Shown here piece after piece: positions 1 through 64,000 of a stretch of DNA of 64,000 nucleotides (its first letter is position 1; each line of letters opens with the position of its first letter). The notes beneath the pieces are model-generated. The model ran no database searches and had not been told where the DNA came from. It worked only from the letters and a program-made list of their open reading frames with translations. This stretch comes from Chloracidobacterium validum (lineage in GTDB: Bacteria > Acidobacteriota > Blastocatellia > Chloracidobacteriales > Chloracidobacteriaceae). The stretch is from NCBI RefSeq assembly GCF_018304825.1, contig NZ_CP072648.1, forward strand, positions 2,463,501 to 2,527,500, given 5' to 3'. The position numbers and the translations under genes are program-made.

Positions 1-554
1 TCTATCCACCGGCGCGTCCCTTTTCGGCCGCCAGTCTGCCACCGGAGCTACGGGAGCGGGTCCTGGTCTCCGGCTCGCTTTCAAAGACCTACGCCATGAC
101 CGGTTGGCGGATTGGCTATGCGCTGGCGCACCCTGACTGGATTGCCGAAATGACCAAGGTGCAAAGCCACTCGACCTCCAATCCGACGACCTTTGCCCAG
201 TGGGCGGCCATTGAAGCCCTCCGGGGAAGCCAGGCTTCCGTGGCAACCATGCTGGCCGAATATCAAGCCCGGCGCGATTGGATCGTTCCGGCACTGGCGG
301 CGCTGCCGGGCGCGCGCTGTCGCCAACCGGAAGGCGCGTTCTATGCCTTCCCCGATGTTTCCGGCGTCCTTGAACGGGCCGGAATCCGCGATGTGGATTT
401 CGCCCAACGGCTGCTGGAAGAAGCCCATGTCGTGGTAACGGCCGGCTCAGCCTTTGGCGCCGATGGTTATTTGCGCATCTCCTATGCCAACTCACTCGAA
501 AACATTCGGCGCGGCATTGAAAATATCCACGCCTTGATCAAGCGGCTCGGCTAG
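1..554 (+). CDS. Class I/II pyridoxal-phosphate aminotransferase, 5' end outside window
   Basis: The reading frame is open from base 3 to the stop at 554 and has no start in the window, so only the C-terminal part (about 183 codons) is seen. The motif SGSLSKTYAMTGWR, around bases 75-113, contains the PLP-binding lysine followed by the typical aspartate/aromatic aminotransferase continuation. After it come the small-domain segments, including GAFYAFPDVS and LRISYANS with the substrate-carboxylate-binding arginine. It is clearly related to the complete aminotransferase at 41373-42572, so two members of the family lie in this window. The substrate cannot be told from the fragment; aspartate or a neutral/aromatic amino acid is likely from family knowledge. 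Confidence 0.9.
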   Translation, partial: YPPARPFSAASLPPELRERVLVSGSLSKTYAMTGWRIGYALAHPDWIAEMTKVQSHSTSNPTTFAQWAAIEALRGSQASVATMLAEYQARRDWIVPALAALPGARCRQPEGAFYAFPDVSGVLERAGIRDVDFAQRLLEEAHVVVTAGSAFGADGYLRISYANSLENIRRGIENIHALIKRLG

Positions 555-627
555 CGAGTGGGGTCTCAAACTGGCATCACCACAACAGCTTGGGACAAAC
601 CACCAAGCAAGACGCGGAGCAAGAACG

Positions 628-1206
628 ATGAGTGACCTTATCGGCGGTTTACTTCAACAGTTAGCCGGCCCGGCCCTGTCTCGATTGAGCCAAACCATCG
701 GGGCCGACGAAGCCGCCACCAGCAAGGCCGTCGCCGTCGCTGTGCCGTTGCTGGTAGGCGCACTGGCGCGCAACACTGTTCAGCCAGAAGGCGCGCAGGC
801 GCTGCACCAAGCCGTGGTCAAAGACCACGACGGCAGCATCCTCGATGATGTCGTCGGTTTCTTGGGCGGGGGTCAAGCCGGGAGTGGGGCCGGTATTTTG
901 CGCCACGTTCTCGGAGAACAACGCCCAGCCGTAGAGCAAAACCTTGCGCAGGCGGCCGGACTGGCCCCAACTGCCGCCGGGCAGATGCTCGAACTGCTCG
1001 CCCCGGTCGTCATGGGGTGGATCGGTTTGACCCAGCGCCAGCAGGGCCTCGATGCCAGCGGCGTGGCGAACCTGCTTTCAGGACAAGCGAAAGCCACCCC
1101 AGGCAACGTTCTGGGCGCGCTCAACACGCTGCTGGATGCCGACAAGGACGGTTCCGCGCTCGATGACGTCGCCCGCTTCGCCATGGGCTTCTTCAAAAGA
1201 AAGTGA
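628..1206 (+). CDS. DUF937 (YidB-like) family protein
   Basis: A 192-residue protein with the DUF937 pattern: an N-terminal MSDLIGGLLQQLAGPAL helix, a central region rich in Ala, Gly and Leu with Asp-Gly-Ser turns (HDGSILDDVVGFL, KDGSALDDVARF), and no signal peptide or membrane segment. DUF937 proteins are of unknown function. The start follows a GGAGC ribosome-binding sequence about 7 bases upstream. It sits alone between the aminotransferase and gyrA, 87 bases before gyrA, so co-transcription with gyrA is possible but nothing shows it. Confidence 0.8.
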   Translation: MSDLIGGLLQQLAGPALSRLSQTIGADEAATSKAVAVAVPLLVGALARNTVQPEGAQALHQAVVKDHDGSILDDVVGFLGGGQAGSGAGILRHVLGEQRPAVEQNLAQAAGLAPTAAGQMLELLAPVVMGWIGLTQRQQGLDASGVANLLSGQAKATPGNVLGALNTLLDADKDGSALDDVARFAMGFFKRK

Positions 1207-1257
1207 TGGACGCGCCGCGTTCGTGACAATCCTGGGCAACCCACCTGATTCAGACCT

Positions 1258-1293
1258 CTTTTCCAAAACTTCACGCTTTTCCAAAACTTCACT
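1258..1293 (+). repeat. Two-copy 18-bp tandem repeat abutting the gyrA start codon
   Basis: Two direct copies of cttttccaaaacttcac plus one base (g, then t) occupy 1258-1275 and 1276-1293 and run straight into the ATG of gyrA at 1294. The normal ribosome-binding position is therefore filled by pyrimidine/A-rich repeat, with no purine-rich Shine-Dalgarno sequence. The role is unknown; a protein-binding site or a translation-control element is possible. Confidence 0.8.
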
Positions 1294-3741
1294 ATGGATG
1301 AACAAAAGCTCATACCGGCGAACATCGAAGACGAAATGCGCCGGAGCTACCTCGACTATGCGATGTCGGTCATCATTGGCCGCGCGCTGCCGGATGTCCG
1401 TGACGGCTTCAAGCCCGTCCATCGGCGCGTCCTCTGGACGATGCACGAGTTGGGCAATACCCACAACAAGCCCTACAAGAAAAGCGCGCGTGTCGTCGGC
1501 GACACGATTGGCAAGTACCATCCGCATGGCGACCAGGCCGTTTACGACACCATCGTGCGGCTCGCGCAGGACTTCTCCATGCGGGTGCCCCTCATTGATG
1601 GGCAGGGCAACTTCGGCAGCGTGGACGGCGACGCCCCGGCGGCGATGCGGTACACCGAAGTCCGGCTGGCGCGCATCGCCGATGCCATGCTGGCCGACAT
1701 CGAAAAGGACACGGTTGACTTCCAAGAGAACTACGACGGTTCACTGGTCGAGCCGGAAGTCCTCCCGACGCGCTTTCCGAACCTGCTCGTCAACGGCTCG
1801 TCGGGCATTGCCGTCGGGATGTCCACCAACATTCCGCCGCACAACCTGACCGAAGTTCTCGACGCCACGATCCATCTCGTCAACAACCCAACGGCGACGG
1901 TCGAAGACTTGATGAAGTTCATCCAGGGGCCGGACTTCCCGACTGCCGGCTTCATTTGCGGGCGCAAAGGCATCCGGGACGCCTACATGACCGGGCGCGG
2001 CTCGATCACGATGCGCGCACGCGCGGCCATTGACTATGTCGGCGGCAAGGGTGAACGCGAACGGCAGGCTATCGTCATCACAGAACTGCCCTACCAGGTC
2101 AACAAGGCCAAGCTGCTCGAAAAAATTGCCGAACTCGTCAACGAGAAACGCCTGGAGGACATTGCCGACCTCCGCGACGAAAGCGACCGCGAAGGCATGC
2201 GGATTGTCATCGAACTCAAGCGCGGCGCCGTGGCCCAGGTCGTCTTGAACAACCTGTTCAAGCTGACGCCCATGCAAACCAACTTCGGCATCATCAACCT
2301 GGCCATTGTCAACGGCCAGCCACAGATTCTCGATCTGGTCGAAACGCTGCGGTACTTCATCGAGCACCGCCGTGACGTGGTGCGGCGGCGGACGACGTTT
2401 GAGCTGGAAAAAGCCGAAGCCCGCGCCCACATCCTCGAAGGCCTCAAAAAGGCCCTCGATGTTCTCGATGAAGTGATTGCGCTCATTCGGGCGGCGAAGT
2501 CGAGCGCCGAAGCCCGCGATGGACTGATGGCGCGCTTTGCCTTCAGCCAACGCCAGGCGCAAGCCATTCTGGAAATGCAGCTTCAGAAGCTGACCGGGCT
2601 GGAACGCCAGAAAATCGTGGATGAATACGAAGCCATCCTCAAGCGCATCAGTGAGCTGCGAGCCATTCTGGAAAGTGAGGCCGTTTTGCGCGCCGTGATT
2701 GTGAGCGAGCTACAGGAAGTGCGGAAAGAGTATAGCGAGCCACGCCGGACGCAAATCGTGGACGCCGACACCGAACTGACCATCGAAGACCTGATCCCGG
2801 ATGAAGAAGTCGTCATCACGATTACGCGGGGGGGCTACATCAAGCGCACGCCGGTTTCGGCCTACCGGACGCAGAAACGCGGCGGAACGGGCCGGCGGGG
2901 CATGGCGACCAAAGCCGAGGACGTGGTCGAATCGCTCTACATTGCCTCGACGCATAGTTTTCTGATGATCTTCACAACCAAGGGGCAGGTCTATAAAATC
3001 AAGGTTCATGAAATCCCGGATGCGGCAACGGCCGGGCGCGGCAAGGCTATCGTCAATCTGATTGAGTTGCCCGATGGTGAAAAAGCCGCCGGGACGATCC
3101 CGGTGCGTGAATTTGCTTCCGGGCAGTACGTCGTGCTGGTAACGCGCCGTGGCACCATCAAAAAAACCGAGCTTTCAGAATATGCCAACATTCGCTCGAA
3201 CGGCATCATTGCCATGGGCGTCGAAGAAAACGACGAACTGATCGCCGTCCAGATGAGCGATGGCACGAAACGCATTCTCATCTCGACCTTCAACGGACAG
3301 GCCATTTGCTTCAACGAAAGCGACGTGCGCCCGATGGGCCGGCCGGCCTACGGTGTTATCGGCATTCGACTGCGCGAAGATGATTATGTCACCGGCATGT
3401 CGGTCGTAACCGGCACCGAGGACATTCTCGCTGTGTCAGAGCTGGGACTCGGCAAGCGTACGCCTATGTCGGAGTATCCAGTTCATCACCGGGGCGGGCA
3501 GGGCGTCATTACCATGCGCGTGACCGAACGCACCGGTGGCGTCATCAAGGCGCTTCCAGTCAAAGACGACGACCAACTCATGGTCATCACCCAGCAGGGG
3601 CAACTGGTTCGGGTGGATGTTAAGCCGATTCGGCAGACCGGACGCGCCGCGCAGGGCGTCAAAATCATCAACCTTTCCGACGGGGATAAAGTTGTGGACG
3701 CTTCGCTGGTTGAAGCCCCCAGCGAGGAAACGACGCCCTGA
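1294..3741 (+). CDS. gyrA: DNA gyrase subunit A
   Basis: An 815-residue protein covering the full family length. It is the DNA-cleaving subunit of gyrase and acts with GyrB to introduce negative supercoils. The catalytic tyrosine is Tyr120 in AAMRYTEVRL. The breakage-reunion domain (about 1-480) is followed by a C-terminal beta-pinwheel (about 500-800) with a GyrA-box-like QKRGGTGRRG near residue 530, which supports gyrase rather than topoisomerase IV. The quinolone-determining region reads HPHGDQAVYD, so the position of E. coli Ser83 is Gln81 while Asp87 is kept as Asp85. No intein is present. The start ATG is chosen because the family N-terminus (EDEMRRSYLDYAMSVI) follows it closely. Confidence 0.97.
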   Translation: MDEQKLIPANIEDEMRRSYLDYAMSVIIGRALPDVRDGFKPVHRRVLWTMHELGNTHNKPYKKSARVVGDTIGKYHPHGDQAVYDTIVRLAQDFSMRVPLIDGQGNFGSVDGDAPAAMRYTEVRLARIADAMLADIEKDTVDFQENYDGSLVEPEVLPTRFPNLLVNGSSGIAVGMSTNIPPHNLTEVLDATIHLVNNPTATVEDLMKFIQGPDFPTAGFICGRKGIRDAYMTGRGSITMRARAAIDYVGGKGERERQAIVITELPYQVNKAKLLEKIAELVNEKRLEDIADLRDESDREGMRIVIELKRGAVAQVVLNNLFKLTPMQTNFGIINLAIVNGQPQILDLVETLRYFIEHRRDVVRRRTTFELEKAEARAHILEGLKKALDVLDEVIALIRAAKSSAEARDGLMARFAFSQRQAQAILEMQLQKLTGLERQKIVDEYEAILKRISELRAILESEAVLRAVIVSELQEVRKEYSEPRRTQIVDADTELTIEDLIPDEEVVITITRGGYIKRTPVSAYRTQKRGGTGRRGMATKAEDVVESLYIASTHSFLMIFTTKGQVYKIKVHEIPDAATAGRGKAIVNLIELPDGEKAAGTIPVREFASGQYVVLVTRRGTIKKTELSEYANIRSNGIIAMGVEENDELIAVQMSDGTKRILISTFNGQAICFNESDVRPMGRPAYGVIGIRLREDDYVTGMSVVTGTEDILAVSELGLGKRTPMSEYPVHHRGGQGVITMRVTERTGGVIKALPVKDDDQLMVITQQGQLVRVDVKPIRQTGRAAQGVKIINLSDGDKVVDASLVEAPSEETTP

Positions 3742-3785
3742 TGAAGCTAGTGCTGAAAGACTGCCGAGAAGCCGAGAAAAAGGCG

Positions 3786-4579
3786 CTAGTCCGGCGGCGC
3801 AAGCAAAGCCTGCAAGCGTCTGACCTCGGCTTCAAGCGCGGCTGCCCGCGCGGTAGCTTCCTCAGCTTGCGCCCGCGCCGCTTCCGCTTTGGCCTCAGCC
3901 GCTTCTAACTTGGCCTCGGCCGCTTCCGCGCGCGTCAGCACCAGCCGTCCGTCCGCATCGTAAAACCGTAACCAGCGGGTCTGGAGCGCGTGATACCGCC
4001 CTTCCCACGCTCCAACCCACACCCCAAGCTGGGCGCTCCACAACCACCCCTCCGCATTCGGCGCGATTGGTTCATACTGACCACGCACGAGTCCCCAACC
4101 CAGCAACTGCGGCGACGCTCCCTCGCTGGGGTCAGGCCCGTAGCAGTAATACTCCGCCGTCCGAAACACACGCTCATACAGCCGCTTCTTCTCGCCCAAG
4201 TCTGCACTCTGGGTCGAAGGTGACAGTAGCTCAACAATGACATCCGGCAACCGCCCATCCTCCTGCCACACCACCCACGACGGACGCGCGTAAAACCCAT
4301 CCACATCCTTCACCACGAAAAAATCCGGCCCTTTGTAATCCTTGTTCCGCACCTGCTGAAGGCTGTAGTAAACAAACATATTGCCGCCGGCGAAAAAGTC
4401 CGTCCGTCCCAAAGCTGGTGCAGGCAGTCGTCCAACAGGTTGATTTGCAACCGATGCCAGACATTTTCCAAGGGAATGCCATCCTCGTCAGGCAGTTCGA
4501 GCGCCAAAAGCTCGGCCACGTCAGGTTCGGCTGGTAACGCCGCTGGCACAATTTTGGCCGGTTCAACCTGGGGTGTCAT
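3786..4579 (-). pseudogene. Uma2 family (PD-(D/E)XK nuclease-like) gene broken by a frameshift
   Basis: Two overlapping reading frames together make one Uma2 protein. The 5' part (MTPQVEPAKIVPAALPAEPD..., start 4579) runs to QLWDGRT, and the family sequence DFFAGGNMFVYYS continues in another frame from about 4406. Adding one G to the GGG run at about 4408-4410 restores LW-GRTDFFAGGN, so a single-base deletion or a sequencing error explains the break. The 3' part holds the nuclease-like core with VIVELLSPST and the Lys-x-x-x-Tyr region, and a C-terminal coiled coil of AEAKAEAA-type repeats, as often seen in cyanobacterial and Chloroflexi relatives. The function of Uma2 proteins is not established. 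If the base is a sequence error the gene is intact. Confidence 0.75.
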
Positions 4580-4671
4580 AGGGCAACGCCTTTCCGGCTG
4601 GGGCCGGAGCTTTTCTATAGGCTGTGGCTTGTCAGGCCGGTCCAAACCAGCCGGTCCAAATCGGCCAGCGC

Positions 4672-5985
4672 CTATTGAAGCTCAATCGTGCAGTGCGGAA
4701 AGTGCGTTTGCAAGGCTTCCAATAGTTCTGGCGACGGACAAACGTTGAAGGACTGGTGAGCGCGGAGCCTGGCTTCCGCCCCGGAGGGAAGCGCCAATGC
4801 GAAAAGCACCGGGCGCTCCCCACGGTGCCGGTCAAGCACATCGCGGAGCTTTTCAAGCTGCCCGGCGTCGAGTGCGTTCGCCTGAAAGCGCAGGGTGAGA
4901 CTCCGAGCGTGGCGCTCACGGAGACCTTCAAGGGGTTCAGCCGTTTCAGCAATGATCTTCGTTGGCGTGGCGTCTTCGAGTTCAAGGCGTCCGGTGACCA
5001 GCACGGCCGCGCCGTCCGTGACTTTATCGCCGAGTCGTTTGAACGTTTCCGGCCACGCAATGACTTCGATGCTGCCGGTTTCATCCTCGAGCATGAACAC
5101 GGCGAAACGGTCGCCCTTTTTCGTATTCTTTACGGTGAAGGCGCTGACGACGCCACCCATGCTGACGGTTTCGCCCTGGGACTGGTGCGCAAGCTGGGCA
5201 TAGGACAGACTCCTGAGATTCGCCAGGGTTTCCCGGAAGGACGCCAGAGGGTGTCCTGTCAAATAAAACCCAAGCGTCGCCTTTTCACCGGCGAGGCGTT
5301 CTTTTTGCGTCCAGTCCGGGACGTTTGGAAGTGCGGTCGCTGGTGATTTGGCCGCGTCGGTCAGCATACCAAACAGCGAGGCCTGCCCGGCCGCAGCGTC
5401 GCGGTGCGCGCGTGCGCCTTGCTCCAGAGCGGCATCAATCGCGGCAAATTTTTGGGCCCGCGTTCCAGGCAGGCTATCAAACGCTCCTGATTTGATCAGG
5501 CTTTCCAGGACGCGCCGATTGAGGGCTTTGGGATCGACCCGCTCGGCGAAGTCAAAGAGTGACTCAAACGCTCCATCCTTCTCGCGGGCAGTCAACATGG
5601 CATCCACGGCGGCTTCGCCAATCCCTTTGATGGCCATCAATCCGAAACGGATTTGTCCGCCGGATGCGGTAAACCCATGCCGACTGATGTTGACATCTGG
5701 CGGCAGAATCTCGACGCCCTGTTCGCGCGCCCCCTCGATGTAGCGCGCAACTTTATCGCTGTCACCGAGTTCACTGGTGAGAACAGCGGCCCAGAAATGC
5801 GCTGGATAGTGCGCCTTGAGGTAAGCCGTCCGGTAGGCCAGTACGCCGTAGCACACCGAGTGACTGTTGGCCGTCAGGATGCCGTTGACAAAGTAGTTGT
5901 GCAGCGGCGCGCGCATTGTCACGTTGTATGTCGGCGCGACGCCAACCGGCGTTACACGGGCGATTTTGATTTCACGAAGCGACAT
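4672..5985 (-). CDS. dnaE: DNA polymerase III alpha subunit, C-terminal part, with N-terminal split-intein fragment
   Basis: A stand-alone gene for the C-terminal third of the replicative polymerase. From the ATG at 5985 the first 40 residues read as a C-intein (SLREIKIARVTPVG, then APTYNVTMRAPLHNYFVNG and ILTAN). DnaE sequence then starts abruptly at SHSVCYGVLAYRTAYLKAHYP, which matches the conserved SHS-Y-TAYLKAHYP segment. The DnaE part has 397 residues: a helix-hairpin-helix region (GLMAIKGIGEAAV), an OB-fold nucleic-acid-binding domain (about 255-340) and the C-terminal tau-binding type domain. The PHP and catalytic palm domains are absent. The gene upstream on the same strand is pdxS, so the N-terminal half must be encoded elsewhere. 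A TTG at 6003 is an alternative start. A functional polymerase would need protein trans-splicing. Confidence 0.88.
   Translation of the reverse strand: MSLREIKIARVTPVGVAPTYNVTMRAPLHNYFVNGILTANSHSVCYGVLAYRTAYLKAHYPAHFWAAVLTSELGDSDKVARYIEGAREQGVEILPPDVNISRHGFTASGGQIRFGLMAIKGIGEAAVDAMLTAREKDGAFESLFDFAERVDPKALNRRVLESLIKSGAFDSLPGTRAQKFAAIDAALEQGARAHRDAAAGQASLFGMLTDAAKSPATALPNVPDWTQKERLAGEKATLGFYLTGHPLASFRETLANLRSLSYAQLAHQSQGETVSMGGVVSAFTVKNTKKGDRFAVFMLEDETGSIEVIAWPETFKRLGDKVTDGAAVLVTGRLELEDATPTKIIAETAEPLEGLRERHARSLTLRFQANALDAGQLEKLRDVLDRHRGERPVLFALALPSGAEARLRAHQSFNVCPSPELLEALQTHFPHCTIELQ
5866..5985 (-). other. Putative C-terminal fragment of a split intein (40 codons)
   Basis: Residues 1-40 of the dnaE-C product. 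The order is: start Met, SLR-EIKIA (compare the M-IKIA opening of cyanobacterial DnaE C-inteins), a TYNVTM block F beta-strand, LHNYFVNGIL, and the terminal TAN before Ser+1. The final Asn needed for cyclisation is present. The penultimate residue is Ala rather than His, and cyanobacterial split DnaE inteins also lack His there (ASN). The +1 nucleophile is Ser of the DnaE motif SHS, three residues downstream of the cyanobacterial insertion point (Cys of CFNKSHS). The intein assignment is from motif reading only. Confidence 0.82.
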
Positions 5986-6127
5986 TGCGGAAGCCAGAGC
6001 CAATAGGGGTAAGGTGAACCAAGCCAGGCTTGCTTGGCCTCAAAGCATACGCAACGGCTTGGCTGCAAGTCCATCCCGGCGGGCGTCCGCATCCGAAGGG
6101 TTCCAGATGCAGACACCCGCCAGGTCG

Positions 6128-7018
6128 TTACCAACCGCGCGCGGCAAGGACCTGCTCGGCCGGCAGGGTTTCAATAGCAAGACCGCGCATGGGCTGGCCG
6201 TCTTCAATTTCCTCGCAGGCCTCCAGCACCTTGGCGGCATCTTGATAAAAGGTGACGGCTTTGACGATGGCGCGGGCAAAGCGCGCCGGATCGTTCGACT
6301 TGAACACGCCGGAACCGACGAAGACGGTTTCGGCGCCGAGGTGCATGCAGAGCGCGGCATCGGCGGGCGTCGCCACGCCACCCGCTGCAAACAGTGGCAC
6401 CGGCAACTTGCCATGGCGCGCCACCTGGCAAACCAACTCGTAAGGGGCTTGGAGCCGCTTGGCTTCGGCCATGAGTTCATCCTTGTCCAGAACCGTCAGC
6501 AAACGGATGTCGCGCCGGATTTCGCGCAAGTGCCGTACGGCTTCGATGATGTTGCCCGTTCCGGCTTCGCCCTTGCTCCGGATCATGGCAGCGCCTTCCG
6601 CAATCCGCCGCAGTGCTTCGCCCAAATTCGTGGCTCCACAGACAAAGGGAACGCGAAAAGCGAACTTATCAACGTGATGGTGCGGGTCGGCCGGCGTCAA
6701 GACCTCTGACTCATCAATGAAATCCACGCCAAGGGCTTCCAGAACCTGGGCTTCGGCAATGTGGCCGATGCGGACTTTGGCCATGACCGGAATCGAGACG
6801 GCTTCCATGATTTGGCGAATCATGCGCGGGTTCGACATCCGCGCCACGCCGCCGTCACGCCGGATGTCGGCCGGAACACGCTCCAGAGCCATGACGGCTA
6901 CAGCACCGGCTTCTTCAGCAATGCGGGCTTGCTCGACATTGACCACGTCCATGATGACGCCGCCCTTGAGCATTTCCGCCAAACCAGTCTTGAGTCTCAT
7001 CTGCTGTGTATCATCCAT
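6128..7018 (-). CDS. pdxS: Pyridoxal 5'-phosphate synthase subunit PdxS
   Basis: A 296-residue protein of standard PdxS length. With PdxT it makes PLP from ribose 5-phosphate, glyceraldehyde 3-phosphate and glutamine-derived ammonia. The chosen start ([17 protein letters not shown]) follows a GGAGGAAG ribosome-binding site about 8 bases upstream; the longer open frame upstream is not family-like. The catalytic lysine in VMAKVRIGH and the phosphate-binding [16 protein letters not shown] segment are present, as is [18 protein letters not shown]. No pdxT is next to it, so the glutaminase must be elsewhere or ammonia is used directly. About 140 bases separate it from dnaE-C downstream. Confidence 0.96.
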
Positions 7019-7166
7019 CAGGCGAACTTCCTCCAAAAAGACGCTGCGAATCGCTCTGTAACTTCGTTGTTCGCAAGCGCGGGGGTGCGCATTGCAATCC
7101 GGGACGGTACGCCCTCGCCCGACGGCGCGCAACGGCCATTCGACGGGAATTTGCAACCAATGCGAC

Positions 7167-8992
<1,826 letters not shown>

Positions 8993-9832
8993 TTATAGAT
9001 CGCGCTGCTCGAACCACCAGATCGCCAACGCCAGATTGGCCACGATGCAGCCCACCGTCCACGCGATCATCAGCGGCGATGGGGGTGACGATGAAGAAAA
9101 CGGCGCCATCCCGATTTGACTTAGGAGGATCGGCTGCATCAGCGCCGCCGCAGATTGCCACATCGCTTCGGTCGGCACCAGCAAACTCGAAGCAATGCCC
9201 AGGTTGCGCGCCGTCGGGTTGCCCAGCGTAGCTCCAATCCGCTCCATCCAGCCGCCAATGAAGGCAATGCCATACAACCCTAAGACCACGACTCCATTGG
9301 CAAGCGTCGGAAGGCGGGTGCCCCCGGCAATCGTCATGGTCAGTATGGCTACGCCGCCTAGCCACATCAGCAGCAGGGCGGCTGCGGCAGAAGGTGGGGT
9401 GTAGCCGGCCGTTAGCCACGTCACCAGCAAGACGCCACCCGCCATGAAGCCCAGATAGAGCGTGAGCAGAAACAAAAAGCCAACCCACTTGCCCAACACA
9501 ATCGTGGCGCGGCGCAGTGGTTTGGTCAGAAGGGTATGCACCACCCCGGAAGCAATGTCGCCGGACAGCGTATCCACCGGCAGCGCCACCGCGGTCACGA
9601 CGACGAGAAGGTTGACGACGTACAGTCCGGCCAACGTCAGCGTGTTGCATTGTGCGCGCTGAATCACCGGCGTGACGGCGCCCAATGGGCTGATGCTGGC
9701 CCCAAAGCCCCAGGCAAACAGCGCCAGAAAAAGCAGTCCCAACCCGAAGGCCAGCAACAGCACCTTGCGCTTGCGGGCCTCGTGAAACGTCAGAATCGCC
9801 AGGGCGATCACACTGCGTAAGTCAGCCTGCAT
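8993..9832 (-). CDS. ABC-2 type transporter permease
   Basis: A 279-residue membrane protein with about six hydrophobic segments (for example VLLLAFGLGLLFLALFAWGF, LAGLYVVNLLVVVTAVALPV, VGFLFLLTLYLGFMAGGVLL, VVVLGLYGIAFIGG and a C-terminal one). The cytoplasmic signature LSGDIASGVVHTLLTKPLRRATIVLGK is split over the second and third segments and is typical of ABC-2/NosY-like permeases with the conserved E/D...G....L..P..R region. Start MQADLRSVIALAIL has GGCAGGAGGG just upstream. It overlaps the end of the hydrolase gene by 11 bases. No ATP-binding partner is adjacent; substrate unknown. Confidence 0.85.
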   Translation of the reverse strand: MQADLRSVIALAILTFHEARKRKVLLLAFGLGLLFLALFAWGFGASISPLGAVTPVIQRAQCNTLTLAGLYVVNLLVVVTAVALPVDTLSGDIASGVVHTLLTKPLRRATIVLGKWVGFLFLLTLYLGFMAGGVLLVTWLTAGYTPPSAAAALLLMWLGGVAILTMTIAGGTRLPTLANGVVVLGLYGIAFIGGWMERIGATLGNPTARNLGIASSLLVPTEAMWQSAAALMQPILLSQIGMAPFSSSSPPSPLMIAWTVGCIVANLALAIWWFEQRDL

Positions 9833-10826
9833 CCGGCCCTCCTGCCTCCGCTCCTCCGCACTCGCCACGACCAGCCGCCGCGAGCCAGTCACCGACAAGG
9901 CGCTCGATTTCATCCGGTCGCTCAAAAAGCACTAGGTGGCCCGTCCGCAGCAGGATGTGCAAACGCGCAACCGGGAGCGTTTGCGCCAGGCGGTCGCTGT
10001 CGGCGAAGGGGACGACGGGATCGAACTCACCGGTCAGCACCAACGTCGGAGCGGCCCGGGCGGCGGCGTCACGCACTTGGGCAACCCGTTCCGGCCGAAC
10101 CAAGTCCGTCACGGCCAGAAAGGCCGCCCGCGAGTTACAATACACCAGGCTCGTGAACGACATTTCAACGTCGCGCCACATCACTTCGCGTTGACAAAGC
10201 GTGACCGAGACGTAGCGGTACACCAGCGTTTTCGATGGAATGCGCCGAAGCGTGTCAAAAATTGCCCCAAGCACACTTGGTAACACAAGAGCTTGCGCCG
10301 CGCCATAGTCGAACAGCCCGAAGTTCATCACGACCTGCCGCCGAACGCGCGCCGGAGCGGCGTCGCCAACCAGGAGTGCCACCGCCGAACCCAGCGAAAA
10401 CGAAACCAGATCAAAGGCTTTGATGCCAAGCTGGTCGGCCAGCGCCAGGGTATCCTGGGCAAAGGCCAGGAGCGTGTAGTCGTCGTCTGGAGCCGTTTCG
10501 GAAAAACCATGGCCGCGAAAATCAAAAGCGATGGCGCGAAACCCGGCCGCGCCAAGCGCCGGTGCCAGGCGATAAAACCAGTACGACGAACAATCCCACC
10601 CGTGGAGCAAGAGGACGGCCGGGCCATCCGGCGGGCCGTATTCATACAGGTGGTACTGAATCGCGCCCAAGCGGATGAACCGTGCCCGGGCCGCAAAGGC
10701 GCGCATCGTGTCAAACACGTCTTTTTGCCGTGGAGAGGTTTCGCGCGCTTCCCGCTCGGCAAGCTGGGCCAGGTGGCGGCGAAACTTTTCCGTGGCAGGC
10801 TCGGAATGGGGTACCCAGTCGGTCAA
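9822..10826 (-). CDS. Alpha/beta hydrolase
   Basis: A 334-residue hydrolase of the alpha/beta fold. Visible elements are the oxyanion-hole region LLLHGWDCSSYWF, the DFRGHGFS segment, the nucleophile elbow SFSLGS (Gly-x-Ser-x-Gly variant F-S-L-G), the acid residue in TGEFDPVVP, and the catalytic His in RTGHLVLFE. An extra N-terminal helical stretch of about 55 residues (FRRHLAQLAEREARE) precedes the fold. The gene overlaps both neighbours (4 bases with the membrane-protein gene upstream, 11 with the permease), which indicates one operon at 8993-11935. Substrate unknown. Confidence 0.9.
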   Translation of the reverse strand: MTDWVPHSEPATEKFRRHLAQLAEREARETSPRQKDVFDTMRAFAARARFIRLGAIQYHLYEYGPPDGPAVLLLHGWDCSSYWFYRLAPALGAAGFRAIAFDFRGHGFSETAPDDDYTLLAFAQDTLALADQLGIKAFDLVSFSLGSAVALLVGDAAPARVRRQVVMNFGLFDYGAAQALVLPSVLGAIFDTLRRIPSKTLVYRYVSVTLCQREVMWRDVEMSFTSLVYCNSRAAFLAVTDLVRPERVAQVRDAAARAAPTLVLTGEFDPVVPFADSDRLAQTLPVARLHILLRTGHLVLFERPDEIERLVGDWLAAAGRGECGGAEAGGPDAG

Positions 10827-11935
10827 TCAGTCAAACGCTTGACGGACGACGCGCGCGCGGGGGGTAGCGTCCGTTCCTCTTGAAGATCGAGCCGGAGCAT
10901 GGCATCGGCGGCAATGAACCCGTCTCCAGCGCGCTGGCGTCGCCAGTAGAAAAATGCCCCGCCGGCGGCCGTGCCAAGCAACACCATGCCAGCGCCGGCA
11001 AGCACCACGAATGAGGCAATGCTGACGAGAAGCTGCCCGATATGGCGGACATCCTGCTGGGTCGTTCGGGTCGGCGTGCTCAGGCGAGGCGGGGGGTCGC
11101 CCAACCAGCGCACGACATAGTCATACTCGACGCGCTCGATAGCCGCTTGCGCGCGGGCAGCGTCCCGGACGCCATCCACAACCACAATGAAGTTGCCGCG
11201 CCGGGCAATCTGACACCTACCGGAAGCCAAGCCCTGGGCAGCCGCCAGCGCCGCGGTGGCATCCTGCGGCGTGGGATACTCCGCCACCAGAACATGCTCG
11301 AAAGGCGCCGCCGCTGTGTAATCAGCCCAGGCGAAAGCGCAGCCTGGAGAGGCAGGGAGCGCGTTGGCGCGAAGCCAGGTGGCGCGGGCCAGTCCCAAAG
11401 CGCCAACCGCGTAGCGCTCCGTCCCAGACTGCCGCGCCGGAGACGGCAACTTGCGGAGCACAACCGGTTCTTCGTCTTGCCCCTCGACCGGCGGAAGCGT
11501 GGCTTGCCAAGCTTCGAGCCTAGCTCGCAGCCAGGCCGCAACAACCGAGCGTTTTTCTTCTGGCGCGTCCGGCTGCACGGTCAGCACCGTATCGCCAAGC
11601 CGCTCGCCACCAATCAACTTGGACAACCCCAGCGCGCGCCCGTAACTCGGACAGCGATAGAGCGCAAAGGCAATCCCTTCGCGCCGGCCGCGGTGCAACC
11701 AGGCAACGCCAAACTCCCTGGCGACTTCGAGTTGCTCACCGGGCAGGACGCCGGACGGTAGCTTCGTGGTGAGAAGCAGGCTCTGATTGATGCCCAGCTC
11801 ACGCACCGGGAAGGTCCGCCCGGCGGTCTCATCCCGGACGCCACCGACCGCGAAACCGACCGTGGCCGCGATGAGCAGCACCACCCCACCCAGTTGCCAA
11901 TGCCGTGGCGGTCTTTGGTTCCAGAACAGCTTCAT
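10823..11935 (-). CDS. Hypothetical membrane protein with N- and C-terminal transmembrane segments
   Basis: A 370-residue protein I do not assign to a named family. From start MKLFWNQRPPRHWQ there is one hydrophobic segment at about 15-35 (LGGVVLLIAATVGFAVGG), a long extracytoplasmic domain (about 40-290) with several conserved-looking Cys, Tyr and Trp positions, a second membrane segment near 305-330 (LLVSIASFVVLAGAGMVLLG) and a short basic tail. The open frame continues 39 codons upstream, but that part looks non-coding. Its stop overlaps the start of the hydrolase gene (ATGA). An extracytoplasmic, membrane-anchored role is inferred from topology only. Confidence 0.7.
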   Translation of the reverse strand: MKLFWNQRPPRHWQLGGVVLLIAATVGFAVGGVRDETAGRTFPVRELGINQSLLLTTKLPSGVLPGEQLEVAREFGVAWLHRGRREGIAFALYRCPSYGRALGLSKLIGGERLGDTVLTVQPDAPEEKRSVVAAWLRARLEAWQATLPPVEGQDEEPVVLRKLPSPARQSGTERYAVGALGLARATWLRANALPASPGCAFAWADYTAAAPFEHVLVAEYPTPQDATAALAAAQGLASGRCQIARRGNFIVVVDGVRDAARAQAAIERVEYDYVVRWLGDPPPRLSTPTRTTQQDVRHIGQLLVSIASFVVLAGAGMVLLGTAAGGAFFYWRRQRAGDGFIAADAMLRLDLQEERTLPPARASSVKRLTD

Positions 11936-11945
11936 GTTCCTCGGC

Positions 11946-12425
11946 TCACAGCAGCGGTGAACCTGCCCGCTGGAGGATTTGGTCAGCGACCGCGCGCGGT
12001 TGCGCGATATGTCGCATGGTAATTTTTCCGGTCGCCGACGCACTATCCACAATCACGTTGCCCAATCCACAGAGCCGTTGCGCCAGCGTTTGCTCAACCG
12101 TGACATCCTGCACCTTGGCAAGCGGGATGTTCCGCACAGTTTTAGACAAGATTCCAGTACTGACTTCAATCTTGTCGGCCGCCAGCGTGTAGGTTTCCAC
12201 CCACTGACAAAGGTGCTTCCAGGCGGCCACGGCAAAGAGCGCGAGGCAGATTCCGATGGTTACAAAGGGAACGGCCGGCGCCAGGCTCCTCCAGATGACA
12301 GCTTCCACAACCCCGCCCAGGACCACGAACACTACCGTCAAGATGACCGCCGTGGCATACCACAGCCCAACGAACAAGAACGTTTGCCGGAACACGACCG
12401 GCGCTGGCGGGTGATGATCGGCCAT
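11946..12425 (-). CDS. PH domain-containing membrane protein (bPH_2/YdbT-like)
   Basis: A 159-residue protein with two hydrophobic segments (FLFVGLWYATAVILTVVFVV and VPFVTIGICLALFAVAAW) followed by a bacterial PH-like domain: TYTLAADKIEVSTGILSK, then NIPLAKVQDVTVEQTLAQRL and LGNVIVDSASATGKI. This is the bPH_2 (YdbS/YdbT) arrangement, a small membrane-linked domain of uncertain role. It lies 10 bases upstream of the preceding membrane-protein gene and likely heads the same minus-strand operon. The 300 bases further upstream (12426-12725) hold no supported gene and probably contain the divergent promoters. Confidence 0.85.
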   Translation of the reverse strand: MADHHPPAPVVFRQTFLFVGLWYATAVILTVVFVVLGGVVEAVIWRSLAPAVPFVTIGICLALFAVAAWKHLCQWVETYTLAADKIEVSTGILSKTVRNIPLAKVQDVTVEQTLAQRLCGLGNVIVDSASATGKITMRHIAQPRAVADQILQRAGSPLL

Positions 12426-12725
12426 GTGGTTGATAAGCCTCCAAGTCAGCGCCGGCTAGCCGTACAAGCGGCCTTCTGCGCAAACCACACCTCTTATACC
12501 AAATCCCGCGCGCGGAACGCACCTATCGCGCCTGAGAACCGACGTTACCCCGCGCTAAACCACCGTCGAGCGACACTTCGTTCTGAACAGGATTTCCCCA
12601 GATGTGGCGCGCTCGAGCCGAATCGCGCTATGATGACTTCGTTTCCATCCCAAATACTCCGGCTGGCGCAACGTCGGTTCAGATACCTGTCGAAACCGTC
12701 GGCTGACCATCCGGCTCCACGCAAG

Positions 12726-13043
12726 ATGAAAGTCACCATCAAAGACCGCGCGACAGGCACGATTTTGGCCGAAACAACCGATCCGAACCAAGTTCTCTCG
12801 TTTGAGGGGAACTGGTACTTCGCGCCAGATGCCGTCAATCAGTCCGTGCTGAAGCTGACCACCGACACCTACACCTGTGGTTACAAGGGTACGTGCAACT
12901 GGATCACCTTCGACGACGGCGCGCATCTGACGCCCCACGTGGCTTGGGTGTATCCGGCCCCGAAGGCCGGCTACGAAAACATCGCCGGGCGTTATGGTTT
13001 TTACGCCGGCGCGCGCCTCACCACCATTGAGGAACGCGAGTGA
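12726..13043 (+). CDS. DUF427 domain-containing protein
   Basis: A 105-residue protein starting MKVTIKDRATGTILAETTDP. The DUF427 pattern is clear: FEGNWYFAPDAV, LTTDTYTCGYKGTCNWITF and HVAWVYPAPKAGYENIAGRYGFY with the conserved Cys/Tyr/Trp positions. DUF427 proteins are small, often stand-alone, and of unknown function. The open frame extends far upstream in non-coding-like sequence; the ATG at 12726 is chosen because the domain begins there. It stops 21 bases before the next gene, so it may be co-transcribed with the kinase. Confidence 0.88.
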   Translation: MKVTIKDRATGTILAETTDPNQVLSFEGNWYFAPDAVNQSVLKLTTDTYTCGYKGTCNWITFDDGAHLTPHVAWVYPAPKAGYENIAGRYGFYAGARLTTIEERE

Positions 13044-13064
13044 TGCCTTGAGACGAGCGACACC

Positions 13065-15515
13065 ATGACCAATGAGGCGGGGATGTCCAACGCCTTTGAA
13101 GCGACGAACACCTCCGAAACGTCCCCGAGTGCCGACCCCAAAACCGCGGCGCAACGGATTGCTGAACTGGAAGCCGCGCTGCGGGACGCCGCGCAAACCA
13201 TCCGCTCGCTTCGGGAAAGCGAGCTGCGCTATCGGGAAATCTTTGATGGCGCATGCGACATCATCCTGCTGTTGGGGTTGGATGGGCGACGCCTGGCCTG
13301 GAATCCCGCCGGCCAGCAAATTCTGGGTTACAGCGCCGAAGAAATCCAAGCCATGTCGGTGCGCGAGTTCTCGCACTTGGTCGTGCCGGAGCATCGGGAG
13401 CGGATTCGACAGGCGCTGAATGAAAAGCTGGAACAGCAAAGGACTGAGTCGCGCTACGAGGCCGACTTCATTGCCAAGGACGGCCGGCGGATTACCCTTG
13501 AAGTCAACTCCCGACTGCTCTTCCGCGACGGCAAGCCAGTGGCCATTCAGGGCATCTTGCGTGACATCACCGAGCGCAAGCACTTCGAGCAAGCGCTGCG
13601 TGAGAGCGAGGCGCGCTACCGCGACCTCTTTGAAAACGCCAGCGACATCGTGTACGTCCACGACTTTGAAGGGCGCTTTTTATCCGTCAACCGGGGCGTG
13701 GAGCGGGTCCTGGGCTACACGCCGACCGACGCCAAGCATCTGACGATGACCCATATCGTGGTGCCGGAGCACCGAGCGCGGGCGATTCAGTCCATTGCCG
13801 AAAAACGTGCCGGAAAAGTCGAGGTCACACAGTACGAGTTGGATGTGATTGCCAAGAACGGTCAGCGTGTCACGCTCGAAATCAGCTCGCGCTTGTTTTA
13901 CGAGCAGGGCGTCCCGGTGGGCGTGCACGGCATGGCGCGGGATGTCACCCGGCGCCGCCAGATGGAACGGGCCCTGCGCGAAAGCGAGGCGCGTTACCGA
14001 ACACTCTTCGACAGTGCCCACGATGTGATCTACTGCCACGACCTGGAGGGCCGGATTCTGGACATCAACCCGGCAACGGAGGCCTTGTTTGGCTACCGAC
14101 GGGATGAAGCGCGGTCGCTCAACGTCGTGGATGTCATCGTTCCAGAAAGCCGTCCAGTGACCAAGGCTGCGGTTCAGCAACTTCTGGAAGCGCCCGGAAC
14201 GACGGCGCGCTATGAAGCGACGCTGCTGGCCCGCGACGGACGGCGCATCACGCTTGAACTCAATACCTGGATGATTGTGGAAAATGGCAGGCCGGTGGCC
14301 TTTCAAGGCATTGGGCGGGATTTGACCGAACGGCGGTTGGCAGAGCGCGCCCTGCGCGAAAGCGAGGAACGCTTCCGCCGCGTTTTCGACGCCGCGCCGC
14401 TGGGCATTGCCCTCGTGTCGTTGACCGGCTACGTCATGCGCGCCAACCGCGCGGTGTGTGAGTGGCTTGGCTACACCCCAGAAGAAGCGACCGGACGCCA
14501 CCACCTGGACTTCTGCCACCCAGACGATGTCGAAGAAACGATGCGCCTCACCCGGCGACTTCTTGCAGACCCGACCCTGTCGAGCTTTCAGATCGAGAAA
14601 CGCTACCTGACCAAGGCGGCGAAGGTGGCCTGGGGCCGCCTGACCGTGGTCGTGGTGCGTGACAGTGACGGGCAGCCGCAGTACCTCCTGAGCATGATCG
14701 AAGACATCACACAGCAGCGCACATTGGAGGAGCAAGTTCGCCACGCCCAGAAAATGGAGGCCGTTGGGCAACTGGCCGCCGGGATCGCCCATGAGTTCAA
14801 CAACCTGCTCACGGTGGTGGCCGGATACGCCGGGCTCCTGGAGCGTCGCCTTTCGCCAACCTCGATTGAACGTTCTTCGCCGGCGCTCCTCCATCGGTAT
14901 GCTCTGGACATCCTGACGGCCGTGTCGCGGGCCGCGACGCTCACCGGGCAGCTTCTTACCTTTGGGCGTAAACAACAGCAGCAGTTAGCGCCACTCAACA
15001 TCAACGAGTTGGTCACGTCGTCCGTCCGCATCCTGCGTCCGCTCCTGGAGCCGCACATTGCCATCGTCACCGACCTGTCACCGGACTTGGGCATCGTCGT
15101 CGCCGATCAGCAGCAGCTCGAGCAAGTGCTGACCAATTTGGCGGTCAATGCCCGCGATGCCATGCCGCATGGCGGCACGCTGACGCTGAGGACGCTCAAC
15201 GTCTGGCACGAGTCCCGGCCTGAGAGCAGCACGCCTGCCCTGTTTCGGAGCCGCCAGGCCAGCGATGAAACCATCCGCATGAACCCGTATGTCCTACTGG
15301 AAGTTGCCGACACCGGGCTGGGCATGACCGAGGAAGTCCGGCAACGCATCTTCGAGCCGTTCTTCACGACCAAGCCGGTTGGCAAGGGCACGGGTCTTGG
15401 GCTATCGGTGGTCGAGGGCATCATTGCCCAGAACAAAGGCTTCATCACGGTCACCAGCGAAGTGGGGAAGGGCACGGCCTTTCAGATTTTCCTTCCACGC
15501 GGTGAACTGTTGTAG
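13065..15515 (+). CDS. Multi-PAS sensor histidine kinase
   Basis: An 816-residue soluble kinase with no membrane segment. Four PAS domains follow in order (about residues 57-175, 178-295, 298-418 and 420-550), each started by a RESE-R-R-R-type linker such as LRESEARYRDLFENA. The HisKA phospho-acceptor is His in AAGIAHEFNNLLTVV (about 573). The ATPase domain (about 650-815) shows LTNLAVNARDAMPHGG (N box), VADTGLGM (G1), FFTTKPVGKGTGLGLSVVEG split over the F and G2 boxes. No receiver domain is attached and no response regulator lies nearby, so the partner is unknown. The N-terminal 35 residues are Thr/Ser-rich and the start could also be the Met five codons in. Confidence 0.93.
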   Translation: MTNEAGMSNAFEATNTSETSPSADPKTAAQRIAELEAALRDAAQTIRSLRESELRYREIFDGACDIILLLGLDGRRLAWNPAGQQILGYSAEEIQAMSVREFSHLVVPEHRERIRQALNEKLEQQRTESRYEADFIAKDGRRITLEVNSRLLFRDGKPVAIQGILRDITERKHFEQALRESEARYRDLFENASDIVYVHDFEGRFLSVNRGVERVLGYTPTDAKHLTMTHIVVPEHRARAIQSIAEKRAGKVEVTQYELDVIAKNGQRVTLEISSRLFYEQGVPVGVHGMARDVTRRRQMERALRESEARYRTLFDSAHDVIYCHDLEGRILDINPATEALFGYRRDEARSLNVVDVIVPESRPVTKAAVQQLLEAPGTTARYEATLLARDGRRITLELNTWMIVENGRPVAFQGIGRDLTERRLAERALRESEERFRRVFDAAPLGIALVSLTGYVMRANRAVCEWLGYTPEEATGRHHLDFCHPDDVEETMRLTRRLLADPTLSSFQIEKRYLTKAAKVAWGRLTVVVVRDSDGQPQYLLSMIEDITQQRTLEEQVRHAQKMEAVGQLAAGIAHEFNNLLTVVAGYAGLLERRLSPTSIERSSPALLHRYALDILTAVSRAATLTGQLLTFGRKQQQQLAPLNINELVTSSVRILRPLLEPHIAIVTDLSPDLGIVVADQQQLEQVLTNLAVNARDAMPHGGTLTLRTLNVWHESRPESSTPALFRSRQASDETIRMNPYVLLEVADTGLGMTEEVRQRIFEPFFTTKPVGKGTGLGLSVVEGIIAQNKGFITVTSEVGKGTAFQIFLPRGELL

Positions 15516-15535
15516 GTCCGTGCCGAGGAGGGCTT

Positions 15536-16543
15536 GTGAGTACCTCGTCTTCGAAGAGTCACTATGCCGTTTCCCCACTGGATTTTGCGGGACTGTCCAC
15601 CTATCCCCTGGCCGCGCGGCCGAGCAAAGTGTCAGCGCGCGATTTGTCCCGCCCCTGCCCGCCCGGCGCGACCCTGCGTGACTTCTTCGCATCACTGCCG
15701 AACATCCTGGCCGTCAAAGAGCTTCGGGCAGCGGCGGCGGCCGTCCGGGCCGCGCGCGCGCGGGGACGCGCCGTGATTGCTGGCTTTGGCGGCCACGTCA
15801 TCAAGTGTGGACTCGGCCCCCTACTCATTGACTTGATGGCACAGGGCTACCTCACCGCTTTTGCCTGCAATGGCTCAAGCGCCATTCACGACTTTGAAAT
15901 CGCGCTGGTGGGCGCGACCTCCGAAGATGTGGACGCCACGCTGGGGAGCGGCGCGTTTGGCGGCGCGGAAGAAACCGGAACAGGTTTCAACGCGGCCTGT
16001 GCAGCGGCGGCGGCGGATGGCATTGGCCTCGGTGAGGGCTTGGGCCGCTGGTTGGATGCGGCGCAGCCGCCCTACGCTGAGCAATCCGTTTTGATTCAGG
16101 CCTACCGACGACGCGCGCCGGTGACGGTCCATGTTGCCATTGGCACAGACATTACCCACATTCACCCCACGGCCGTTGGCGCGCACTTGGGCGCGGCAAC
16201 CCACCATGACTTCCGCCTGCTCTGCGGACTCGTGCGTGAGCTTCACGATGGCGGGGTGTACTTGAACTTTGGCTCGGCGGTCATCCTGCCCGAAGTCTTT
16301 CTCAAGGCCGTGACGACGGTGAGAAACCTGGGTTATCCACTCACCACCTTCACGACGGTCAACTTCGACTTCATTCAGCATTACCGACCGTTGACCAATG
16401 TCGTCCGCCGTCCGGTTGCCGGCGGGGCCGGGCGCGGGATTGCGCTAACCGGTCATCATGAGCTGCTGCTGCCCCTCTTCGCAGCGGCAATTCAGGAGCT
16501 GGATGACGCGCCCGAACCATCCGCGGCCAGCGCATCCGGTTAA
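15536..16543 (+). CDS. Deoxyhypusine-synthase-like protein
   Basis: A 335-residue protein. Segments such as GFGGHVIKCGLGPLLIDLM, AFACNGSSAIHDFEIAL, GSGAFGGAEETG, DITHIHPTAVGAHLG and GGVYLNFGSAVILPEVFL look like the bacterial deoxyhypusine-synthase-related family, which uses an NAD-binding Rossmann-like fold. I recognise the family by these motifs only. Bacteria lack the eIF5A pathway, so the real substrate is not known; some bacterial members are homospermidine synthases. It starts with GTG 20 bases after the histidine kinase stop, with GAGGAG just before, so it is probably in the same operon. Confidence 0.55.
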   Translation: MSTSSSKSHYAVSPLDFAGLSTYPLAARPSKVSARDLSRPCPPGATLRDFFASLPNILAVKELRAAAAAVRAARARGRAVIAGFGGHVIKCGLGPLLIDLMAQGYLTAFACNGSSAIHDFEIALVGATSEDVDATLGSGAFGGAEETGTGFNAACAAAAADGIGLGEGLGRWLDAAQPPYAEQSVLIQAYRRRAPVTVHVAIGTDITHIHPTAVGAHLGAATHHDFRLLCGLVRELHDGGVYLNFGSAVILPEVFLKAVTTVRNLGYPLTTFTTVNFDFIQHYRPLTNVVRRPVAGGAGRGIALTGHHELLLPLFAAAIQELDDAPEPSAASASG

Positions 16544-16663
16544 CCAACCCCAGCTTGCCGTACGACTGGTCTGCTTTTATCTTCGCCACACTTGTGCAGG
16601 ACAAAGCAGCTAAATTGATGCCTGTCCGCCAGACAAACCCGCTCTTTCCCTGACCTTGGTCTC

Positions 16664-19600
16664 ATGCACTTGGCTTGTAGGCAGATAATCCGACGCAGCG
16701 TTATCCTCATCACGTTGTGGTTAGCGGCGTCCGTAGGCGTGCCGGGGGCAGTCGGCGGGGTTCCCCCGGCGGCCGTGTTTGAGCGTCTCACCCAGGAACA
16801 CGGGCTTTCCAACAATGCGGTTCACTGCATTCTGCAAGACCGGCGTGGCTTTCTCTGGATTGGAACTGAAGACGGACTGAACCGCTACGATGGCTTCAGC
16901 TTCAAAGTCTATCGGTATCAGGATAACAACCCCCGCTCGCTCCCCGGAAACCTCATCATGACACTGTATGAAGACCGGGAGGGCAACCTGTGGGTTGGCA
17001 CCGCCAAATCTGGATTCTGCCGATACGATCCCCAAACGGATAGCTTCGTTACCGACAAGCAACTCATCCGTGACGGGCAGTCCACCATAGGCAGTCGTAT
17101 GGCCTGGCGGTTTTACGAAGACCGGGCTGGCACGCTCTGGTTATGCACGGACGACGGCTTGTTCCGCTTTGACCACCGGCGTGGTGACTTCACACTGCAC
17201 AACGTCCCACACCGTGATCGGCTCATCGCCTCAGTCTATGAGGATGACTTGGGGCAGTTTTGGGTGGCGAGTGTCTCCGGGCTGTGGCTTTTTGACCGGA
17301 CGACCGGCCAGTTCTCACAAGTCATCACGTCGCCGGCTGTGCGGCGAGAAAATCAGTTGTTGATGATTTCAGCCCACGTCCTTGGGCAAACGAAGCAAGG
17401 ACATCTCTGTGTTGGATTTGGCCGCGTTGGTTTTTTCTGCATCGAGCCACGGTCACACCGGGTCGTCGCAGGCTATGACTGGCAGGGAAACGCACTCAGT
17501 AGCGTGCCAACGGCGGTAAACGACGAGGACCTATATTACGTCGATCCCCTGTGGCTTGACGCCGACGACAATCTCTGGGGAGCGCAACGCCCGGTCGGGC
17601 TGATTCGCTTGAACCTCTCCAGCCGGCAGGTCCAGGTCATCGTTCCCGACCCCAAGCTTCCGGGGGAACGTCCGGCGCGCCGAGTCCTCGCCCTGTTTCA
17701 AGACCGGTCAGGGGTGCTGTGGATTGGGGATGGCGTGGCCGGGGTGACAAAATTTTCTCCGACCCAGAACCGCTTTGAACGCTATCGCCACCTTGGACTC
17801 GATCAAACATCTCTGTCTGACAGCTACATTCGTGGCATCGCCGAAAGCCGTTCTGGCCGTATCTGGGTCTGTACCCAGTTCGGCGGCTTCAATGCGCTTG
17901 ACCGCGCGTCTGGGCAGGTGGTGCGCTATCCGGCGCGGCCCGGCGCTCGAAACGCCCTTCAGTCGAACATAACATTTGCCGTTCATGAGGACCGACAAGG
18001 CGAGGTATGGATTGGCACGGACTTGGGATTGCAGCGGTTTCGTCCTCAAACGGGTCAGTTTCAGTCATTCCCACAGTTATCCGGCAAGGCAAGGGTGCAT
18101 GCCATCTACGAAGACACACGCCGCGCGCTGTGGGTCAGCTTTGGCAATGGCTTTTACGAAATCTCCCCAGACCGCATGCGCTGCCGGGACCATACCGCCG
18201 GCATCACCCCCACCGGCAAGCCGTGGGACGTTGATGTGCAGTGCATTTACGAGGATCGCCGTGACCAGCACCTCTGGTTTGGGTTGGCAGGACGGTGTGT
18301 GCGCTACGACCCGGTTCGGCAGACCTACCGCGAATATGTGATAGAAGCGCGTCCAGAATACAGTGCCGCTTATGTCACCAGCTTCGCCGAAGGCTCCGAC
18401 GGAACGCTATGGATGACAACCAAAGGGGCTGGCCTGTGCCGCTTCGACCCACAACGTGAAACCTTTACCCACCTTTTGGAACAAGATGGGCTGCCGCACA
18501 ACAACTGCTATGCCATGTTCCCCGATGCCAACGGCCGCTTCTGGCTCAGCAGCGACGCCGGCATTGCTCGCTTCGACCCGACGACCCGCGCCTTCCGCAC
18601 CTACACCACCGCCGATGGCTTGCAGGGCCGTGAGTTCAACCGCTTCTCGGCCTTCCAAAACTCCCGCGGCGAAATCTTCTTTGGGGGGACGCAGGGCCTC
18701 AACATCTTTGACCCGGCCAAACTGACCGACAATCCAACCCCGCCGCCGGTGGCGTTGACCGAGCTGAAAATCAACGGGCAGACGCGGCTTGCGCCCGAAG
18801 GCAGCCAGCTCGTGGTTGATTACCGGGAGCGGGCGGTGGAGGTCGGCTTTGTCGCCCTGGATTTCCACGCGCCGGCGGACAACCGGTATCGCTACTGGCT
18901 GGAAGGGTTTGACCGTGGCTGGCGGGAGGCGGGGGCGCGGCGGGAAGCCAGCTACACGAACCTGCCGCCGGGGGCGTATCGGTTTTGGGTGATGGCGGCC
19001 AATCACGATGGGGTGTGGAGTTCGGGCAAGGTGCTGTTTCAGCTCGAGATTCGTCCGCCGTGGTGGCAGACGTGGCCGGCGTATGTGGGGTTCGCGCTGA
19101 CCGGTGGGTTGTTGCTGTACGGGGGCGTCCGACTGCGATTGCGGCAGTTGGTGGCGCGCAACCGAAATCTGGAACTCAAGATTGCCGAGCGGACGCAAGA
19201 GGTGACACGCAAGAACGAAGAGCTTGCCGCGCGGAATCTGGAAATCGAGTCTCGGAATTCGGAGATTGCCGCGCGGAATCTAGAAATTGAAGATCAGCGG
19301 CGTGGACTTCTGGAGAGCCTGACCTATGCGCGGACAATCCAGCAAGCGATGTTGCCCACGGTGGATGCGCTGAACGCAGCGCTTCGGGAAAGCTTCGTGC
19401 TGTGGAAACCCAAGGACATCGTGTCGGGGGACTTTTACTGGTTTCACCAGCAGCGAGGGCGCGTCGTTCTGGTGGTGGCCGATTGCACCGGGCATGGCGT
19501 GCCGGGCGCGTTGATGTCTATGATTGGCAATGATCTGCTCGGGCAGATCGTCGTAGAACATGAGGTATATCAGCCGGCGCGGATTCTTGAAGCCCTGCAC

Positions 19601-20095
19601 AATGGGGTGCGGCGCGTGTTGAAGCAAGATGGAGAAACACCGCTACCGGATGGGATGGACGCGGCCGTGTGCACCTTTGACCAGCAGGAACGGATGGCGA
19701 CGTTTGCCGGAGCGCGGCAGTCGCTCTATCTGGTGGACGATGGCGTGCTGACCGAGATCAAGGGCAACCGCCATGCCATTGGCGGCAGTGGGCGCGAGCG
19801 GCGACCACGGGTGTTTACCAACCACACGGTGATGGTGTCGCCAGGCGCGATGCTGTATTTCACCACGGATGGCTTTGCGGATCAGCCAAGTGAGCGTGGG
19901 AAAAAGTTTGGAACGCGGCGCTTGCAAGCGCTGTTGGCTGAGGTGGCCGGGCTGTCACTGGCGCAACAGCGGGTCCGGTTGGAAGCCGAGTTGCTGGCGC
20001 ACATGGGCGATGAACCCCAGCGCGATGACATCACGATTGTTGGCGTGCAGTGGCAGCCCCAGACAAAGGCCAACACCAATGGTTACAGAGCATGA
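16664..20095 (+). CDS. Regulator-propeller sensor with Y_Y_Y domain and SpoIIE-type PP2C phosphatase (copy 1)
   Basis: An 1143-residue membrane sensor. A signal peptide (about 1-32) leads into a large extracytoplasmic beta-propeller made of regulator-propeller repeats (about 40-700), for example GLSNNAVHCILQDRRGFLWI. A Y_Y_Y domain (about 715-790), one membrane segment (VGFALTGGLLLYGGVRL) and a coiled coil (about 830-880) follow. The C-terminal domain is a SpoIIE-like phosphatase (about 895-1135) with the metal-binding aspartates in DIVSGDFYWF, ADCTGHGVPGALMSM, FTTDGFADQ and DDITIVGV. It probably senses an outside signal and dephosphorylates an anti-sigma-antagonist-like protein; none is encoded nearby. 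It forms a tandem pair with the next gene. Confidence 0.93.
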   Translation: MHLACRQIIRRSVILITLWLAASVGVPGAVGGVPPAAVFERLTQEHGLSNNAVHCILQDRRGFLWIGTEDGLNRYDGFSFKVYRYQDNNPRSLPGNLIMTLYEDREGNLWVGTAKSGFCRYDPQTDSFVTDKQLIRDGQSTIGSRMAWRFYEDRAGTLWLCTDDGLFRFDHRRGDFTLHNVPHRDRLIASVYEDDLGQFWVASVSGLWLFDRTTGQFSQVITSPAVRRENQLLMISAHVLGQTKQGHLCVGFGRVGFFCIEPRSHRVVAGYDWQGNALSSVPTAVNDEDLYYVDPLWLDADDNLWGAQRPVGLIRLNLSSRQVQVIVPDPKLPGERPARRVLALFQDRSGVLWIGDGVAGVTKFSPTQNRFERYRHLGLDQTSLSDSYIRGIAESRSGRIWVCTQFGGFNALDRASGQVVRYPARPGARNALQSNITFAVHEDRQGEVWIGTDLGLQRFRPQTGQFQSFPQLSGKARVHAIYEDTRRALWVSFGNGFYEISPDRMRCRDHTAGITPTGKPWDVDVQCIYEDRRDQHLWFGLAGRCVRYDPVRQTYREYVIEARPEYSAAYVTSFAEGSDGTLWMTTKGAGLCRFDPQRETFTHLLEQDGLPHNNCYAMFPDANGRFWLSSDAGIARFDPTTRAFRTYTTADGLQGREFNRFSAFQNSRGEIFFGGTQGLNIFDPAKLTDNPTPPPVALTELKINGQTRLAPEGSQLVVDYRERAVEVGFVALDFHAPADNRYRYWLEGFDRGWREAGARREASYTNLPPGAYRFWVMAANHDGVWSSGKVLFQLEIRPPWWQTWPAYVGFALTGGLLLYGGVRLRLRQLVARNRNLELKIAERTQEVTRKNEELAARNLEIESRNSEIAARNLEIEDQRRGLLESLTYARTIQQAMLPTVDALNAALRESFVLWKPKDIVSGDFYWFHQQRGRVVLVVADCTGHGVPGALMSMIGNDLLGQIVVEHEVYQPARILEALHNGVRRVLKQDGETPLPDGMDAAVCTFDQQERMATFAGARQSLYLVDDGVLTEIKGNRHAIGGSGRERRPRVFTNHTVMVSPGAMLYFTTDGFADQPSERGKKFGTRRLQALLAEVAGLSLAQQRVRLEAELLAHMGDEPQRDDITIVGVQWQPQTKANTNGYRA
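18425..19195 (+). repeat. Near-identical tract, copy A (matches 21903-22673)
   Basis: About 770 bases of the first sensor gene, from the last propeller blades through the Y_Y_Y domain and membrane segment to the start of the coiled coil, match the second sensor gene with only around ten base differences seen by eye. Sequence on both sides is much less alike. This is the pattern of a recent gene-conversion event. Confidence 0.85.
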
Positions 20096-23000
20096 ATCAC
20101 CAAGCGCCATCCTGCCTGTAGCGACGGGCTATGTCCCGCGGCGGCCGGTTATGTGGCCGGTGGTTCGGCTCATCGGAATACTGCTCTGGCTGTTTGGTGC
20201 TGCCCAGGCTGAAGTACGCTCCACATCCAGCTTTGAGTACCTCACCCAGGAAAACGGACTTTCCAACAATGCCGTTCACTGCATCTTGCAAGACCGACGC
20301 GGCTTTCTCTGGATTGGAACCGAGGACGGGCTGAATCGCTACGATGGCTTTACGTTCAAGGTCTATCGCAACCAAGCGGGCAACCCCGGCTCACTGCCCG
20401 GAAACTTTGTGCGCAGCCTTTATGAAAGTCGAGATGGGACGCTCTGGTTTGGGTTCGGGCGGGCCGGCTTTTGCCGTTACGATGCAAAGACAGATACTTT
20501 TTTTCGGTACGAGGTCAAGTCGCCCCGTAGCGGCGTCCGCGCCAATACCTTTCAGTTCTATGAAGACCGTCAGGGCCGGTTCTGGGTTTGCACCGACCTT
20601 GGGCTGGTACGTGTGGACCGCCAGCGGGATGACTTCAGGCTGTATGACTTGACGGTGCAAGGGTTCACCGATAGCGGGGTACTTGACATTTGTGAAGACT
20701 CCACCGGCCAACTCTGGATCGGCGCCACGAATGGACTGCTGCGCTTTGATGCCGACTCGGAAAAAGCCCACCTCATCCTGCCACCCGGTCGCTACCGAAC
20801 AAGCTCTGGCAGCACAGAACGGTTTGGCTGGAGAGCGCACGGCGTCACGCCAGAAGGCTGGCTCTGCCTCAGCTTTGGACGAGCCGGCATGGCGCTCTTT
20901 GACCCGGCGCGTGAACGGCTCATCGAGCAATTCGATTACACCGGAAAAAGGCTCGATGCCTTGCCGGCCGAGCTGCCGCGCGCGACCCCGGAAACCGTCA
21001 TCTTGTCATGGGACGGACCATCCGTTTGGATGCGCTGCCCGGACGGAACATTACGCGAACTGAACCTGCAAAACGGAGTCGCGCGGATGATCCAGGCCGA
21101 ACCCAAACGTCCCGACGGCCTTGGTGGACAAAACGTGGATTGCATGCTGCGTGACCGCTCCGGTGTCCTGTGGTTTGGGGATAGCGTGGCCGGACTCATC
21201 AAGTTTTCGCCAACCCGCAACCGCTTTGAGCGGCACCAGCACCGTCCGGCCGATGAGACCTCGCTTTCCAACAACTACGTTCGTGGAATTTGTGAGGATC
21301 GCCTGGGACGAGTGTGGGTCGCCACGCAGTTTGGTGGTCTCAACTGCCTCGACCGGCAGACCGGCCGCGCGACGCGGTACCGCGCGCGTCCGAACGATCC
21401 AACCGCGCTCCGCTCCGATCAAGTCTGGAGCGTGCTGGAAGATCGCCAGGGAACGCTCTGGGTCGGGACGCTCGACGGACTTCAAAGCCTTGACCCGGAG
21501 ACGGGACGGTTTCATTCGCTTCCGGCTCTGCCTGACCGAATCCAGGTCAATCTGGTGTATGAGGACGCCCGTCAGCGCCTGTGGGTCGCCAGTCCGCAAG
21601 GCATCTATGAAATCTCACCAGACCGACGAAGCAGCTATAACCATGCGCCCAACCTGAATTTGGTCCAAGCGGCAGGGGTGAACCCACAAATACAACGGGG
21701 GCTAGGGGTGGATGTGCAAGCCCTGCATGTTTCGCCGCGTGATGGACACCTATGGATCGGGCTTCCCAATGGCGCCATCCGCTACGATCCAGACCAGAAA
21801 ACCTATCGCGTCTATCGGGTTGACAGCCGGCCGGAGTACGGCGAGCCATACGTGACGCACTTTACCGAAGGGCGAGATGGAACATTGTGGATGGTGACGA
21901 AAGGGGCTGGCCTGTGCCGCTTCGACCCACAACGTGAAACCTTTACCCACCTTTTGGAACAAGACGGGCTGCCGCACAACAACTGCTATGCCATGTTCCC
22001 CGATGCCAACGGCCGCTTCTGGCTCAGTAGCGACGCCGGCATTGCTCGCTTCGACCCGACGACGCTCACCTTCCGCGCCTACACCACCGCCGATGGCTTG
22101 CAGGGCCGTGAGTTCAACCGCTTCTCGGCCTTCCAAAACTCCCGCGGCGAAATCTTCTTTGGGGGGACACAGGGCCTCAACATCTTTGACCCGGCCAAAC
22201 TGACCGACAATCCAACCCCGCCGCCGGTGGCGTTGACCGAGCTGAAAATCAACGGGCAGACGCGGCTTGCGCCCGAAGGCAGCCAGCTCGTGGTTGATTA
22301 CCGGGAGCGGGCGGTGGAGGTCGGCTTTGTCGCCCTGGATTTCCACGCGCCGGCGGACAACCGGTATCGCTACTGGCTGGAAGGGTTTGACCGTGGCTGG
22401 CGGGAGGCGGGGGCGCGGCGGGAAGCCAGCTACACGAACCTGCCGCCGGGGGCGTATCGGTTTTGGGTGATGGCGGCCAATCACGATGGGGTGTGGAGTC
22501 CGGGCAAGGTGCTGTTTCAGCTCGAGATTCGTCCGCCGTGGTGGCAGACGTGGCCGGTGTATGTGGGGTTCGCGCTGACCGGTGGGTTGTTGCTGTACGG
22601 GGGCGTCCGACTGCGATTGCGGCAGTTGGTGGTGCGCAACCGAAATCTGGAACTCAAGATTGCCGAGCGGACGGCCGAAATTACGCATAAAAACCAGGAA
22701 CTCGAAGCTCGAAACCTGGAAATCGAAGCCCAGCGGCGTGACATGCTCGAAAGCCTGACCTACGCCCAAACCATTCAGCAGGCGATGCTTCCCACCCAGG
22801 AGACACTGACGGCTGCCCTAGGCGAGTGTTTTGTGCTGTGGAAACCCAAGGACATTGTGTCGGGAGACTTTTACTGGTTTCACCAGCAGCAGGGGCGCGT
22901 CGTTCTGGTGGTGGCCGATTGCACCGGGCATGGTGTGCCGGGCGCACTGATGTCCATGATCGGCAATGACCTGTTGGGGCAGATCGTCATCGAACGCCAG

Positions 23001-23555
23001 ACCTACCAACCGGCGCAGATTCTCGAGGCGTTGCATCAGGGCATCCAGCGGGCGCTCAAGCAGGGTGAAAACGATCGGTTGCCGGATGGCATGGATGCCG
23101 CCGTGTGCAGCATTGACCAGACGACCCAAACGCTGACGTTCGCCGGAGCGCGGCGTCCGCTCTACTTGGTCGCGGACGGCGTGTTGACCGAAATCAAAGG
23201 CGACCGGCAGTCCCTGGGCGGCATCGGCCGTGAACAAGCGTCACGCCAGTTTACCAACCACCAAGTCGCCATTCTGCCCGACACCATGCTCTATCTCGCC
23301 ACCGATGGCTTTGCCGACCAGCCCAACGAACGGGGAAAGAAGCTTGGGACGCGGCGGCTGCACGCGCTGTTGGTTGACGTGGCCGGGCTGCCACCGGCGC
23401 AGCAGCGGACTCGGTTGGAAGCCGAGTTGCTGGCGCACATGGGCGCAGAGTCCCAGCGCGATGACATCACGCTGGTTGGCGTCCGGTGGCGCCCGACGAC
23501 GAATGGCGGGCTTGGGAATGGGAACCAATCACCTATCGCCCCCAACGGAACATGA
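20079..23555 (+). CDS. Regulator-propeller sensor with Y_Y_Y domain and SpoIIE-type PP2C phosphatase (copy 2)
   Basis: An 1158-residue paralogue of the preceding gene with the same domain order: signal sequence or anchor (LIGILLWLFGAAQAEV), propeller, Y_Y_Y domain, membrane segment, coiled coil and SpoIIE-type phosphatase (SGDFYWF, GHGVPGALMSM, LATDGFADQ, DDITLVGV). The ATG at 20079 overlaps the end of copy 1 by 17 bases, so the two are co-translated; an in-frame ATG at 20151 directly before the signal segment is an alternative. The propeller has diverged from copy 1, which suggests a different ligand, while the Y_Y_Y and membrane parts are almost identical. Its coiled coil is 14 residues shorter. 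Confidence 0.92.
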   Translation: MVTEHESPSAILPVATGYVPRRPVMWPVVRLIGILLWLFGAAQAEVRSTSSFEYLTQENGLSNNAVHCILQDRRGFLWIGTEDGLNRYDGFTFKVYRNQAGNPGSLPGNFVRSLYESRDGTLWFGFGRAGFCRYDAKTDTFFRYEVKSPRSGVRANTFQFYEDRQGRFWVCTDLGLVRVDRQRDDFRLYDLTVQGFTDSGVLDICEDSTGQLWIGATNGLLRFDADSEKAHLILPPGRYRTSSGSTERFGWRAHGVTPEGWLCLSFGRAGMALFDPARERLIEQFDYTGKRLDALPAELPRATPETVILSWDGPSVWMRCPDGTLRELNLQNGVARMIQAEPKRPDGLGGQNVDCMLRDRSGVLWFGDSVAGLIKFSPTRNRFERHQHRPADETSLSNNYVRGICEDRLGRVWVATQFGGLNCLDRQTGRATRYRARPNDPTALRSDQVWSVLEDRQGTLWVGTLDGLQSLDPETGRFHSLPALPDRIQVNLVYEDARQRLWVASPQGIYEISPDRRSSYNHAPNLNLVQAAGVNPQIQRGLGVDVQALHVSPRDGHLWIGLPNGAIRYDPDQKTYRVYRVDSRPEYGEPYVTHFTEGRDGTLWMVTKGAGLCRFDPQRETFTHLLEQDGLPHNNCYAMFPDANGRFWLSSDAGIARFDPTTLTFRAYTTADGLQGREFNRFSAFQNSRGEIFFGGTQGLNIFDPAKLTDNPTPPPVALTELKINGQTRLAPEGSQLVVDYRERAVEVGFVALDFHAPADNRYRYWLEGFDRGWREAGARREASYTNLPPGAYRFWVMAANHDGVWSPGKVLFQLEIRPPWWQTWPVYVGFALTGGLLLYGGVRLRLRQLVVRNRNLELKIAERTAEITHKNQELEARNLEIEAQRRDMLESLTYAQTIQQAMLPTQETLTAALGECFVLWKPKDIVSGDFYWFHQQQGRVVLVVADCTGHGVPGALMSMIGNDLLGQIVIERQTYQPAQILEALHQGIQRALKQGENDRLPDGMDAAVCSIDQTTQTLTFAGARRPLYLVADGVLTEIKGDRQSLGGIGREQASRQFTNHQVAILPDTMLYLATDGFADQPNERGKKLGTRRLHALLVDVAGLPPAQQRTRLEAELLAHMGAESQRDDITLVGVRWRPTTNGGLGNGNQSPIAPNGT
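21903..22673 (+). repeat. Near-identical tract, copy B (matches 18425-19195)
   Basis: Second copy of the conserved tract, in the downstream sensor gene, about 3478 bases from the first. Differences noticed include a changed Arg-Ala to Leu-Thr pair in the blade (TTRAFRT to TTLTFRA), Ser to Pro before GKVLFQ, and Ala to Val before YVGFALTG. Confidence 0.85.
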
Positions 23556-23576
23556 CCGGCCGGGCGCGTGGGTTGG

Positions 23577-24116
23577 TCAAGCGCGGAACAGCGCAAAGCA
23601 GGTCGCGTTGTCGGTACGGTCGGCAATGTTTTCAGCCACGATGTCGAGGTGGTAGTGCGCGGCCGCACGCCGTGAAGCAATCGCCAGCAAATTGTGCCTT
23701 CCGAGCGTCCGAACGAGTTTGGCGGCGCCGGCGGTGTCATACACTGCGGTTGGACGCAGGCGCGTTTGGCGTGCCAGGAATTGTGCGCACTGCCGGAGCG
23801 CCTGCCAGTGTGACAGCACATGGGTCGCTGCCGACAGAGAAGCTCCGGGCAACCCAAGCAAACAGTGCTCGATGGGCAACCAAAACGTCGTTTCAACGCT
23901 GAGTGGTTGCGTTCTCAACAGGGCTTGGGCTTCCGGCACGGGTCCGGCAATGACGTTCTCGATGGGCAGCACGCCTAGGTTTGCTTCGCGTTCGACCACG
24001 GCTGCGCAGACGCGCGCAAAGGTCGGACAGGGCACCGGAATGCCGAACCGCGCGGCAGCCATTTCACCGTAGGCTCCGTATTCGCCTTGAAAAGCAACGC
24101 GCAGCGGGGCGTCCAT
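23577..24116 (-). CDS. Divergent prephenate dehydratase-like protein without ACT domain
   Basis: A 179-residue protein matching the periplasmic-binding-like fold of prephenate dehydratase: VAFQGEYGAYGEMAA, LGVLPIENVIAG, LPIEHCLLGLPGASL, VLSHWQALRQC and AVYDTAGAAKLV. The enzyme makes phenylpyruvate in phenylalanine synthesis. Three usually conserved spots differ: ENS reads ENV, SHPQAL reads SHWQAL, and the TRF motif near the C-terminus reads TCF. The regulatory ACT domain is missing. Start MDAPLRVAFQG is chosen because the domain begins there; an upstream start is possible. It converges with the second sensor gene, 21 bases apart. It may be active, altered or decaying. Confidence 0.75.
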   Translation of the reverse strand: MDAPLRVAFQGEYGAYGEMAAARFGIPVPCPTFARVCAAVVEREANLGVLPIENVIAGPVPEAQALLRTQPLSVETTFWLPIEHCLLGLPGASLSAATHVLSHWQALRQCAQFLARQTRLRPTAVYDTAGAAKLVRTLGRHNLLAIASRRAAAHYHLDIVAENIADRTDNATCFALFRA

Positions 24117-24177
24117 CTGAGATACACTTTCACGGATCACAATCAAGTCACGTCGGTGGCACAACAAACAGGATACG

Positions 24178-24705
24178 GTGAGGTTAGGCAAGGTGGAACT
24201 CTATCTGATGCGCCATGCCATTGCCCATGATTTGGGGGCCGACGGTTCGCGGACCGATGCGGAGCGCACCGTGACGGACGAGGGCCGCGCCAACACCCGC
24301 GCCGCGGCCCACGCCATGCGCCGGTTGGAACTCGACTTCGACACGGTCTGGACGAGTCCGCTGGTACGCGCGCGGCAAACCGCCGCCATCGTGGCAGAAG
24401 TCTTGAACAAAACACATGTGCTGCGCGAAGCCCCAGAACTCGCGTTGGGCGCGGGACCGGACCGGCTCATCCAGGCCCTGACGCGGCTGAACCGGCAAGC
24501 CAGTGCCCTGCTGGTTGGGCACGAGCCTGACCTCAGCCGCTTTGTCGCCTTTCTGGTCTGGGGCAGCCTCGACGCAGATCGGATTGCCTTCAAGAAAGGC
24601 GCGCTGTGTCGGCTGGATTGTCAGCTCGGCCTGCGCCCCGGCAAAGCCACCCTACGCTGGTTGCTGACGCCGAAGCAACTGCGATTGCTCGGCGGTCGGA
24701 GCTAA
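24178..24705 (+). CDS. Phosphohistidine phosphatase SixA-like (histidine phosphatase superfamily)
   Basis: A 175-residue protein of SixA length. The phosphate-binding histidine lies in [11 protein letters not shown]. The second-arginine region is [13 protein letters not shown] and the second histidine is in [12 protein letters not shown]. SixA removes phosphate from histidine of HPt domains; other small histidine phosphatases act on other substrates. Start is GTG at 24178 or, closer to the fold, GTG at 24193. It diverges from the prephenate-dehydratase-like gene and converges with the transporter ATPase gene, overlapping its end by four bases. Confidence 0.85.
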
Positions 24706-25664
24706 CGGCGTACGCACCGCACAGCATGTCCCGGCGTATCACCGAAGGGCTTCAACGCAATGTCGCCCTGCCGGCAGCGCGGCTCGGCCTCTGGACAACG
24801 TGGCGCAAAGGCGCAGCCCGGCGGAAGGTCGGTGAGCTTCGGCACGACGCCTTCGATGGTCGGCAAACGGGCTTCGCGGCGTCCAAGGCGTGGGACGCTG
24901 GCCAAGAGTCCCTGCGTGTAGGGATGCTGTGGGCGCGCAAAGATCGTCTCGACCGGCGCGATTTCGACGATGCGTCCGGCGTACATCACAGCCGCCCAGT
25001 GCGCAACCTGCGCCACCACGCCCAAGTCATGCGTGATGAGCAAGACGCCCAAGTTGCGCTCCCGCTGCTGCGTGGCAATGAGTTCCAGAATCTGGGCCTG
25101 GATCGTCACATCGAGCGCCGTCGTGGGTTCATCGGCAATGAGCAACTGCGGATTGCAGCTCAGCGCCATGGCAATCATGACGCGCTGGCGCATGCCGCCC
25201 GACAGCTCGTGGGGATACTGCTTGGCGCGGCGGGCCGGGTCGGGAATGGCAACCGCAGCCAGCGCTTCGACGGCGTGTGCCCAGGCCTGGCGAGACGAAA
25301 GCCCCTTGTGCCACCGGAGCATTTCAGCAATTTGCTCACCCACCGTAAAAACTGGGTTGAGCGAGGTCATCGGGTCTTGAAAAATCATCGCCATCTGCGA
25401 GCCGCGCAGCGTGGCAAGTTCAGCCGCCGAGGCCGCCCGAAGGTCGCGGCCGGCGAAGTGAATCCGCCCGGCCACGATCTGCCCCGGCGGGGCGACCAGT
25501 CCCATGATCGAAAGCGCCGTCACGGACTTGCCCGACCCCGACTCGCCCACCAGCGCCAGGGTTTCACCTCGCTCGATGGTGAACGAGACATCGTCCACGG
25601 CCGGGACGACCCCCACGCGCGTCGGGAAGTGCGTCCGCAACCCTTCAACGACAAGCAATGCCAT
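24702..25664 (-). CDS. Oligopeptide/dipeptide ABC transporter ATP-binding protein (OppD/DppD type)
   Basis: A 320-residue ATPase that powers peptide or nickel import. Walker A is GESGSGKS (about 40-47), the signature is [17 protein letters not shown], and Walker B is [14 protein letters not shown]. The C-terminal oligopeptide-transporter extension with conserved cysteines ([18 protein letters not shown]) is present. Start [15 protein letters not shown] is chosen, because the longer open frame upstream runs through tRNA-Glu. No permease, binding protein or second ATPase is beside it in the window, so it is an orphan part here. Confidence 0.95.
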
Positions 25665-25696
25665 GAAAAAGCAGGAATCAAGAACCGGCGACGAGA

Positions 25697-25773
25697 TGGT
25701 ACCGCTAACGGGGCTCGAACCCGTACTCTCCGCCGTGAGAGGGCGGCGTGTTAACCGGTTACACCATAGCGGC
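25697..25773 (-). tRNA. tRNA-Glu (CTC)
   Basis: On the minus strand the acceptor arms GCCGCTA and TAGCGGT pair (one G-T). The anticodon stem CCGCC/GGCGG encloses the loop CTCTCAC with anticodon CTC, and the T arm ACGGG-TTCGAGC-CCCGT is canonical. The 3' end ACCA is encoded. No intron. Confidence 0.95.
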
Positions 25774-25946
25774 CCGCATCTGCCAACTATACGCCAAGCG
25801 CCTGGCTTCGCCAAGGCTCAAGCGCAGCGCCACCAAACCCATGGATTGACAGCCTACCGGCGCAACCTTTAGTGTCTGTCATCGCTTGGAAGCGCATATC
25901 TTGCGCTTTACGGCGCGAATGCTCCACTTGCGCGCCCTGATTTGCC

Positions 25947-28900
25947 ATGCTTCGCCTCGACAAGCTCGAACTTCGCGGTTTCAAAAGTTTCTGCGACACC
26001 ACGCAGGTGATCTTCCATACCGGCGTTACGGCCATCGTCGGCCCGAATGGCTGCGGGAAAAGCAACATTGTGGATGCCATGACCTGGGTGCTCGGCGAGC
26101 AGTCGGCCAAGAACCTGCGCGGCGGCAAAATGGAAGACGTCATCTTCAACGGCACGCGCGACCGCAAGCCCCTTGGACTGGCCGAAGTATCGCTGACCTT
26201 CACGGTCGTTCAGGACATTGTCGAGGGGCGTGCGGCCGAACCCAATGCTGAAACCGATGACCCGACGGCCGCGCTGGTTGCCGCCAACGAAGCCGCCGAG
26301 GCAGCCGACGCGCTTACGGACATGCCACCGACAACCGATGCCGCGACGGCCGTGCCCCAGGCGCGGCGGCGTCCGCCCCGCCTACCCCGCCTGGTCGCCG
26401 GTGAAAAAATCACGATTGGGCGACGGCTTTACCGGAGCGGCGACAGCGATTACCTCATCAACGGTCGCATCTGCCGCCTGCGCGACATCCAGGACTTCTT
26501 TAGCGGCACGGGCCTTGGCCGCGCGCACTATGCCATCATCGAACAGGGACGCATCAGCCAGGTGCTTTCCTCAAAACCGCAGGATCGCCGCGCGATCATC
26601 GAGGAAGCGGCCGGCATCGGACGCTTCAAGGCCAAGCGCCACGAGGCCGAACTCAAGCTCGAAGCCACGCGGCACAATCTGGCGCGGCTCGATGACCTCA
26701 TCGGCGAGATTGAGCGTTCGATTGGCAATCTCAGGCGTCAGGCTCAGAAGTCCCGCAAGTTCATCGCGTTGCGTGAGGAGCTGCGCGCCAGCCAACGCCG
26801 GTACGTCGCCCTGGTGCACGGACGCTTGCAGGCCAGCCAGGCCACGGTGGCTGAAACCCGCGCCAACCTCATCGGCGAACGGGACCGTTGCCAGGCTGAG
26901 CTGGACCGCCTGTCCGCGCAGGTGACGGCCGCCCGCGAGGCCGCCCGCCAGGCTGAAACCGAACTGGCGGAAGCCCACCAGGCGGCGGCCGCGGCCGAAC
27001 GCGCACTGGACCAGGCGCAGCATGTCAAGGCCAACCTGGAAGCCGAGCGCGTCCGGCTCGCCACCCGGGACACGGAACTTGCCGCCGCGCTCGAACAATG
27101 TGCCCAGCGGCAGCAACACTTGGTGGAAGCTCGCGCGCAAGCGCAGGCCAGCGCGGACGGGCTGGCGGCCGCGTTGACGGCGCTCGAAGCCGAACTGTCC
27201 GCCGCCGATACGGCGCACCAGGCAGCCGCGGCGGCACTGCGCGACGCGGAAACTGCCCATGACCAGGCCCGCCAACAGCATTTGGACTGGCTGACCCGCG
27301 CCGAACGCCTCCGGCATCAGTCAGAACAGTTGGCCGACGCGGCAGCCCGGCTTGCGCGACAGCGGCAGTCGCTCGAACACGAACACCTCCGCGCCACCGA
27401 GCGCCTGGCCCAGGCAACGACGGAGTGCGCCGCCGCGACCGACCGCTTGACCGCCATCGAGCAGCAGCTTGTGGCCGTCAAATCCGATCTCGCGGCAGCT
27501 CAGACGGCGCTGACCGAAGCCCAGGCGGCTCGCCAAACACTCGCCGGACAGGTAGCCGAAGCGCAGCGGACACGGCAGCGTGCCGAAGACCGGCGCCAGT
27601 CGCTTGAGGACCTTGATCGCCAGCATGCCCACTATGCCGCCACGGTGCGAACCCTCCTCGACCGGGCAAAAGACATTCCGGGCTTCCAGCCGCTCGGCAC
27701 GCTGGCGGATGCCCTGGCCGTTGCGGAAGGCTACGAAACACTCGTGGAACAAGTCTTGGGTGAGGCGCTGCAAGCCGTCATCGTCCCGACGGTGGCGGCC
27801 GCGCGTGCTGCGGCCGACTGGCTTGCGACGGCGCGGGTGGGACGCGCGACGCTTTTGGTGACCGGAATTCACGGCGGCGCGGACGGCACCGGCGGCGTGG
27901 CTCCCAAGCCTGAATCACCCGCGACGCGGCTCTGGGATGTGCTGGGCCTGCCGGAACATCTCGCGCCAACGTTCCGGCAAGCCTTTCCACACTTGGCCGA
28001 TGCCCGCCTGGTGTCGTCGCTTGATGCGGCCCTGGAAGCCTCGGCCGCAGCGCCGGCAGTGTGCTTCATTACGCCGGCAGGCGACCAAGTGCTGGGCGGG
28101 GTGTGCCTTACGGCCGGGAGCGGCGAATCGAAGCGCATCTTGCAGGTCAAGCGCGACATCCGCGCGCTACGCGCCGAAGCGCAAGCCCTGGACAAGCGCA
28201 TTGGCACGCTGACGAAGGAACTGGCGCGCCTTGACGCCCGGCAGGCGGCGGCCCAGGCACAGCGCGACGCGCTGGACGCCGAACTACGCCAGCTTGAAAC
28301 GACCAGTGCCGCGCAGGCCGTCGAGGTCGCGCAGCGTCGCCGCGACGCCGAGCGCGCCACCCAGCATTTGGCCGTCATTGCCGCCGAGCAACGGCAACTC
28401 ACCGTCGAAGTCGAACAGCTCGCCCCGCGCCGCGCTGCGGTGGAAACCGAGCTTGCCGAAGCCATCGCCCGGCGCGATGCCGCCGAACAAGCCACCCTGG
28501 CCGCCCAGCAGCGCCTGGCGCGGCTTCGCCCGGAAGTTGAAAACGCTGCCCGCCAGGTGGCTGAACTGCGCGCCCGTGCCGCCAGTACGCTCGAACGCCA
28601 CCGGGCAGCCGAAGCTGAACTGCGCCGCCTCGAACGCGAATGGCGTGAGCTTGAGCAGACGCGCGCCCGGTTGACGCTCGAACGCGCCGACCTCCAAACG
28701 CGCAACGCCGATTGGGAGCAAGCGTACGCCGACAGCCAGACCCGGGAAGCGGAAGCAGCAGACGCCATCACGCGGATGCGCGGCCGGGTGGCCGAAGCCG
28801 AAACCAGGCTCGCCGACTGCCGTCAGACGCTGGACGACCTCGACCGGGCCCAACAGGCCGCTCAAGCCGTCGAGCGCGACCTGCGTGACCGTCTCGCGGC

Positions 28901-29756
28901 GGCCGAAGTCGAGGCCGCCAGGCTGGCTGCCGAGGTGGACTACCTGAGCCGTTACTGCCAGACGGAACTGGGCTGTCCGGTCGAAATGCTCCCGCCACCC
29001 GCTGCCGATGGTCCGCCCGAGGACACACTGGCGGAAACCATCGCCACCCTCAAGGAGGCTATTGCCGGCCTGGGTTCGATCAACATGCTGGCGTTGGAAG
29101 AGCTATCCGAAGCCGAAAGCCGGCACGAATTTCTGACCGCGCAACGGGCCGATGTCCTGGATTCACTTGCGGCCGCGGAGGAAACACTTCGGGAAATTCG
29201 CCAGCGCACGAAGCGTCGCTTCCGCGAGGCCTTTGACCGCATCAATGCCTACTTCGGCGAGGTTTTTCAGGAACTCTTCGGTGGCGGCCGGGGGGAAATG
29301 CTCCTTATCGAACCGGATGATCCGTTGGAGTCCGGGATTGACATCGTGGCGCAGCCGCCGGGCAAGCGGCTTCAGTCGGTGTTGCTGCTCTCGGGCGGCG
29401 AAAAGGCCATGGCGGCAATGGCGCTCATTCTGGCCATCTTTCGCTACCGACCGAGTCCGTTTTGTGTCCTGGACGAGGTGGATGCTCCACTCGATGAGGC
29501 CAACATTGACCGCTTCACCGAAAAGATTCGGGCGATGAGCGCGCAAACGCAGTTCCTCATCGTGACCCACAACAAGCGCACGATGGAAGCGGCCGATTCG
29601 ATCTACGGTGTGACGATGCCGGAACCGGGTGTCTCGAAACTGCTCTCGGTTCGGTTTGACGACAAGCCTTCGGCAGCGCCAACGGCGACGGCTTCAGCGG
29701 ATGCCGTCCCGGAAGCCGATGATTCGGCGTCCAACCTGCTGGGCGTCGTCGGCTGA
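25947..29756 (+). CDS. smc: Chromosome segregation protein SMC
   Basis: A 1269-residue SMC ATPase that organises and segregates the chromosome with ScpA and ScpB. Walker A is GPNGCGKS (32-39). Long Ala/Glu/Arg-rich coiled coils (about 240-550 and 730-1080) flank a hinge (about 575-725). The C-terminal head has the signature LLLSGGEKAMAAMAL and Walker B FCVLDEVDAPLDEAN. An extra Ala/Thr/Pro-rich stretch of about 60 residues (about 93-150) sits in the N-terminal head between VSLTF and ITIGRRLYRSG, where most SMCs have a short loop. The 3' end overlaps the convergent SRPBCC gene by about 154 bases. Confidence 0.97.
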   Translation: MLRLDKLELRGFKSFCDTTQVIFHTGVTAIVGPNGCGKSNIVDAMTWVLGEQSAKNLRGGKMEDVIFNGTRDRKPLGLAEVSLTFTVVQDIVEGRAAEPNAETDDPTAALVAANEAAEAADALTDMPPTTDAATAVPQARRRPPRLPRLVAGEKITIGRRLYRSGDSDYLINGRICRLRDIQDFFSGTGLGRAHYAIIEQGRISQVLSSKPQDRRAIIEEAAGIGRFKAKRHEAELKLEATRHNLARLDDLIGEIERSIGNLRRQAQKSRKFIALREELRASQRRYVALVHGRLQASQATVAETRANLIGERDRCQAELDRLSAQVTAAREAARQAETELAEAHQAAAAAERALDQAQHVKANLEAERVRLATRDTELAAALEQCAQRQQHLVEARAQAQASADGLAAALTALEAELSAADTAHQAAAAALRDAETAHDQARQQHLDWLTRAERLRHQSEQLADAAARLARQRQSLEHEHLRATERLAQATTECAAATDRLTAIEQQLVAVKSDLAAAQTALTEAQAARQTLAGQVAEAQRTRQRAEDRRQSLEDLDRQHAHYAATVRTLLDRAKDIPGFQPLGTLADALAVAEGYETLVEQVLGEALQAVIVPTVAAARAAADWLATARVGRATLLVTGIHGGADGTGGVAPKPESPATRLWDVLGLPEHLAPTFRQAFPHLADARLVSSLDAALEASAAAPAVCFITPAGDQVLGGVCLTAGSGESKRILQVKRDIRALRAEAQALDKRIGTLTKELARLDARQAAAQAQRDALDAELRQLETTSAAQAVEVAQRRRDAERATQHLAVIAAEQRQLTVEVEQLAPRRAAVETELAEAIARRDAAEQATLAAQQRLARLRPEVENAARQVAELRARAASTLERHRAAEAELRRLEREWRELEQTRARLTLERADLQTRNADWEQAYADSQTREAEAADAITRMRGRVAEAETRLADCRQTLDDLDRAQQAAQAVERDLRDRLAAAEVEAARLAAEVDYLSRYCQTELGCPVEMLPPPAADGPPEDTLAETIATLKEAIAGLGSINMLALEELSEAESRHEFLTAQRADVLDSLAAAEETLREIRQRTKRRFREAFDRINAYFGEVFQELFGGGRGEMLLIEPDDPLESGIDIVAQPPGKRLQSVLLLSGGEKAMAAMALILAIFRYRPSPFCVLDEVDAPLDEANIDRFTEKIRAMSAQTQFLIVTHNKRTMEAADSIYGVTMPEPGVSKLLSVRFDDKPSAAPTATASADAVPEADDSASNLLGVVG

Positions 29757-30418
29757 TGCCATCCATCCGCTTCGGCCATCGGTGTGGCGGGTAGGAGGTG
29801 ACCTGCGCCGTTGTGACCATTGGTCGTCGGTCGGATGAGGTCGGTTTCGGGGTTGGTTTCAGCCGTGGCGGCCGCGGGTGTCGTGTCGTCGGTCGGTGGT
29901 TTTGCCGCCTGGTCCTGGGCGGCGGCTCTGGCCTGAATTTCACGCAGCCCGCTGGCGACGAAGGCCGTCGCCATTTTGTCCATGCGGTCGGTGACGACCC
30001 GCGCGATCCAGTGTTCGCCGACCAAGCCGGCCAGGGGGTGGATGTCGCGGGCGCGCGGCCGCCAGACGCGCATGTGGAGGCGTACGTCGGCGTCGGTTGC
30101 GCCATTTGGGTTCGGGCGCACGTGAACGTCACACTGGAAAAAGTCCGGCGAGTCTTCCGCGGCCGAGTAGGCAATTTCGCCGGTTTCGGGCTTGACGCGC
30201 CGGTGCATGACAAACTCCCAGGTGATCGGGGCGACAATCGGCACCCGGACGCAGAAGCGCCAGCGGGTCACGTCATCGCTGTCGGCGACCGGCGTGATGT
30301 CTTCGATAATGGGCATGTGGCGCGCAAAGCTGCGTGGGTCGGAAAAAAACTCACACAGTTGCTCAATCGAGGCCGGCACCTCGAAAATACGCCGGAGTGA
30401 GGCGCGAACGACAAACAT
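29603..30418 (-). CDS. SRPBCC (START-like) family protein
   Basis: A 271-residue protein. The first 165 residues look like a polyketide-cyclase/START-type hydrophobic-ligand domain: ASLRRIFEVPASIEQLCEFF, FARHMPIIEDITPVAD, RWRFCVRVPI, and the C-terminal helix HWIARVVTDRMDKMATAFV. The last 100 residues are a low-complexity Pro/Thr/Ala/Glu tail, of which the final 50 or so overlap the 3' end of smc on the other strand. The tail may be dispensable. It lies 13 bases after lpxK in the same direction, so it is likely co-transcribed with it. Ligand unknown. Confidence 0.75.
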   Translation of the reverse strand: MFVVRASLRRIFEVPASIEQLCEFFSDPRSFARHMPIIEDITPVADSDDVTRWRFCVRVPIVAPITWEFVMHRRVKPETGEIAYSAAEDSPDFFQCDVHVRPNPNGATDADVRLHMRVWRPRARDIHPLAGLVGEHWIARVVTDRMDKMATAFVASGLREIQARAAAQDQAAKPPTDDTTPAAATAETNPETDLIRPTTNGHNGAGHLLPATPMAEADGWHQPTTPSRLDAESSASGTASAEAVAVGAAEGLSSNRTESSFETPGSGIVTP

Positions 30419-30431
30419 TGTTGATCCAGCG

Positions 30432-31577
30432 TCAGCGGTCGCCTTCGGGTTGTCCTGTCTTGCCTGGGGTGTCGGGCGACGGCTTGCGGTAATACTTTCC
30501 CTTCTTTCTCACAATCGTTCGCAGCAGCAAACTTTTCAAGCCTACCTCATCTTCAACCATGGTTTTGATTTCGACGACGGAAACCGGGAGGTTGCCAAAG
30601 TCGAACCCTTCGACCTTGACGGCATCTTTTTCCGTCGTCACGAGGCGCTGCGCGCCGGCTGCCTTGGCTTCGGCGACGATGGCGGCAATGTCTGCCGCGG
30701 TGTAGCGGTGGTGGTCAGGAAAGCGCCTGGTAAAAACGACCTTGGCGCCCAGATTGGCCAGGTCATCCTCGAACACGGCCGGATTGCCAAGGGCGGAAAA
30801 CAGCCCGATGGGTGCGCTCACCAGCGTGCGTTGCGCCTGTGGGCGGCGGGTGGCGAGTTCGTGAACGCCAACGATGTCGTGGTAGGCAAAAAATACCGGC
30901 GCGGTGGACTCGCAGGCAGCCAGCACGCCCAGCAAGTGGGACTGGTCAAACGCGCGGTCGGTTCGTGTGACCACGATGGCGTCGGCGCGTTTGAGGGCGT
31001 AGAGTGGTTCGCGGAGGCGTCCGAAGGGGAGCAGCTCGCCGTTGCCAAAGGGATCGGTCGCATCGAGGACGAGGATGTTGAGGTCGCGCTGAAGTTGCAG
31101 ATGCTGGAAGCCGTCATCGAGAACGAACACGTCACAGCCGTAGGTTGTTTCGGCAAAGCGTCCGTTGGCATGCCGATCCGCGCCGACGATGATCTTGACG
31201 TCGGGCAGTCGGCGGGCGAGCATCAGCGGCTCATCTCCGGCGGTCATCCAGGTTGGGGGTGGCTGCCCGTCGTTGAGGACGACGCGCGCTGTGGCGGCGC
31301 GTCCGTAGCCGCGTGTTAGTACGGCCGTTTCGTGGCCTTCGTCGGTTAGGTAACGCGCGATGTATTCCACCAGTGGCGTCTTGCCGGTGCCGCCGGCGGT
31401 GATGTTGCCGACGGCAATGACCGGCTTGGTCAGGGCTTTGGGTTTGAGATAAGCCGTTTCGTAGAGCGCCATGCGCAACCGAACGCCAAACTCGTAGAGC
31501 TTGGCCGGCACATAGAGCGCCGCCCGCGTGCCGGGCGACAGGGTTTCAGGCTGAACAAGCGGCAGGGGCCACGGCAT
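30432..31577 (-). CDS. lpxK: Tetraacyldisaccharide 4'-kinase
   Basis: A 381-residue membrane-associated kinase that adds the 4'-phosphate of lipid A. The P-loop GNITAGGTGKTPLVEYIA (about 60-75) has the LpxK form. Further family segments are VLTRGYGR, AGDEPLMLARRLPDVKIIVGADR, VFVLDDGFQHLQLQRDLNIL, PFGRLREPLYALKRADAI and RFPDHHRYTAADI. Start MPWPLPLVQPETL is chosen; the longer open frame upstream runs through tRNA-Leu. This gene shows that the organism makes lipid A, hence a Gram-negative envelope. Confidence 0.96.
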   Translation of the reverse strand: MPWPLPLVQPETLSPGTRAALYVPAKLYEFGVRLRMALYETAYLKPKALTKPVIAVGNITAGGTGKTPLVEYIARYLTDEGHETAVLTRGYGRAATARVVLNDGQPPPTWMTAGDEPLMLARRLPDVKIIVGADRHANGRFAETTYGCDVFVLDDGFQHLQLQRDLNILVLDATDPFGNGELLPFGRLREPLYALKRADAIVVTRTDRAFDQSHLLGVLAACESTAPVFFAYHDIVGVHELATRRPQAQRTLVSAPIGLFSALGNPAVFEDDLANLGAKVVFTRRFPDHHRYTAADIAAIVAEAKAAGAQRLVTTEKDAVKVEGFDFGNLPVSVVEIKTMVEDEVGLKSLLLRTIVRKKGKYYRKPSPDTPGKTGQPEGDR

Positions 31578-31610
31578 GAGACGTTCGGTCTCCGTTCGTC
31601 TCGCCGGGAG

Positions 31611-31695
31611 TGCCGAGGGCGGGACTCGAACCCGCACGCTCCTTGCGGAACAACGGATTTTAAGTCCGTTGCGTCTACCATTCCGCCACCCCGGC
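31611..31695 (-). tRNA. tRNA-Leu (TAA)
   Basis: On the minus strand acceptor GCCGGGG pairs with CCTCGGC (one G-T). The anticodon loop CTTAAAA carries TAA, the variable arm is long as in class II tRNAs (TTCCGCAAGGAGC), and the T arm contains TTCGAGT. The CCA end is not encoded. Confidence 0.95.
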
Positions 31696-31708
31696 TTGAT
31701 TACCTGCC

Positions 31709-32875
31709 TCAGTCTTGGTCTGGCAGGGTTTCGACGTACCACTCACGGACGAGCTGCGTCGCCGAGAGGTATTCATGCCAGCCGCGTTGATCGCGGTCAA
31801 TGAGAACCCACAGGAAGCCCGCGCCGAGCGGCAAGAGGGACAGGCCGTAGCCGAGGGCGCGCAGGAGCGCCTGAACGGGATGGAGTTCGTGGTCTTCGTA
31901 AATGCTGACCACGCGCAATCCCATGTACATCATCCCAAAGGTTTGCCCCGCCACTGTTACAGTGCCAAACGCATACATGCCGGCAATGAGTACGGCTGCG
32001 CAGGCGACAATGGCTGCCACGCTCGGATGAATCAACACGGTACCGGTCATGATGACGACACAGAGCAGCGGAAGGCAGGAGAGTGCTACGACGGCGGCAT
32101 CAATGACGCCGGCCAGGACCCGCTCCCGGACGAGGGGACGAATCCGGCGCAGCAGTCGCGTAGGGGTTGGTGGTGACGGTGGGGGCGGCGTGGGGGCGGG
32201 CCGGGTTTCACTTGGGGCTTCGGTCGCGGGTTGGTCGGCAAGCAGGTCGAAGTCGCCGAGCGCGGCGTCGAGTTCGCTGGCGATTTCGCTGATATCCACC
32301 GGTGGCGCGGCGGAGCTGGTAGCCGTCGCGGTCGGCGCATCGAGCGTGAGCAGGTCGGGCGTGGCGGCGCTCATCCGGCGTGGTGGGAAGGACAGCGGCG
32401 GTCGTGGTGACTCGGCGGCCCGGCGAACGCGCCGCAGCGCACCCCTGACGAGCGGGTTTTCGACGGCTTCGAGGTCATCGAGCGGCGGGGTGGAATCGGG
32501 CTGACCAGCTTCGGTCGGTGGTGGTTCTGGCGGCGCTTCGATGCCATGCGGCGGCGGCGTTTCGGTTTCCACTTGGCGGCTGGCGCTGCCGAGCTGGTCA
32601 CGGCGGGCGGCTTCCAGTTCGGATTCCATCATCCGGCGGGCTTTGACCTGGCGCACGCGGGCGCTGAGTTCGGCGCGCCAGGCTGGAACTGTGGCGGCCG
32701 ATTGGACTTCGCGGGGAAAGGGCCCCCCGGCGCCGGTGACTTCGGTATTGGTCGGGGGTAGGTTGCTTTCCATACGTGCCAACGCAGTTGGTTTACGAAC
32801 CGGGACGATATGTCCGCAGCGCCGACATACTCGTTCGGTGTCGGCCTGAATATACCCACAAAGAGCGCAAATCAT
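31709..32875 (-). CDS. RDD family membrane protein with N-terminal zinc ribbon
   Basis: A 388-residue protein. It opens with a zinc-ribbon-like pair of Cys-x2-Cys motifs (CALCGYIQ, CRRCGH). A long Pro/Glu/Ala-rich linker (about 30-245) follows, and the C-terminal RDD domain (about 250-375) has three or four membrane segments (GVIDAAVVALSCLPLLCVVIM, AAIVACAAVLIAGMYAFGTV, LLRALGYGLSLLPLGAGFLW) with the conserved GQTFGMMYMGLRVV and DRDQRGWHEYLSAT. RDD proteins are thought to be transporters or membrane anchors of unknown role. Start MICALCGY is chosen because the zinc ribbon begins there. Confidence 0.85.
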   Translation of the reverse strand: MICALCGYIQADTERVCRRCGHIVPVRKPTALARMESNLPPTNTEVTGAGGPFPREVQSAATVPAWRAELSARVRQVKARRMMESELEAARRDQLGSASRQVETETPPPHGIEAPPEPPPTEAGQPDSTPPLDDLEAVENPLVRGALRRVRRAAESPRPPLSFPPRRMSAATPDLLTLDAPTATATSSAAPPVDISEIASELDAALGDFDLLADQPATEAPSETRPAPTPPPPSPPTPTRLLRRIRPLVRERVLAGVIDAAVVALSCLPLLCVVIMTGTVLIHPSVAAIVACAAVLIAGMYAFGTVTVAGQTFGMMYMGLRVVSIYEDHELHPVQALLRALGYGLSLLPLGAGFLWVLIDRDQRGWHEYLSATQLVREWYVETLPDQD

Positions 32876-33643
32876 GACGTTTCCGCTTTGGAAAACGCGC
32901 CCCTGCACCGTTGCGACGACCCATCGGTGCGGGCAGCCGGTGAATCCCTGGTCGAACGATGCCTTGGTTCTTGGCGTGCGACTCTAGCAGAGCCGCGAAC
33001 CGGCGTCAAAGTGAAAGTAAAAACTTAGCCCATCGGATAGAACCTGCTGAATCGTCAATGCTTTCAGGATGTGTTGCGGATGCCTGATGGGATGGCCTTG
33101 AGCCGGCCGGCAAGGTTGCCCCCGACCGGGAATGCGCGGAGCTGCCCGGTATCCGGTCTGGTGGATGTCCCGGGCCGGTTGCGGGGCAGCTATCACGGTT
33201 TGGGTGGTGTAACCAGACGGCAGATGGACTGTCCGTGGATTTGCAAAACCCAGCGTAGGCGGCACCAGCCTAGCCACCGGCTTAGGTTCAACCGGTGTGC
33301 TGGCTGATTGGCCTAGTCACGCTGACCGCTTGACCTGCGCGGGTTGAACCGAGTGATTGACGATTCGAGTGCGAAAGGTATAAAAGTTCAGTCCTACGGC
33401 GGAAATCACCTGTAAGGATGAAAGACGTAGAGCTGGAAGGCTGTGCAACGCGCTGTTGCCGGCGGGCGACATGCAAAGGACTCGTCGTGGACGCCAGGCG
33501 TCCACATGCTCTCGGTAAGGCGCATCCGCATTGGCAGTCCGCGTCACCCGAGCGCTCCGGCATTCCTGACGCGCTGCCGGTCGAGCGCCCATGGGAATTT
33601 CACTCCATGGCAGATGGAAGAGCGTATGCTCCAGGTAACTGCT
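32876..33643 (+). other. Long leader region before the CRISPR effector operon; no supported gene
   Basis: About 770 bases between the divergent RDD gene and cas3. I see no CRISPR repeats, tRNA or convincing coding sequence. Bases 33418-33705 are open in another frame and read partly protein-like, but the AGG sits directly against that ATG with no spacing and no family is recognised. The cas3 frame is also open back to 33443 with unconvincing sequence. The segment does hold a good promoter match (see 33357-33384). Confidence 0.5.
33357..33384 (+). promoter_or_regulatory. Sigma-70-like promoter candidate for the cas operon
   Basis: TTGACG at 33357-33362 and TATAAA at 33379-33384 are spaced by 16 bases, on the coding strand before cas3. 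This would give a leader of about 250 bases. Motif reading only. Confidence 0.45.
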
Positions 33644-36600
33644 ATGCCGTGTATGACAAATCTTACGCCGGGGATTTCCTTCGACTGCTTCAACGAATTG
33701 TATAAAGAACTTACCGGTCACGAAGGAGCGTGCCGCTGGCAGTACCGGTTATTCACATATCTCGAGGCAGGTTGCTTCCCAACCGACATCGAATTGGCCA
33801 CCGGCTTGGGTAAAACATCGATCATTGCGCTGTGGGTCCTGGCGCTGGGCCATGCTCTCAAACGAAACTCGACTGCCGTTCCCCGTCGCCTCGCGTACGT
33901 TGTCGAGCGCCGCGTGGTCGTCGATCAGGCATCGGAGTTCGCGGAGCAGGTAGGCGAGCGTCTTGAACAAGCCGCCACATACGAGAATCACAAACTCCAT
34001 CAGATAGCGAAGGTATTGAAGGAAGCGGGCTGCACCTCTTCGGTCATTGAGGTGTCCACGCTGCGTGGGCAGCGGACGCTCGACAAACGCTGGCGAGATG
34101 ATCCGGCGCGCCCCGCAATTATTGTCGGCACGGTTGACATGATCGGCTCCCGCCTTCTCTTCAGTGCCTACGGACGGGTAGGCCCTTGGGGCCGCGCGCT
34201 CGAGGCGGGGCTTCTTGGGCAAGACTGCTTGATAGTCCTTGACGAGGCTCACCTCTGCTCGCCCTTTGCCGTGACGCTCACCGCGATTGAGCGCCTCGTC
34301 AACAAGTCGCTGGCTCCGTTCGCAGTCGTGAGAATGGGGGCCATGATGCACCCCGTTCAAGACCTGCTCAGGCGGACGCCCGGATTGCCACCCGAGGAGC
34401 CGAATGGGCGACGTGTCTTCCGACTCCTTGACACCAACACTCTCATCGACGGGCGCAATTGGCCGGACGAGACCACCGACCAGAAGGTCGCCAATCGCCT
34501 CAATGCCGTGATAGAAATCGAGGTCAAGTCGCTGGATCCCAAAAAGGGCGTCGGCGTTCAGCTCGCCGAGTGGGCCATCGCTCAGTTGCCGAACGCTTCT
34601 GGGCAGTCGCAGAACCCTTCTGGAGCAGCTATCGGCATCGTGGTGAACACCGTCGCCCAAGCTCGCAAGTGCGCTAAGCGTCTGCTCAAGGAAAACCATC
34701 AGGTCGTGACGCTCACGGGCAGCATGCGCGGATGGGATCGCGATCAAGTCGTGAAGTCCGATGATTACAAGCGCTTCAAGAGCCAGCGTAACCGCGGGGC
34801 TAAATATGACAAACCGATCTTTCTCGTCGCGACCTCCTGCGTCGAGGTCGGCGCGGACATTGACTGCGATCTCCTCGGCGTTGAAGCATGCGCTGCCGAC
34901 AGCCTTATTCAGCGACTTGGGCGCGTGAATAGACTCGGTCTAAACAACAACGCCAAGGTCTTGTTGGTGGGCAACAGACCCGACCCTGCTGCGAAGGATA
35001 AGACCGACCCTGCTGCGAACGTCTTCGAGCGCCTCAACAAACTCCTCGAGGAACTCAAGAAAAAGGTTAGACCAGGCCAGCCAGTTAAATGCTCGCCAGC
35101 AACGTTCACCGCACTGCTGCGAGGTAACCTCAATGACGAGGAGTGGCGCAAGCTTTTCGACGTGCGCGTTCCTCCTCCGGCGTTGACCTGCGCGGTGCTT
35201 GACGACCTTGCGATGACTTCGAAGCACCCGAACACCGGGGCTCGCCCGGATGTCGGCCGTTGGCTTCATGGCAGTGTTGAAGACCCATCGCTCTACGTGG
35301 AGCTTGCCTGGCGCAAGGAGCTTGATTTTGTGACCAGTCCCGACGATGCCGAACGACTCCTTGCAGCGTTCCCGATCGGCGCGCGTGAGACGGCGCGGTG
35401 TCCGCTCTACGAGGCCGTCAACTTGCTCAAGGCGGTTCGTGATCGATCCCTCGAAGACGACGCATTAGGGGCGCGTGTTTTGCTCATCAAGCGCTACGGT
35501 GAGACCACGCCGTTTCGCCTCCGCGACCTTCCCACCGACGACGGCAAGCTTCGCGCGGCCCTTTACGACGCAACAGTGGTGCTACCGACCAGCGCTGGTG
35601 GCTACGACGACCAGTTCGTGACCCCTAACGACAAGAAACTCGTGCGTGACATCGCAGAAAAGGCACAGCCAACGACCCGCGCGAAGCGTCGTCGGCTCTG
35701 GATCGACGCCGGGACAGTCAAGGCAACGCCTGACAGTGGACAGCAAAACAGTGAAGTGCAAAAAATCCCGTCGGACACCGACACCGAAAATCTCTTGAGC
35801 GAGGTCCAAAAAGTTGTGAACGAGCTGCTCGGCAGCAATGACTGGCAGCTCGTCGAGGCGGCGGGCAACGGCGCGTGCGGCGTGGTCGTGGCCCGAAAAC
35901 TCCTTCGTGAGGTTGAAGATGCTGAGGATGACGACGGCTCGCTCGGCTTCAATACAGACGTTCTACTGACGCAGCATCTTCACGACGCGCGCACCAAGGC
36001 TACTGAGCTGTGCCGGCGGCTGTCGCTGCCCCTAGAACTGAGTAACACCGTCATTGAGGCCGCCGGCCAGCACGACCTCGGTAAGGACCGCCCGTGGTGG
36101 CAGCGCGCTGTGGGCCGCACCGAAAAGCCTGCGGTTGCGAAGTCGAAGCACTCGCGCTTCAATCACCACATCAACAAAGGCTACCGCCACGAGCTGGGTT
36201 CGGTTGCAGACCTCAGCGACGGCAAGGTGAGCTTGCCGCCCGGGGTCAACCGTGAGCTGTGCCTGCACCTCATAGCCGCCCACCACGGTCACGCTCGCCC
36301 AGGATTTGGCACTGAGTCAGTTGGCCCGGTTGTCATCTCTGATAGCGTGTCGTGTGTCCTCAACGAAACGCCAGTGCGCTTTGCAAAGCTCCAGGCCCAG
36401 TACGGATGGTGGACGCTCGCCTGGCTTGAAGCGCTGGTGAAAACTGCTGACGTGCTCGCCTCCGTGCTTCCCTCGTGCGGCGATAATGGCTCATCTGTGA
36501 GTAACATCCTGCCTGCGACCAGCAACATCCAGCTTACGATTGATGCTCGCAACCCTGGCGAATACCTTGCCGTTTGCGGTCTCCTTGAAGTGATCAGCCG

Positions 36601-37504
36601 CTATGATGCGAACGCAACATCGGCATGGCGGCGTGAGACAGTCACGCTGACGTCCGAGTACTCTGCCTTCGCTGACGTGTGCGAGATCAAGACGAACGTC
36701 GAGGAGGACGAAGTCGTGAAGGAGTTGGCCAAGTATCTCAGCTCGCAGGCGGACTGGCAGGAGGCCACCGAGAATGACCGCAGTCCGCTTGCTCAATCGA
36801 GCGGTGTCTGGTGCGGTGCCCTTGAGTTCTCGCTGCCACATAAGCTGCCGATTCTCATTGACCACTGGTACGAGTGGGCATACGTATCGAAAGGACGAAT
36901 CGTGCAGAGTCTTGGTAAGAAGAATGGCAAGAGCCGATGGAAATTCTGGGCAGGTCGTCAAGAGAAAACGATCTCTAAGGCGATCAACGACAACCTCATT
37001 AAAAAACTCAATGAAGACCTCGAGAAAAAATTGAAACTCCAAGACATCATCACACTCACGTCGTCGGGCGAGAGCCCCCTGAAAATTGACGCTTTCACCA
37101 CCCAGTCATCGATCGATCGTGGCATCAGCGCAAATGAAGCAAAGAACAGGACAGTTCGCCCTGCCCTGGAACTACTTGCCGCCATTGGGATCTCGGCATT
37201 CTTCCCTCCGCGCCGCAAAGGCGACAACGCGCCCGACGGTGTCGTCGGCGTGCAAAATAAGGTTTTCACTTACCACACTTGGAGCTCGCACTTGCCACTG
37301 GCGCTTGCGCGCCTGGCCGCGCGAGGTGTGGAGGTTGCACCCACTAGGCTGGTACAGTACAAAGCCACCATTGGTACGCTGGGTCGTTACAAACACTTGA
37401 GGCTTGCTCGTCCGGCCGGAATAGCCGAGTTACCGGCCGGAACAGCCAAGTTAGTCGACGCAGGCAACGACGACGAAAGCGATGACGAGGACAACGATGA
37501 GTAA
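33644..37504 (+). CDS. cas3: CRISPR-associated helicase-nuclease Cas3, type I-G, with C-terminal Cas8-like/Cas3-extension domain
   Basis: A 1286-residue protein. The helicase is N-terminal: Walker A ATGLGKTS (about 52-59), LDEAHLCSPF (about 200) and motif VI LIQRLGRVNRLG (about 422). The HD nuclease follows it, with AAGQHDLGKDRPWW (about 808) and HLIAAHHGHARPGF. This helicase-then-HD order is typical of the I-G (formerly I-U) subtype. The last 325 residues (from about IQLTIDARNPGEYLAVCGLL) resemble the I-G Cas3-extension/Cas8u2 family, which other loci encode as a separate gene. The start ATG has AGGTAA six bases before it; ATG at 33653 is the alternative. Within the helicase, DPAAKDKTDPAA comes from a short direct duplication. 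Its end overlaps csb1 by eight bases. Confidence 0.88.
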   Translation: MPCMTNLTPGISFDCFNELYKELTGHEGACRWQYRLFTYLEAGCFPTDIELATGLGKTSIIALWVLALGHALKRNSTAVPRRLAYVVERRVVVDQASEFAEQVGERLEQAATYENHKLHQIAKVLKEAGCTSSVIEVSTLRGQRTLDKRWRDDPARPAIIVGTVDMIGSRLLFSAYGRVGPWGRALEAGLLGQDCLIVLDEAHLCSPFAVTLTAIERLVNKSLAPFAVVRMGAMMHPVQDLLRRTPGLPPEEPNGRRVFRLLDTNTLIDGRNWPDETTDQKVANRLNAVIEIEVKSLDPKKGVGVQLAEWAIAQLPNASGQSQNPSGAAIGIVVNTVAQARKCAKRLLKENHQVVTLTGSMRGWDRDQVVKSDDYKRFKSQRNRGAKYDKPIFLVATSCVEVGADIDCDLLGVEACAADSLIQRLGRVNRLGLNNNAKVLLVGNRPDPAAKDKTDPAANVFERLNKLLEELKKKVRPGQPVKCSPATFTALLRGNLNDEEWRKLFDVRVPPPALTCAVLDDLAMTSKHPNTGARPDVGRWLHGSVEDPSLYVELAWRKELDFVTSPDDAERLLAAFPIGARETARCPLYEAVNLLKAVRDRSLEDDALGARVLLIKRYGETTPFRLRDLPTDDGKLRAALYDATVVLPTSAGGYDDQFVTPNDKKLVRDIAEKAQPTTRAKRRRLWIDAGTVKATPDSGQQNSEVQKIPSDTDTENLLSEVQKVVNELLGSNDWQLVEAAGNGACGVVVARKLLREVEDAEDDDGSLGFNTDVLLTQHLHDARTKATELCRRLSLPLELSNTVIEAAGQHDLGKDRPWWQRAVGRTEKPAVAKSKHSRFNHHINKGYRHELGSVADLSDGKVSLPPGVNRELCLHLIAAHHGHARPGFGTESVGPVVISDSVSCVLNETPVRFAKLQAQYGWWTLAWLEALVKTADVLASVLPSCGDNGSSVSNILPATSNIQLTIDARNPGEYLAVCGLLEVISRYDANATSAWRRETVTLTSEYSAFADVCEIKTNVEEDEVVKELAKYLSSQADWQEATENDRSPLAQSSGVWCGALEFSLPHKLPILIDHWYEWAYVSKGRIVQSLGKKNGKSRWKFWAGRQEKTISKAINDNLIKKLNEDLEKKLKLQDIITLTSSGESPLKIDAFTTQSSIDRGISANEAKNRTVRPALELLAAIGISAFFPPRRKGDNAPDGVVGVQNKVFTYHTWSSHLPLALARLAARGVEVAPTRLVQYKATIGTLGRYKHLRLARPAGIAELPAGTAKLVDAGNDDESDDEDNDE

Positions 37505-38951
37505 CAACACCCTGCAGAAGTACGACTGCCTTCTCAATGACGAATCCACGGTTGCCGCCATCGTGATCCGTGAGCGACTTCGCCCGGTACAGGGCGTGCG
37601 CGGTGTGTTCTTCCCACCGACGTTCGCGGGCCCCAAAAATGATGATAAAAGCGACTACCATATCAATCACTTCGGGCCGCACAACGCCGATCCCCAGCAA
37701 GCACAGCAAAATGGCCGCATCGCCAACTGCTGCATCGTCGATTCGGTTCCGTCGCAGGCGAACCGGCTTGAGGCCCGGCTGCTCAAGTATTCGGGCACGT
37801 TGATCCCGAAGGTCACTATCAAGGTCACTATCGAAGGAGCCAGCCAGAAATCAATCGACCTGCTCGAGGTCGGCCACCGCGTGGGCGATGCCGTCGTTCG
37901 CTACAGCAACAATAACCCGTTCAAGGTTGCGCTCGAGGCCTACAAAAACGGCGACGCCGGTCTGCTTGCGAGGCTTGCGCCGACGTCACTCGTGTTTGGG
38001 TATTGGGACAGCCGCGGAACCAAGTCCAAGGCGCGCCGCCTCATCCGCAGCGAGATCGTCGCCTTCAACGTGCAGAAGCTCACGACGCGCAGCCAGTACT
38101 GGTCGAGCATCGATCCTGAGGTGAATAGTGAGCTGAAGGCAATCCTAGAAGGGGCGAAGAAGGAACTGAAGGAAGACTCGGATAGCAAGAACCCGGCGGC
38201 GCAGCTCGGCATGCTCGACATACCGGTGCCTGAGTCTCCCGGCGGCGTAATCGCCTATGGTTCCATCGAGCGGACCACCATCATCGCACTGACGGGCTTG
38301 CGTGCGCTTGTGGCGCTCCAAGGCAATTCCAAAGAGATCGACAAGACTCTGGCCATGCGTCGGTACCTGTTCGCGCTGGCGCTGGCGGCGGCGGTGGGCC
38401 CCAAGGTGTGGGACCTTCGCGAGGGCTGCATCCTCGTGCGCGAAAGCAAGACGGACGAAAGCAAGACGGACGAAAGCAAGACAGACGAAAGCAAGACGGA
38501 CGAAAGCAAGACAGACGAAAGCAAGACGGACGAAAGCAAGACGGACGAAAGCAAGACGGATCAGGGTACTGGTGCCGGTTCTAACTCCTCTACCACCGTG
38601 AAAGTGAACGACCCGTTTACTGCCGTGAAAGTGAACTACTCGGGTGAGGAAGAGGAGTTCACGCTTCCGGACGTCACAGGAGCCGAGGAATATCTCAGAG
38701 AGGCTGCCAAGGATTTCTTCAGCAAAAGCGAAAGCAAAAGCGAAGCCACCGACAAAACCGAAGGCGAGGCCGTAGAAAAGGTCAAAGGCCTCCCTGAAGA
38801 AGTCACCTTGGGCCTCCCTGAAGAAGTCACCTTGCAATTCGATCCAAGGGCAGCGGCTAATGACATCAGAACCAAGGACAGCACCAAGGACAGCACCAAG
38901 GACAGCACCAAGGACGCGCAGAAAGAGCCGCAGAACCAGAAGAAGGGCTGA
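37497..38951 (+). CDS. csb1: Type I-G CRISPR RAMP protein Csb1 (Cas7), repeat-expanded
   Basis: A 484-residue Csb1 homologue, the backbone subunit that coats the crRNA. Family features are LEARLLKYSGTLIP, IDLLEVGHRVGDAVVRYS, LAPTSLVFGYWDSRGTKSKARRL split over the conserved core, AYGSIERTTIIALTGLRAL and a last block LREGCILV. The region from about residue 315 on is filled with tandem peptide repeats: eight ESKTD units, two VKVN units, SKSE twice, GLPEEVTL twice and four TKDS units. The sequence stays in frame through all of them. The start codon overlaps the cas3 stop and GAGG lies six bases before it. The expanded part lies where Csb1 proteins normally end or carry short loops, so the fold may survive. 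Confidence 0.88.
   Translation: MSNNTLQKYDCLLNDESTVAAIVIRERLRPVQGVRGVFFPPTFAGPKNDDKSDYHINHFGPHNADPQQAQQNGRIANCCIVDSVPSQANRLEARLLKYSGTLIPKVTIKVTIEGASQKSIDLLEVGHRVGDAVVRYSNNNPFKVALEAYKNGDAGLLARLAPTSLVFGYWDSRGTKSKARRLIRSEIVAFNVQKLTTRSQYWSSIDPEVNSELKAILEGAKKELKEDSDSKNPAAQLGMLDIPVPESPGGVIAYGSIERTTIIALTGLRALVALQGNSKEIDKTLAMRRYLFALALAAAVGPKVWDLREGCILVRESKTDESKTDESKTDESKTDESKTDESKTDESKTDESKTDQGTGAGSNSSTTVKVNDPFTAVKVNYSGEEEEFTLPDVTGAEEYLREAAKDFFSKSESKSEATDKTEGEAVEKVKGLPEEVTLGLPEEVTLQFDPRAAANDIRTKDSTKDSTKDSTKDAQKEPQNQKKG
37809..37832 (+). repeat. 12-bp tandem duplication in csb1
   Basis: Two exact copies of aaggtcactatc, giving the peptide KVTI-KVTI. Confidence 0.9.
38442..38561 (+). repeat. 15-bp minisatellite in csb1, eight copies
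   Basis: Eight head-to-tail units of gaaagcaagacggac (two read acagac instead of acggac; the last differs at its end) encode eight ESKTD repeats. The unit length is a multiple of three, so gain or loss of units keeps the frame. The near-identity of the units indicates recent expansion. Confidence 0.95.
38721..38744 (+). repeat. 12-bp tandem duplication in csb1 (SKSE twice)
   Basis: Two exact copies of agcaaaagcgaa. Confidence 0.9.
38787..38834 (+). repeat. 24-bp exact tandem duplication in csb1 (GLPEEVTL twice)
   Basis: The 24 bases at 38787-38810 are repeated without change at 38811-38834. Confidence 0.9.
38871..38918 (+). repeat. 12-bp tandem repeat in csb1, about four copies
   Basis: Three exact accaaggacagc units followed by a variant unit ending gacgcg, giving TKDS-TKDS-TKDS-TKDA. 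Confidence 0.9.
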
Positions 38952-38986
38952 AGTAAACAAAGAAAAAATAGGGGTGACTTCGTGAG

Positions 38987-39217
38987 GTGGCTCACCACGC
39001 GCCTAGAGTGCGCAGTCCAAGGAGCAATAAGAAAAACCTCGACGAGCTGAAGAAACTCTGGGGAGAACCATCTACGCTGAAGACCAGTAGTGATGCACCT
39101 GCCCCAAGCGAGCCATCAGCGAATGCTGGAGCAGTCACTACGGGCCCCAAGACAGAGGAGAGACTTGATGCCTCTTGCGATCCGCGTTCAGTTCCTCGCC
39201 GGATACACTGGCCGTGA
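38987..39217 (+). CDS. Possible small protein between csb1 and csb2
   Basis: A 76-codon frame with GTG start fills most of the 216-base gap between csb1 and csb2 and ends 50 bases inside csb2. It reads as a basic/helical part (NKKNLDELKKLWGEPS) followed by a Ser/Pro/Ala/Thr-rich tail. A GGGGTGA sequence lies upstream but would fit a different GTG (38982) equally well. No family is recognised. It may be a lineage-specific small protein or just an untranslated spacer. Confidence 0.25.
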   Translation: MAHHAPRVRSPRSNKKNLDELKKLWGEPSTLKTSSDAPAPSEPSANAGAVTTGPKTEERLDASCDPRSVPRRIHWP

Positions 39218-40697
39218 GTGGCCACCGAGCCCGGCGCGCCTCTTCAAGGCGCTCGTATCATCGGCGCGCATGGGCTGGGCGTCTAGCAAACGCAAAAAGA
39301 TTGAAGAAGCGCTGCGCAAGCTCGAGCAGCAGGGCTGGACCGGGTACACGAAGCTGCCCGAGATCTCCGCGCCTCGCGCAACGCTGCGCCCATCGCGCCA
39401 GCGGCGATTCGTGCCCAACAACTCCCGGAACTGGCCGACCGAGCGCAAGCTCAACCCTAAGAAGAGCATCGACCTTGAGCCTGAGCCGATGGTCGGATGG
39501 GATATCGAGCCACCGAGCATCGTCTGGTACTGGTGGCCGAATTTCGATGCGTCGTTTGTGAACGTAATCCGCGAGGTGTCCCGCCGGGTTGTCAGCGTCG
39601 GCAAGGGTGAAGACTTTGCCTTGCTTGACGCCTTCCCTCACCTCCCTCAGGAGCTACCGCCCGTGCGTTGGAAGCCTGCTCCGAGTGGTGTGTCGCTGGA
39701 GGTACCCGAAGCCGGGTGTCTCGCTGTCTGCGACGACTTCTTCACCCGCGCCGCCAAAAACGAACTGCCGCTGCCTGCGGCGGGCGTGCGAGCCGTGACG
39801 TACGCATCGGATGCCTACGGTGCTGACCAGGAGATTCCAACATTTGTGCTAGGCCTCTGGCGCAAAGGGAAGCGTTGTTCTTGGGATGCGCGCTTACTTC
39901 AGCAGGTCATCGATCCCGTCCGACATCTACTTTGTGATGAGATTCAGCGCGAAGTCGTGGATTCGCTAGCGAGATGCTCGAGCGAAGTACCTGCAATGGA
40001 GACGCTCGTTCGTCGGGTGCTCTTGGGGCAAAATGAGCACGGACATCCCATCTGTGAGTCGCACCTTGCGATCCTCCCGCTTCCGAGCGTCCTCGGTCCG
40101 TACCCAGATGGCCGCGTGCGCCGCATTGCCCTTACCGACCTTGGCAGGGGTAAAGACCCCAACCGGCGCGCGATCGTTGAGTTGGCGCATGTGCTCTTGC
40201 ACGGCCGTGAGTTGCGCGACAACAACAAGCAAGGGATCGGTGTCATCCTCGAGACAGAGCCAGATGGTCAGTGGCTGCGGGCCATCACGAAGCCCTCTCG
40301 CGTCTGGTCCACCGTGACGCCGCTCGTGCAGCCGGCGAAGGAGCTGACAAGCAAAGAGTGGCAGTGCCTTGTTGAGGCGAGACGCAACGCCGAACAGCAG
40401 CCGGCGAAGGCTGCTGCTTACGAGATTTACCTACGAGAGCGCCGTCTCGAACTGCTCAATCGCAGTGTGCAGCAAGCTATCGAGGGTACAGGCGCGCAGG
40501 TCAAGTCGATTGAGTTCACTAAAAGTGGGTGGATTGCTGGCGTTCACGTCGCGACCCAGTATCGCGCAAACGGCTACCTCGGCGAAACGCCCAAGCTGCA
40601 TGTGCGTGTGACCTTCGATAAGGCTATCGCAGGTCCCATCGCCATCGGAAGAGGCCGCCATGTCGGCTTTGGTGTGCTATGGCCCGAAGGTGAATGA
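39168..40697 (+). CDS. csb2: Type I-G CRISPR protein Csb2 (Cas5-Cas6 fusion type)
   Basis: A 509-residue protein starting MPLAIRVQFLAGYTGREWPP, with GAGGAGAG about 6 bases before the ATG. The N-terminal part (about 1-240) is Cas5-like (EWPPSPARLFKALVSSA, PSIVWYW) and the C-terminal part Cas6-like, ending with a glycine-rich RAMP loop GRGRHVGFGVLWP. In I-G systems this protein is expected both to bind the 5' handle and to process crRNA; a candidate catalytic histidine is in NEHGHPICESHLAILPLP. The operon ends here; no cas4-cas1 or cas2 follows. Confidence 0.88.
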   Translation: MPLAIRVQFLAGYTGREWPPSPARLFKALVSSARMGWASSKRKKIEEALRKLEQQGWTGYTKLPEISAPRATLRPSRQRRFVPNNSRNWPTERKLNPKKSIDLEPEPMVGWDIEPPSIVWYWWPNFDASFVNVIREVSRRVVSVGKGEDFALLDAFPHLPQELPPVRWKPAPSGVSLEVPEAGCLAVCDDFFTRAAKNELPLPAAGVRAVTYASDAYGADQEIPTFVLGLWRKGKRCSWDARLLQQVIDPVRHLLCDEIQREVVDSLARCSSEVPAMETLVRRVLLGQNEHGHPICESHLAILPLPSVLGPYPDGRVRRIALTDLGRGKDPNRRAIVELAHVLLHGRELRDNNKQGIGVILETEPDGQWLRAITKPSRVWSTVTPLVQPAKELTSKEWQCLVEARRNAEQQPAKAAAYEIYLRERRLELLNRSVQQAIEGTGAQVKSIEFTKSGWIAGVHVATQYRANGYLGETPKLHVRVTFDKAIAGPIAIGRGRHVGFGVLWPEGE

Positions 40698-41372
40698 AGC
40701 CCCCATAGCACCACCTCTGAGTCAGGTGAGCAAACCGGGCTGAGCAGAAGCACATGGGAAACGCGCAGCTATGGAACAGTTCCCTGCAGCCTAGCGCACA
40801 CTCACCGGCAAAAGCACGCTCGACGACGTGCCGGGGCTGCGCGAGGATGCTATGCGCAAAGACATCAAGTGAACGAAACGAACGACCTACCCAAGCCACA
40901 AATCAATCTGGGTTTCGCCTGGTGCGCAACAGATCCTGCGCAGCGACCTCTTCAACCACGGTTGCTCACAGCCTATGAGCGCCGCCAAGTGCCGATACAT
41001 AGCCCTGACCATCACCTGACGCAATTGCCATCGGCTGGGACGTTGCGCAATCACGCGCCCCGCGGTGTGGTTTGCGGGTCTGTCATCTAGGAAGTGCCGC
41101 GCCTAAAGATGAAACCCTGCAAGCTCAAATAGATAAAGGCAACTGCCTGATCGGCCATCCTGCGGCTAACAGGCTAGGCTTCCCAGTGGGGCAACCAGCC
41201 ATTGGAACTTGTCCAACCACCTGTCAAGCGCCGACCACATCTGCCCTGCTCACAACAACCAAACGCCCCCGATCTAGCCGACCAGGGCTTCCTTGGCCTA
41301 TGGTTGTAAGTTCATCCAACGTGATCCAACGCGCGGACGGCTCACCCCCGCGCTCAACCGAGGAAAGCATCC
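40698..41372. other. 675-base region after csb2 without a supported gene or CRISPR array
   Basis: This is where cas4-cas1, cas2 or the repeat array would often lie in I-G loci. I find no spaced direct repeats and no recognisable Cas1, Cas2 or Cas4 motif in any frame. Several short open frames exist (for example from 40869 to 41090) but none looks like a known family. It may be a decayed remnant. Confidence 0.6.
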
Positions 41373-42572
41373 ATGTCAGCGCCAATGCCCTCTCCCGCGA
41401 CAACGAACCTTCGCTTGTCATCCCGTTTTGCCGAAGTTGGCTTCTCCGAAATCGTCCGTATCCGAAACCGCGTCATGGCGCTCAAAGCCGCCGGCGAGAC
41501 TGTCCACCAGTTCGAGGGCGGCGAACCCTTCTTTGAAACCCCGGAACCCATCAAGGAAGCCATGCGCCGCGCCCTGGCCGACAACAAAACCCGCTACGCG
41601 CCGTCAAGCGGCATTCCACCGCTCATCGAGGCCATCGTGGACAAGCTGCGCACCAAAAATAAACTGCCGGCCGAACCCTCCCACGTCATCGTTGGCGTCG
41701 GCGGCATGCAGGGCCTCTACGGGGCGTTCAATGCCCTGCTCGATCCCGGCGACGAAGTGCTCTTGCTGTCGCCCTATTGGACGCCTACCCGCGATCTCAT
41801 CCACATGACCGGCGGCCGCGCCATCTGCGTCGAAACTGCCCGCATCCTCGCCGAAGGCGTCGCCACCACCCTCGCCGCCCGTCTTACGCCCCGAACCCGC
41901 GCCATTCTGGTCAATACCCCTAATAACCCAACCGGCCAGGTCCTGACCCGCGCCAACCTGGAAGCCATCGCCGACTTCGCCCGGCGGCACGACTTGGTCG
42001 TCGTGTCGGACGAAGCCTACGAAGACCTCGTCTATGACGGCGAACACGTCTCGATCGGCAGCTTGCCGGAGATGTACGCCCGAACCATTTCGGTCTATAC
42101 CCTGTCGAAGTCATACGGGATGACCGGCTGGCGCATCGGGTATGCCGTCGCGCCGGAGCCGTTCATCACCGGCATCAAAACTTCCGTGCTCTATTCAACC
42201 AACGGCGTGAGTACGCCTACGCAGTGGGCCGCACTCGCGGCTCTGCGCGACGTCCCCGAAAGCTTCCTGGCCGAATGCCGCGCCGCTTACCGCCAGCGCC
42301 GCGACCGACTCATGGCCGGCCTCGCTGCGCTGGGATTGCCCGTCAAACCAACGCCGGACGGCGCATTCTATGTCTTCCCGGATGTTTCAACACTGGGCGG
42401 CACGAGCGCCGACATCGCGCTGCGGCTGCTCAATGAAGCGCGGGTCGCTACGGTTCCCGGGACAGCCTTTGGCTGCGCCGGGGAAGGCCACCTACGGCTG
42501 AGTTACTCGCTTTCGCTCGACGCCATCGAGCGCGGACTTGAAGCCCTGGAGCGCTACCTGAAGCGTGGCTGA
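41373..42572 (+). CDS. Class I PLP-dependent aminotransferase (aspartate aminotransferase family)
   Basis: A 399-residue enzyme, complete in length. Visible landmarks are ARNRVMALKAAGE-like start helix (RNRVMALKAAGETV), YAPSSGIPPLIEAI, NTPNNPTGQVL, SDEAYEDLVYDGEH, the PLP lysine in TLSKSYGMTGWRIGY, and the arginine in LRLSYSLSLD. The family includes aspartate, prephenate and aromatic aminotransferases; the exact substrate is not clear. It is a paralogue of the truncated gene at 1-554. It begins after the cas region and is followed 82 bases later by polA. Confidence 0.93.
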   Translation: MSAPMPSPATTNLRLSSRFAEVGFSEIVRIRNRVMALKAAGETVHQFEGGEPFFETPEPIKEAMRRALADNKTRYAPSSGIPPLIEAIVDKLRTKNKLPAEPSHVIVGVGGMQGLYGAFNALLDPGDEVLLLSPYWTPTRDLIHMTGGRAICVETARILAEGVATTLAARLTPRTRAILVNTPNNPTGQVLTRANLEAIADFARRHDLVVVSDEAYEDLVYDGEHVSIGSLPEMYARTISVYTLSKSYGMTGWRIGYAVAPEPFITGIKTSVLYSTNGVSTPTQWAALAALRDVPESFLAECRAAYRQRRDRLMAGLAALGLPVKPTPDGAFYVFPDVSTLGGTSADIALRLLNEARVATVPGTAFGCAGEGHLRLSYSLSLDAIERGLEALERYLKRG

Positions 42573-42654
42573 CCCCTGCCCGCAAACCAAGCCCCAGGTT
42601 GAACCACAACCCGGTTCGCGCTGGTCGTGAACCCATACCCTTTCGGTCAACGCC

Positions 42655-45324
42655 ATGGATGCTCCTGCCGCCGAGCCACGCCACCGGTTGTTTCTGGTTG
42701 ACGCCATGGCGCACATCTATCGCGCCTACTACGCCGTGCGCGGCCTGGCGACCAAGGCCGGGCAACCGACCAATGCCGTCTTTGGCTTCACCTCGATCCT
42801 GCGCAAGCTACAGAAGGTCTATGCGCCGGAGTACCTCGTGGTCGCCATGGATTCACCGGCGCCGTCGTTCCGCAAGGGCCTGTTTGACGCCTACAAGGCG
42901 CACCGAGCCGAGATGCCGGCCGACCTTCAGGAGCAAATCCCACTCATTGAAGAGGTCTGCGACGCGCTGCGGATTCCCCGCCTGCGGGTGGATGGCTACG
43001 AAGCCGACGATCTGATCGGCACGCTCGCCCAGATGGCCACCGAACAGGGACTGGCAACCGTCATCGTCAGCAATGACAAGGACATGACGCAACTCGTCAG
43101 CGACCGGACAAGCCTTCTGCGGGTGGATAACAAGTCCGGCGAGTTTGTCCTGTGCAACCGCTCGGAGGTCGAAACCTGGATGGGCGTTCCACCGGAGCGC
43201 GTCGTGGATGTGCTGGCGCTGTGGGGCGACAGCTCCGACAACATCCCCGGCGCGCCCGGCATTGGAGAAAAGGGCGCCGTGCAAATCATTCGCCAGTTTG
43301 GCTCGCTCGATGAAGCCCTGGCCCGCCATGCCGAGGTTTCGCGCAAAGCCTACCGCGAAGCCCTGCGCGACCATCAGGACACCATCCGGCTCGCGCAACG
43401 CCTCGTGACCATTTGCCGGGAAGCGCCGGTTACGCTTGACCTCCCTGCCTTCCGCGCGCAACCGCCAGATGCAGCCGCCTGCCATGCGCTGTTTACTAGG
43501 TTGGAGTTCAAGGCGCTCACGGCAGAGTTTGCCAAACTGCTCACCACATCCGACGAAACACCAACCCCGGCTCCGGCGGCCAGCGTGACGACGAGCTACC
43601 AAACGCTCACCACCCCCACCGAACTCCGGCGCGCGTTCGATAGCGCCTACGCCCGTGACCACATCGCCTTTCACCTCGAAGACCTGGACGGCGTTTTCAC
43701 CCGCGGCAGCTTGTCGTTCGGGCCGGGGCATGGGCTGCGCTTTGAACGTGCTACCCTCGATGCCGAAGCAACGGCCGCGCTGCTGGAAGTCCTCGCCAAC
43801 GGACTCGTCAACAAGTCCTGCCATGACGTGAAGCGGGCGCTGTACCTCATCAACTGTCCACCTCACGGCAGCGCCCCCACCGACCAGGCCCTGGACCCAA
43901 CCCACGCCTTTCGCCTGGAAAGCCTGACGGACGACGTTTGCCTGGCGGCTTACCTGCTCAATCCCGGCGTGAAAGCCGAACAACTTGCGCTTCCGGCGCT
44001 GGCCGAAACCTACCTAGGATCACAGGCCGCCGCCGACCTTGACCCGGCCGACTTGGTCAGTCGGCTCCGCCAAGCGTTGCGTCCGAAGCTGGCAGCGGAA
44101 GAACTGACCGCCGTTTACGAAACCATGGAGCTGCCGCTGGCGCCGGTGCTCTACGACCTGGAATGCGCCGGCATCAAAATTGACCCAAAGCCGCTGGCCG
44201 AACTCGAAACCGAACTCCGCGCCGAACTGGAGCGCCTGACGGCTGAGATTCACGCGCTGGCCGGCAGTTCCTTCAACATCAACTCACCGCAGCAAGTGGC
44301 CGACGTCTTTGAACGGCTCAACTACGAAACGTCAAAGAAAACCGCGACCGGCAAAATCTCGACCAGCGCCGATGTCCTCGAAGAACTGGCCGAGAAATAC
44401 GACCTGCCCAAGCTCATCCTCGAATACCGGGAACACGAAAAACTGCTCAACACCTACGTGACCGTGCTGCCGCGCCTAGTCAACCCTGCGACCGGACGGC
44501 TGCACACAACCTTTACCCAGACGGTGACGGCAACCGGGCGGCTCTCATCGGTGCGTCCAAACTTGCAGAACATTCCCATTCGGACCGAGATGGGACGGCG
44601 AACTCGGCGGGCATTCATTGCCGAGGAGGGACACCTGCTGATTTCGGCCGATTACTCACAAATCGAGCTCCGGCTGCTGGCCCACATCACCGAAGACGCC
44701 CGCATGACGGCCGCGTTTCAGGCCGGGGAGGATATTCACGAACGGACGGCACGCGACGTTTTCGGCGCGCAGACGCCCGATGCGTTACGCGATATGCGCC
44801 GTCTGGCCAAGGCAACCAACTTTGGCATTGCCTACGGGGTCGGCGCCTACGGCCTGGCGCGCAATGTCGGCATTGGGCGCAAGGAAGCCAAAAAGGCCAT
44901 TGACGCTTACTTTGCGGCCTATCCGGGCATCAAGCGCTACATGGACGAAACCCCAGAGCACGCCCGGCGCACTGGCGTGGTGCGCACCCTCTACGGTCGC
45001 CTGCGGCGGATGCCCGACCTGCAAAGCCGTAACTTCACGCTGCGGGCGCGGGCCGAGCGCGAAGCCATCAACGCGCCGATCCAGGGCACGGCCGCGGACT
45101 TGATGAAACTGGCCATGATTGAAGTCGCCAACCGGCTTCCGCAGGCCTTTCCCCAGGCGCGGCTCGTGCTGCAAGTTCACGACGAGTTGCTGCTCGAAGC
45201 GCCGGCCGCGGATGCCCCAGGCGTCGCAGACCTAGTCAAGTCCAGCATGGAAGGCGTCGCCAAGTTGCGCGTCCCGCTGACCGTCGAAGCGCGCATCGGC
45301 GCGAACTGGCTCGAAGCCAAGTAG
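42655..45324 (+). CDS. polA: DNA polymerase I
   Basis: An 889-residue enzyme for Okazaki-fragment maturation and repair. The 5'-3' exonuclease domain (1-290) has FLVDAMAHIYRAYYA, GYEADDLIGTLA and LWGDSSDNIPG. The middle domain (about 300-480) is a 3'-5' exonuclease fold with motif I reading IAFHLEDLDG, so the first metal Asp is His and proofreading is doubtful. The polymerase domain (about 500-889) has motif A DYSQIELRLLAHITED, motif B RRLAKATNFGIAYGVG and motif C QVHDELLLEAP. The start MDAPAAEPRHRLFLVD fits the family. Confidence 0.97.
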   Translation: MDAPAAEPRHRLFLVDAMAHIYRAYYAVRGLATKAGQPTNAVFGFTSILRKLQKVYAPEYLVVAMDSPAPSFRKGLFDAYKAHRAEMPADLQEQIPLIEEVCDALRIPRLRVDGYEADDLIGTLAQMATEQGLATVIVSNDKDMTQLVSDRTSLLRVDNKSGEFVLCNRSEVETWMGVPPERVVDVLALWGDSSDNIPGAPGIGEKGAVQIIRQFGSLDEALARHAEVSRKAYREALRDHQDTIRLAQRLVTICREAPVTLDLPAFRAQPPDAAACHALFTRLEFKALTAEFAKLLTTSDETPTPAPAASVTTSYQTLTTPTELRRAFDSAYARDHIAFHLEDLDGVFTRGSLSFGPGHGLRFERATLDAEATAALLEVLANGLVNKSCHDVKRALYLINCPPHGSAPTDQALDPTHAFRLESLTDDVCLAAYLLNPGVKAEQLALPALAETYLGSQAAADLDPADLVSRLRQALRPKLAAEELTAVYETMELPLAPVLYDLECAGIKIDPKPLAELETELRAELERLTAEIHALAGSSFNINSPQQVADVFERLNYETSKKTATGKISTSADVLEELAEKYDLPKLILEYREHEKLLNTYVTVLPRLVNPATGRLHTTFTQTVTATGRLSSVRPNLQNIPIRTEMGRRTRRAFIAEEGHLLISADYSQIELRLLAHITEDARMTAAFQAGEDIHERTARDVFGAQTPDALRDMRRLAKATNFGIAYGVGAYGLARNVGIGRKEAKKAIDAYFAAYPGIKRYMDETPEHARRTGVVRTLYGRLRRMPDLQSRNFTLRARAEREAINAPIQGTAADLMKLAMIEVANRLPQAFPQARLVLQVHDELLLEAPAADAPGVADLVKSSMEGVAKLRVPLTVEARIGANWLEAK

Positions 45325-45349
45325 GCGTCCACGAGTGCCAAGTGGCAGA

Positions 45350-46135
45350 CTAGGGCTGGGGGGGAGCGACCCCCGGTGTGGTAGCTTCCGGCGCGGCAGT
45401 GGTTAACGTCTTGGCATAGGGAGCAAGTGGCACGATGTCTGCCCGCCGCCGGGCCGCTTCGAGCCACTGCCGCTGCTCGCGTTCGGCTCGCTCACGCGAC
45501 AGGATTTCGACAATCAACGTTCGCTGCTCCTCATTGGGCGTCTCCGGGGCGACGGTTCCGGCGGCGGCCAACTTGGGGCGAATTTCAGTTTCGTAGTAGG
45601 TCAACACATCGTCGTCCGTGACCAAGACAAAGGTCTGAAACCGAAAGTTGATGTATTTTTCGACCTGCAACCGCTCCCGGATGAGCCGGTCAAAGGTTTC
45701 TGCGTCAAGTCCCACCGATTCCAATCGTTCTCGAAACACCGCTTCGGATGGGAAAAGCTTAATCAACCGTTGCTTGGCAGACGCCACCTCCTCAGCCGTC
45801 AAGTTAGACAGCGGAAAACGGGCTGCCTCCTGCGAGAGCAACAGCAAATCAAGCTTGGCGGAGAGGACCCGCTGTAAATCAGCCTCTGAGATAGAAATGA
45901 GATTGATGCTTGGGTCAAAGGCTAAAAACCACACCAGATCGCTCTGGGTGATGGCATCGCCGTTGACCGTCGCCACCAGGCGGTCGGCCAGGAACTCACG
46001 GCGGGCCGGTTCAGGCGTCTGGGCCTGGCCGATGACAACCAGCGTGAACAGAACCAGCCAGCCGTAGATGCATCCAGTCACACAGCCTCGCCACAGCCAG
46101 ATTGGTGGTCTGCGGTCTGTCGTCGTCCCCCTCAC
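45350..46135 (-). CDS. SurA N-terminal domain-like exported protein
   Basis: A 261-residue protein. A hydrophobic segment (about 20-38, WLVLFTLVVIGQAQT) looks like a signal peptide or anchor. ADRLVATVNGDAITQSDLVWFL is the usual start of the SurA-type chaperone domain, followed by its helices and the ERLQVEKYINFRF segment. No parvulin peptidyl-prolyl isomerase domain is present; the tail is Ala/Glu/Pro-rich. A periplasmic chaperone role is inferred. Its start overlaps the murA stop by four bases (ATGA), so the two are translationally coupled. Confidence 0.75.
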   Translation of the reverse strand: MRGTTTDRRPPIWLWRGCVTGCIYGWLVLFTLVVIGQAQTPEPARREFLADRLVATVNGDAITQSDLVWFLAFDPSINLISISEADLQRVLSAKLDLLLLSQEAARFPLSNLTAEEVASAKQRLIKLFPSEAVFRERLESVGLDAETFDRLIRERLQVEKYINFRFQTFVLVTDDDVLTYYETEIRPKLAAAGTVAPETPNEEQRTLIVEILSRERAEREQRQWLEAARRRADIVPLAPYAKTLTTAAPEATTPGVAPPQP

Positions 46136-47460
46136 GATGTTTCCATCACTTCCACTGGCGTCTCGACAATCTCGGCTCCAACGCTACGGAGCTTGCCAAT
46201 CAAATCGGCATAACCGCGCTGGACAAACTCCGTTCCGTAAATTTGGCTCTCACCAGTTGCCATGAGCGCGGCCATCACATAGGCAAATCCGGCCCGCAGG
46301 TCTGGAATGTGCAACACACTCCCGCGCAGTGGTGTTGGCCCTGAAATCAAGGCACTGTGCAGATAATTTTTGTTGGTAAATCGGCACTCACGGCTTCCCA
46401 GACAATCGTTGGTAAGCTGGATGTGCGCGCCCATTGAAACCAGCGCCTCGACATAACCGAACCGGCTTTCATAAACCGTCTCGTGAACGACCGAAATCCC
46501 TTCCGCCTGGGTGAGCAGCACGACGAAGGGCGGCTGCCAGTCAGTCATGAAGCCCGGATGAACATCCGTTTCCAGGTTGACCGGCCGGAGCTTTCCATCG
46601 CGGTAAAACCGAATGCCGGTTGGGAGAATGTCAAACTCGCCGCCAACCTTGCGCAGCCAGTCCAAAAACGTCACCAGATCGCGCTGGACGGCCCCGCTGA
46701 TGAACACCTCGCCGCCAGTTGCCACCGCACAGGCCGCAAACGAAGCGGCTTCGATGCGGTCATCCATCACTTCATACTCAACGGCGCGAAACCGGGAAGC
46801 GCCTTCCACAATCCAGGTTCGGTTGACATCCTGATAGACCACGGCCCCCATGGCTTGCAGCATGCCGGCCAGATTCAGGATTTCCGGCTCGATGGCGGCA
46901 TTGCGGATGACCGTTCGCCCGCGCGCGCCAACAGACGCCATCAGCAGGTTTTCCGTCGCCCCAACGCTGGGGTACTCCAACGTGATGATGTTGCCGTGAA
47001 GCTGGTCGGCGTGAAACTGATAGGCGGTGCGTGAAGATTCCTCAACCCGTACGCCAAGCTGACGCAATCCGGCAATGTGGTAGTTGATGGGGCGCGGCCC
47101 AATCGAACAGCCGCCGATCGTCGTCAGCTCGGCGCGCCCAAGCCGGTGCAGCAAAGGCGAGACAAATAAAATTGGCGTCCGGGTCGAGCCACTGTACTTG
47201 AGCGGGATGACCGGATTGCAGACGTGTCGGGCATCAATTTCAACCGTGGTCTCATCGCGCCAGGCGTAACGCGCACCAAGTTCCTCGCAGAGCTTGAGCG
47301 TGATTTCGACATCGGTAATGCGCGGGACGTTGTGGAGAGTGGTCACACCATCGGCGATAAGCGCCGCCACAATCATCTTGAGCGCGGCATTTTTCGCGCC
47401 CGACACACGCAACGTACCCTGTAACGGACGACCTCCGGCAATATCGTAGCGGGTTGGCAT
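46132..47460 (-). CDS. murA: UDP-N-acetylglucosamine 1-carboxyvinyltransferase
   Basis: A 442-residue enzyme for the first committed step of peptidoglycan synthesis. The fold landmarks are SGAKNAALKMIVAALIADG, the active-site loop with Cys in TIGGCSIGPRPINYH (the fosfomycin-reactive cysteine is kept), EYPSVGATENLLMASVGA, VHPGFMTDWQPPFVVLLT and DLRAGFAYVMAAL. Start MPTRYDIAGGRPL is chosen because the family N-terminus starts there; an ATG 183 bases earlier is in non-coding-like sequence. It is coupled to the SurA-like gene and diverges from the trpF-like gene, with a 253-base shared upstream region. Confidence 0.96.
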   Translation of the reverse strand: MPTRYDIAGGRPLQGTLRVSGAKNAALKMIVAALIADGVTTLHNVPRITDVEITLKLCEELGARYAWRDETTVEIDARHVCNPVIPLKYSGSTRTPILFVSPLLHRLGRAELTTIGGCSIGPRPINYHIAGLRQLGVRVEESSRTAYQFHADQLHGNIITLEYPSVGATENLLMASVGARGRTVIRNAAIEPEILNLAGMLQAMGAVVYQDVNRTWIVEGASRFRAVEYEVMDDRIEAASFAACAVATGGEVFISGAVQRDLVTFLDWLRKVGGEFDILPTGIRFYRDGKLRPVNLETDVHPGFMTDWQPPFVVLLTQAEGISVVHETVYESRFGYVEALVSMGAHIQLTNDCLGSRECRFTNKNYLHSALISGPTPLRGSVLHIPDLRAGFAYVMAALMATGESQIYGTEFVQRGYADLIGKLRSVGAEIVETPVEVMETS

Positions 47461-47713
47461 GGGTTGATTTCGTTCATGGCTTTCAAGGGCTGCGGTAAGG
47501 AAGCCTACGCTAACCGCCGATGGTGGCCCAAGTTGGCACGTGAGCGCAACGCCCACGGCCGGTTGCCGGCAAGACGCGCTGCCCGATTCACGCCGACAAC
47601 TGACAGGTTGCTTGTCGGATGATTGGGATTGGATGATAATCAAACGCTTTCACGCAACAACCTTGGCAACGGCTTTGGAGCGCATCAAAGCCGCCTCGAA
47701 GTGGGAGGCAACC

Positions 47714-48376
47714 ATGGTCAAAACGCAAGTCAGCGGCATTATGACCTATCAGGACGCAACACTCGCCTTGGACGCCGGGGCGGATGCGTTGGCCTTTGAC
47801 CTCAACCCACGCAGCGAATACCACGTTGCCCCGGCCGCCATCCGCGAGATTGCCGACCGCTTGCCGCCATTCGTGCCGGTCGTCGGCGTCTTTCACAATG
47901 AGTTCAACTTTGAGGCGCTGCGCTCCATGGTCGAGGCGGCCAAGGTCTCGGTCATTCAGCTCGACGGCAATGAAAGCGCCGACTACTGCCGTCAACTGAG
48001 CGCCTGGCGGCTGATCAAGAAACTGCGGGTAGGTGAAGACTTTGACATCGAGCGCGTGAAAGCCTACCCGACGGCGGCGGTCATCCTCGAAGGGGAATCA
48101 ACGGATGGGCAGGGTGGACGACTGTTCGACTGGCGTTATGCCGCTGCGGCCAAGCAGTATGTCCGAATCATCCTGTCGGGTGGATTGACGAGCGAGAACG
48201 TGGCAACGGCGATTCGGACGGTCAAGCCATACGCCGTCAACGTTCGGGAAGGCGTTGAGTCCACCCCCGGACGCAAGGACCGCATCAAGCTCCAGACCTT
48301 CATGATTGAAGTCGAACGTGGCAAACAAGAAGCAGCGCGTTCGACGACGGGACGCTTACCCCGCCTCGATTTTTAG
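47714..48376 (+). CDS. Phosphoribosylanthranilate isomerase (TrpF)-like protein with altered catalytic residues
   Basis: A 220-residue TIM-barrel of TrpF type: VSGIMTYQDATLALDAGADALAF, GVFHNEFNF, VIQLDGNESADYC, GQGGRLFDW, ILSGGLTSENVATAIRTV and NVREGVESTPGRKD match. In the standard enzyme the catalytic base is Cys in KICGIT and the acid is Asp in a LLD segment. Here they read QVSGIM (Ser) and VILEG (Glu). The arginine usually in the KS-R loop is also missing (PRSEYHV). It may be a diverged isomerase, another sugar-phosphate isomerase, or inactive. The ATG at 47714 is chosen; one at 47633 is in frame. No other trp gene is adjacent. Confidence 0.7.
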   Translation: MVKTQVSGIMTYQDATLALDAGADALAFDLNPRSEYHVAPAAIREIADRLPPFVPVVGVFHNEFNFEALRSMVEAAKVSVIQLDGNESADYCRQLSAWRLIKKLRVGEDFDIERVKAYPTAAVILEGESTDGQGGRLFDWRYAAAAKQYVRIILSGGLTSENVATAIRTVKPYAVNVREGVESTPGRKDRIKLQTFMIEVERGKQEAARSTTGRLPRLDF

Positions 48377-48515
48377 AAACCGTGCGTGGCGGCTTGTCGG
48401 CGGTCGCCCGGCTTGGTACGGTGTGGCGCGACTTGACAGGCACAGTGTTCCGGGCTACAACTGAAGGCTGCTTTGTTGCCTGCGAAGGCAGCGTTGACAA
48501 TGCGGAGTTGACAAT

Positions 48516-48601
48516 GCGGATGTGGCGGAATGGCAGACGCGCATGGCTCAGGACCATGTGGGCTTCGGCCCTTGAAGGTTCAAGTCCTTTCATCCGCACC
48601 A
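48516..48601 (+). tRNA. tRNA-Leu (CAG)
   Basis: Acceptor GCGGATG pairs with CATCCGC. The anticodon loop CTCAGGA in stem CATGG/CCATG carries CAG. A long variable arm and T arm with TTCAAGT are present, and ACCA is encoded at the 3' end. Confidence 0.95.
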
Positions 48602-48606
48602 TATAT

Positions 48607-48683
48607 GCACCCGTAGCTCAGTCGGATAGAGCGTCTGACTACGAATCAGAAGGTCATAGGTTCGAATCCTGTCGGGTGCACCA
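48607..48683 (+). tRNA. tRNA-Arg (ACG)
   Basis: Acceptor GCACCCG pairs with CGGGTGC. Stem TCTGA/TCAGA encloses loop CTACGAA with anticodon ACG (inosine at 34 expected). The T arm contains TTCGAAT, and ACCA is encoded. It lies five bases after tRNA-Leu, so the pair is one transcript. Confidence 0.95.
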
Positions 48684-48705
48684 CTTCAGAATCTGAAAAA
48701 GTTAC

Positions 48706-48743
48706 TTATCGGGCAGCCACGAACCGCTGCCCGATAACGTTTT
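48706..48743 (+). terminator. Rho-independent terminator after the tRNA pair
   Basis: A perfect 12-base inverted repeat, ttatcgggcagc / gctgcccgataa, with an 8-base loop, is followed by cgtttt. It is placed 22 bases after tRNA-Arg, as expected for the end of the trpF-like/tRNA transcripts. Confidence 0.75.
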
Positions 48744-48849
48744 GGGCGACGGGTTGCCGCCGACCCAAGCGCTGGCAGCATCTCGCGCGAAGCGGCGCGG
48801 GTCACGAACCATCAAGAAATCAGCGACAATTGGCTGAGGCTGAACCAAG

Positions 48850-49653
48850 CTAAAAGACTAAGGCCGGAATTCCCAGCCCGCGCACACGCTCGGCAATGGC
48901 TTCGAGTTCCGCGGTCGAAACCTTTTCCAAGGTTGGCTCGGCCGGTGTCCGGTCAAGGCTGTACAGGTGTACCTCGGTTGGCTGAATGCGCTTGACGTGA
49001 GCCAACCAAGCTTCAACTTCTTCCGGCGTCGTGTTGTCGAGCGGCGCGCCATGTGATACGCCGCGAAAGAACATGCTCTGGAGCATCTTGGGGGCGTCAA
49101 AGGTGCACATGTCATCCACGATCCGCGCCAGCGTGAGCTGACCGAAGGGACGGTCAACGCGGCGGAACATGGCTTCTGTTCCGGCGTCGAGCTTGAACTG
49201 GCGAATATCGGCCCGCTGCAAGCCGGCTCGGACATCAGGCTGACGCAGGCGGGTGGCGTTGGTCAGCACGGCCACCTTGGCGGTTGGGGCATATTCGTCA
49301 CGCAGGTGGCAGGCCAGTTCGATAATGTCGTGGAAGCGCGGATGCAGGGTTGGCTCGCCGTTGCCGGCAAAGGTTATCGCGTCGAGTCGGTGTCCCTGCG
49401 CCCGGCACTGACTGAGCTTTGCTCGAAGCTGCTCGCCAAGCACGGCCACGCTGGGCAGACGGCCGGCTGGACGGTCAGAAACCGTCCAGCCACATTCGCA
49501 GTAGGGACAATCGAAGTTACAAACCTTGGTCTCAACCGGCAGGGGGTTGACGCCCAAACTCAGCCCAAGCCGCCGCGACGGCACCGGGCCATAGACGTAG
49601 GTCAAATGCAGTTGCGTCGCCGGATCAATATCGTGGGCCACGTCTTTTGCCAT
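48850..49653 (-). CDS. Radical SAM protein, COG0731 type
   Basis: A 267-residue radical SAM enzyme. The cluster motif is VCNFDCPYCE (Cys-x3-Cys-x2-Cys), preceded by the family opening YGPVPSRRLGLSLGVNPLP, and FAGNGEPTLHPRF is the SAM-binding GGE-like motif. This matches the wyosine-synthetase-related group (COG0731), whose bacterial members have mostly unknown substrates. The C-terminal part carries no extra Cys-rich domain. Start MAKDVAHDIDPA is chosen; MWDNM four codons earlier is possible. It lies 28 bases after the small gene on the same strand, which suggests one operon. Confidence 0.85.
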   Translation of the reverse strand: MAKDVAHDIDPATQLHLTYVYGPVPSRRLGLSLGVNPLPVETKVCNFDCPYCECGWTVSDRPAGRLPSVAVLGEQLRAKLSQCRAQGHRLDAITFAGNGEPTLHPRFHDIIELACHLRDEYAPTAKVAVLTNATRLRQPDVRAGLQRADIRQFKLDAGTEAMFRRVDRPFGQLTLARIVDDMCTFDAPKMLQSMFFRGVSHGAPLDNTTPEEVEAWLAHVKRIQPTEVHLYSLDRTPAEPTLEKVSTAELEAIAERVRGLGIPALVF

Positions 49654-49681
49654 GTTGTCCCACATATGATGATGCCGGGCG

Positions 49682-50002
49682 CTAGGCCGACTTGGCGTAG
49701 TCGCCTTCGTCACCCATCGTGATGACTTCACTGGGTGACAACCACCGCCCAGGTGTCAAATCAGCCGTCGGGGCAAATTCGTCCACGAGCCAAAACTTAA
49801 GTTCCGGCGTCTGCCGCTTCAGGCGTTCAATAACCATTGAATCAAGCGGCTGTGGCCGATACACCATCAGGAACCCAAGCCGGTCATGGACACGGCGGGC
49901 CGCGGCGGCATTACGGAAGACGGGCAAGCTAAGCGTGCCTTCGATTTGTGCCGTGAGCCACTCGCCGTTCGCGCGTTGCATGGCATACATTGGTTCACTC
50001 AT
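49682..50002 (-). CDS. Hypothetical protein
   Basis: A 106-residue protein starting MSEPMYAMQRANGEW, with GGAGGT eight bases upstream. It contains WLTAQIEGTLSLPVF, RRVHDRLGFLMVYRPQPLDS and an acidic C-terminus. No signal, membrane segment or known motif is seen, and I do not recognise the family. It is followed by the radical SAM gene. Confidence 0.65.
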   Translation of the reverse strand: MSEPMYAMQRANGEWLTAQIEGTLSLPVFRNAAAARRVHDRLGFLMVYRPQPLDSMVIERLKRQTPELKFWLVDEFAPTADLTPGRWLSPSEVITMGDEGDYAKSA

Positions 50003-50186
50003 GATTTGGGGACCTCCACAGAGTCTGTGCACTAAAGGATTCCTACGCAGCGTTTTTACGTAAATTCAGGGGTGGGGGTTCGAGGCGTTGGTCAAGTGTC
50101 ATCGTGAGCCGACGGCGAACGGCTGAATGTGGCCGGTCAAACATTCTTCGGGGCCTTTCGGCAACTACTGGCGAAACGGAAACGTC

Positions 50187-51269
50187 ATGAAAGTTTGCAG
50201 CGTGGTCGGCGCGCGTCCCAACTTCGTCAAGCTAGCGCCACTGGCCCGTGAGCTTTCCCGACGGCCGCAGTTCAAACACATCATCATTCACACCGGACAA
50301 CACTACGATGCGTCCCTGGCCGACGCTTTCTTCAGTGACCTGGGCATTCCTCCACCTGGCCACGCCCTGGGTATCGGGTCGGGAACGGCCACCACGCAAA
50401 CGGCCCGCACCATGCTGGCCCTTGAGCCGATTCTACGGGACCAACGCCCGGACTGGGTCGTGGTCGTAGGTGATGTCAATGCCACGCTGGCCGCGACGCT
50501 CACCGCCGTGCAGTGCGGCCTGCGGACGGCGCACGTCGAAGCCGGACTCCGCAGCCATGACCGAACGATGCCGGAAGAAATCAATCGCCGCCTCGTGGAT
50601 GCGGTCGCTGACTTACTGCTCACGCCCAGCGCCGACGCGGATGACAACCTGCAACGGGAAGGCGTGCCGCCAGAGCGTATCCGGCGCGTTGGAAATGTCA
50701 TGGTGGATAGCCTGTTGTGGGCGTTGCCGCATGCGGCGCAGTCGCCAATTTTGAGCCACCTTGGTCTGACGGCGGGCGCGTATGCCGTCGCCACGCTGCA
50801 CCGCCCGTCAAATGTGGATGATCCAGCCACGTTGCAGGGGCTTGTCTGGGCCCTGGCGCAGTTGGCGCAGCGCCTTCCGGTCGTTTTTCCCGTCCACCCA
50901 CGCACCCAAGCTCGGCTGGACGGGCTGGCTCTGCCGAAGACGCCACGGTTGCGCTACCTACCACCGCTTGGTTACTTGGATTTTCTCCAACTCTGGCGGC
51001 AGGCGCGCTTGGTCCTGACCGATTCCGGCGGCTTGCAAGAGGAAACGACCGTCCTGGGTATCCCGTGCTTGACCCTCCGCGCGACAACGGAACGGCCCAT
51101 CACCGTTTGGGAAGGCACAAACCGGATCGTTGGCACGGCGCCCGATGCGATTTTGTCTGCCGCTGAACACATTCTGACGCAGCCCTACCCGGTTGCGTCA
51201 CGCCGCCCGGACCTTTGGGACGGCCGCACCGCCGAGCGGATCGTGGATGCCTTGCTGGAAGCTTGTTGA
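50187..51269 (+). CDS. wecB: UDP-N-acetylglucosamine 2-epimerase (non-hydrolysing)
   Basis: A 360-residue enzyme that interconverts UDP-GlcNAc and UDP-ManNAc for surface polysaccharides. The family motifs are GARPNFVKLAPL, IHTGQHYD, VVGDVNATLAATL, HVEAGLRSHDRTMPEEINR, TLHRPSNVD, HPRTQARL and LTDSGGLQEETTVLGIPCLTL. Start MKVCSVVGARPN is chosen because the Rossmann fold begins there; an upstream frame is not family-like. Its end faces the TPR membrane protein gene, which may belong to the same surface-polysaccharide theme. Confidence 0.95.
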   Translation: MKVCSVVGARPNFVKLAPLARELSRRPQFKHIIIHTGQHYDASLADAFFSDLGIPPPGHALGIGSGTATTQTARTMLALEPILRDQRPDWVVVVGDVNATLAATLTAVQCGLRTAHVEAGLRSHDRTMPEEINRRLVDAVADLLLTPSADADDNLQREGVPPERIRRVGNVMVDSLLWALPHAAQSPILSHLGLTAGAYAVATLHRPSNVDDPATLQGLVWALAQLAQRLPVVFPVHPRTQARLDGLALPKTPRLRYLPPLGYLDFLQLWRQARLVLTDSGGLQEETTVLGIPCLTLRATTERPITVWEGTNRIVGTAPDAILSAAEHILTQPYPVASRRPDLWDGRTAERIVDALLEAC

Positions 51270-51304
51270 TGCGTGCGCAACCGATGTGCCAGACAGGGCG
51301 ACCG

Positions 51305-53185
51305 TCAGGGTGCCACCCGGCGGTGCCGGGCTTCGTCGAGCAGCCGTCGCGCACTGTCATCGTTTGGGCGCGCGCGCAGCACGGCTTCCAGCTCGCGGAT
51401 GGCTTCGGCTGGGCGCTGTTCAGCGAGCAAGCTTTCGCCAAGGTAGCGACGGTAATCGGTTTCATCGGGGAAAAGCGTTACCAGATGTTGAAAGGCTTGC
51501 GTTGCAGCAGCGTAGTGTCCGAGCTGGGTGAAGGTTCGGCCCACGGTGATAAGCACTCTGGGTTCGGCGGGAGCATAGCGCTGCGCCGTCAGCGCTTCCT
51601 GCAAGGCGGCATCCGCCTGGCCGGTCGTCGCCAACGCCCGCGCCGACAGAGCATGCGCCAAGGCCCAGTCTTGGGATGGGAGTGGCAGGTCGGGGGGTTC
51701 TTCATTCAGCAGCCGCCGCAAACGCGCACACGCTTCAGGCAGGCGTCCTTCGTCAAGGTCAAACTCAGCCAACTGAAGCCGGGGAATCAGGAGCCGCTCG
51801 TCGAGCGTCAGTGCCTTTTCGTAAAGCGCACGCGCCAGCGGCACGTTCGTTTCAACTAGACAACTGGCAACATTGACATAGCCGATCGCGTGAGTTGGGT
51901 CGGTTTGAATGAAGCGTCGAAAAAGCGTGAAATGATTTTTCCAATCCATGTTTCGGCGCGTCGTGCCATACGTGTAGCTTCCAACCATAACCCCTAACCA
52001 GACCACAACCAAGGCGCGATAGCCATTAGCCGGACGACGCCACAAGAAGAACGCTCCATAGCTAACGGCGATGGCATAACCAACCGACGGCGCGTAGAGC
52101 CAGCGCTCGGCAATGAGCGTCCCAAGCGGGATGGGTATGTTACTGACCAGCGCCAGCGTGATAAACCAAAGTCCAAGCCCAAACGAGACTAACGGCGCAC
52201 GGCGCCAAGCTGCCAGCCCAATCAGGATAAGCGCCAGCGTCAAACACAGTCCGATCGTCGTACGCCAGGTCCAGGTCGGTTCGATGTTGACATTGAAACC
52301 GTCGTACCAAGGCTTGAGTGGATAACCAATCAGGAGCAAGCGGTACCACTCGAGTCCGGCGCTCGCCATCGTGACGACACGCTGGCCCAGCGTGTAGCCA
52401 TCCAGCGGGATATTCCCGACCCCGGAAACTTGCTCAACGCCCTCGTTGGCCAGTGCCCGCAGTCCAAAGTACGGCACGAGCGCCAGCGCCAAGCTGCCAA
52501 ATGGTAACGTGAGCCGTGACCAAGCTCTCAGGCTGGTCAGTCGCCGGCGCGCCCGGAGCGCCTCTGCCAGCCAGAGGGCCGCCGGAAGGACAATGAAGTT
52601 TTCTTTGGAGAGCAGCGCCCCTAAGTACGCAGCCACCGCAAGGAGCCGCCAGCCACTGACGAGACGATGAACACAGGTAGCGCGCCGCCAGCTCCACCAC
52701 ATCAAGCTGCCACAAAAGAATCCGAGCAACTCAGCTCGACCGACAATGCTGGCAACAGCCTCTACGTGAACTGGGTGAACAGCAAAAACGAGTGCAGCGA
52801 TACCGGCAATCCCTAGCGACGCTCGATACAAGCGTAGGAGATGAAACAGCAACCAGGTGTTGCACGCATGCAGGAGGACGTTGACGACATGGTAACCGGT
52901 TGGATGGGATCCCCAAAGCCCATATTCGAGGGCAAAGGTCGTTACCGTCAGTGGGCGATAGTTGCCGCCGCCCCCAACTTTGTGGCCCCAGTAGCCTTGG
53001 GCAAACAAGGCTGGAATCTGTCGCCAATCAATGATGGTCGGGTTATGGAGAATGAGTCCCAGGTCGTCAAAGGCAAAGCCATGCTGGAAGGTGTTAGCAT
53101 AGACACCTAGTGCCAGCAGACTGCACGCGCCGCCGACCCAGCGGGAAGGTAGAAAATTACGGCTGTGTCTGTGCCTTGACTCCAT
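51305..53185 (-). CDS. Multi-spanning membrane protein with C-terminal TPR repeats (TMTC/DUF1736-like)
   Basis: A 626-residue protein. About 10 membrane segments in the first 410 residues include VYANTFQHGFAFDDLGLI, the DD-containing first loop typical of GT-C glycosyltransferases (FAFDD). GHKVGGGGNYRPLTVTTFALEY and HPTGYHVVNVLLHACNTWLL match the bacterial DUF1736/TMTC-like group. The C-terminal 200 residues hold four to five TPR-like helices (YVNVASCLVETNVPLARALYEKAL and LITVGRTFTQLGHYAAATQAFQHL split over repeats). A lipid-linked-sugar transferase role is inferred from the fold only. The start is uncertain by nine codons. Confidence 0.8.
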   Translation of the reverse strand: MESRHRHSRNFLPSRWVGGACSLLALGVYANTFQHGFAFDDLGLILHNPTIIDWRQIPALFAQGYWGHKVGGGGNYRPLTVTTFALEYGLWGSHPTGYHVVNVLLHACNTWLLFHLLRLYRASLGIAGIAALVFAVHPVHVEAVASIVGRAELLGFFCGSLMWWSWRRATCVHRLVSGWRLLAVAAYLGALLSKENFIVLPAALWLAEALRARRRLTSLRAWSRLTLPFGSLALALVPYFGLRALANEGVEQVSGVGNIPLDGYTLGQRVVTMASAGLEWYRLLLIGYPLKPWYDGFNVNIEPTWTWRTTIGLCLTLALILIGLAAWRRAPLVSFGLGLWFITLALVSNIPIPLGTLIAERWLYAPSVGYAIAVSYGAFFLWRRPANGYRALVVVWLGVMVGSYTYGTTRRNMDWKNHFTLFRRFIQTDPTHAIGYVNVASCLVETNVPLARALYEKALTLDERLLIPRLQLAEFDLDEGRLPEACARLRRLLNEEPPDLPLPSQDWALAHALSARALATTGQADAALQEALTAQRYAPAEPRVLITVGRTFTQLGHYAAATQAFQHLVTLFPDETDYRRYLGESLLAEQRPAEAIRELEAVLRARPNDDSARRLLDEARHRRVAP

Positions 53186-53369
53186 TGCGCCGTGACAAGA
53201 GCGGTGTAGCATTAGAACATGCAGTCAAAAGAACTGGATAATCGCCAGTGCTAACCCGGTGGCAGGAGTTTACCAAAATTATGCCCCGGCCGCGTGGCCA
53301 GCGGAACGACCACGGTCGCCGCTTCACTGCCCTCGATTTGAAACTTCACTGCATTGCTTTACGCTGATC

Positions 53370-53480
53370 ATGAGTATGAGTAATGGAAAGCTCAAACCAC
53401 GACGACCGAGCCGGGCCTCGGTCAAGACAAAGCCCAGACGAGAGGCTTCCCAGTCTGATGACGAAAGGCCGCTCCCATGA
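53370..53480 (+). CDS. Possible 36-residue leader peptide overlapping the AAA-like/WD40 gene
   Basis: A short frame beginning ATGAGTATGAG encodes a strongly basic peptide (MSMSNGKLKPRRPSRASVK...) and ends with a TGA that overlaps the ATG of the next gene (ATGA). The overlap suggests coupling, but there is no convincing ribosome-binding site and the coordinate could be chance. Confidence 0.25.
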   Translation: MSMSNGKLKPRRPSRASVKTKPRREASQSDDERPLP

Positions 53481-56400
53481 CGACGGCTTCCCTGACGACG
53501 GCGCAAAACGAATTTTTCGTAACCGGCGGAACATTGCGCGAGGACGCGGTGAGCTACGTGATCCGTGAAGCGGACGAATCACTGTACACCGGATTGCGGG
53601 CTGGGGAGTTCTGCTACGTGTTGACGTCACGGCAAATGGGGAAATCATCGCTGATGCTGCGGACGGCCAGCCGGCTGAAGGCAGATGGCGTGAAAACAGT
53701 GATCCTTGACCTGACACGGCTGGGGCAGAACCTGACCGCCGAACAGTGGTACCTCAATCTCCTGACGATTGTCGGAGAACGCACCGGACTTGAAGACGAA
53801 CTCGATGATTTCTGGTTTGAGCACAAGGATGTCGGGCCGTGGCTGAAGTGGGCAACGGCCCTGCGGACTATCGTCCTTGAAAAGATCAAAAGCCCAATCG
53901 TGGTCATGATTGACGAAATTGACGTGGTACGGAGTCTGCCCTTCTCGACGGATGAGTTTTTCGCCGGAATCCGCGAGTTCTACAACCGACGGACACAGGA
54001 CCCCGAGTTGAACCGATTGAGTTTCGCGCTGTTTGGGGTGGCAACACCGTCTGACCTGATTCGGGACACGCGATTGACCCCGTTCAACATCGGCAAGCGG
54101 ATTGAGCTGTCGGATTTTCGTACCGAGGAGGCCAAGCCACTCGCCGCCGGACTGGCACAAGGAAAAAAGGGCGTCGAAGTATTGGAAAAGATTCTGGAAT
54201 GGACCGGCGGTCATCCCTACTTGACCCAACGAATGTGTCGTGAGGTGTTGAAGTCTTCAGAAACCCTGACGAGGGAAACCGTGGATGCTTTGTGCGCAAG
54301 GTTGTTTCTGTCGCCAAAAGCCAGGACTGAAGATGACAATTTGCTTTTTGTGCGCGATCGCTTGTTGCGAACCGACGTGGATTTGGCAGGGTTACTGGAA
54401 CTCTACCGACAGACCTGGGAAGGGAAACGTCCCAGGGATGAGGAAACCAACCCACTGGTCGGAGCTTTGAAGCTGTCGGGAGTCGTTCAATCAGCAGATG
54501 GAAAGCTACGGGTTCGGAACCGAATCTATGAGCGGGTTTTTGATCAAGACTGGATCAATACGAACATGCCAGATGCGGAAATCCGGCGCCAACAAGCAGC
54601 GCTCCGAAAAGGACGCTTGCAGGTCGCGGCGGCCGCAGCGGTGGTCATATTGATGCTGGCCGGATTATCGGGAATCGCCCTACTGCAACGGAATCGGGCA
54701 CTGGAGGCACAAAGCAACCTTCTCTTCGAGCGGGGGTTGACGGAGATGGCTTCAGACAACCCGATCAAGGCGGTAATTTCTCTGAATGAAGCGTATCGGC
54801 TCAGGAAAGAAGCGAACTTGGGAGACGACCCAAACTTGAGATTCGCTCTCAAACAAGCAATGAAACCGATAGATTCTTGTCTCATGGCAGCAAAAATAAA
54901 AATAAGTCCCCAGCCTAAAGTCTCACCCAATGGACAGCGGCTTATTGCAGTTACCAAGGATAATATTGTCCGAATTTGGGATACTCAATCTGGCAAAGAA
55001 TTAAGAAAAATTGAAATAAACTCTCTAGTTAACTGGGCTGATATTTCTTCTGATAAAACAAAGATAGCGATCGCAAGTGATAATAAATTAGTAGAGATTT
55101 GGGACATTGATTCTGAGAAAGAACTAAAGCAGTTCAGTGAATTTAGTTCACAGGTAAACAAAGTTTACTTTTTCCCAAGCGGCATTAATATCGCAGTAAT
55201 ATGTGATGACAACACGGTGCAATTTTTGGATATTTATTCTGGAAAAAAGATAAGAGAAGTGGACTTTTTTTCTCCAGTAAAAAATTGTGTTTTTTCCCCC
55301 GATGGACGCCAAATAGGCATTTCATATTACTCTGACTCCCCGCTCAAAAATTCTTTCCAAGTCTTGGAAATTGATTCAGGAAGAATCCAAAACTTTGAAG
55401 GGCATCTGGATACTGTTTGGTCAATATCTTTTTCTCCAGATGGAAAAAAAATTATCACAGGTAGTGCCGATAAAACAGCTCGGATTTGGGATGCAGAAAC
55501 AGGCAGGGAACTCAGACGACTTGAGGGACACTCAGATGTCATCCATTCAGTAGATATTACCCTAGATGGAAGAAAGGTTGTAACGGGAAGTTACGACAAA
55601 ACTGCTCGAATTTGGGATCTTGAGTCAGGGAATGAACTTAGAAAACTAGAGGGACACCTGGGCCCTATTTTTTATGCATTCTTTTCATCAGATGGGCAAA
55701 GTGTCGTGACGGCGGCCGGTGACAACATTGCACGGATTTGGGATACTGAGTCTGGAAAAGAAAGAACCCGAATCACAGGACACTCTGTTCCTTTGGAACT
55801 TGCGCTCTTTGCGAGCGATCAGCGAGTCGTTTCATTAGATTCTGACTTCACATTGCGGATTTGGAACACTGACCCACATACAGAGCAAAGAGAAATTAAG
55901 GGACATTCAGATAACGTAACATCAGTAGCTTTCTCACCCGATGGGAAAAAGATCGTTACAGCCAGTCATGACAAAACTGCGCGGATTTGGGATACAGAGA
56001 CCGGAGAAGAACTTAAGCGACTTGAGGGACATTCAGCCTCAGTGCTTTCCGTTTGTTTCTCTCCTGATGGACGCCAAATCGCTACCGGAAGTCAAGATAA
56101 GACCGCACGGATTTGGGACGCAGAAGCCGGAAAAGAACTCAAGCAGTTACAAGGACACACAGGTTCAATTTTATCAATCGCTTTCTCTCCGAATGGACGA
56201 AAAATTGTCACAGCAAGCTCTGACACCACTGCGCGGATTTGGGATGCTGACTCAGGTCGAGAACTCAGACGCCTGGAAGAACACATTGGCAGAGTGTTTT
56301 CTATTTCTATCTCTCCGGATTCTCAGTTCATCGTAACTGGAAATGAAGAAATAGATTATGGGATACGGATTTGGCTTATGGAAACAGGAGAGGAGATCAA

Positions 56401-56842
56401 GAAAATAAATACGCCAATTGTTCTCGCGGTCGCCTTTTCTAAGGATGGAAAGCAAATTCTTTCTGGAGCCAATGATAGCTCTATTCGGGTTTGGAATGCA
56501 AAAACTGGCACAGAAACTCAAACTATTCTTGGACGTTCAGGCGCAATCATTTCAGTTATTTTCTCGCCAGATGGAAAACGAATTGCAAGCACAAGTGATG
56601 ACAAGATAGCTCGGATATGGGATGCTACTTCGGGGCTGGAACTTCTGCAAGTTTCAGGTCTTTCAGAGCGTTGCAAAATTGCCTTTTCATCTGATGGTCA
56701 ATGGATTGGAATTCCTTGCAATGACAAAACCGTGCGAATTTTAGACACCAGCCTTGAAATTCGCGGATACGAGGAAATCAAGAAAATTCTTGAAGAGAAA
56801 TACTTTTCCTATTCCTCACCGCTACGGCCAATAAAGAAATAA
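53477..56842 (+). CDS. AAA-like ATPase domain, transmembrane segment and WD40 propellers
   Basis: An 1121-residue protein. An N-terminal AAA-like (AAA_35-type) domain (about 10-330) has Walker A TSRQMGKSSLMLRTA, Walker B VVMIDEIDVVRSL, and the sensor-like GGHPYLTQRMCREV. One membrane segment lies at about 378-398 (VAAAAAVVILMLAGLSGIALL). The rest has about 15 WD40 blades (for example GKKIITGSADKTARIWD), enough for two seven-bladed propellers. From about base 54880 on, codon use becomes AT-rich while the first 1400 bases are GC-rich, so the propeller part may have another origin. This domain set is common in cyanobacteria as a signal-transduction or STAND-like protein. Function unknown. Confidence 0.9.
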   Translation: MTTASLTTAQNEFFVTGGTLREDAVSYVIREADESLYTGLRAGEFCYVLTSRQMGKSSLMLRTASRLKADGVKTVILDLTRLGQNLTAEQWYLNLLTIVGERTGLEDELDDFWFEHKDVGPWLKWATALRTIVLEKIKSPIVVMIDEIDVVRSLPFSTDEFFAGIREFYNRRTQDPELNRLSFALFGVATPSDLIRDTRLTPFNIGKRIELSDFRTEEAKPLAAGLAQGKKGVEVLEKILEWTGGHPYLTQRMCREVLKSSETLTRETVDALCARLFLSPKARTEDDNLLFVRDRLLRTDVDLAGLLELYRQTWEGKRPRDEETNPLVGALKLSGVVQSADGKLRVRNRIYERVFDQDWINTNMPDAEIRRQQAALRKGRLQVAAAAAVVILMLAGLSGIALLQRNRALEAQSNLLFERGLTEMASDNPIKAVISLNEAYRLRKEANLGDDPNLRFALKQAMKPIDSCLMAAKIKISPQPKVSPNGQRLIAVTKDNIVRIWDTQSGKELRKIEINSLVNWADISSDKTKIAIASDNKLVEIWDIDSEKELKQFSEFSSQVNKVYFFPSGINIAVICDDNTVQFLDIYSGKKIREVDFFSPVKNCVFSPDGRQIGISYYSDSPLKNSFQVLEIDSGRIQNFEGHLDTVWSISFSPDGKKIITGSADKTARIWDAETGRELRRLEGHSDVIHSVDITLDGRKVVTGSYDKTARIWDLESGNELRKLEGHLGPIFYAFFSSDGQSVVTAAGDNIARIWDTESGKERTRITGHSVPLELALFASDQRVVSLDSDFTLRIWNTDPHTEQREIKGHSDNVTSVAFSPDGKKIVTASHDKTARIWDTETGEELKRLEGHSASVLSVCFSPDGRQIATGSQDKTARIWDAEAGKELKQLQGHTGSILSIAFSPNGRKIVTASSDTTARIWDADSGRELRRLEEHIGRVFSISISPDSQFIVTGNEEIDYGIRIWLMETGEEIKKINTPIVLAVAFSKDGKQILSGANDSSIRVWNAKTGTETQTILGRSGAIISVIFSPDGKRIASTSDDKIARIWDATSGLELLQVSGLSERCKIAFSSDGQWIGIPCNDKTVRILDTSLEIRGYEEIKKILEEKYFSYSSPLRPIKK

Positions 56843-56984
56843 CGCCTTGATATGGTTTCTTTAGTTCCGAAGCTTAGGATTATAAAAAGTTATGAACCTT
56901 AGTCTTTGCGAAAAGCGGGACAAAGCATTGGGTGTATCAAGTGCAAGATTCACCAGACACACCCTCTATTTTGTTTTTGAAAAC

Positions 56985-57782
56985 TTACCCTTGAGACGAT
57001 GATTCATCTCCTTGTTCTTGATGTTTTGAGTCATCACTGTCGTCCTGAGGATCAGGATCGTGGAATCTTCCTCTATCGCAATACACTTTTGGCGTTAGGC
57101 GACCGTCGTCAGGCTCGGGGTCTTGAGTCATTCCCGTCTCAGTGCAGCCAATAGCTGCCCGCGCGCTGCGTCCGGCTGACCAGACCCAGACGCTTGCTCC
57201 GAAATGTTCATTTGAAAGTTGATGACAATTCATTAATTTTCTTACACTAATTCGATGCTCAGGGAAACTGTCTTCCATCCAATCCAGGTCATCGTTCTCA
57301 TGTGTATCAACATACCGTAGCGATAGCCCAAACATATTGACGACATTGTTGCGCACCAGAAAGCGATATATAGCTCTGAGGCAGTCCGAATCATGCTCAG
57401 AAATCGGGGCGACGTCTCCTAAATCTGAGAGCGAGGCATACTCCAAGCCTATTAGGTTGAGTGGATCGTCTCCACTGCCCTCAACGAAGCGGCAAGAGAT
57501 TGCCGTAATGGACTGTCCATCGAGGTTGCAGCACGGCATGGGGCTAATCGTAAGCGACCGCTCACCTGGATCGAAGGTTACGAAACATAGTTCATCGTCG
57601 TAGTATTCGAAGTGTCGGTGAAGGAATGAAACGGCAAAACGCTCTTGCATTCCATGCTCAACCAGAATTGCCCCAATTCCATCAACGAAGCCCTGGTCTG
57701 TTTCTGAAATCCATCTCATTTGTTTTGGTAATGCCCTGTAATCACTTGAGGAATGGGGGCGAATGCTGAGTCCAGGAGTCAT
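56985..57782 (-). CDS. Hypothetical protein with acidic C-terminus
   Basis: A 265-residue protein starting MTPGLSIRPHSSSDYRAL, with GAGGT six bases before the ATG. The body (about 20-205) contains LCFVTFDPGERSLTISPM and FVEGSGDDPLNLIGLEYASL; the tail is a run of Asp/Glu/Ser/Gln residues (DPDPQDDSDDSKHQEQ). No signal peptide or membrane segment is visible and I do not recognise the family. It lies between the two AAA-like genes on the opposite strand. Confidence 0.65.
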   Translation of the reverse strand: MTPGLSIRPHSSSDYRALPKQMRWISETDQGFVDGIGAILVEHGMQERFAVSFLHRHFEYYDDELCFVTFDPGERSLTISPMPCCNLDGQSITAISCRFVEGSGDDPLNLIGLEYASLSDLGDVAPISEHDSDCLRAIYRFLVRNNVVNMFGLSLRYVDTHENDDLDWMEDSFPEHRISVRKLMNCHQLSNEHFGASVWVWSAGRSARAAIGCTETGMTQDPEPDDGRLTPKVYCDRGRFHDPDPQDDSDDSKHQEQGDESSSQG

Positions 57783-58242
57783 ACTTTACCTCATATCGGT
57801 GGGTTAATGTTTAGCCTGAATCCGAGGCAGGCCGGTGCCAACCTTGAGAAGGGTTAAGGAAGAAGGCGTTTTTTCTCAGACGTACAGGTAGCCGCGCCTA
57901 GGAACCCAATAACGGCATCCAAGCGCGCGACAAGCCTAGGCGCTTGCTTGTGTTGGCAAGCAACCAGTGCCTTTATAACTCACATACCAAGAAATCCGAC
58001 CCAAAAAGTGTAAAAAAACTCCGGGAAAAAACAAAAACCCTTTTCTCGATAAACAGTGAACTCCCATCTTGCGTTGAAAATGTATTGCCATCTCCAACAC
58101 GTTTGACATTGCATTTGCTTCAATAAAGCAGCTCGCAATATTTTTTTCAATCCTAGTCAGCACAGTCCTAGATATATTGCAAAAAGATAAATAAATGGAC
58201 TTGTGCACATCATCATTGTTTTTCTTTTTGACAAGAAAAATA
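57783..58242. other. AT-rich gene-poor stretch with hairpins
   Basis: About 460 bases without a convincing gene, clearly richer in A and T than its surroundings from about 57960. It contains an inverted repeat gcgcctagg (57894-57902) / cctaggcgc (57935-57943) and next to it the hairpin ttgcttg-loop-caagcaa (57944-57963). A long minus-strand frame (57936-58352) reads as compositionally biased sequence and is not accepted. Confidence 0.5.
57944..57963. repeat. Perfect hairpin beside a second inverted repeat
   Basis: Seven-base arms ttgcttg and caagcaa around the loop tgttgg. Together with the 9-base arms at 57894-57902 and 57935-57943 it forms a compact inverted-repeat cluster. No U-run follows on either strand, so a terminator role is weak. 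Confidence 0.5.
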
Positions 58243-58572
58243 TCACCTGGCCCAGTTTGTGGATGAGAGGCCCGCGAACATCGGATGTGGACGTAGCCGT
58301 ACTTCTTCAGCAAGACGGAGCTCGGTCTCGCCCACAGTCGTCGTTGCGGCAATTGTCGTGAGGACAGGGACGATTTCTCGGCAAAATTCGCAGCCCAGAT
58401 TGGCCGGTGAGCGACGACCTCGGTGCGTGATGTAGAATGCCTTTGAAGCAGGTGGCAATAGCCTCTGGAAGTCCCTTGAGGGCGCTGACGCTAGCGACAA
58501 TACCTCCTTCAGTGTAAACTCCAGCCACTTCACCTGCTCCACGATGTCAAAGTCGCTCCATTTGGTTTTCAA
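58243..58572 (-). CDS. Possible small protein or gene remnant
   Basis: A 109-codon frame starting MKTKWSDFDIVEQVKWLEF. The first 70 codons have GC-rich third positions and read like a protein (LGCEFCREIVPVLTTIA), then the sequence runs into AT-rich DNA. It could be a small gene or the 5' part of a truncated gene. Not recognised. Confidence 0.35.
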   Translation of the reverse strand: MKTKWSDFDIVEQVKWLEFTLKEVLSLASAPSRDFQRLLPPASKAFYITHRGRRSPANLGCEFCREIVPVLTTIAATTTVGETELRLAEEVRLRPHPMFAGLSSTNWAR

Positions 58573-58699
58573 TGACGACTGAGAATTCGTCGGACGACCG
58601 GTTACAACCCATTCACATTCAATGGCACAAGCGTTTAGACAGCTGTGGAGGCAAGAGCGCTAGCAGCCACGACCATTGTTCACGCTCTGGAGAACCCGA

Positions 58700-60709
58700 A
58701 TGCTGCCACTCGAAAGAATCAATGGACAGTACCTCATTGGCGAACGGTATCTTATCGAGCGAAAGCTTGGCGCCGGGGGAATCGGGACGGTGTATCTCGC
58801 CCAGGATTTTTTTGACCCTCGAAACCCCACCATCTCACGCAAGGTCGCCCTCAAACTCTTGCACCCAAACGCTAGCCATTACCTCCGAAGAAAGTTTGAG
58901 CAGGAGAAGGAAGCCCTAAGCCGAATTCGTCATCCGTATGTCGTGGAGGTCCTGGATGCGGGCGAAATCGACTCGGAAACCCCGTGGTTTGCCATGCAGT
59001 ACGTAGAAGGTCTCTCGCTTCGGGACGCGATGATGACCCTGATCAAGCCGGGTTCCGGGCTTCATTTCCAACTGGTTGGGCGATGGCTTCGCCAACTTGG
59101 ACAAGCCATATCGGCGGCGCACGCAGTGGGCGTCTTGCACCGCGACCTGAAGCCTGAAAACGTGATGCTCCAGATGGTCACCGAGGGTGAGTATCAGGTC
59201 AAGATCATTGATTTCGGAATTGCCAAAATTCAAGACTCCCAACTGGATGAAGGCGGATCGCAGACACTGGATGGCGGCGCGTCCAACCAAGTCGTTGGAA
59301 CCGTGGTCTATATGGCCCCAGAACAAATCACCGGTCAGACCTCACCGGCCAGCGATATTTATACGATTGGCGTCATTGCCTACGAACTGCTAACCGGAGC
59401 GCTCCCATTTTCAACGACCCCCAACTCGGTAGCCGCCCAGTTGTTTGAGATGAACCGGAAACAAAGCCAGGGAGGCTTTACGCCACCCACTGGTCTGAAT
59501 CCACAAATCCCACAAGCGGCAAGCGATCTGATTTGCAAGTCACTCAACTTCAATCCCGCAAACCGGCCGTCATCGGCAAACTTTTTCGGGGAAGAACTCG
59601 AACGCCTACTCAATGGCATAGCCCGAACTGCCGAGCTTGAGCACCAGGCTGAAACGGCTGTCAGGTTGCCGGCCCCTGTCTCACGGCAGCTTGCCGAACT
59701 GATCGAACCGGGCGGCGCAGTTGGCTTGGGATCGAACTTCTATATTCTCAGGGACTCAGACAATGAGCTGATCCAGTCGGTGCAACGGCGGGACAGCATT
59801 GTTCTCATCAAAGGCGCTCGTCAAATGGGCAAGACTTCCCTTCTAGCCCGCGGACTCAAAGAAGCCCGTTCGTTCAAGGTCAAGGTGGCGTTGACGGATT
59901 TTCAGAAGCTAAGTTCCGAGGACTTTGCTTCTCCTGAAAATTTCTTCAAAGAAATTGGCTCGATCCTGGCCGATGCGCTCAATCTGGAGGCCGATCCGTC
60001 AATGAACTGGAATTCGCGCCGGGGTCCAACCATTAACTTTGAACGCTTCCTGCGACGTGAAATCCTTGAAAAAATAGATGCGCCACTGGTCTGGGGCATT
60101 GACGAAGCGGATCGTTTGTTTGGTTATCCCTTTGCCAGTGAAGTCTTTGGTTTATTTCGCTCGTGGCACAACGAACGGGCCCTCGATCCAGACTGCCCCT
60201 GGAGCCGCCTTACCCTGCTGATTTCCTATGCCACGGAAGCCCACCTGTTTATTTCTGACATGAACCAATCGCCCTTCAATGTTGGCACAAGGATTTCCAT
60301 GGAGGATTTCCATTTCGGACAACTTCAGGAACTAAATCAGAGATATGGAGAACCATTCACGAACCCAGACATCCTATTGCGGTTTCATCAACTGACCGGT
60401 GGGCAGCCTTACCTTTCGCAAAAGGGGCTATACGAATTGGCGAAAAGCCGCTACACGCAGGAGTCTTTGCTGGAAAAAGCTGACTCAGACGAGGGCCCGT
60501 TTGGAGATCACTTGCGTCGCCTCGCGCTTTCCCTCCGACAAGAACCGGAGCTTCTTGAGTCCGTTCGTTCGGTTATCAAAAGTCAGGGCGCGCTTGCGCC
60601 GAATCTGTTTTTTAGACTCAGAAGCTCCGGCGTGCTTGTCGGCGATAATCCGTCCAATGCCAAGCTCCGTTGTGAACTTTATCACCGGTACCTCAACAGT
60701 CAGTTTTGA
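58700..60709 (+). CDS. Serine/threonine protein kinase fused to AAA-like ATPase domain
   Basis: A 669-residue protein. The kinase domain (about 10-305) has the glycine loop GAGGIGTVYLAQ, the lysine in KVALKLLHP, HRDLKPENVML, DFGIAK and APEQITG, all catalytic residues present. The C-terminal part (about 340-665) is an AAA-like domain with Walker A GARQMGKTSLLARGL, Walker B VWGIDEADRLFGYPF and TGGQPYLSQKGLYEL, the same type as in the gene at 53477. No membrane segment is seen, so the kinase is cytoplasmic. CTGGAG lies 6-8 bases before the start. Such kinase-AAA fusions suggest oligomerisation-controlled signalling. Confidence 0.9.
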   Translation: MLPLERINGQYLIGERYLIERKLGAGGIGTVYLAQDFFDPRNPTISRKVALKLLHPNASHYLRRKFEQEKEALSRIRHPYVVEVLDAGEIDSETPWFAMQYVEGLSLRDAMMTLIKPGSGLHFQLVGRWLRQLGQAISAAHAVGVLHRDLKPENVMLQMVTEGEYQVKIIDFGIAKIQDSQLDEGGSQTLDGGASNQVVGTVVYMAPEQITGQTSPASDIYTIGVIAYELLTGALPFSTTPNSVAAQLFEMNRKQSQGGFTPPTGLNPQIPQAASDLICKSLNFNPANRPSSANFFGEELERLLNGIARTAELEHQAETAVRLPAPVSRQLAELIEPGGAVGLGSNFYILRDSDNELIQSVQRRDSIVLIKGARQMGKTSLLARGLKEARSFKVKVALTDFQKLSSEDFASPENFFKEIGSILADALNLEADPSMNWNSRRGPTINFERFLRREILEKIDAPLVWGIDEADRLFGYPFASEVFGLFRSWHNERALDPDCPWSRLTLLISYATEAHLFISDMNQSPFNVGTRISMEDFHFGQLQELNQRYGEPFTNPDILLRFHQLTGGQPYLSQKGLYELAKSRYTQESLLEKADSDEGPFGDHLRRLALSLRQEPELLESVRSVIKSQGALAPNLFFRLRSSGVLVGDNPSNAKLRCELYHRYLNSQF

Positions 60710-60844
60710 CCAGCTCGGGAGCGCCTGCCGGAATGCCGGCGACGGGATGACTTTGCCGGGGCAAAGGTGGTTTCACTATGGTTGGTAGCTGCGACCACGC
60801 GCTGGCCCTGAACCTCGTTCTAAGCAAAGACCATTGCTTCAGAC

Positions 60845-61876
60845 TTGTTGAGAGACATCGCAATCGTGCCTGAGTTGTCATCCAGCATACGTTCGACGCT
60901 GTCGCGCTTCCCGGCGCAACACCTCCTGGTCATTGGCGATGCCATTGCCGATGAGTTTGTTCACGGCACGATCACCCGCGTGTCACGGGAAGCGCCGGTG
61001 CTGATCCTCCGGCACGAGTTTACCGAAACCATCCCCGGCGGCGCGGCCAACGCGGCGGCGAATGCAGCCGCGTTAGGCGTTACCACAACCTGGATTGGTG
61101 TCATTGGGCGGGATCGCCCCGGCCGGCGCACACTGACCGACCTACGCCGCCGCGGGGTTCACACCACGCAGGCGGTCGTCCTGCCAGGGCGCGCGACACC
61201 GACCAAAAGCCGGGTGCTTGCCGGACTGCCACATGCCGCCCGCCAGCAGGTCATTCGCCTTGACCGTGAGGAAGCAAGTCCCCTGCCAGCCAGCGCCGTC
61301 GAGACGCTGGCGGCCCGCGTGGAAGCGGTGTTGCCGCAGGTCACAGGCGTCGTGCTCTCGGATTATGGCTATGGAAGCACGCCACCGGAAGTCATTGCCT
61401 TGCTTCGGTCCTGGCGGCAGGAAACTGGTTTGCCGGTCGTTGCCGACTCGCGCCATCGGCTGGCAGACTTCCACGGGCTGACGGCCGCTACGCCCAACCA
61501 GGAAGAAGCCGAAAGCTTAGCCGGCACGACCTTTCACGACCTTGACGCTGCCGGCTACCAGGCCGAACGACTGCGTGAACGGCTGGCGCTCGATGCGCTG
61601 CTCCTGACACGCGGCTCAGAAGGCATGACGCTGGCCCGCCACGCCACCAAGCCAACCTCCATTCCGGTTCATGGTGGGCGCGCGCCAGTGGATGTGACGG
61701 GCGCGGGCGATACGGTACTGGTTGCCTTCACGGCGGCGCTGGCCGCCGGGGCGGACTGGGAAGCCGCCATGCAATTGGCCAATATCGCGGCCGGAATTGC
61801 CGTGATGAAGCGCGGGACGGCTACGGTTTCGGCGGCTGAAATCGAGATGGTTCTCCTTGGTGAAGAGCGCGTATGA
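60845..61876 (+). CDS. PfkB family carbohydrate kinase, D-glycero-beta-D-manno-heptose-7-phosphate kinase-like
   Basis: A protein of up to 343 residues with the ribokinase fold: LVIGDAIADEFVHGTITRVSRE, IPGGAANAAANAAALG, VVLSDYGYG, TPNQEEAE and the catalytic DVTGAGDTVLVAFTAAL. The segments resemble the kinase half of HldE/RfaE, used for LPS inner-core heptose; the nucleotidyltransferase half is missing. It fits with lpxK in the window. The frame opens with TTG at 60845 and further GTG/TTG codons follow, so the true start is not settled. It overlaps the dus gene by four bases (ATGA). Confidence 0.8.
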   Translation: MLRDIAIVPELSSSIRSTLSRFPAQHLLVIGDAIADEFVHGTITRVSREAPVLILRHEFTETIPGGAANAAANAAALGVTTTWIGVIGRDRPGRRTLTDLRRRGVHTTQAVVLPGRATPTKSRVLAGLPHAARQQVIRLDREEASPLPASAVETLAARVEAVLPQVTGVVLSDYGYGSTPPEVIALLRSWRQETGLPVVADSRHRLADFHGLTAATPNQEEAESLAGTTFHDLDAAGYQAERLRERLALDALLLTRGSEGMTLARHATKPTSIPVHGGRAPVDVTGAGDTVLVAFTAALAAGADWEAAMQLANIAAGIAVMKRGTATVSAAEIEMVLLGEERV

Positions 61877-62964
61877 CCTTTGCACTACCCACAGCGTTTT
61901 CGATTCGTGATGTCGTCATTCGTCCACCACTCGTGTTGGCACCCATGGCCGGGGTGACCGATTCGGCTTTTCGCGGGCTGATCAAACGGCTTGGTGGCGT
62001 TGGACTGATCGTGACGGAGTTCATCAGCGTCGAGGGACTAACGCGCGGCAACCTCAAGACGCACAAGATGATGAAGTTTACCCCCGATGAGCGCCCCCTC
62101 TCGATTCAGTTCTTCGGCGTTGATCCCAAGCGGATGGCCGATGCGGCGGAAGTCGCTCAGGAAGCCGGAGCCGACTTGGTGGATGTCAACTGTGGTTGCC
62201 CGGCCAAAAAAGTCGTCGGACGCGGGGCCGGCTCGTCGCTGCTGCGCGACCTTCCCCACCTTGCCGTGATTCTGCGCGAGATGCGGCGGCGCATTTCCAT
62301 TCCACTGACCATCAAAATTCGGACGGGTTGGGATGACAACTCCATCGTTGCGGTTGACGTTGGGAAGCTGGCTGAGGATTGCGGCGTCGAAGCGATTGCC
62401 ATTCACGGACGGACGCGCGTTCAGGGTTACAGCGGCCAGGCCAACTGGGACATCATTGCTCAGGTCAAGCAAGCTGTCTCGATTCCAGTGATCGGCTGCG
62501 GTGATGTCCGGCAACCGGCGGATGCCATCCGCCGGTTTCGGGAAACGGGCGTGGACGGCGTGATGATCGGTCGTGGTGCCATGGCCAATCCGTGGATTTT
62601 TCGCCAGACGGCAGAAGCCATGCAGGGCGTGCGGCCCTACCGGCCGACGCTCTATGCCAAACGCGATGTCTTGCTTGAATACTTTGATTTGATGCTCGGC
62701 GAGTGTCCAACCGAAACCGCCGCCATGGGGAAGGTCAAGCAGCTTTGCGCGCAGTTTACGAAGGGGTTGCCGGGCGGGGCCATCTTCCGCACTCAGGTAT
62801 TTCACTCACAAGCTCGCCTGGAACTCACCGACCGCATCACCGACTATTTCACGCGAATGGGCGAGCGCGAGGCGGCCGGCGAGTTGCTTCCCGAACCAGA
62901 AGAAGCTTTGGCGGAGGAAGTTTTGCCAGACGACGCCTGCCACCGCGCCCAGGCTTGCGCGTGA
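61873..62964 (+). CDS. dusB: tRNA-dihydrouridine synthase (DusB-like)
   Basis: A 363-residue FMN enzyme that reduces uridine in the tRNA D-loop. Landmarks are LAPMAGVTDSAFRGLIKRLG, QFFGVDPKRMADAAEV, the catalytic Cys in VDVNCGCPAKKVVGRGAGS, the phosphate-binding TRVQGYSGQANWD, and GCGDVRQPADAIRRF with MIGRGAMANPWIF. Translation is probably coupled to the kinase gene upstream through the ATGA overlap. The Dus subtype is set by general resemblance only. Confidence 0.92.
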   Translation: MTFALPTAFSIRDVVIRPPLVLAPMAGVTDSAFRGLIKRLGGVGLIVTEFISVEGLTRGNLKTHKMMKFTPDERPLSIQFFGVDPKRMADAAEVAQEAGADLVDVNCGCPAKKVVGRGAGSSLLRDLPHLAVILREMRRRISIPLTIKIRTGWDDNSIVAVDVGKLAEDCGVEAIAIHGRTRVQGYSGQANWDIIAQVKQAVSIPVIGCGDVRQPADAIRRFRETGVDGVMIGRGAMANPWIFRQTAEAMQGVRPYRPTLYAKRDVLLEYFDLMLGECPTETAAMGKVKQLCAQFTKGLPGGAIFRTQVFHSQARLELTDRITDYFTRMGEREAAGELLPEPEEALAEEVLPDDACHRAQACA

Positions 62965-63017
62965 GACGCGCCGGACAAGCGGAGCGCATCAATCACCGGG
63001 CGTCGCGGAGACCGGCT

Positions 63018-63842
63018 CTAGCGGTCAAAGGCGACAATGAGATTCGGGGCTTCGGCTGCCAGGATGCGTTTGACCAGCGACAACTTATGATCCTGCCATC
63101 GCTGCTGGAAAACCTTGATGGCTGGGGCATCCGGCGTGGCATAGGCCGGATCAAACAACGGATTGCTGCCACCAAAAACCAGCCCATCCCCGGCCCGTCG
63201 GACGTAGCCGCCGCCAACGGTAAAGAACTCGACAATCAGTTCATCGGCTTTTTCGCCCAATTGACTTTCAATGAGTTGCCGCAAGCGCCCCAGCGCCGGC
63301 GTGGTATCCGCGACCTGACTCGGCAGCACAACCAGAAAGAGGTGGTCAGCCAGAATGACGATGAGAAAACGCAGGGTCGCTTCGCCAGGGCGAGCCGCAG
63401 CTAACTGAAGCAAGGCTTGCCGGTCATCATCAGGCAGGGATGGAAAATTCTCCATGGCCTTGTCCACGTCGAGTCGGAACATCTCCGTCCCGTCGAGGTG
63501 CTTTTCCACCTGCTCGCGCTTCATGAACTGGACGGTGTTGCCTTCCGCGCCGTAGCTTTGCGACAGGTCGAAGACGATATTGTGCAAGTTTGGCAACACG
63601 CCAGGAAAACTTAGCAACAAGTCACGCTGCCGAATGTTGGGAATCGCTTGCTCAAAGACCGCGCGCAGCGTCATGGTTTCCCGCAGGAAGGCCCGCAGGT
63701 CACCACGCCGTAACAGCGTGCCAACCTTGAGAAATGACATCGGGTCGTCAAGGCGCTTGCCCAGGAAGTCCACGTAAAAGCGGTTGAACAGCTCGATGTC
63801 GGCTTCAGTGAGCGGCGAGTCATTCGCTTGACGGTGTTCCAT
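63018..63842 (-). CDS. Hypothetical protein
   Basis: A 274-residue protein with no signal peptide or membrane segment. It contains FNRFYVDFLGKRLDDPMSFL near the N-terminus, a central LRFLIVILADHLFLVVLPSQV hydrophobic core strand pair, and GGGYVRRAGDGLVFGGSNPL toward the C-terminus. I do not recognise the family. It converges with the dus gene, 54 bases apart. Bases 63843-64000 upstream hold nothing I can support. Confidence 0.7.
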   Translation of the reverse strand: MEHRQANDSPLTEADIELFNRFYVDFLGKRLDDPMSFLKVGTLLRRGDLRAFLRETMTLRAVFEQAIPNIRQRDLLLSFPGVLPNLHNIVFDLSQSYGAEGNTVQFMKREQVEKHLDGTEMFRLDVDKAMENFPSLPDDDRQALLQLAAARPGEATLRFLIVILADHLFLVVLPSQVADTTPALGRLRQLIESQLGEKADELIVEFFTVGGGYVRRAGDGLVFGGSNPLFDPAYATPDAPAIKVFQQRWQDHKLSLVKRILAAEAPNLIVAFDR

Positions 63843-64000
63843 GGTGCGGCTGAAGGTATTGGCTCAAGAAAGGTTTGCTAATGCAAGTCAGGCGACTGAG
63901 CGAACTTGGATGGGGGAATGCAACGACACGGCTAAACCAGCGTGAAATATGGCCCTAATGGTAATCTTCCACGTTGGAGGTGTCCATACGTGATGTGGTT

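What the first reader, a model, noticed from the sequence alone, without database searches (positions are those of the whole stretch)
4672..5985. Split-intein DnaE outside the cyanobacteria
A separate gene encodes only the C-terminal 397 residues of DnaE and begins with a 40-residue sequence that looks like a C-intein (opening with EIKIA, block F with YNVTM and LHNYFVNG, ending TAN before Ser). The DnaE part starts exactly inside the conserved motif (SHS...TAYLKAHYP), so this is not a random truncation. Split DnaE inteins are well known from cyanobacteria (Ssp, Npu). Here the junction is three residues downstream of their site and uses Ser, not Cys, as the +1 nucleophile. If right, the replicative polymerase of this organism is assembled by trans-splicing at a different site.
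Basis: partly seen in the sequence, partly recalled or inferred. Interest (0 to 1): 0.88.

Follow-up and report, generated by a model that had tools for sequence, protein, structure and literature searches.

The report
Split, trans-spliced DnaE in Chloracidobacterium
In a non-cyanobacterial photosynthetic bacterium the replicative DNA polymerase is encoded as two distant gene halves, each carrying half of a protein-splicing element, and relatives show possible intermediate stages of how such a split arises.

Summary
Window 4672-5985 (minus strand) encodes a 40-residue C-intein joined to the last 397 residues of DnaE. It holds the only PF07733 match in the genome, so no intact copy was found. 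All seven genus genomes examined have the same two separate genes with the main splicing residues kept. The insertion site is four (not three) residues downstream of the cyanobacterial one, with Ser+1. The same intein occurs in 15 of 162 class genomes: dispersed halves (7, the genus), adjacent halves with a LAGLIDADG gene between them (5), that gene reduced to a 22-codon remnant (1), a Uma2 gene between the halves (1), and one uninterrupted intein (1). So this is a split DnaE intein at its own site, probably descended from a mobile 'fractured' intein carrying a homing endonuclease gene between its halves. Two viral contigs carry contiguous inteins at the same DnaE site. Trans-splicing is inferred, not measured. 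No printed description was found in ten searches, but key older papers were not readable here.

The parts
4672..5985 (-). dnaE-C gene: C-intein plus C-terminal 397 residues of DnaE (ATG start at 5985; an in-frame TTG at 6003 is possible)
   Evidence: start conserved as MSLRE in 7 of 7 genus genomes
5866..5985 (-). C-intein, 40 residues, ending LTAN (blocks F and G; terminal Asn, penultimate Ala)
   Evidence: matches the ten-row profile, of which it is a row, at 105.7 bits
5863..5865 (-). Ser +1, expected trans-splicing nucleophile, first residue of the SHS motif
   Evidence: Ser in 15 of 15 copies; uninterrupted relatives read F-A-D-Y-[AG]-F-N-[KR]-S-H in 10 of 10 copies printed
4675..5865 (-). 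C-extein: DnaE helix-hairpin-helix and OB-fold region. The N-half partner lies outside the window, at G000:C1:1749513-1752284, minus strand
   Evidence: PF14579 112 bits, PF01336 41.8 bits; partner:

Best explanation
The replicative polymerase DnaE of this Chloracidobacterium is made as two separately encoded precursors and joined by protein trans-splicing. DnaE-N (extein ending FADYAFNK) carries an N-intein beginning with Cys1. DnaE-C (this window) carries a 40-residue C-intein ending in Asn, followed by Ser+1. The two intein parts associate; Cys1 forms a thioester, Ser+1 takes over the N-extein, Asn cyclises, and a seamless ...FADYAFNK-SHS... DnaE is released. The split probably descends from a mobile intein at this site whose two halves were separated by a free-standing LAGLIDADG endonuclease gene. 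In the Chloracidobacterium ancestor the endonuclease was lost and the two gene halves were moved apart. Shown: both genes, the junctions, the catalytic residues, no second C-family polymerase gene found, conservation across seven genus genomes, and the relatives' arrangements. Inferred: splicing activity, essentiality, and the order of evolutionary events.
For: Single PF07733 match, in the N-half. N-intein HMM over its cut-off. N-intein to PDB split DnaE inteins, 4.1e-6; the uninterrupted relative to Ssp DnaE, 1.2e-9. Both halves separate, one match each, in 7 of 7 genus genomes. Cys1, T-x-x-H, terminal Asn and Ser+1 in 15 of 15. dN/dS below 1 in every pair and segment where dS was defined; undefined for the N-intein in 2 of 21 genus pairs. 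The N-junction pattern hits the same 7 of 396 phylum genomes as the strong C-intein hits. LAGLIDADG ORF between the halves in 5 genomes, overlapping the N-half end and the C-half start in 5 of 5; PF14528 over cut-off in the 2 copies tested; remnant of it in G014.
Against: No splicing was measured. Block F has Asn in 15 of 15 where position F:4 is most often Asp (PMC4031507, passages; that the two positions correspond is my reading), and the penultimate residue is Ala instead of His, as in cyanobacterial DnaE inteins, which have Ser or Ala there (PMC5874633, passages). The order 'fractured first, then dispersed' is not proved: the intein tree is unrooted and G009 has an uninterrupted intein. 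Intein data alone do not reject the f3 inteins as a clade (AU p 0.166). N-half neighbours are only partly conserved in the genus.
Confidence: 0.93

Rival explanations
1. The halves act as a two-subunit polymerase held together non-covalently; the intein pieces are only a docking device and no longer splice.
For: No splicing data; block F Asn in place of the usual Asp; the N-intein tail and an inner loop vary in length.
Against: The chemically required residues (Cys1, T-x-x-H, terminal Asn, Ser+1) are kept in 15 of 15, which docking alone would not require.
Confidence: 0.04
2. Remnant or assembly artefact: the true dnaE is intact elsewhere.
For: None found.
Against: One PF07733 match in a 99.95% complete two-contig genome; the same separation in three two-contig genomes (G000, G001, G005) and in four multi-contig assemblies, where the halves lie on different contigs; dN/dS below 1.
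Confidence: 0.01
3. The split intein was acquired from mat-dwelling cyanobacteria.
For: Closest solved structures are DnaE inteins, which I know as the cyanobacterial split ones; isolates of the genus come from microbial mats and an early enrichment held a cyanobacterium (PMC8245765, passages).
Against: Different insertion site (four residues off) and Ser+1 instead of Cys+1; the closest sequences found are in other Blastocatellia and similarity to the solved inteins is distant. Cyanobacterial genomes could not be searched here.
Confidence: 0.03
4. The split arose directly by rearrangement of a contiguous intein like that of G009, and the endonuclease gene invaded already-split copies later.
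For: G009 of the same family has an uninterrupted intein; contiguous inteins occupy the same site in two viral DnaE genes.
Against: G014 keeps a 22-codon endonuclease remnant and its halves are in one frame separated by a single TGA, showing that loss of the endonuclease from a fractured form happens; G009's linker resembles this form and could be a re-fusion.
Confidence: 0.3

Closest known systems
Cyanobacterial split DnaE inteins (Ssp, Npu; Wu 1998 and Caspi 2003 seen only in other papers' reference lists)
   Same: Split between blocks B and F, separate dnaE-n and dnaE-c genes, Cys1, TxxH, penultimate Ala, distant sequence homology (features of the cyanobacterial ones partly recalled).
   Different: Insertion four residues downstream (K|SHS versus Y|CFNK), Ser+1 versus Cys+1, Acidobacteriota host; relatives carry an endonuclease gene in the split.
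Fractured genes with split inteins and an endonuclease gene between the halves (Dassa 2009; only the title seen in reference lists; content recalled)
   Same: Five relatives (G025, G033, G498, G501, G502) have N-half, endonuclease ORF and C-half in that order.
   Different: The endonuclease here is LAGLIDADG (PF14528); the 2009 family was, as I recall, a different nuclease family. The window genome has no such gene.
Contiguous DnaE inteins (Desulfonema ishimotonii, PMC6390638, passages; viral contigs L127, L128)
   Same: Intein in DnaE; L127 and L128 use exactly the same FN[KR]|C...N|SH site.
   Different: One reading frame through the intein in L127 and L128. In D. ishimotonii dnaE is two adjacent frames with a 415-residue intein in one of them, and the authors say it is not the separated-protein case.

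Membership tests
Split (trans-splicing) inteins | N-intein and C-intein on separate polypeptides, split between blocks B and F | tested here: met
   separate ORFs 715,888 bases apart
Split (trans-splicing) inteins | Cys/Ser1, block B TxxH, terminal Asn, Cys/Ser/Thr +1 | tested here: met
   15 of 15 copies
Split (trans-splicing) inteins | Trans-splicing activity | not testable with these tools
   needs expression or proteomics
Cyanobacterial split DnaE intein allele | Insertion at Y|CFN of DnaE | tested here: not met
   junction is FADYAFNK|SHS versus EY and CFNK
Cyanobacterial split DnaE intein allele | Cys +1 | tested here: not met
   Ser in 15 of 15
Cyanobacterial split DnaE intein allele | Sequence homology of the Hint domain | tested here: met
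   E 1.2e-9 (G009 intein) and 4.1e-6 (own N-intein) to solved DnaE inteins: distant homologues
Fractured-gene split inteins | Free-standing endonuclease gene between the halves | tested here: not met
   no match at E 1e-10 in any of the 7 genus genomes; present between the halves in 5 relatives

The most novel reading that the evidence does not exclude
A mobile cassette of split intein plus LAGLIDADG gene homes into the K|SHS site of dnaE and spreads between Acidobacteriota families; in Chloracidobacterium it lost the endonuclease and the two dnaE halves were relocated, giving a fixed split replicative polymerase. This would be a second origin of split dnaE, separate from the cyanobacterial one, with its intermediates still alive.
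Probability: 0.5. Interest if true: 0.82.

Novelty: new variant of a known kind. Interest (0 to 1): 0.74.

Why it matters
[quoted passage not shown] Here one intein family at one site shows uninterrupted, endonuclease-interrupted, endonuclease-deleted and dispersed states in related bacteria, so the route becomes testable. It also offers natural split inteins with Ser+1 from a genus whose isolates are described as thermophilic (PMC8245765, passages), possible tools for protein ligation.

Tried and rejected
Intact dnaE elsewhere: rejected. Cyanobacterial transfer: not supported (site, +1 residue, closest relatives found), but cyanobacterial genomes could not be reached. Viral source by C-intein similarity: 37 pattern stretches, none confirmed; my junction pattern found three viral contigs, two with a same-site contiguous intein, while the stretch held of the third ends too soon to tell. 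Weak phylum hits: 11 of the 18 genomes have only hits under 31 bits; the six of their loci that I could read by eye look like other inteins, one of them (G058) in a DnaE2-like frame whose N-side junction I did not locate. Uma2 as a homing partner: a copy like the window's lies 3' of dnaE-C in 3 of 7 genus genomes and a Uma2 gene lies between the halves in G007, but the family has 5 to 50 copies in the five genomes searched, 10 in the window genome, so I treat it as coincidence or its own mobility. Intein phylogeny as proof of transfer: only suggestive (AU p 0.166). The genome-contig scan used two narrow peptide patterns (15 stretches, 7 confirmed), so same-site inteins in other phyla are not excluded. 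Fold of the endonuclease: moderate model (pLDDT 72.3, pTM 0.65, 3 sequences), TM-scores by query length 0.35-0.42; the 50 rows shown are homing endonucleases, maturases or inteins, several labelled LAGLIDADG, the rest so by my recall.

Full report
OBSERVATION. The ORF is real: window 4672-6003, minus strand, with the conserved ATG at 5985. From that ATG it has a 40-residue C-intein ending LTAN and then 397 residues of DnaE starting SHS. DnaE family models mostly start at the SHS (PRK05673 residues 47-438, E 1.5e-103), but PRK07373 matches from residue 12, inside the intein. Pfam finds HHH_6 and OB-fold domains over their cut-offs.

THE PARTNER. The window lies at G000:C1:2463501-2527500 of a 3.66 Mb, two-contig genome, 99.95% complete. 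PF07733 finds exactly one match in it, at another place. That gene (G000:C1:1749513-1752284, minus) carries PHP, polymerase alpha and finger domains, ends its DnaE part with FADYAFNK and continues CVTGDATLV..., an N-intein (TIGR01445 37.6 bits against a cut-off of 24.5; DnaE inteins of the PDB at 4.1e-6). Pfam's own intein model scores below its cut-off (15.9 against 35.8 bits). The halves are 715,888 bases apart.

ORGANISM. Same-genus genomes G002 and G003 share contig lengths with records titled Chloracidobacterium, and the two-replicon layout fits the genus (about 2.7 and 1.0 Mbp, PMC8245765, passages), so I call the genus Chloracidobacterium. The name is loose in databases: G004's record is titled only Blastocatellia, and G033, of another family, is titled Chloracidobacterium sp. 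UBA7656. That G001 is C. thermophilum strain B is recalled from its chromosome length only.

CONSERVATION. In 7 of 7 genus genomes the C-half is a separate frame of 444-518 aa and the N-half another of 908-964 aa, one match each. Three C-half neighbours (the genes at 6128-7228, 7167-7940 and 7937-8962) recur in 6 of the 6 other genomes. N-half neighbours are less constant: the regulator gene of L002:2132-3496 in 4 of 6, the BchX-like gene in 3 of 6, with some flanks short. Cys1, block B CT-x-x-H, terminal Asn, Ser+1 and Lys/Arg-1 are present in 15 of 15 copies studied. NG86 dN/dS is below 1 for all four segments in every pair with defined dS (21 genus pairs and one f4 pair); dS was undefined for the N-intein in 2 genus pairs and many dS values are near saturation. 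The closest genus pair, G001-G005, has N-intein 0.016/0.122 and C-intein 0/0.101.

DISTRIBUTION. A profile of ten C-inteins (A1) finds 15 strong matches (93.8-106.9 bits) and one weak (31.2 bits) among 162 class genomes, and 7 strong among 396 phylum genomes drawn evenly, plus 11 genomes with weak hits only. An independent DNA pattern for the N-junction, F-[AG]-[DE]-Y-[AG]-F-N-x-Cys, hits exactly those same 7 of 396, with no hit of the reversed control in the table. A scan of the genome-contig collection (84,980 species) with narrow patterns confirmed 7 loci, all titled as Acidobacteria, Blastocatellia or Chloracidobacterium.

ARRANGEMENTS (15 genomes). Dispersed: the 7 genus genomes. N-half, LAGLIDADG ORF, C-half in a row: G025, G033, G498 (locus L065), G501, G502. 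In 5 of 5 the endonuclease start lies inside the 3' end of the N-half gene and its stop overlaps the C-half start. G014: a 22-codon remnant keeps about the first 15 endonuclease codons and the stop overlapping the C-half ATG; the two halves are in one frame separated by a single TGA. G007: a Uma2 gene (PF05685) between the halves. G009: an uninterrupted intein in a 1670-aa DnaE, which also has a second intein. In the sister family of the same order (G010-G013) no match was found and all four DnaE copies read have an uninterrupted FADYAFNRSHS (L028, L020, L015, L024). G008 of the same family gave no match, but its dnaE contig is cut off.

ENDONUCLEASE. PF14528 LAGLIDADG_3 at 50.9 and 38.4 bits (cut-off 22.5) in the two copies tested, two motifs with invariant acidic residues in three aligned copies, and a predicted fold whose 50 listed PDB matches are homing endonucleases, maturases or inteins (model confidence moderate, TM-scores low). 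Its profile hits 6 of 162 class genomes: five between the halves, one weaker (79 bits) elsewhere.

TRANSFER. Mean intein against extein identity: f3-f4 67.5/53.3% (intein higher in 9 of 9 pairs); G007/G009-f3 62.9/60.0 (6 of 6); G007/G009-f4 59.4/49.9 (6 of 6); genus-f4 54.0/50.0 (21 of 21); within f4 89.0/80.7 (3 of 3); but within the genus 68.7/85.9 (1 of 21), genus-G007/G009 50.4/68.8 (0 of 14), genus-f3 50.3/56.9 (0 of 21), within f3 73.7/78.6 (0 of 3), G007-G009 60.8/80.9 (0 of 1). Every comparison with f4 favours the intein, so fast-changing f4 exteins are an alternative to transfer; the L065 N-extein is also cut short by its contig. Extein data reject G033 with f4 as a clade (AU p 8.3e-5); intein data group them (88/92) but do not reject the f3 inteins as one clade (p 0.166). 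Transfer is likely, not proved.

SITE. The Ssp junction residues are EY and CFNK (PMC2664965, passages); here YAFNK|SHS, four residues further. The same site carries contiguous inteins in two viral-contig DnaE genes (L127 ending VVHN|SHSVSY, L128 ending VTCN|SHAACY), and the same C-side junction occurs in a DnaE2-like frame of another Acidobacteriota genome (G058; family named by eye).

LITERATURE. Ten searches (long hit lists seen only in part) showed no paper that I could recognise as describing split DnaE in Chloracidobacterium or Acidobacteria. The genus description paper PMC8245765 has no occurrence of 'intein', 'dnaE' or 'DNA polymerase' in its main text. PMC4071816 lists C. thermophilum B in a table of intein sequences, under the ribonucleotide reductase allele rir1-b as the passages show it, and has no occurrence of 'DnaE'. 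PMC10151467 uses 'intein' only for a purification construct. [quoted passage not shown] Three likely sources (Dassa 2009, Caspi 2003, and the paper) are not held, so prior mention cannot be excluded.

VERDICT. A genuine split DnaE intein at its own site outside the cyanobacteria, almost certainly working by trans-splicing; same kind as the cyanobacterial one but a different allele, with a likely fractured-gene ancestry.

Noticed in passing
G007, G009, G033 DnaE-N (L058, L057, L061): A second, contiguous intein (417, 341, 418 aa; 61-65% identical) sits at the G[VI]|C[TV]YQEQ site about 70 residues upstream, so in G007 and G033 DnaE would need one cis- and one trans-splicing event.
   Followed up: partly
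L127 around 8447, L128 around 6172: Two IMG/VR contigs carry DnaE genes with contiguous inteins at exactly the same FN[KR]|C...N|SH site; a third, L129, is held too short to tell.
   Followed up: partly
L094 2471-7450 (G058): A 1659-aa DnaE2-like frame (named by eye) with an intein ending VVHN|SHAASF, the same C-junction; its N-side junction was not located.
   Followed up: partly
window 3789-4412 (minus): A Uma2-family (putative restriction endonuclease, PF05685) ORF lies just 3' of dnaE-C, with a similar one in G001 and G005; in G007 a Uma2 gene sits between the two dnaE halves. Uma2 has 10 matches in this genome.
   Followed up: partly
L002 6578-7462: The dnaE-N half lies next to a BchX/BchL-like ATPase gene (named by eye, no model run), found also near dnaE-N in G001, G003 and G005.
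   Followed up: no
Literature, not the window: PMC4071816 lists a C. thermophilum B protein under the ribonucleotide reductase intein allele rir1-b, so the genus may hold a further intein.
   Followed up: no
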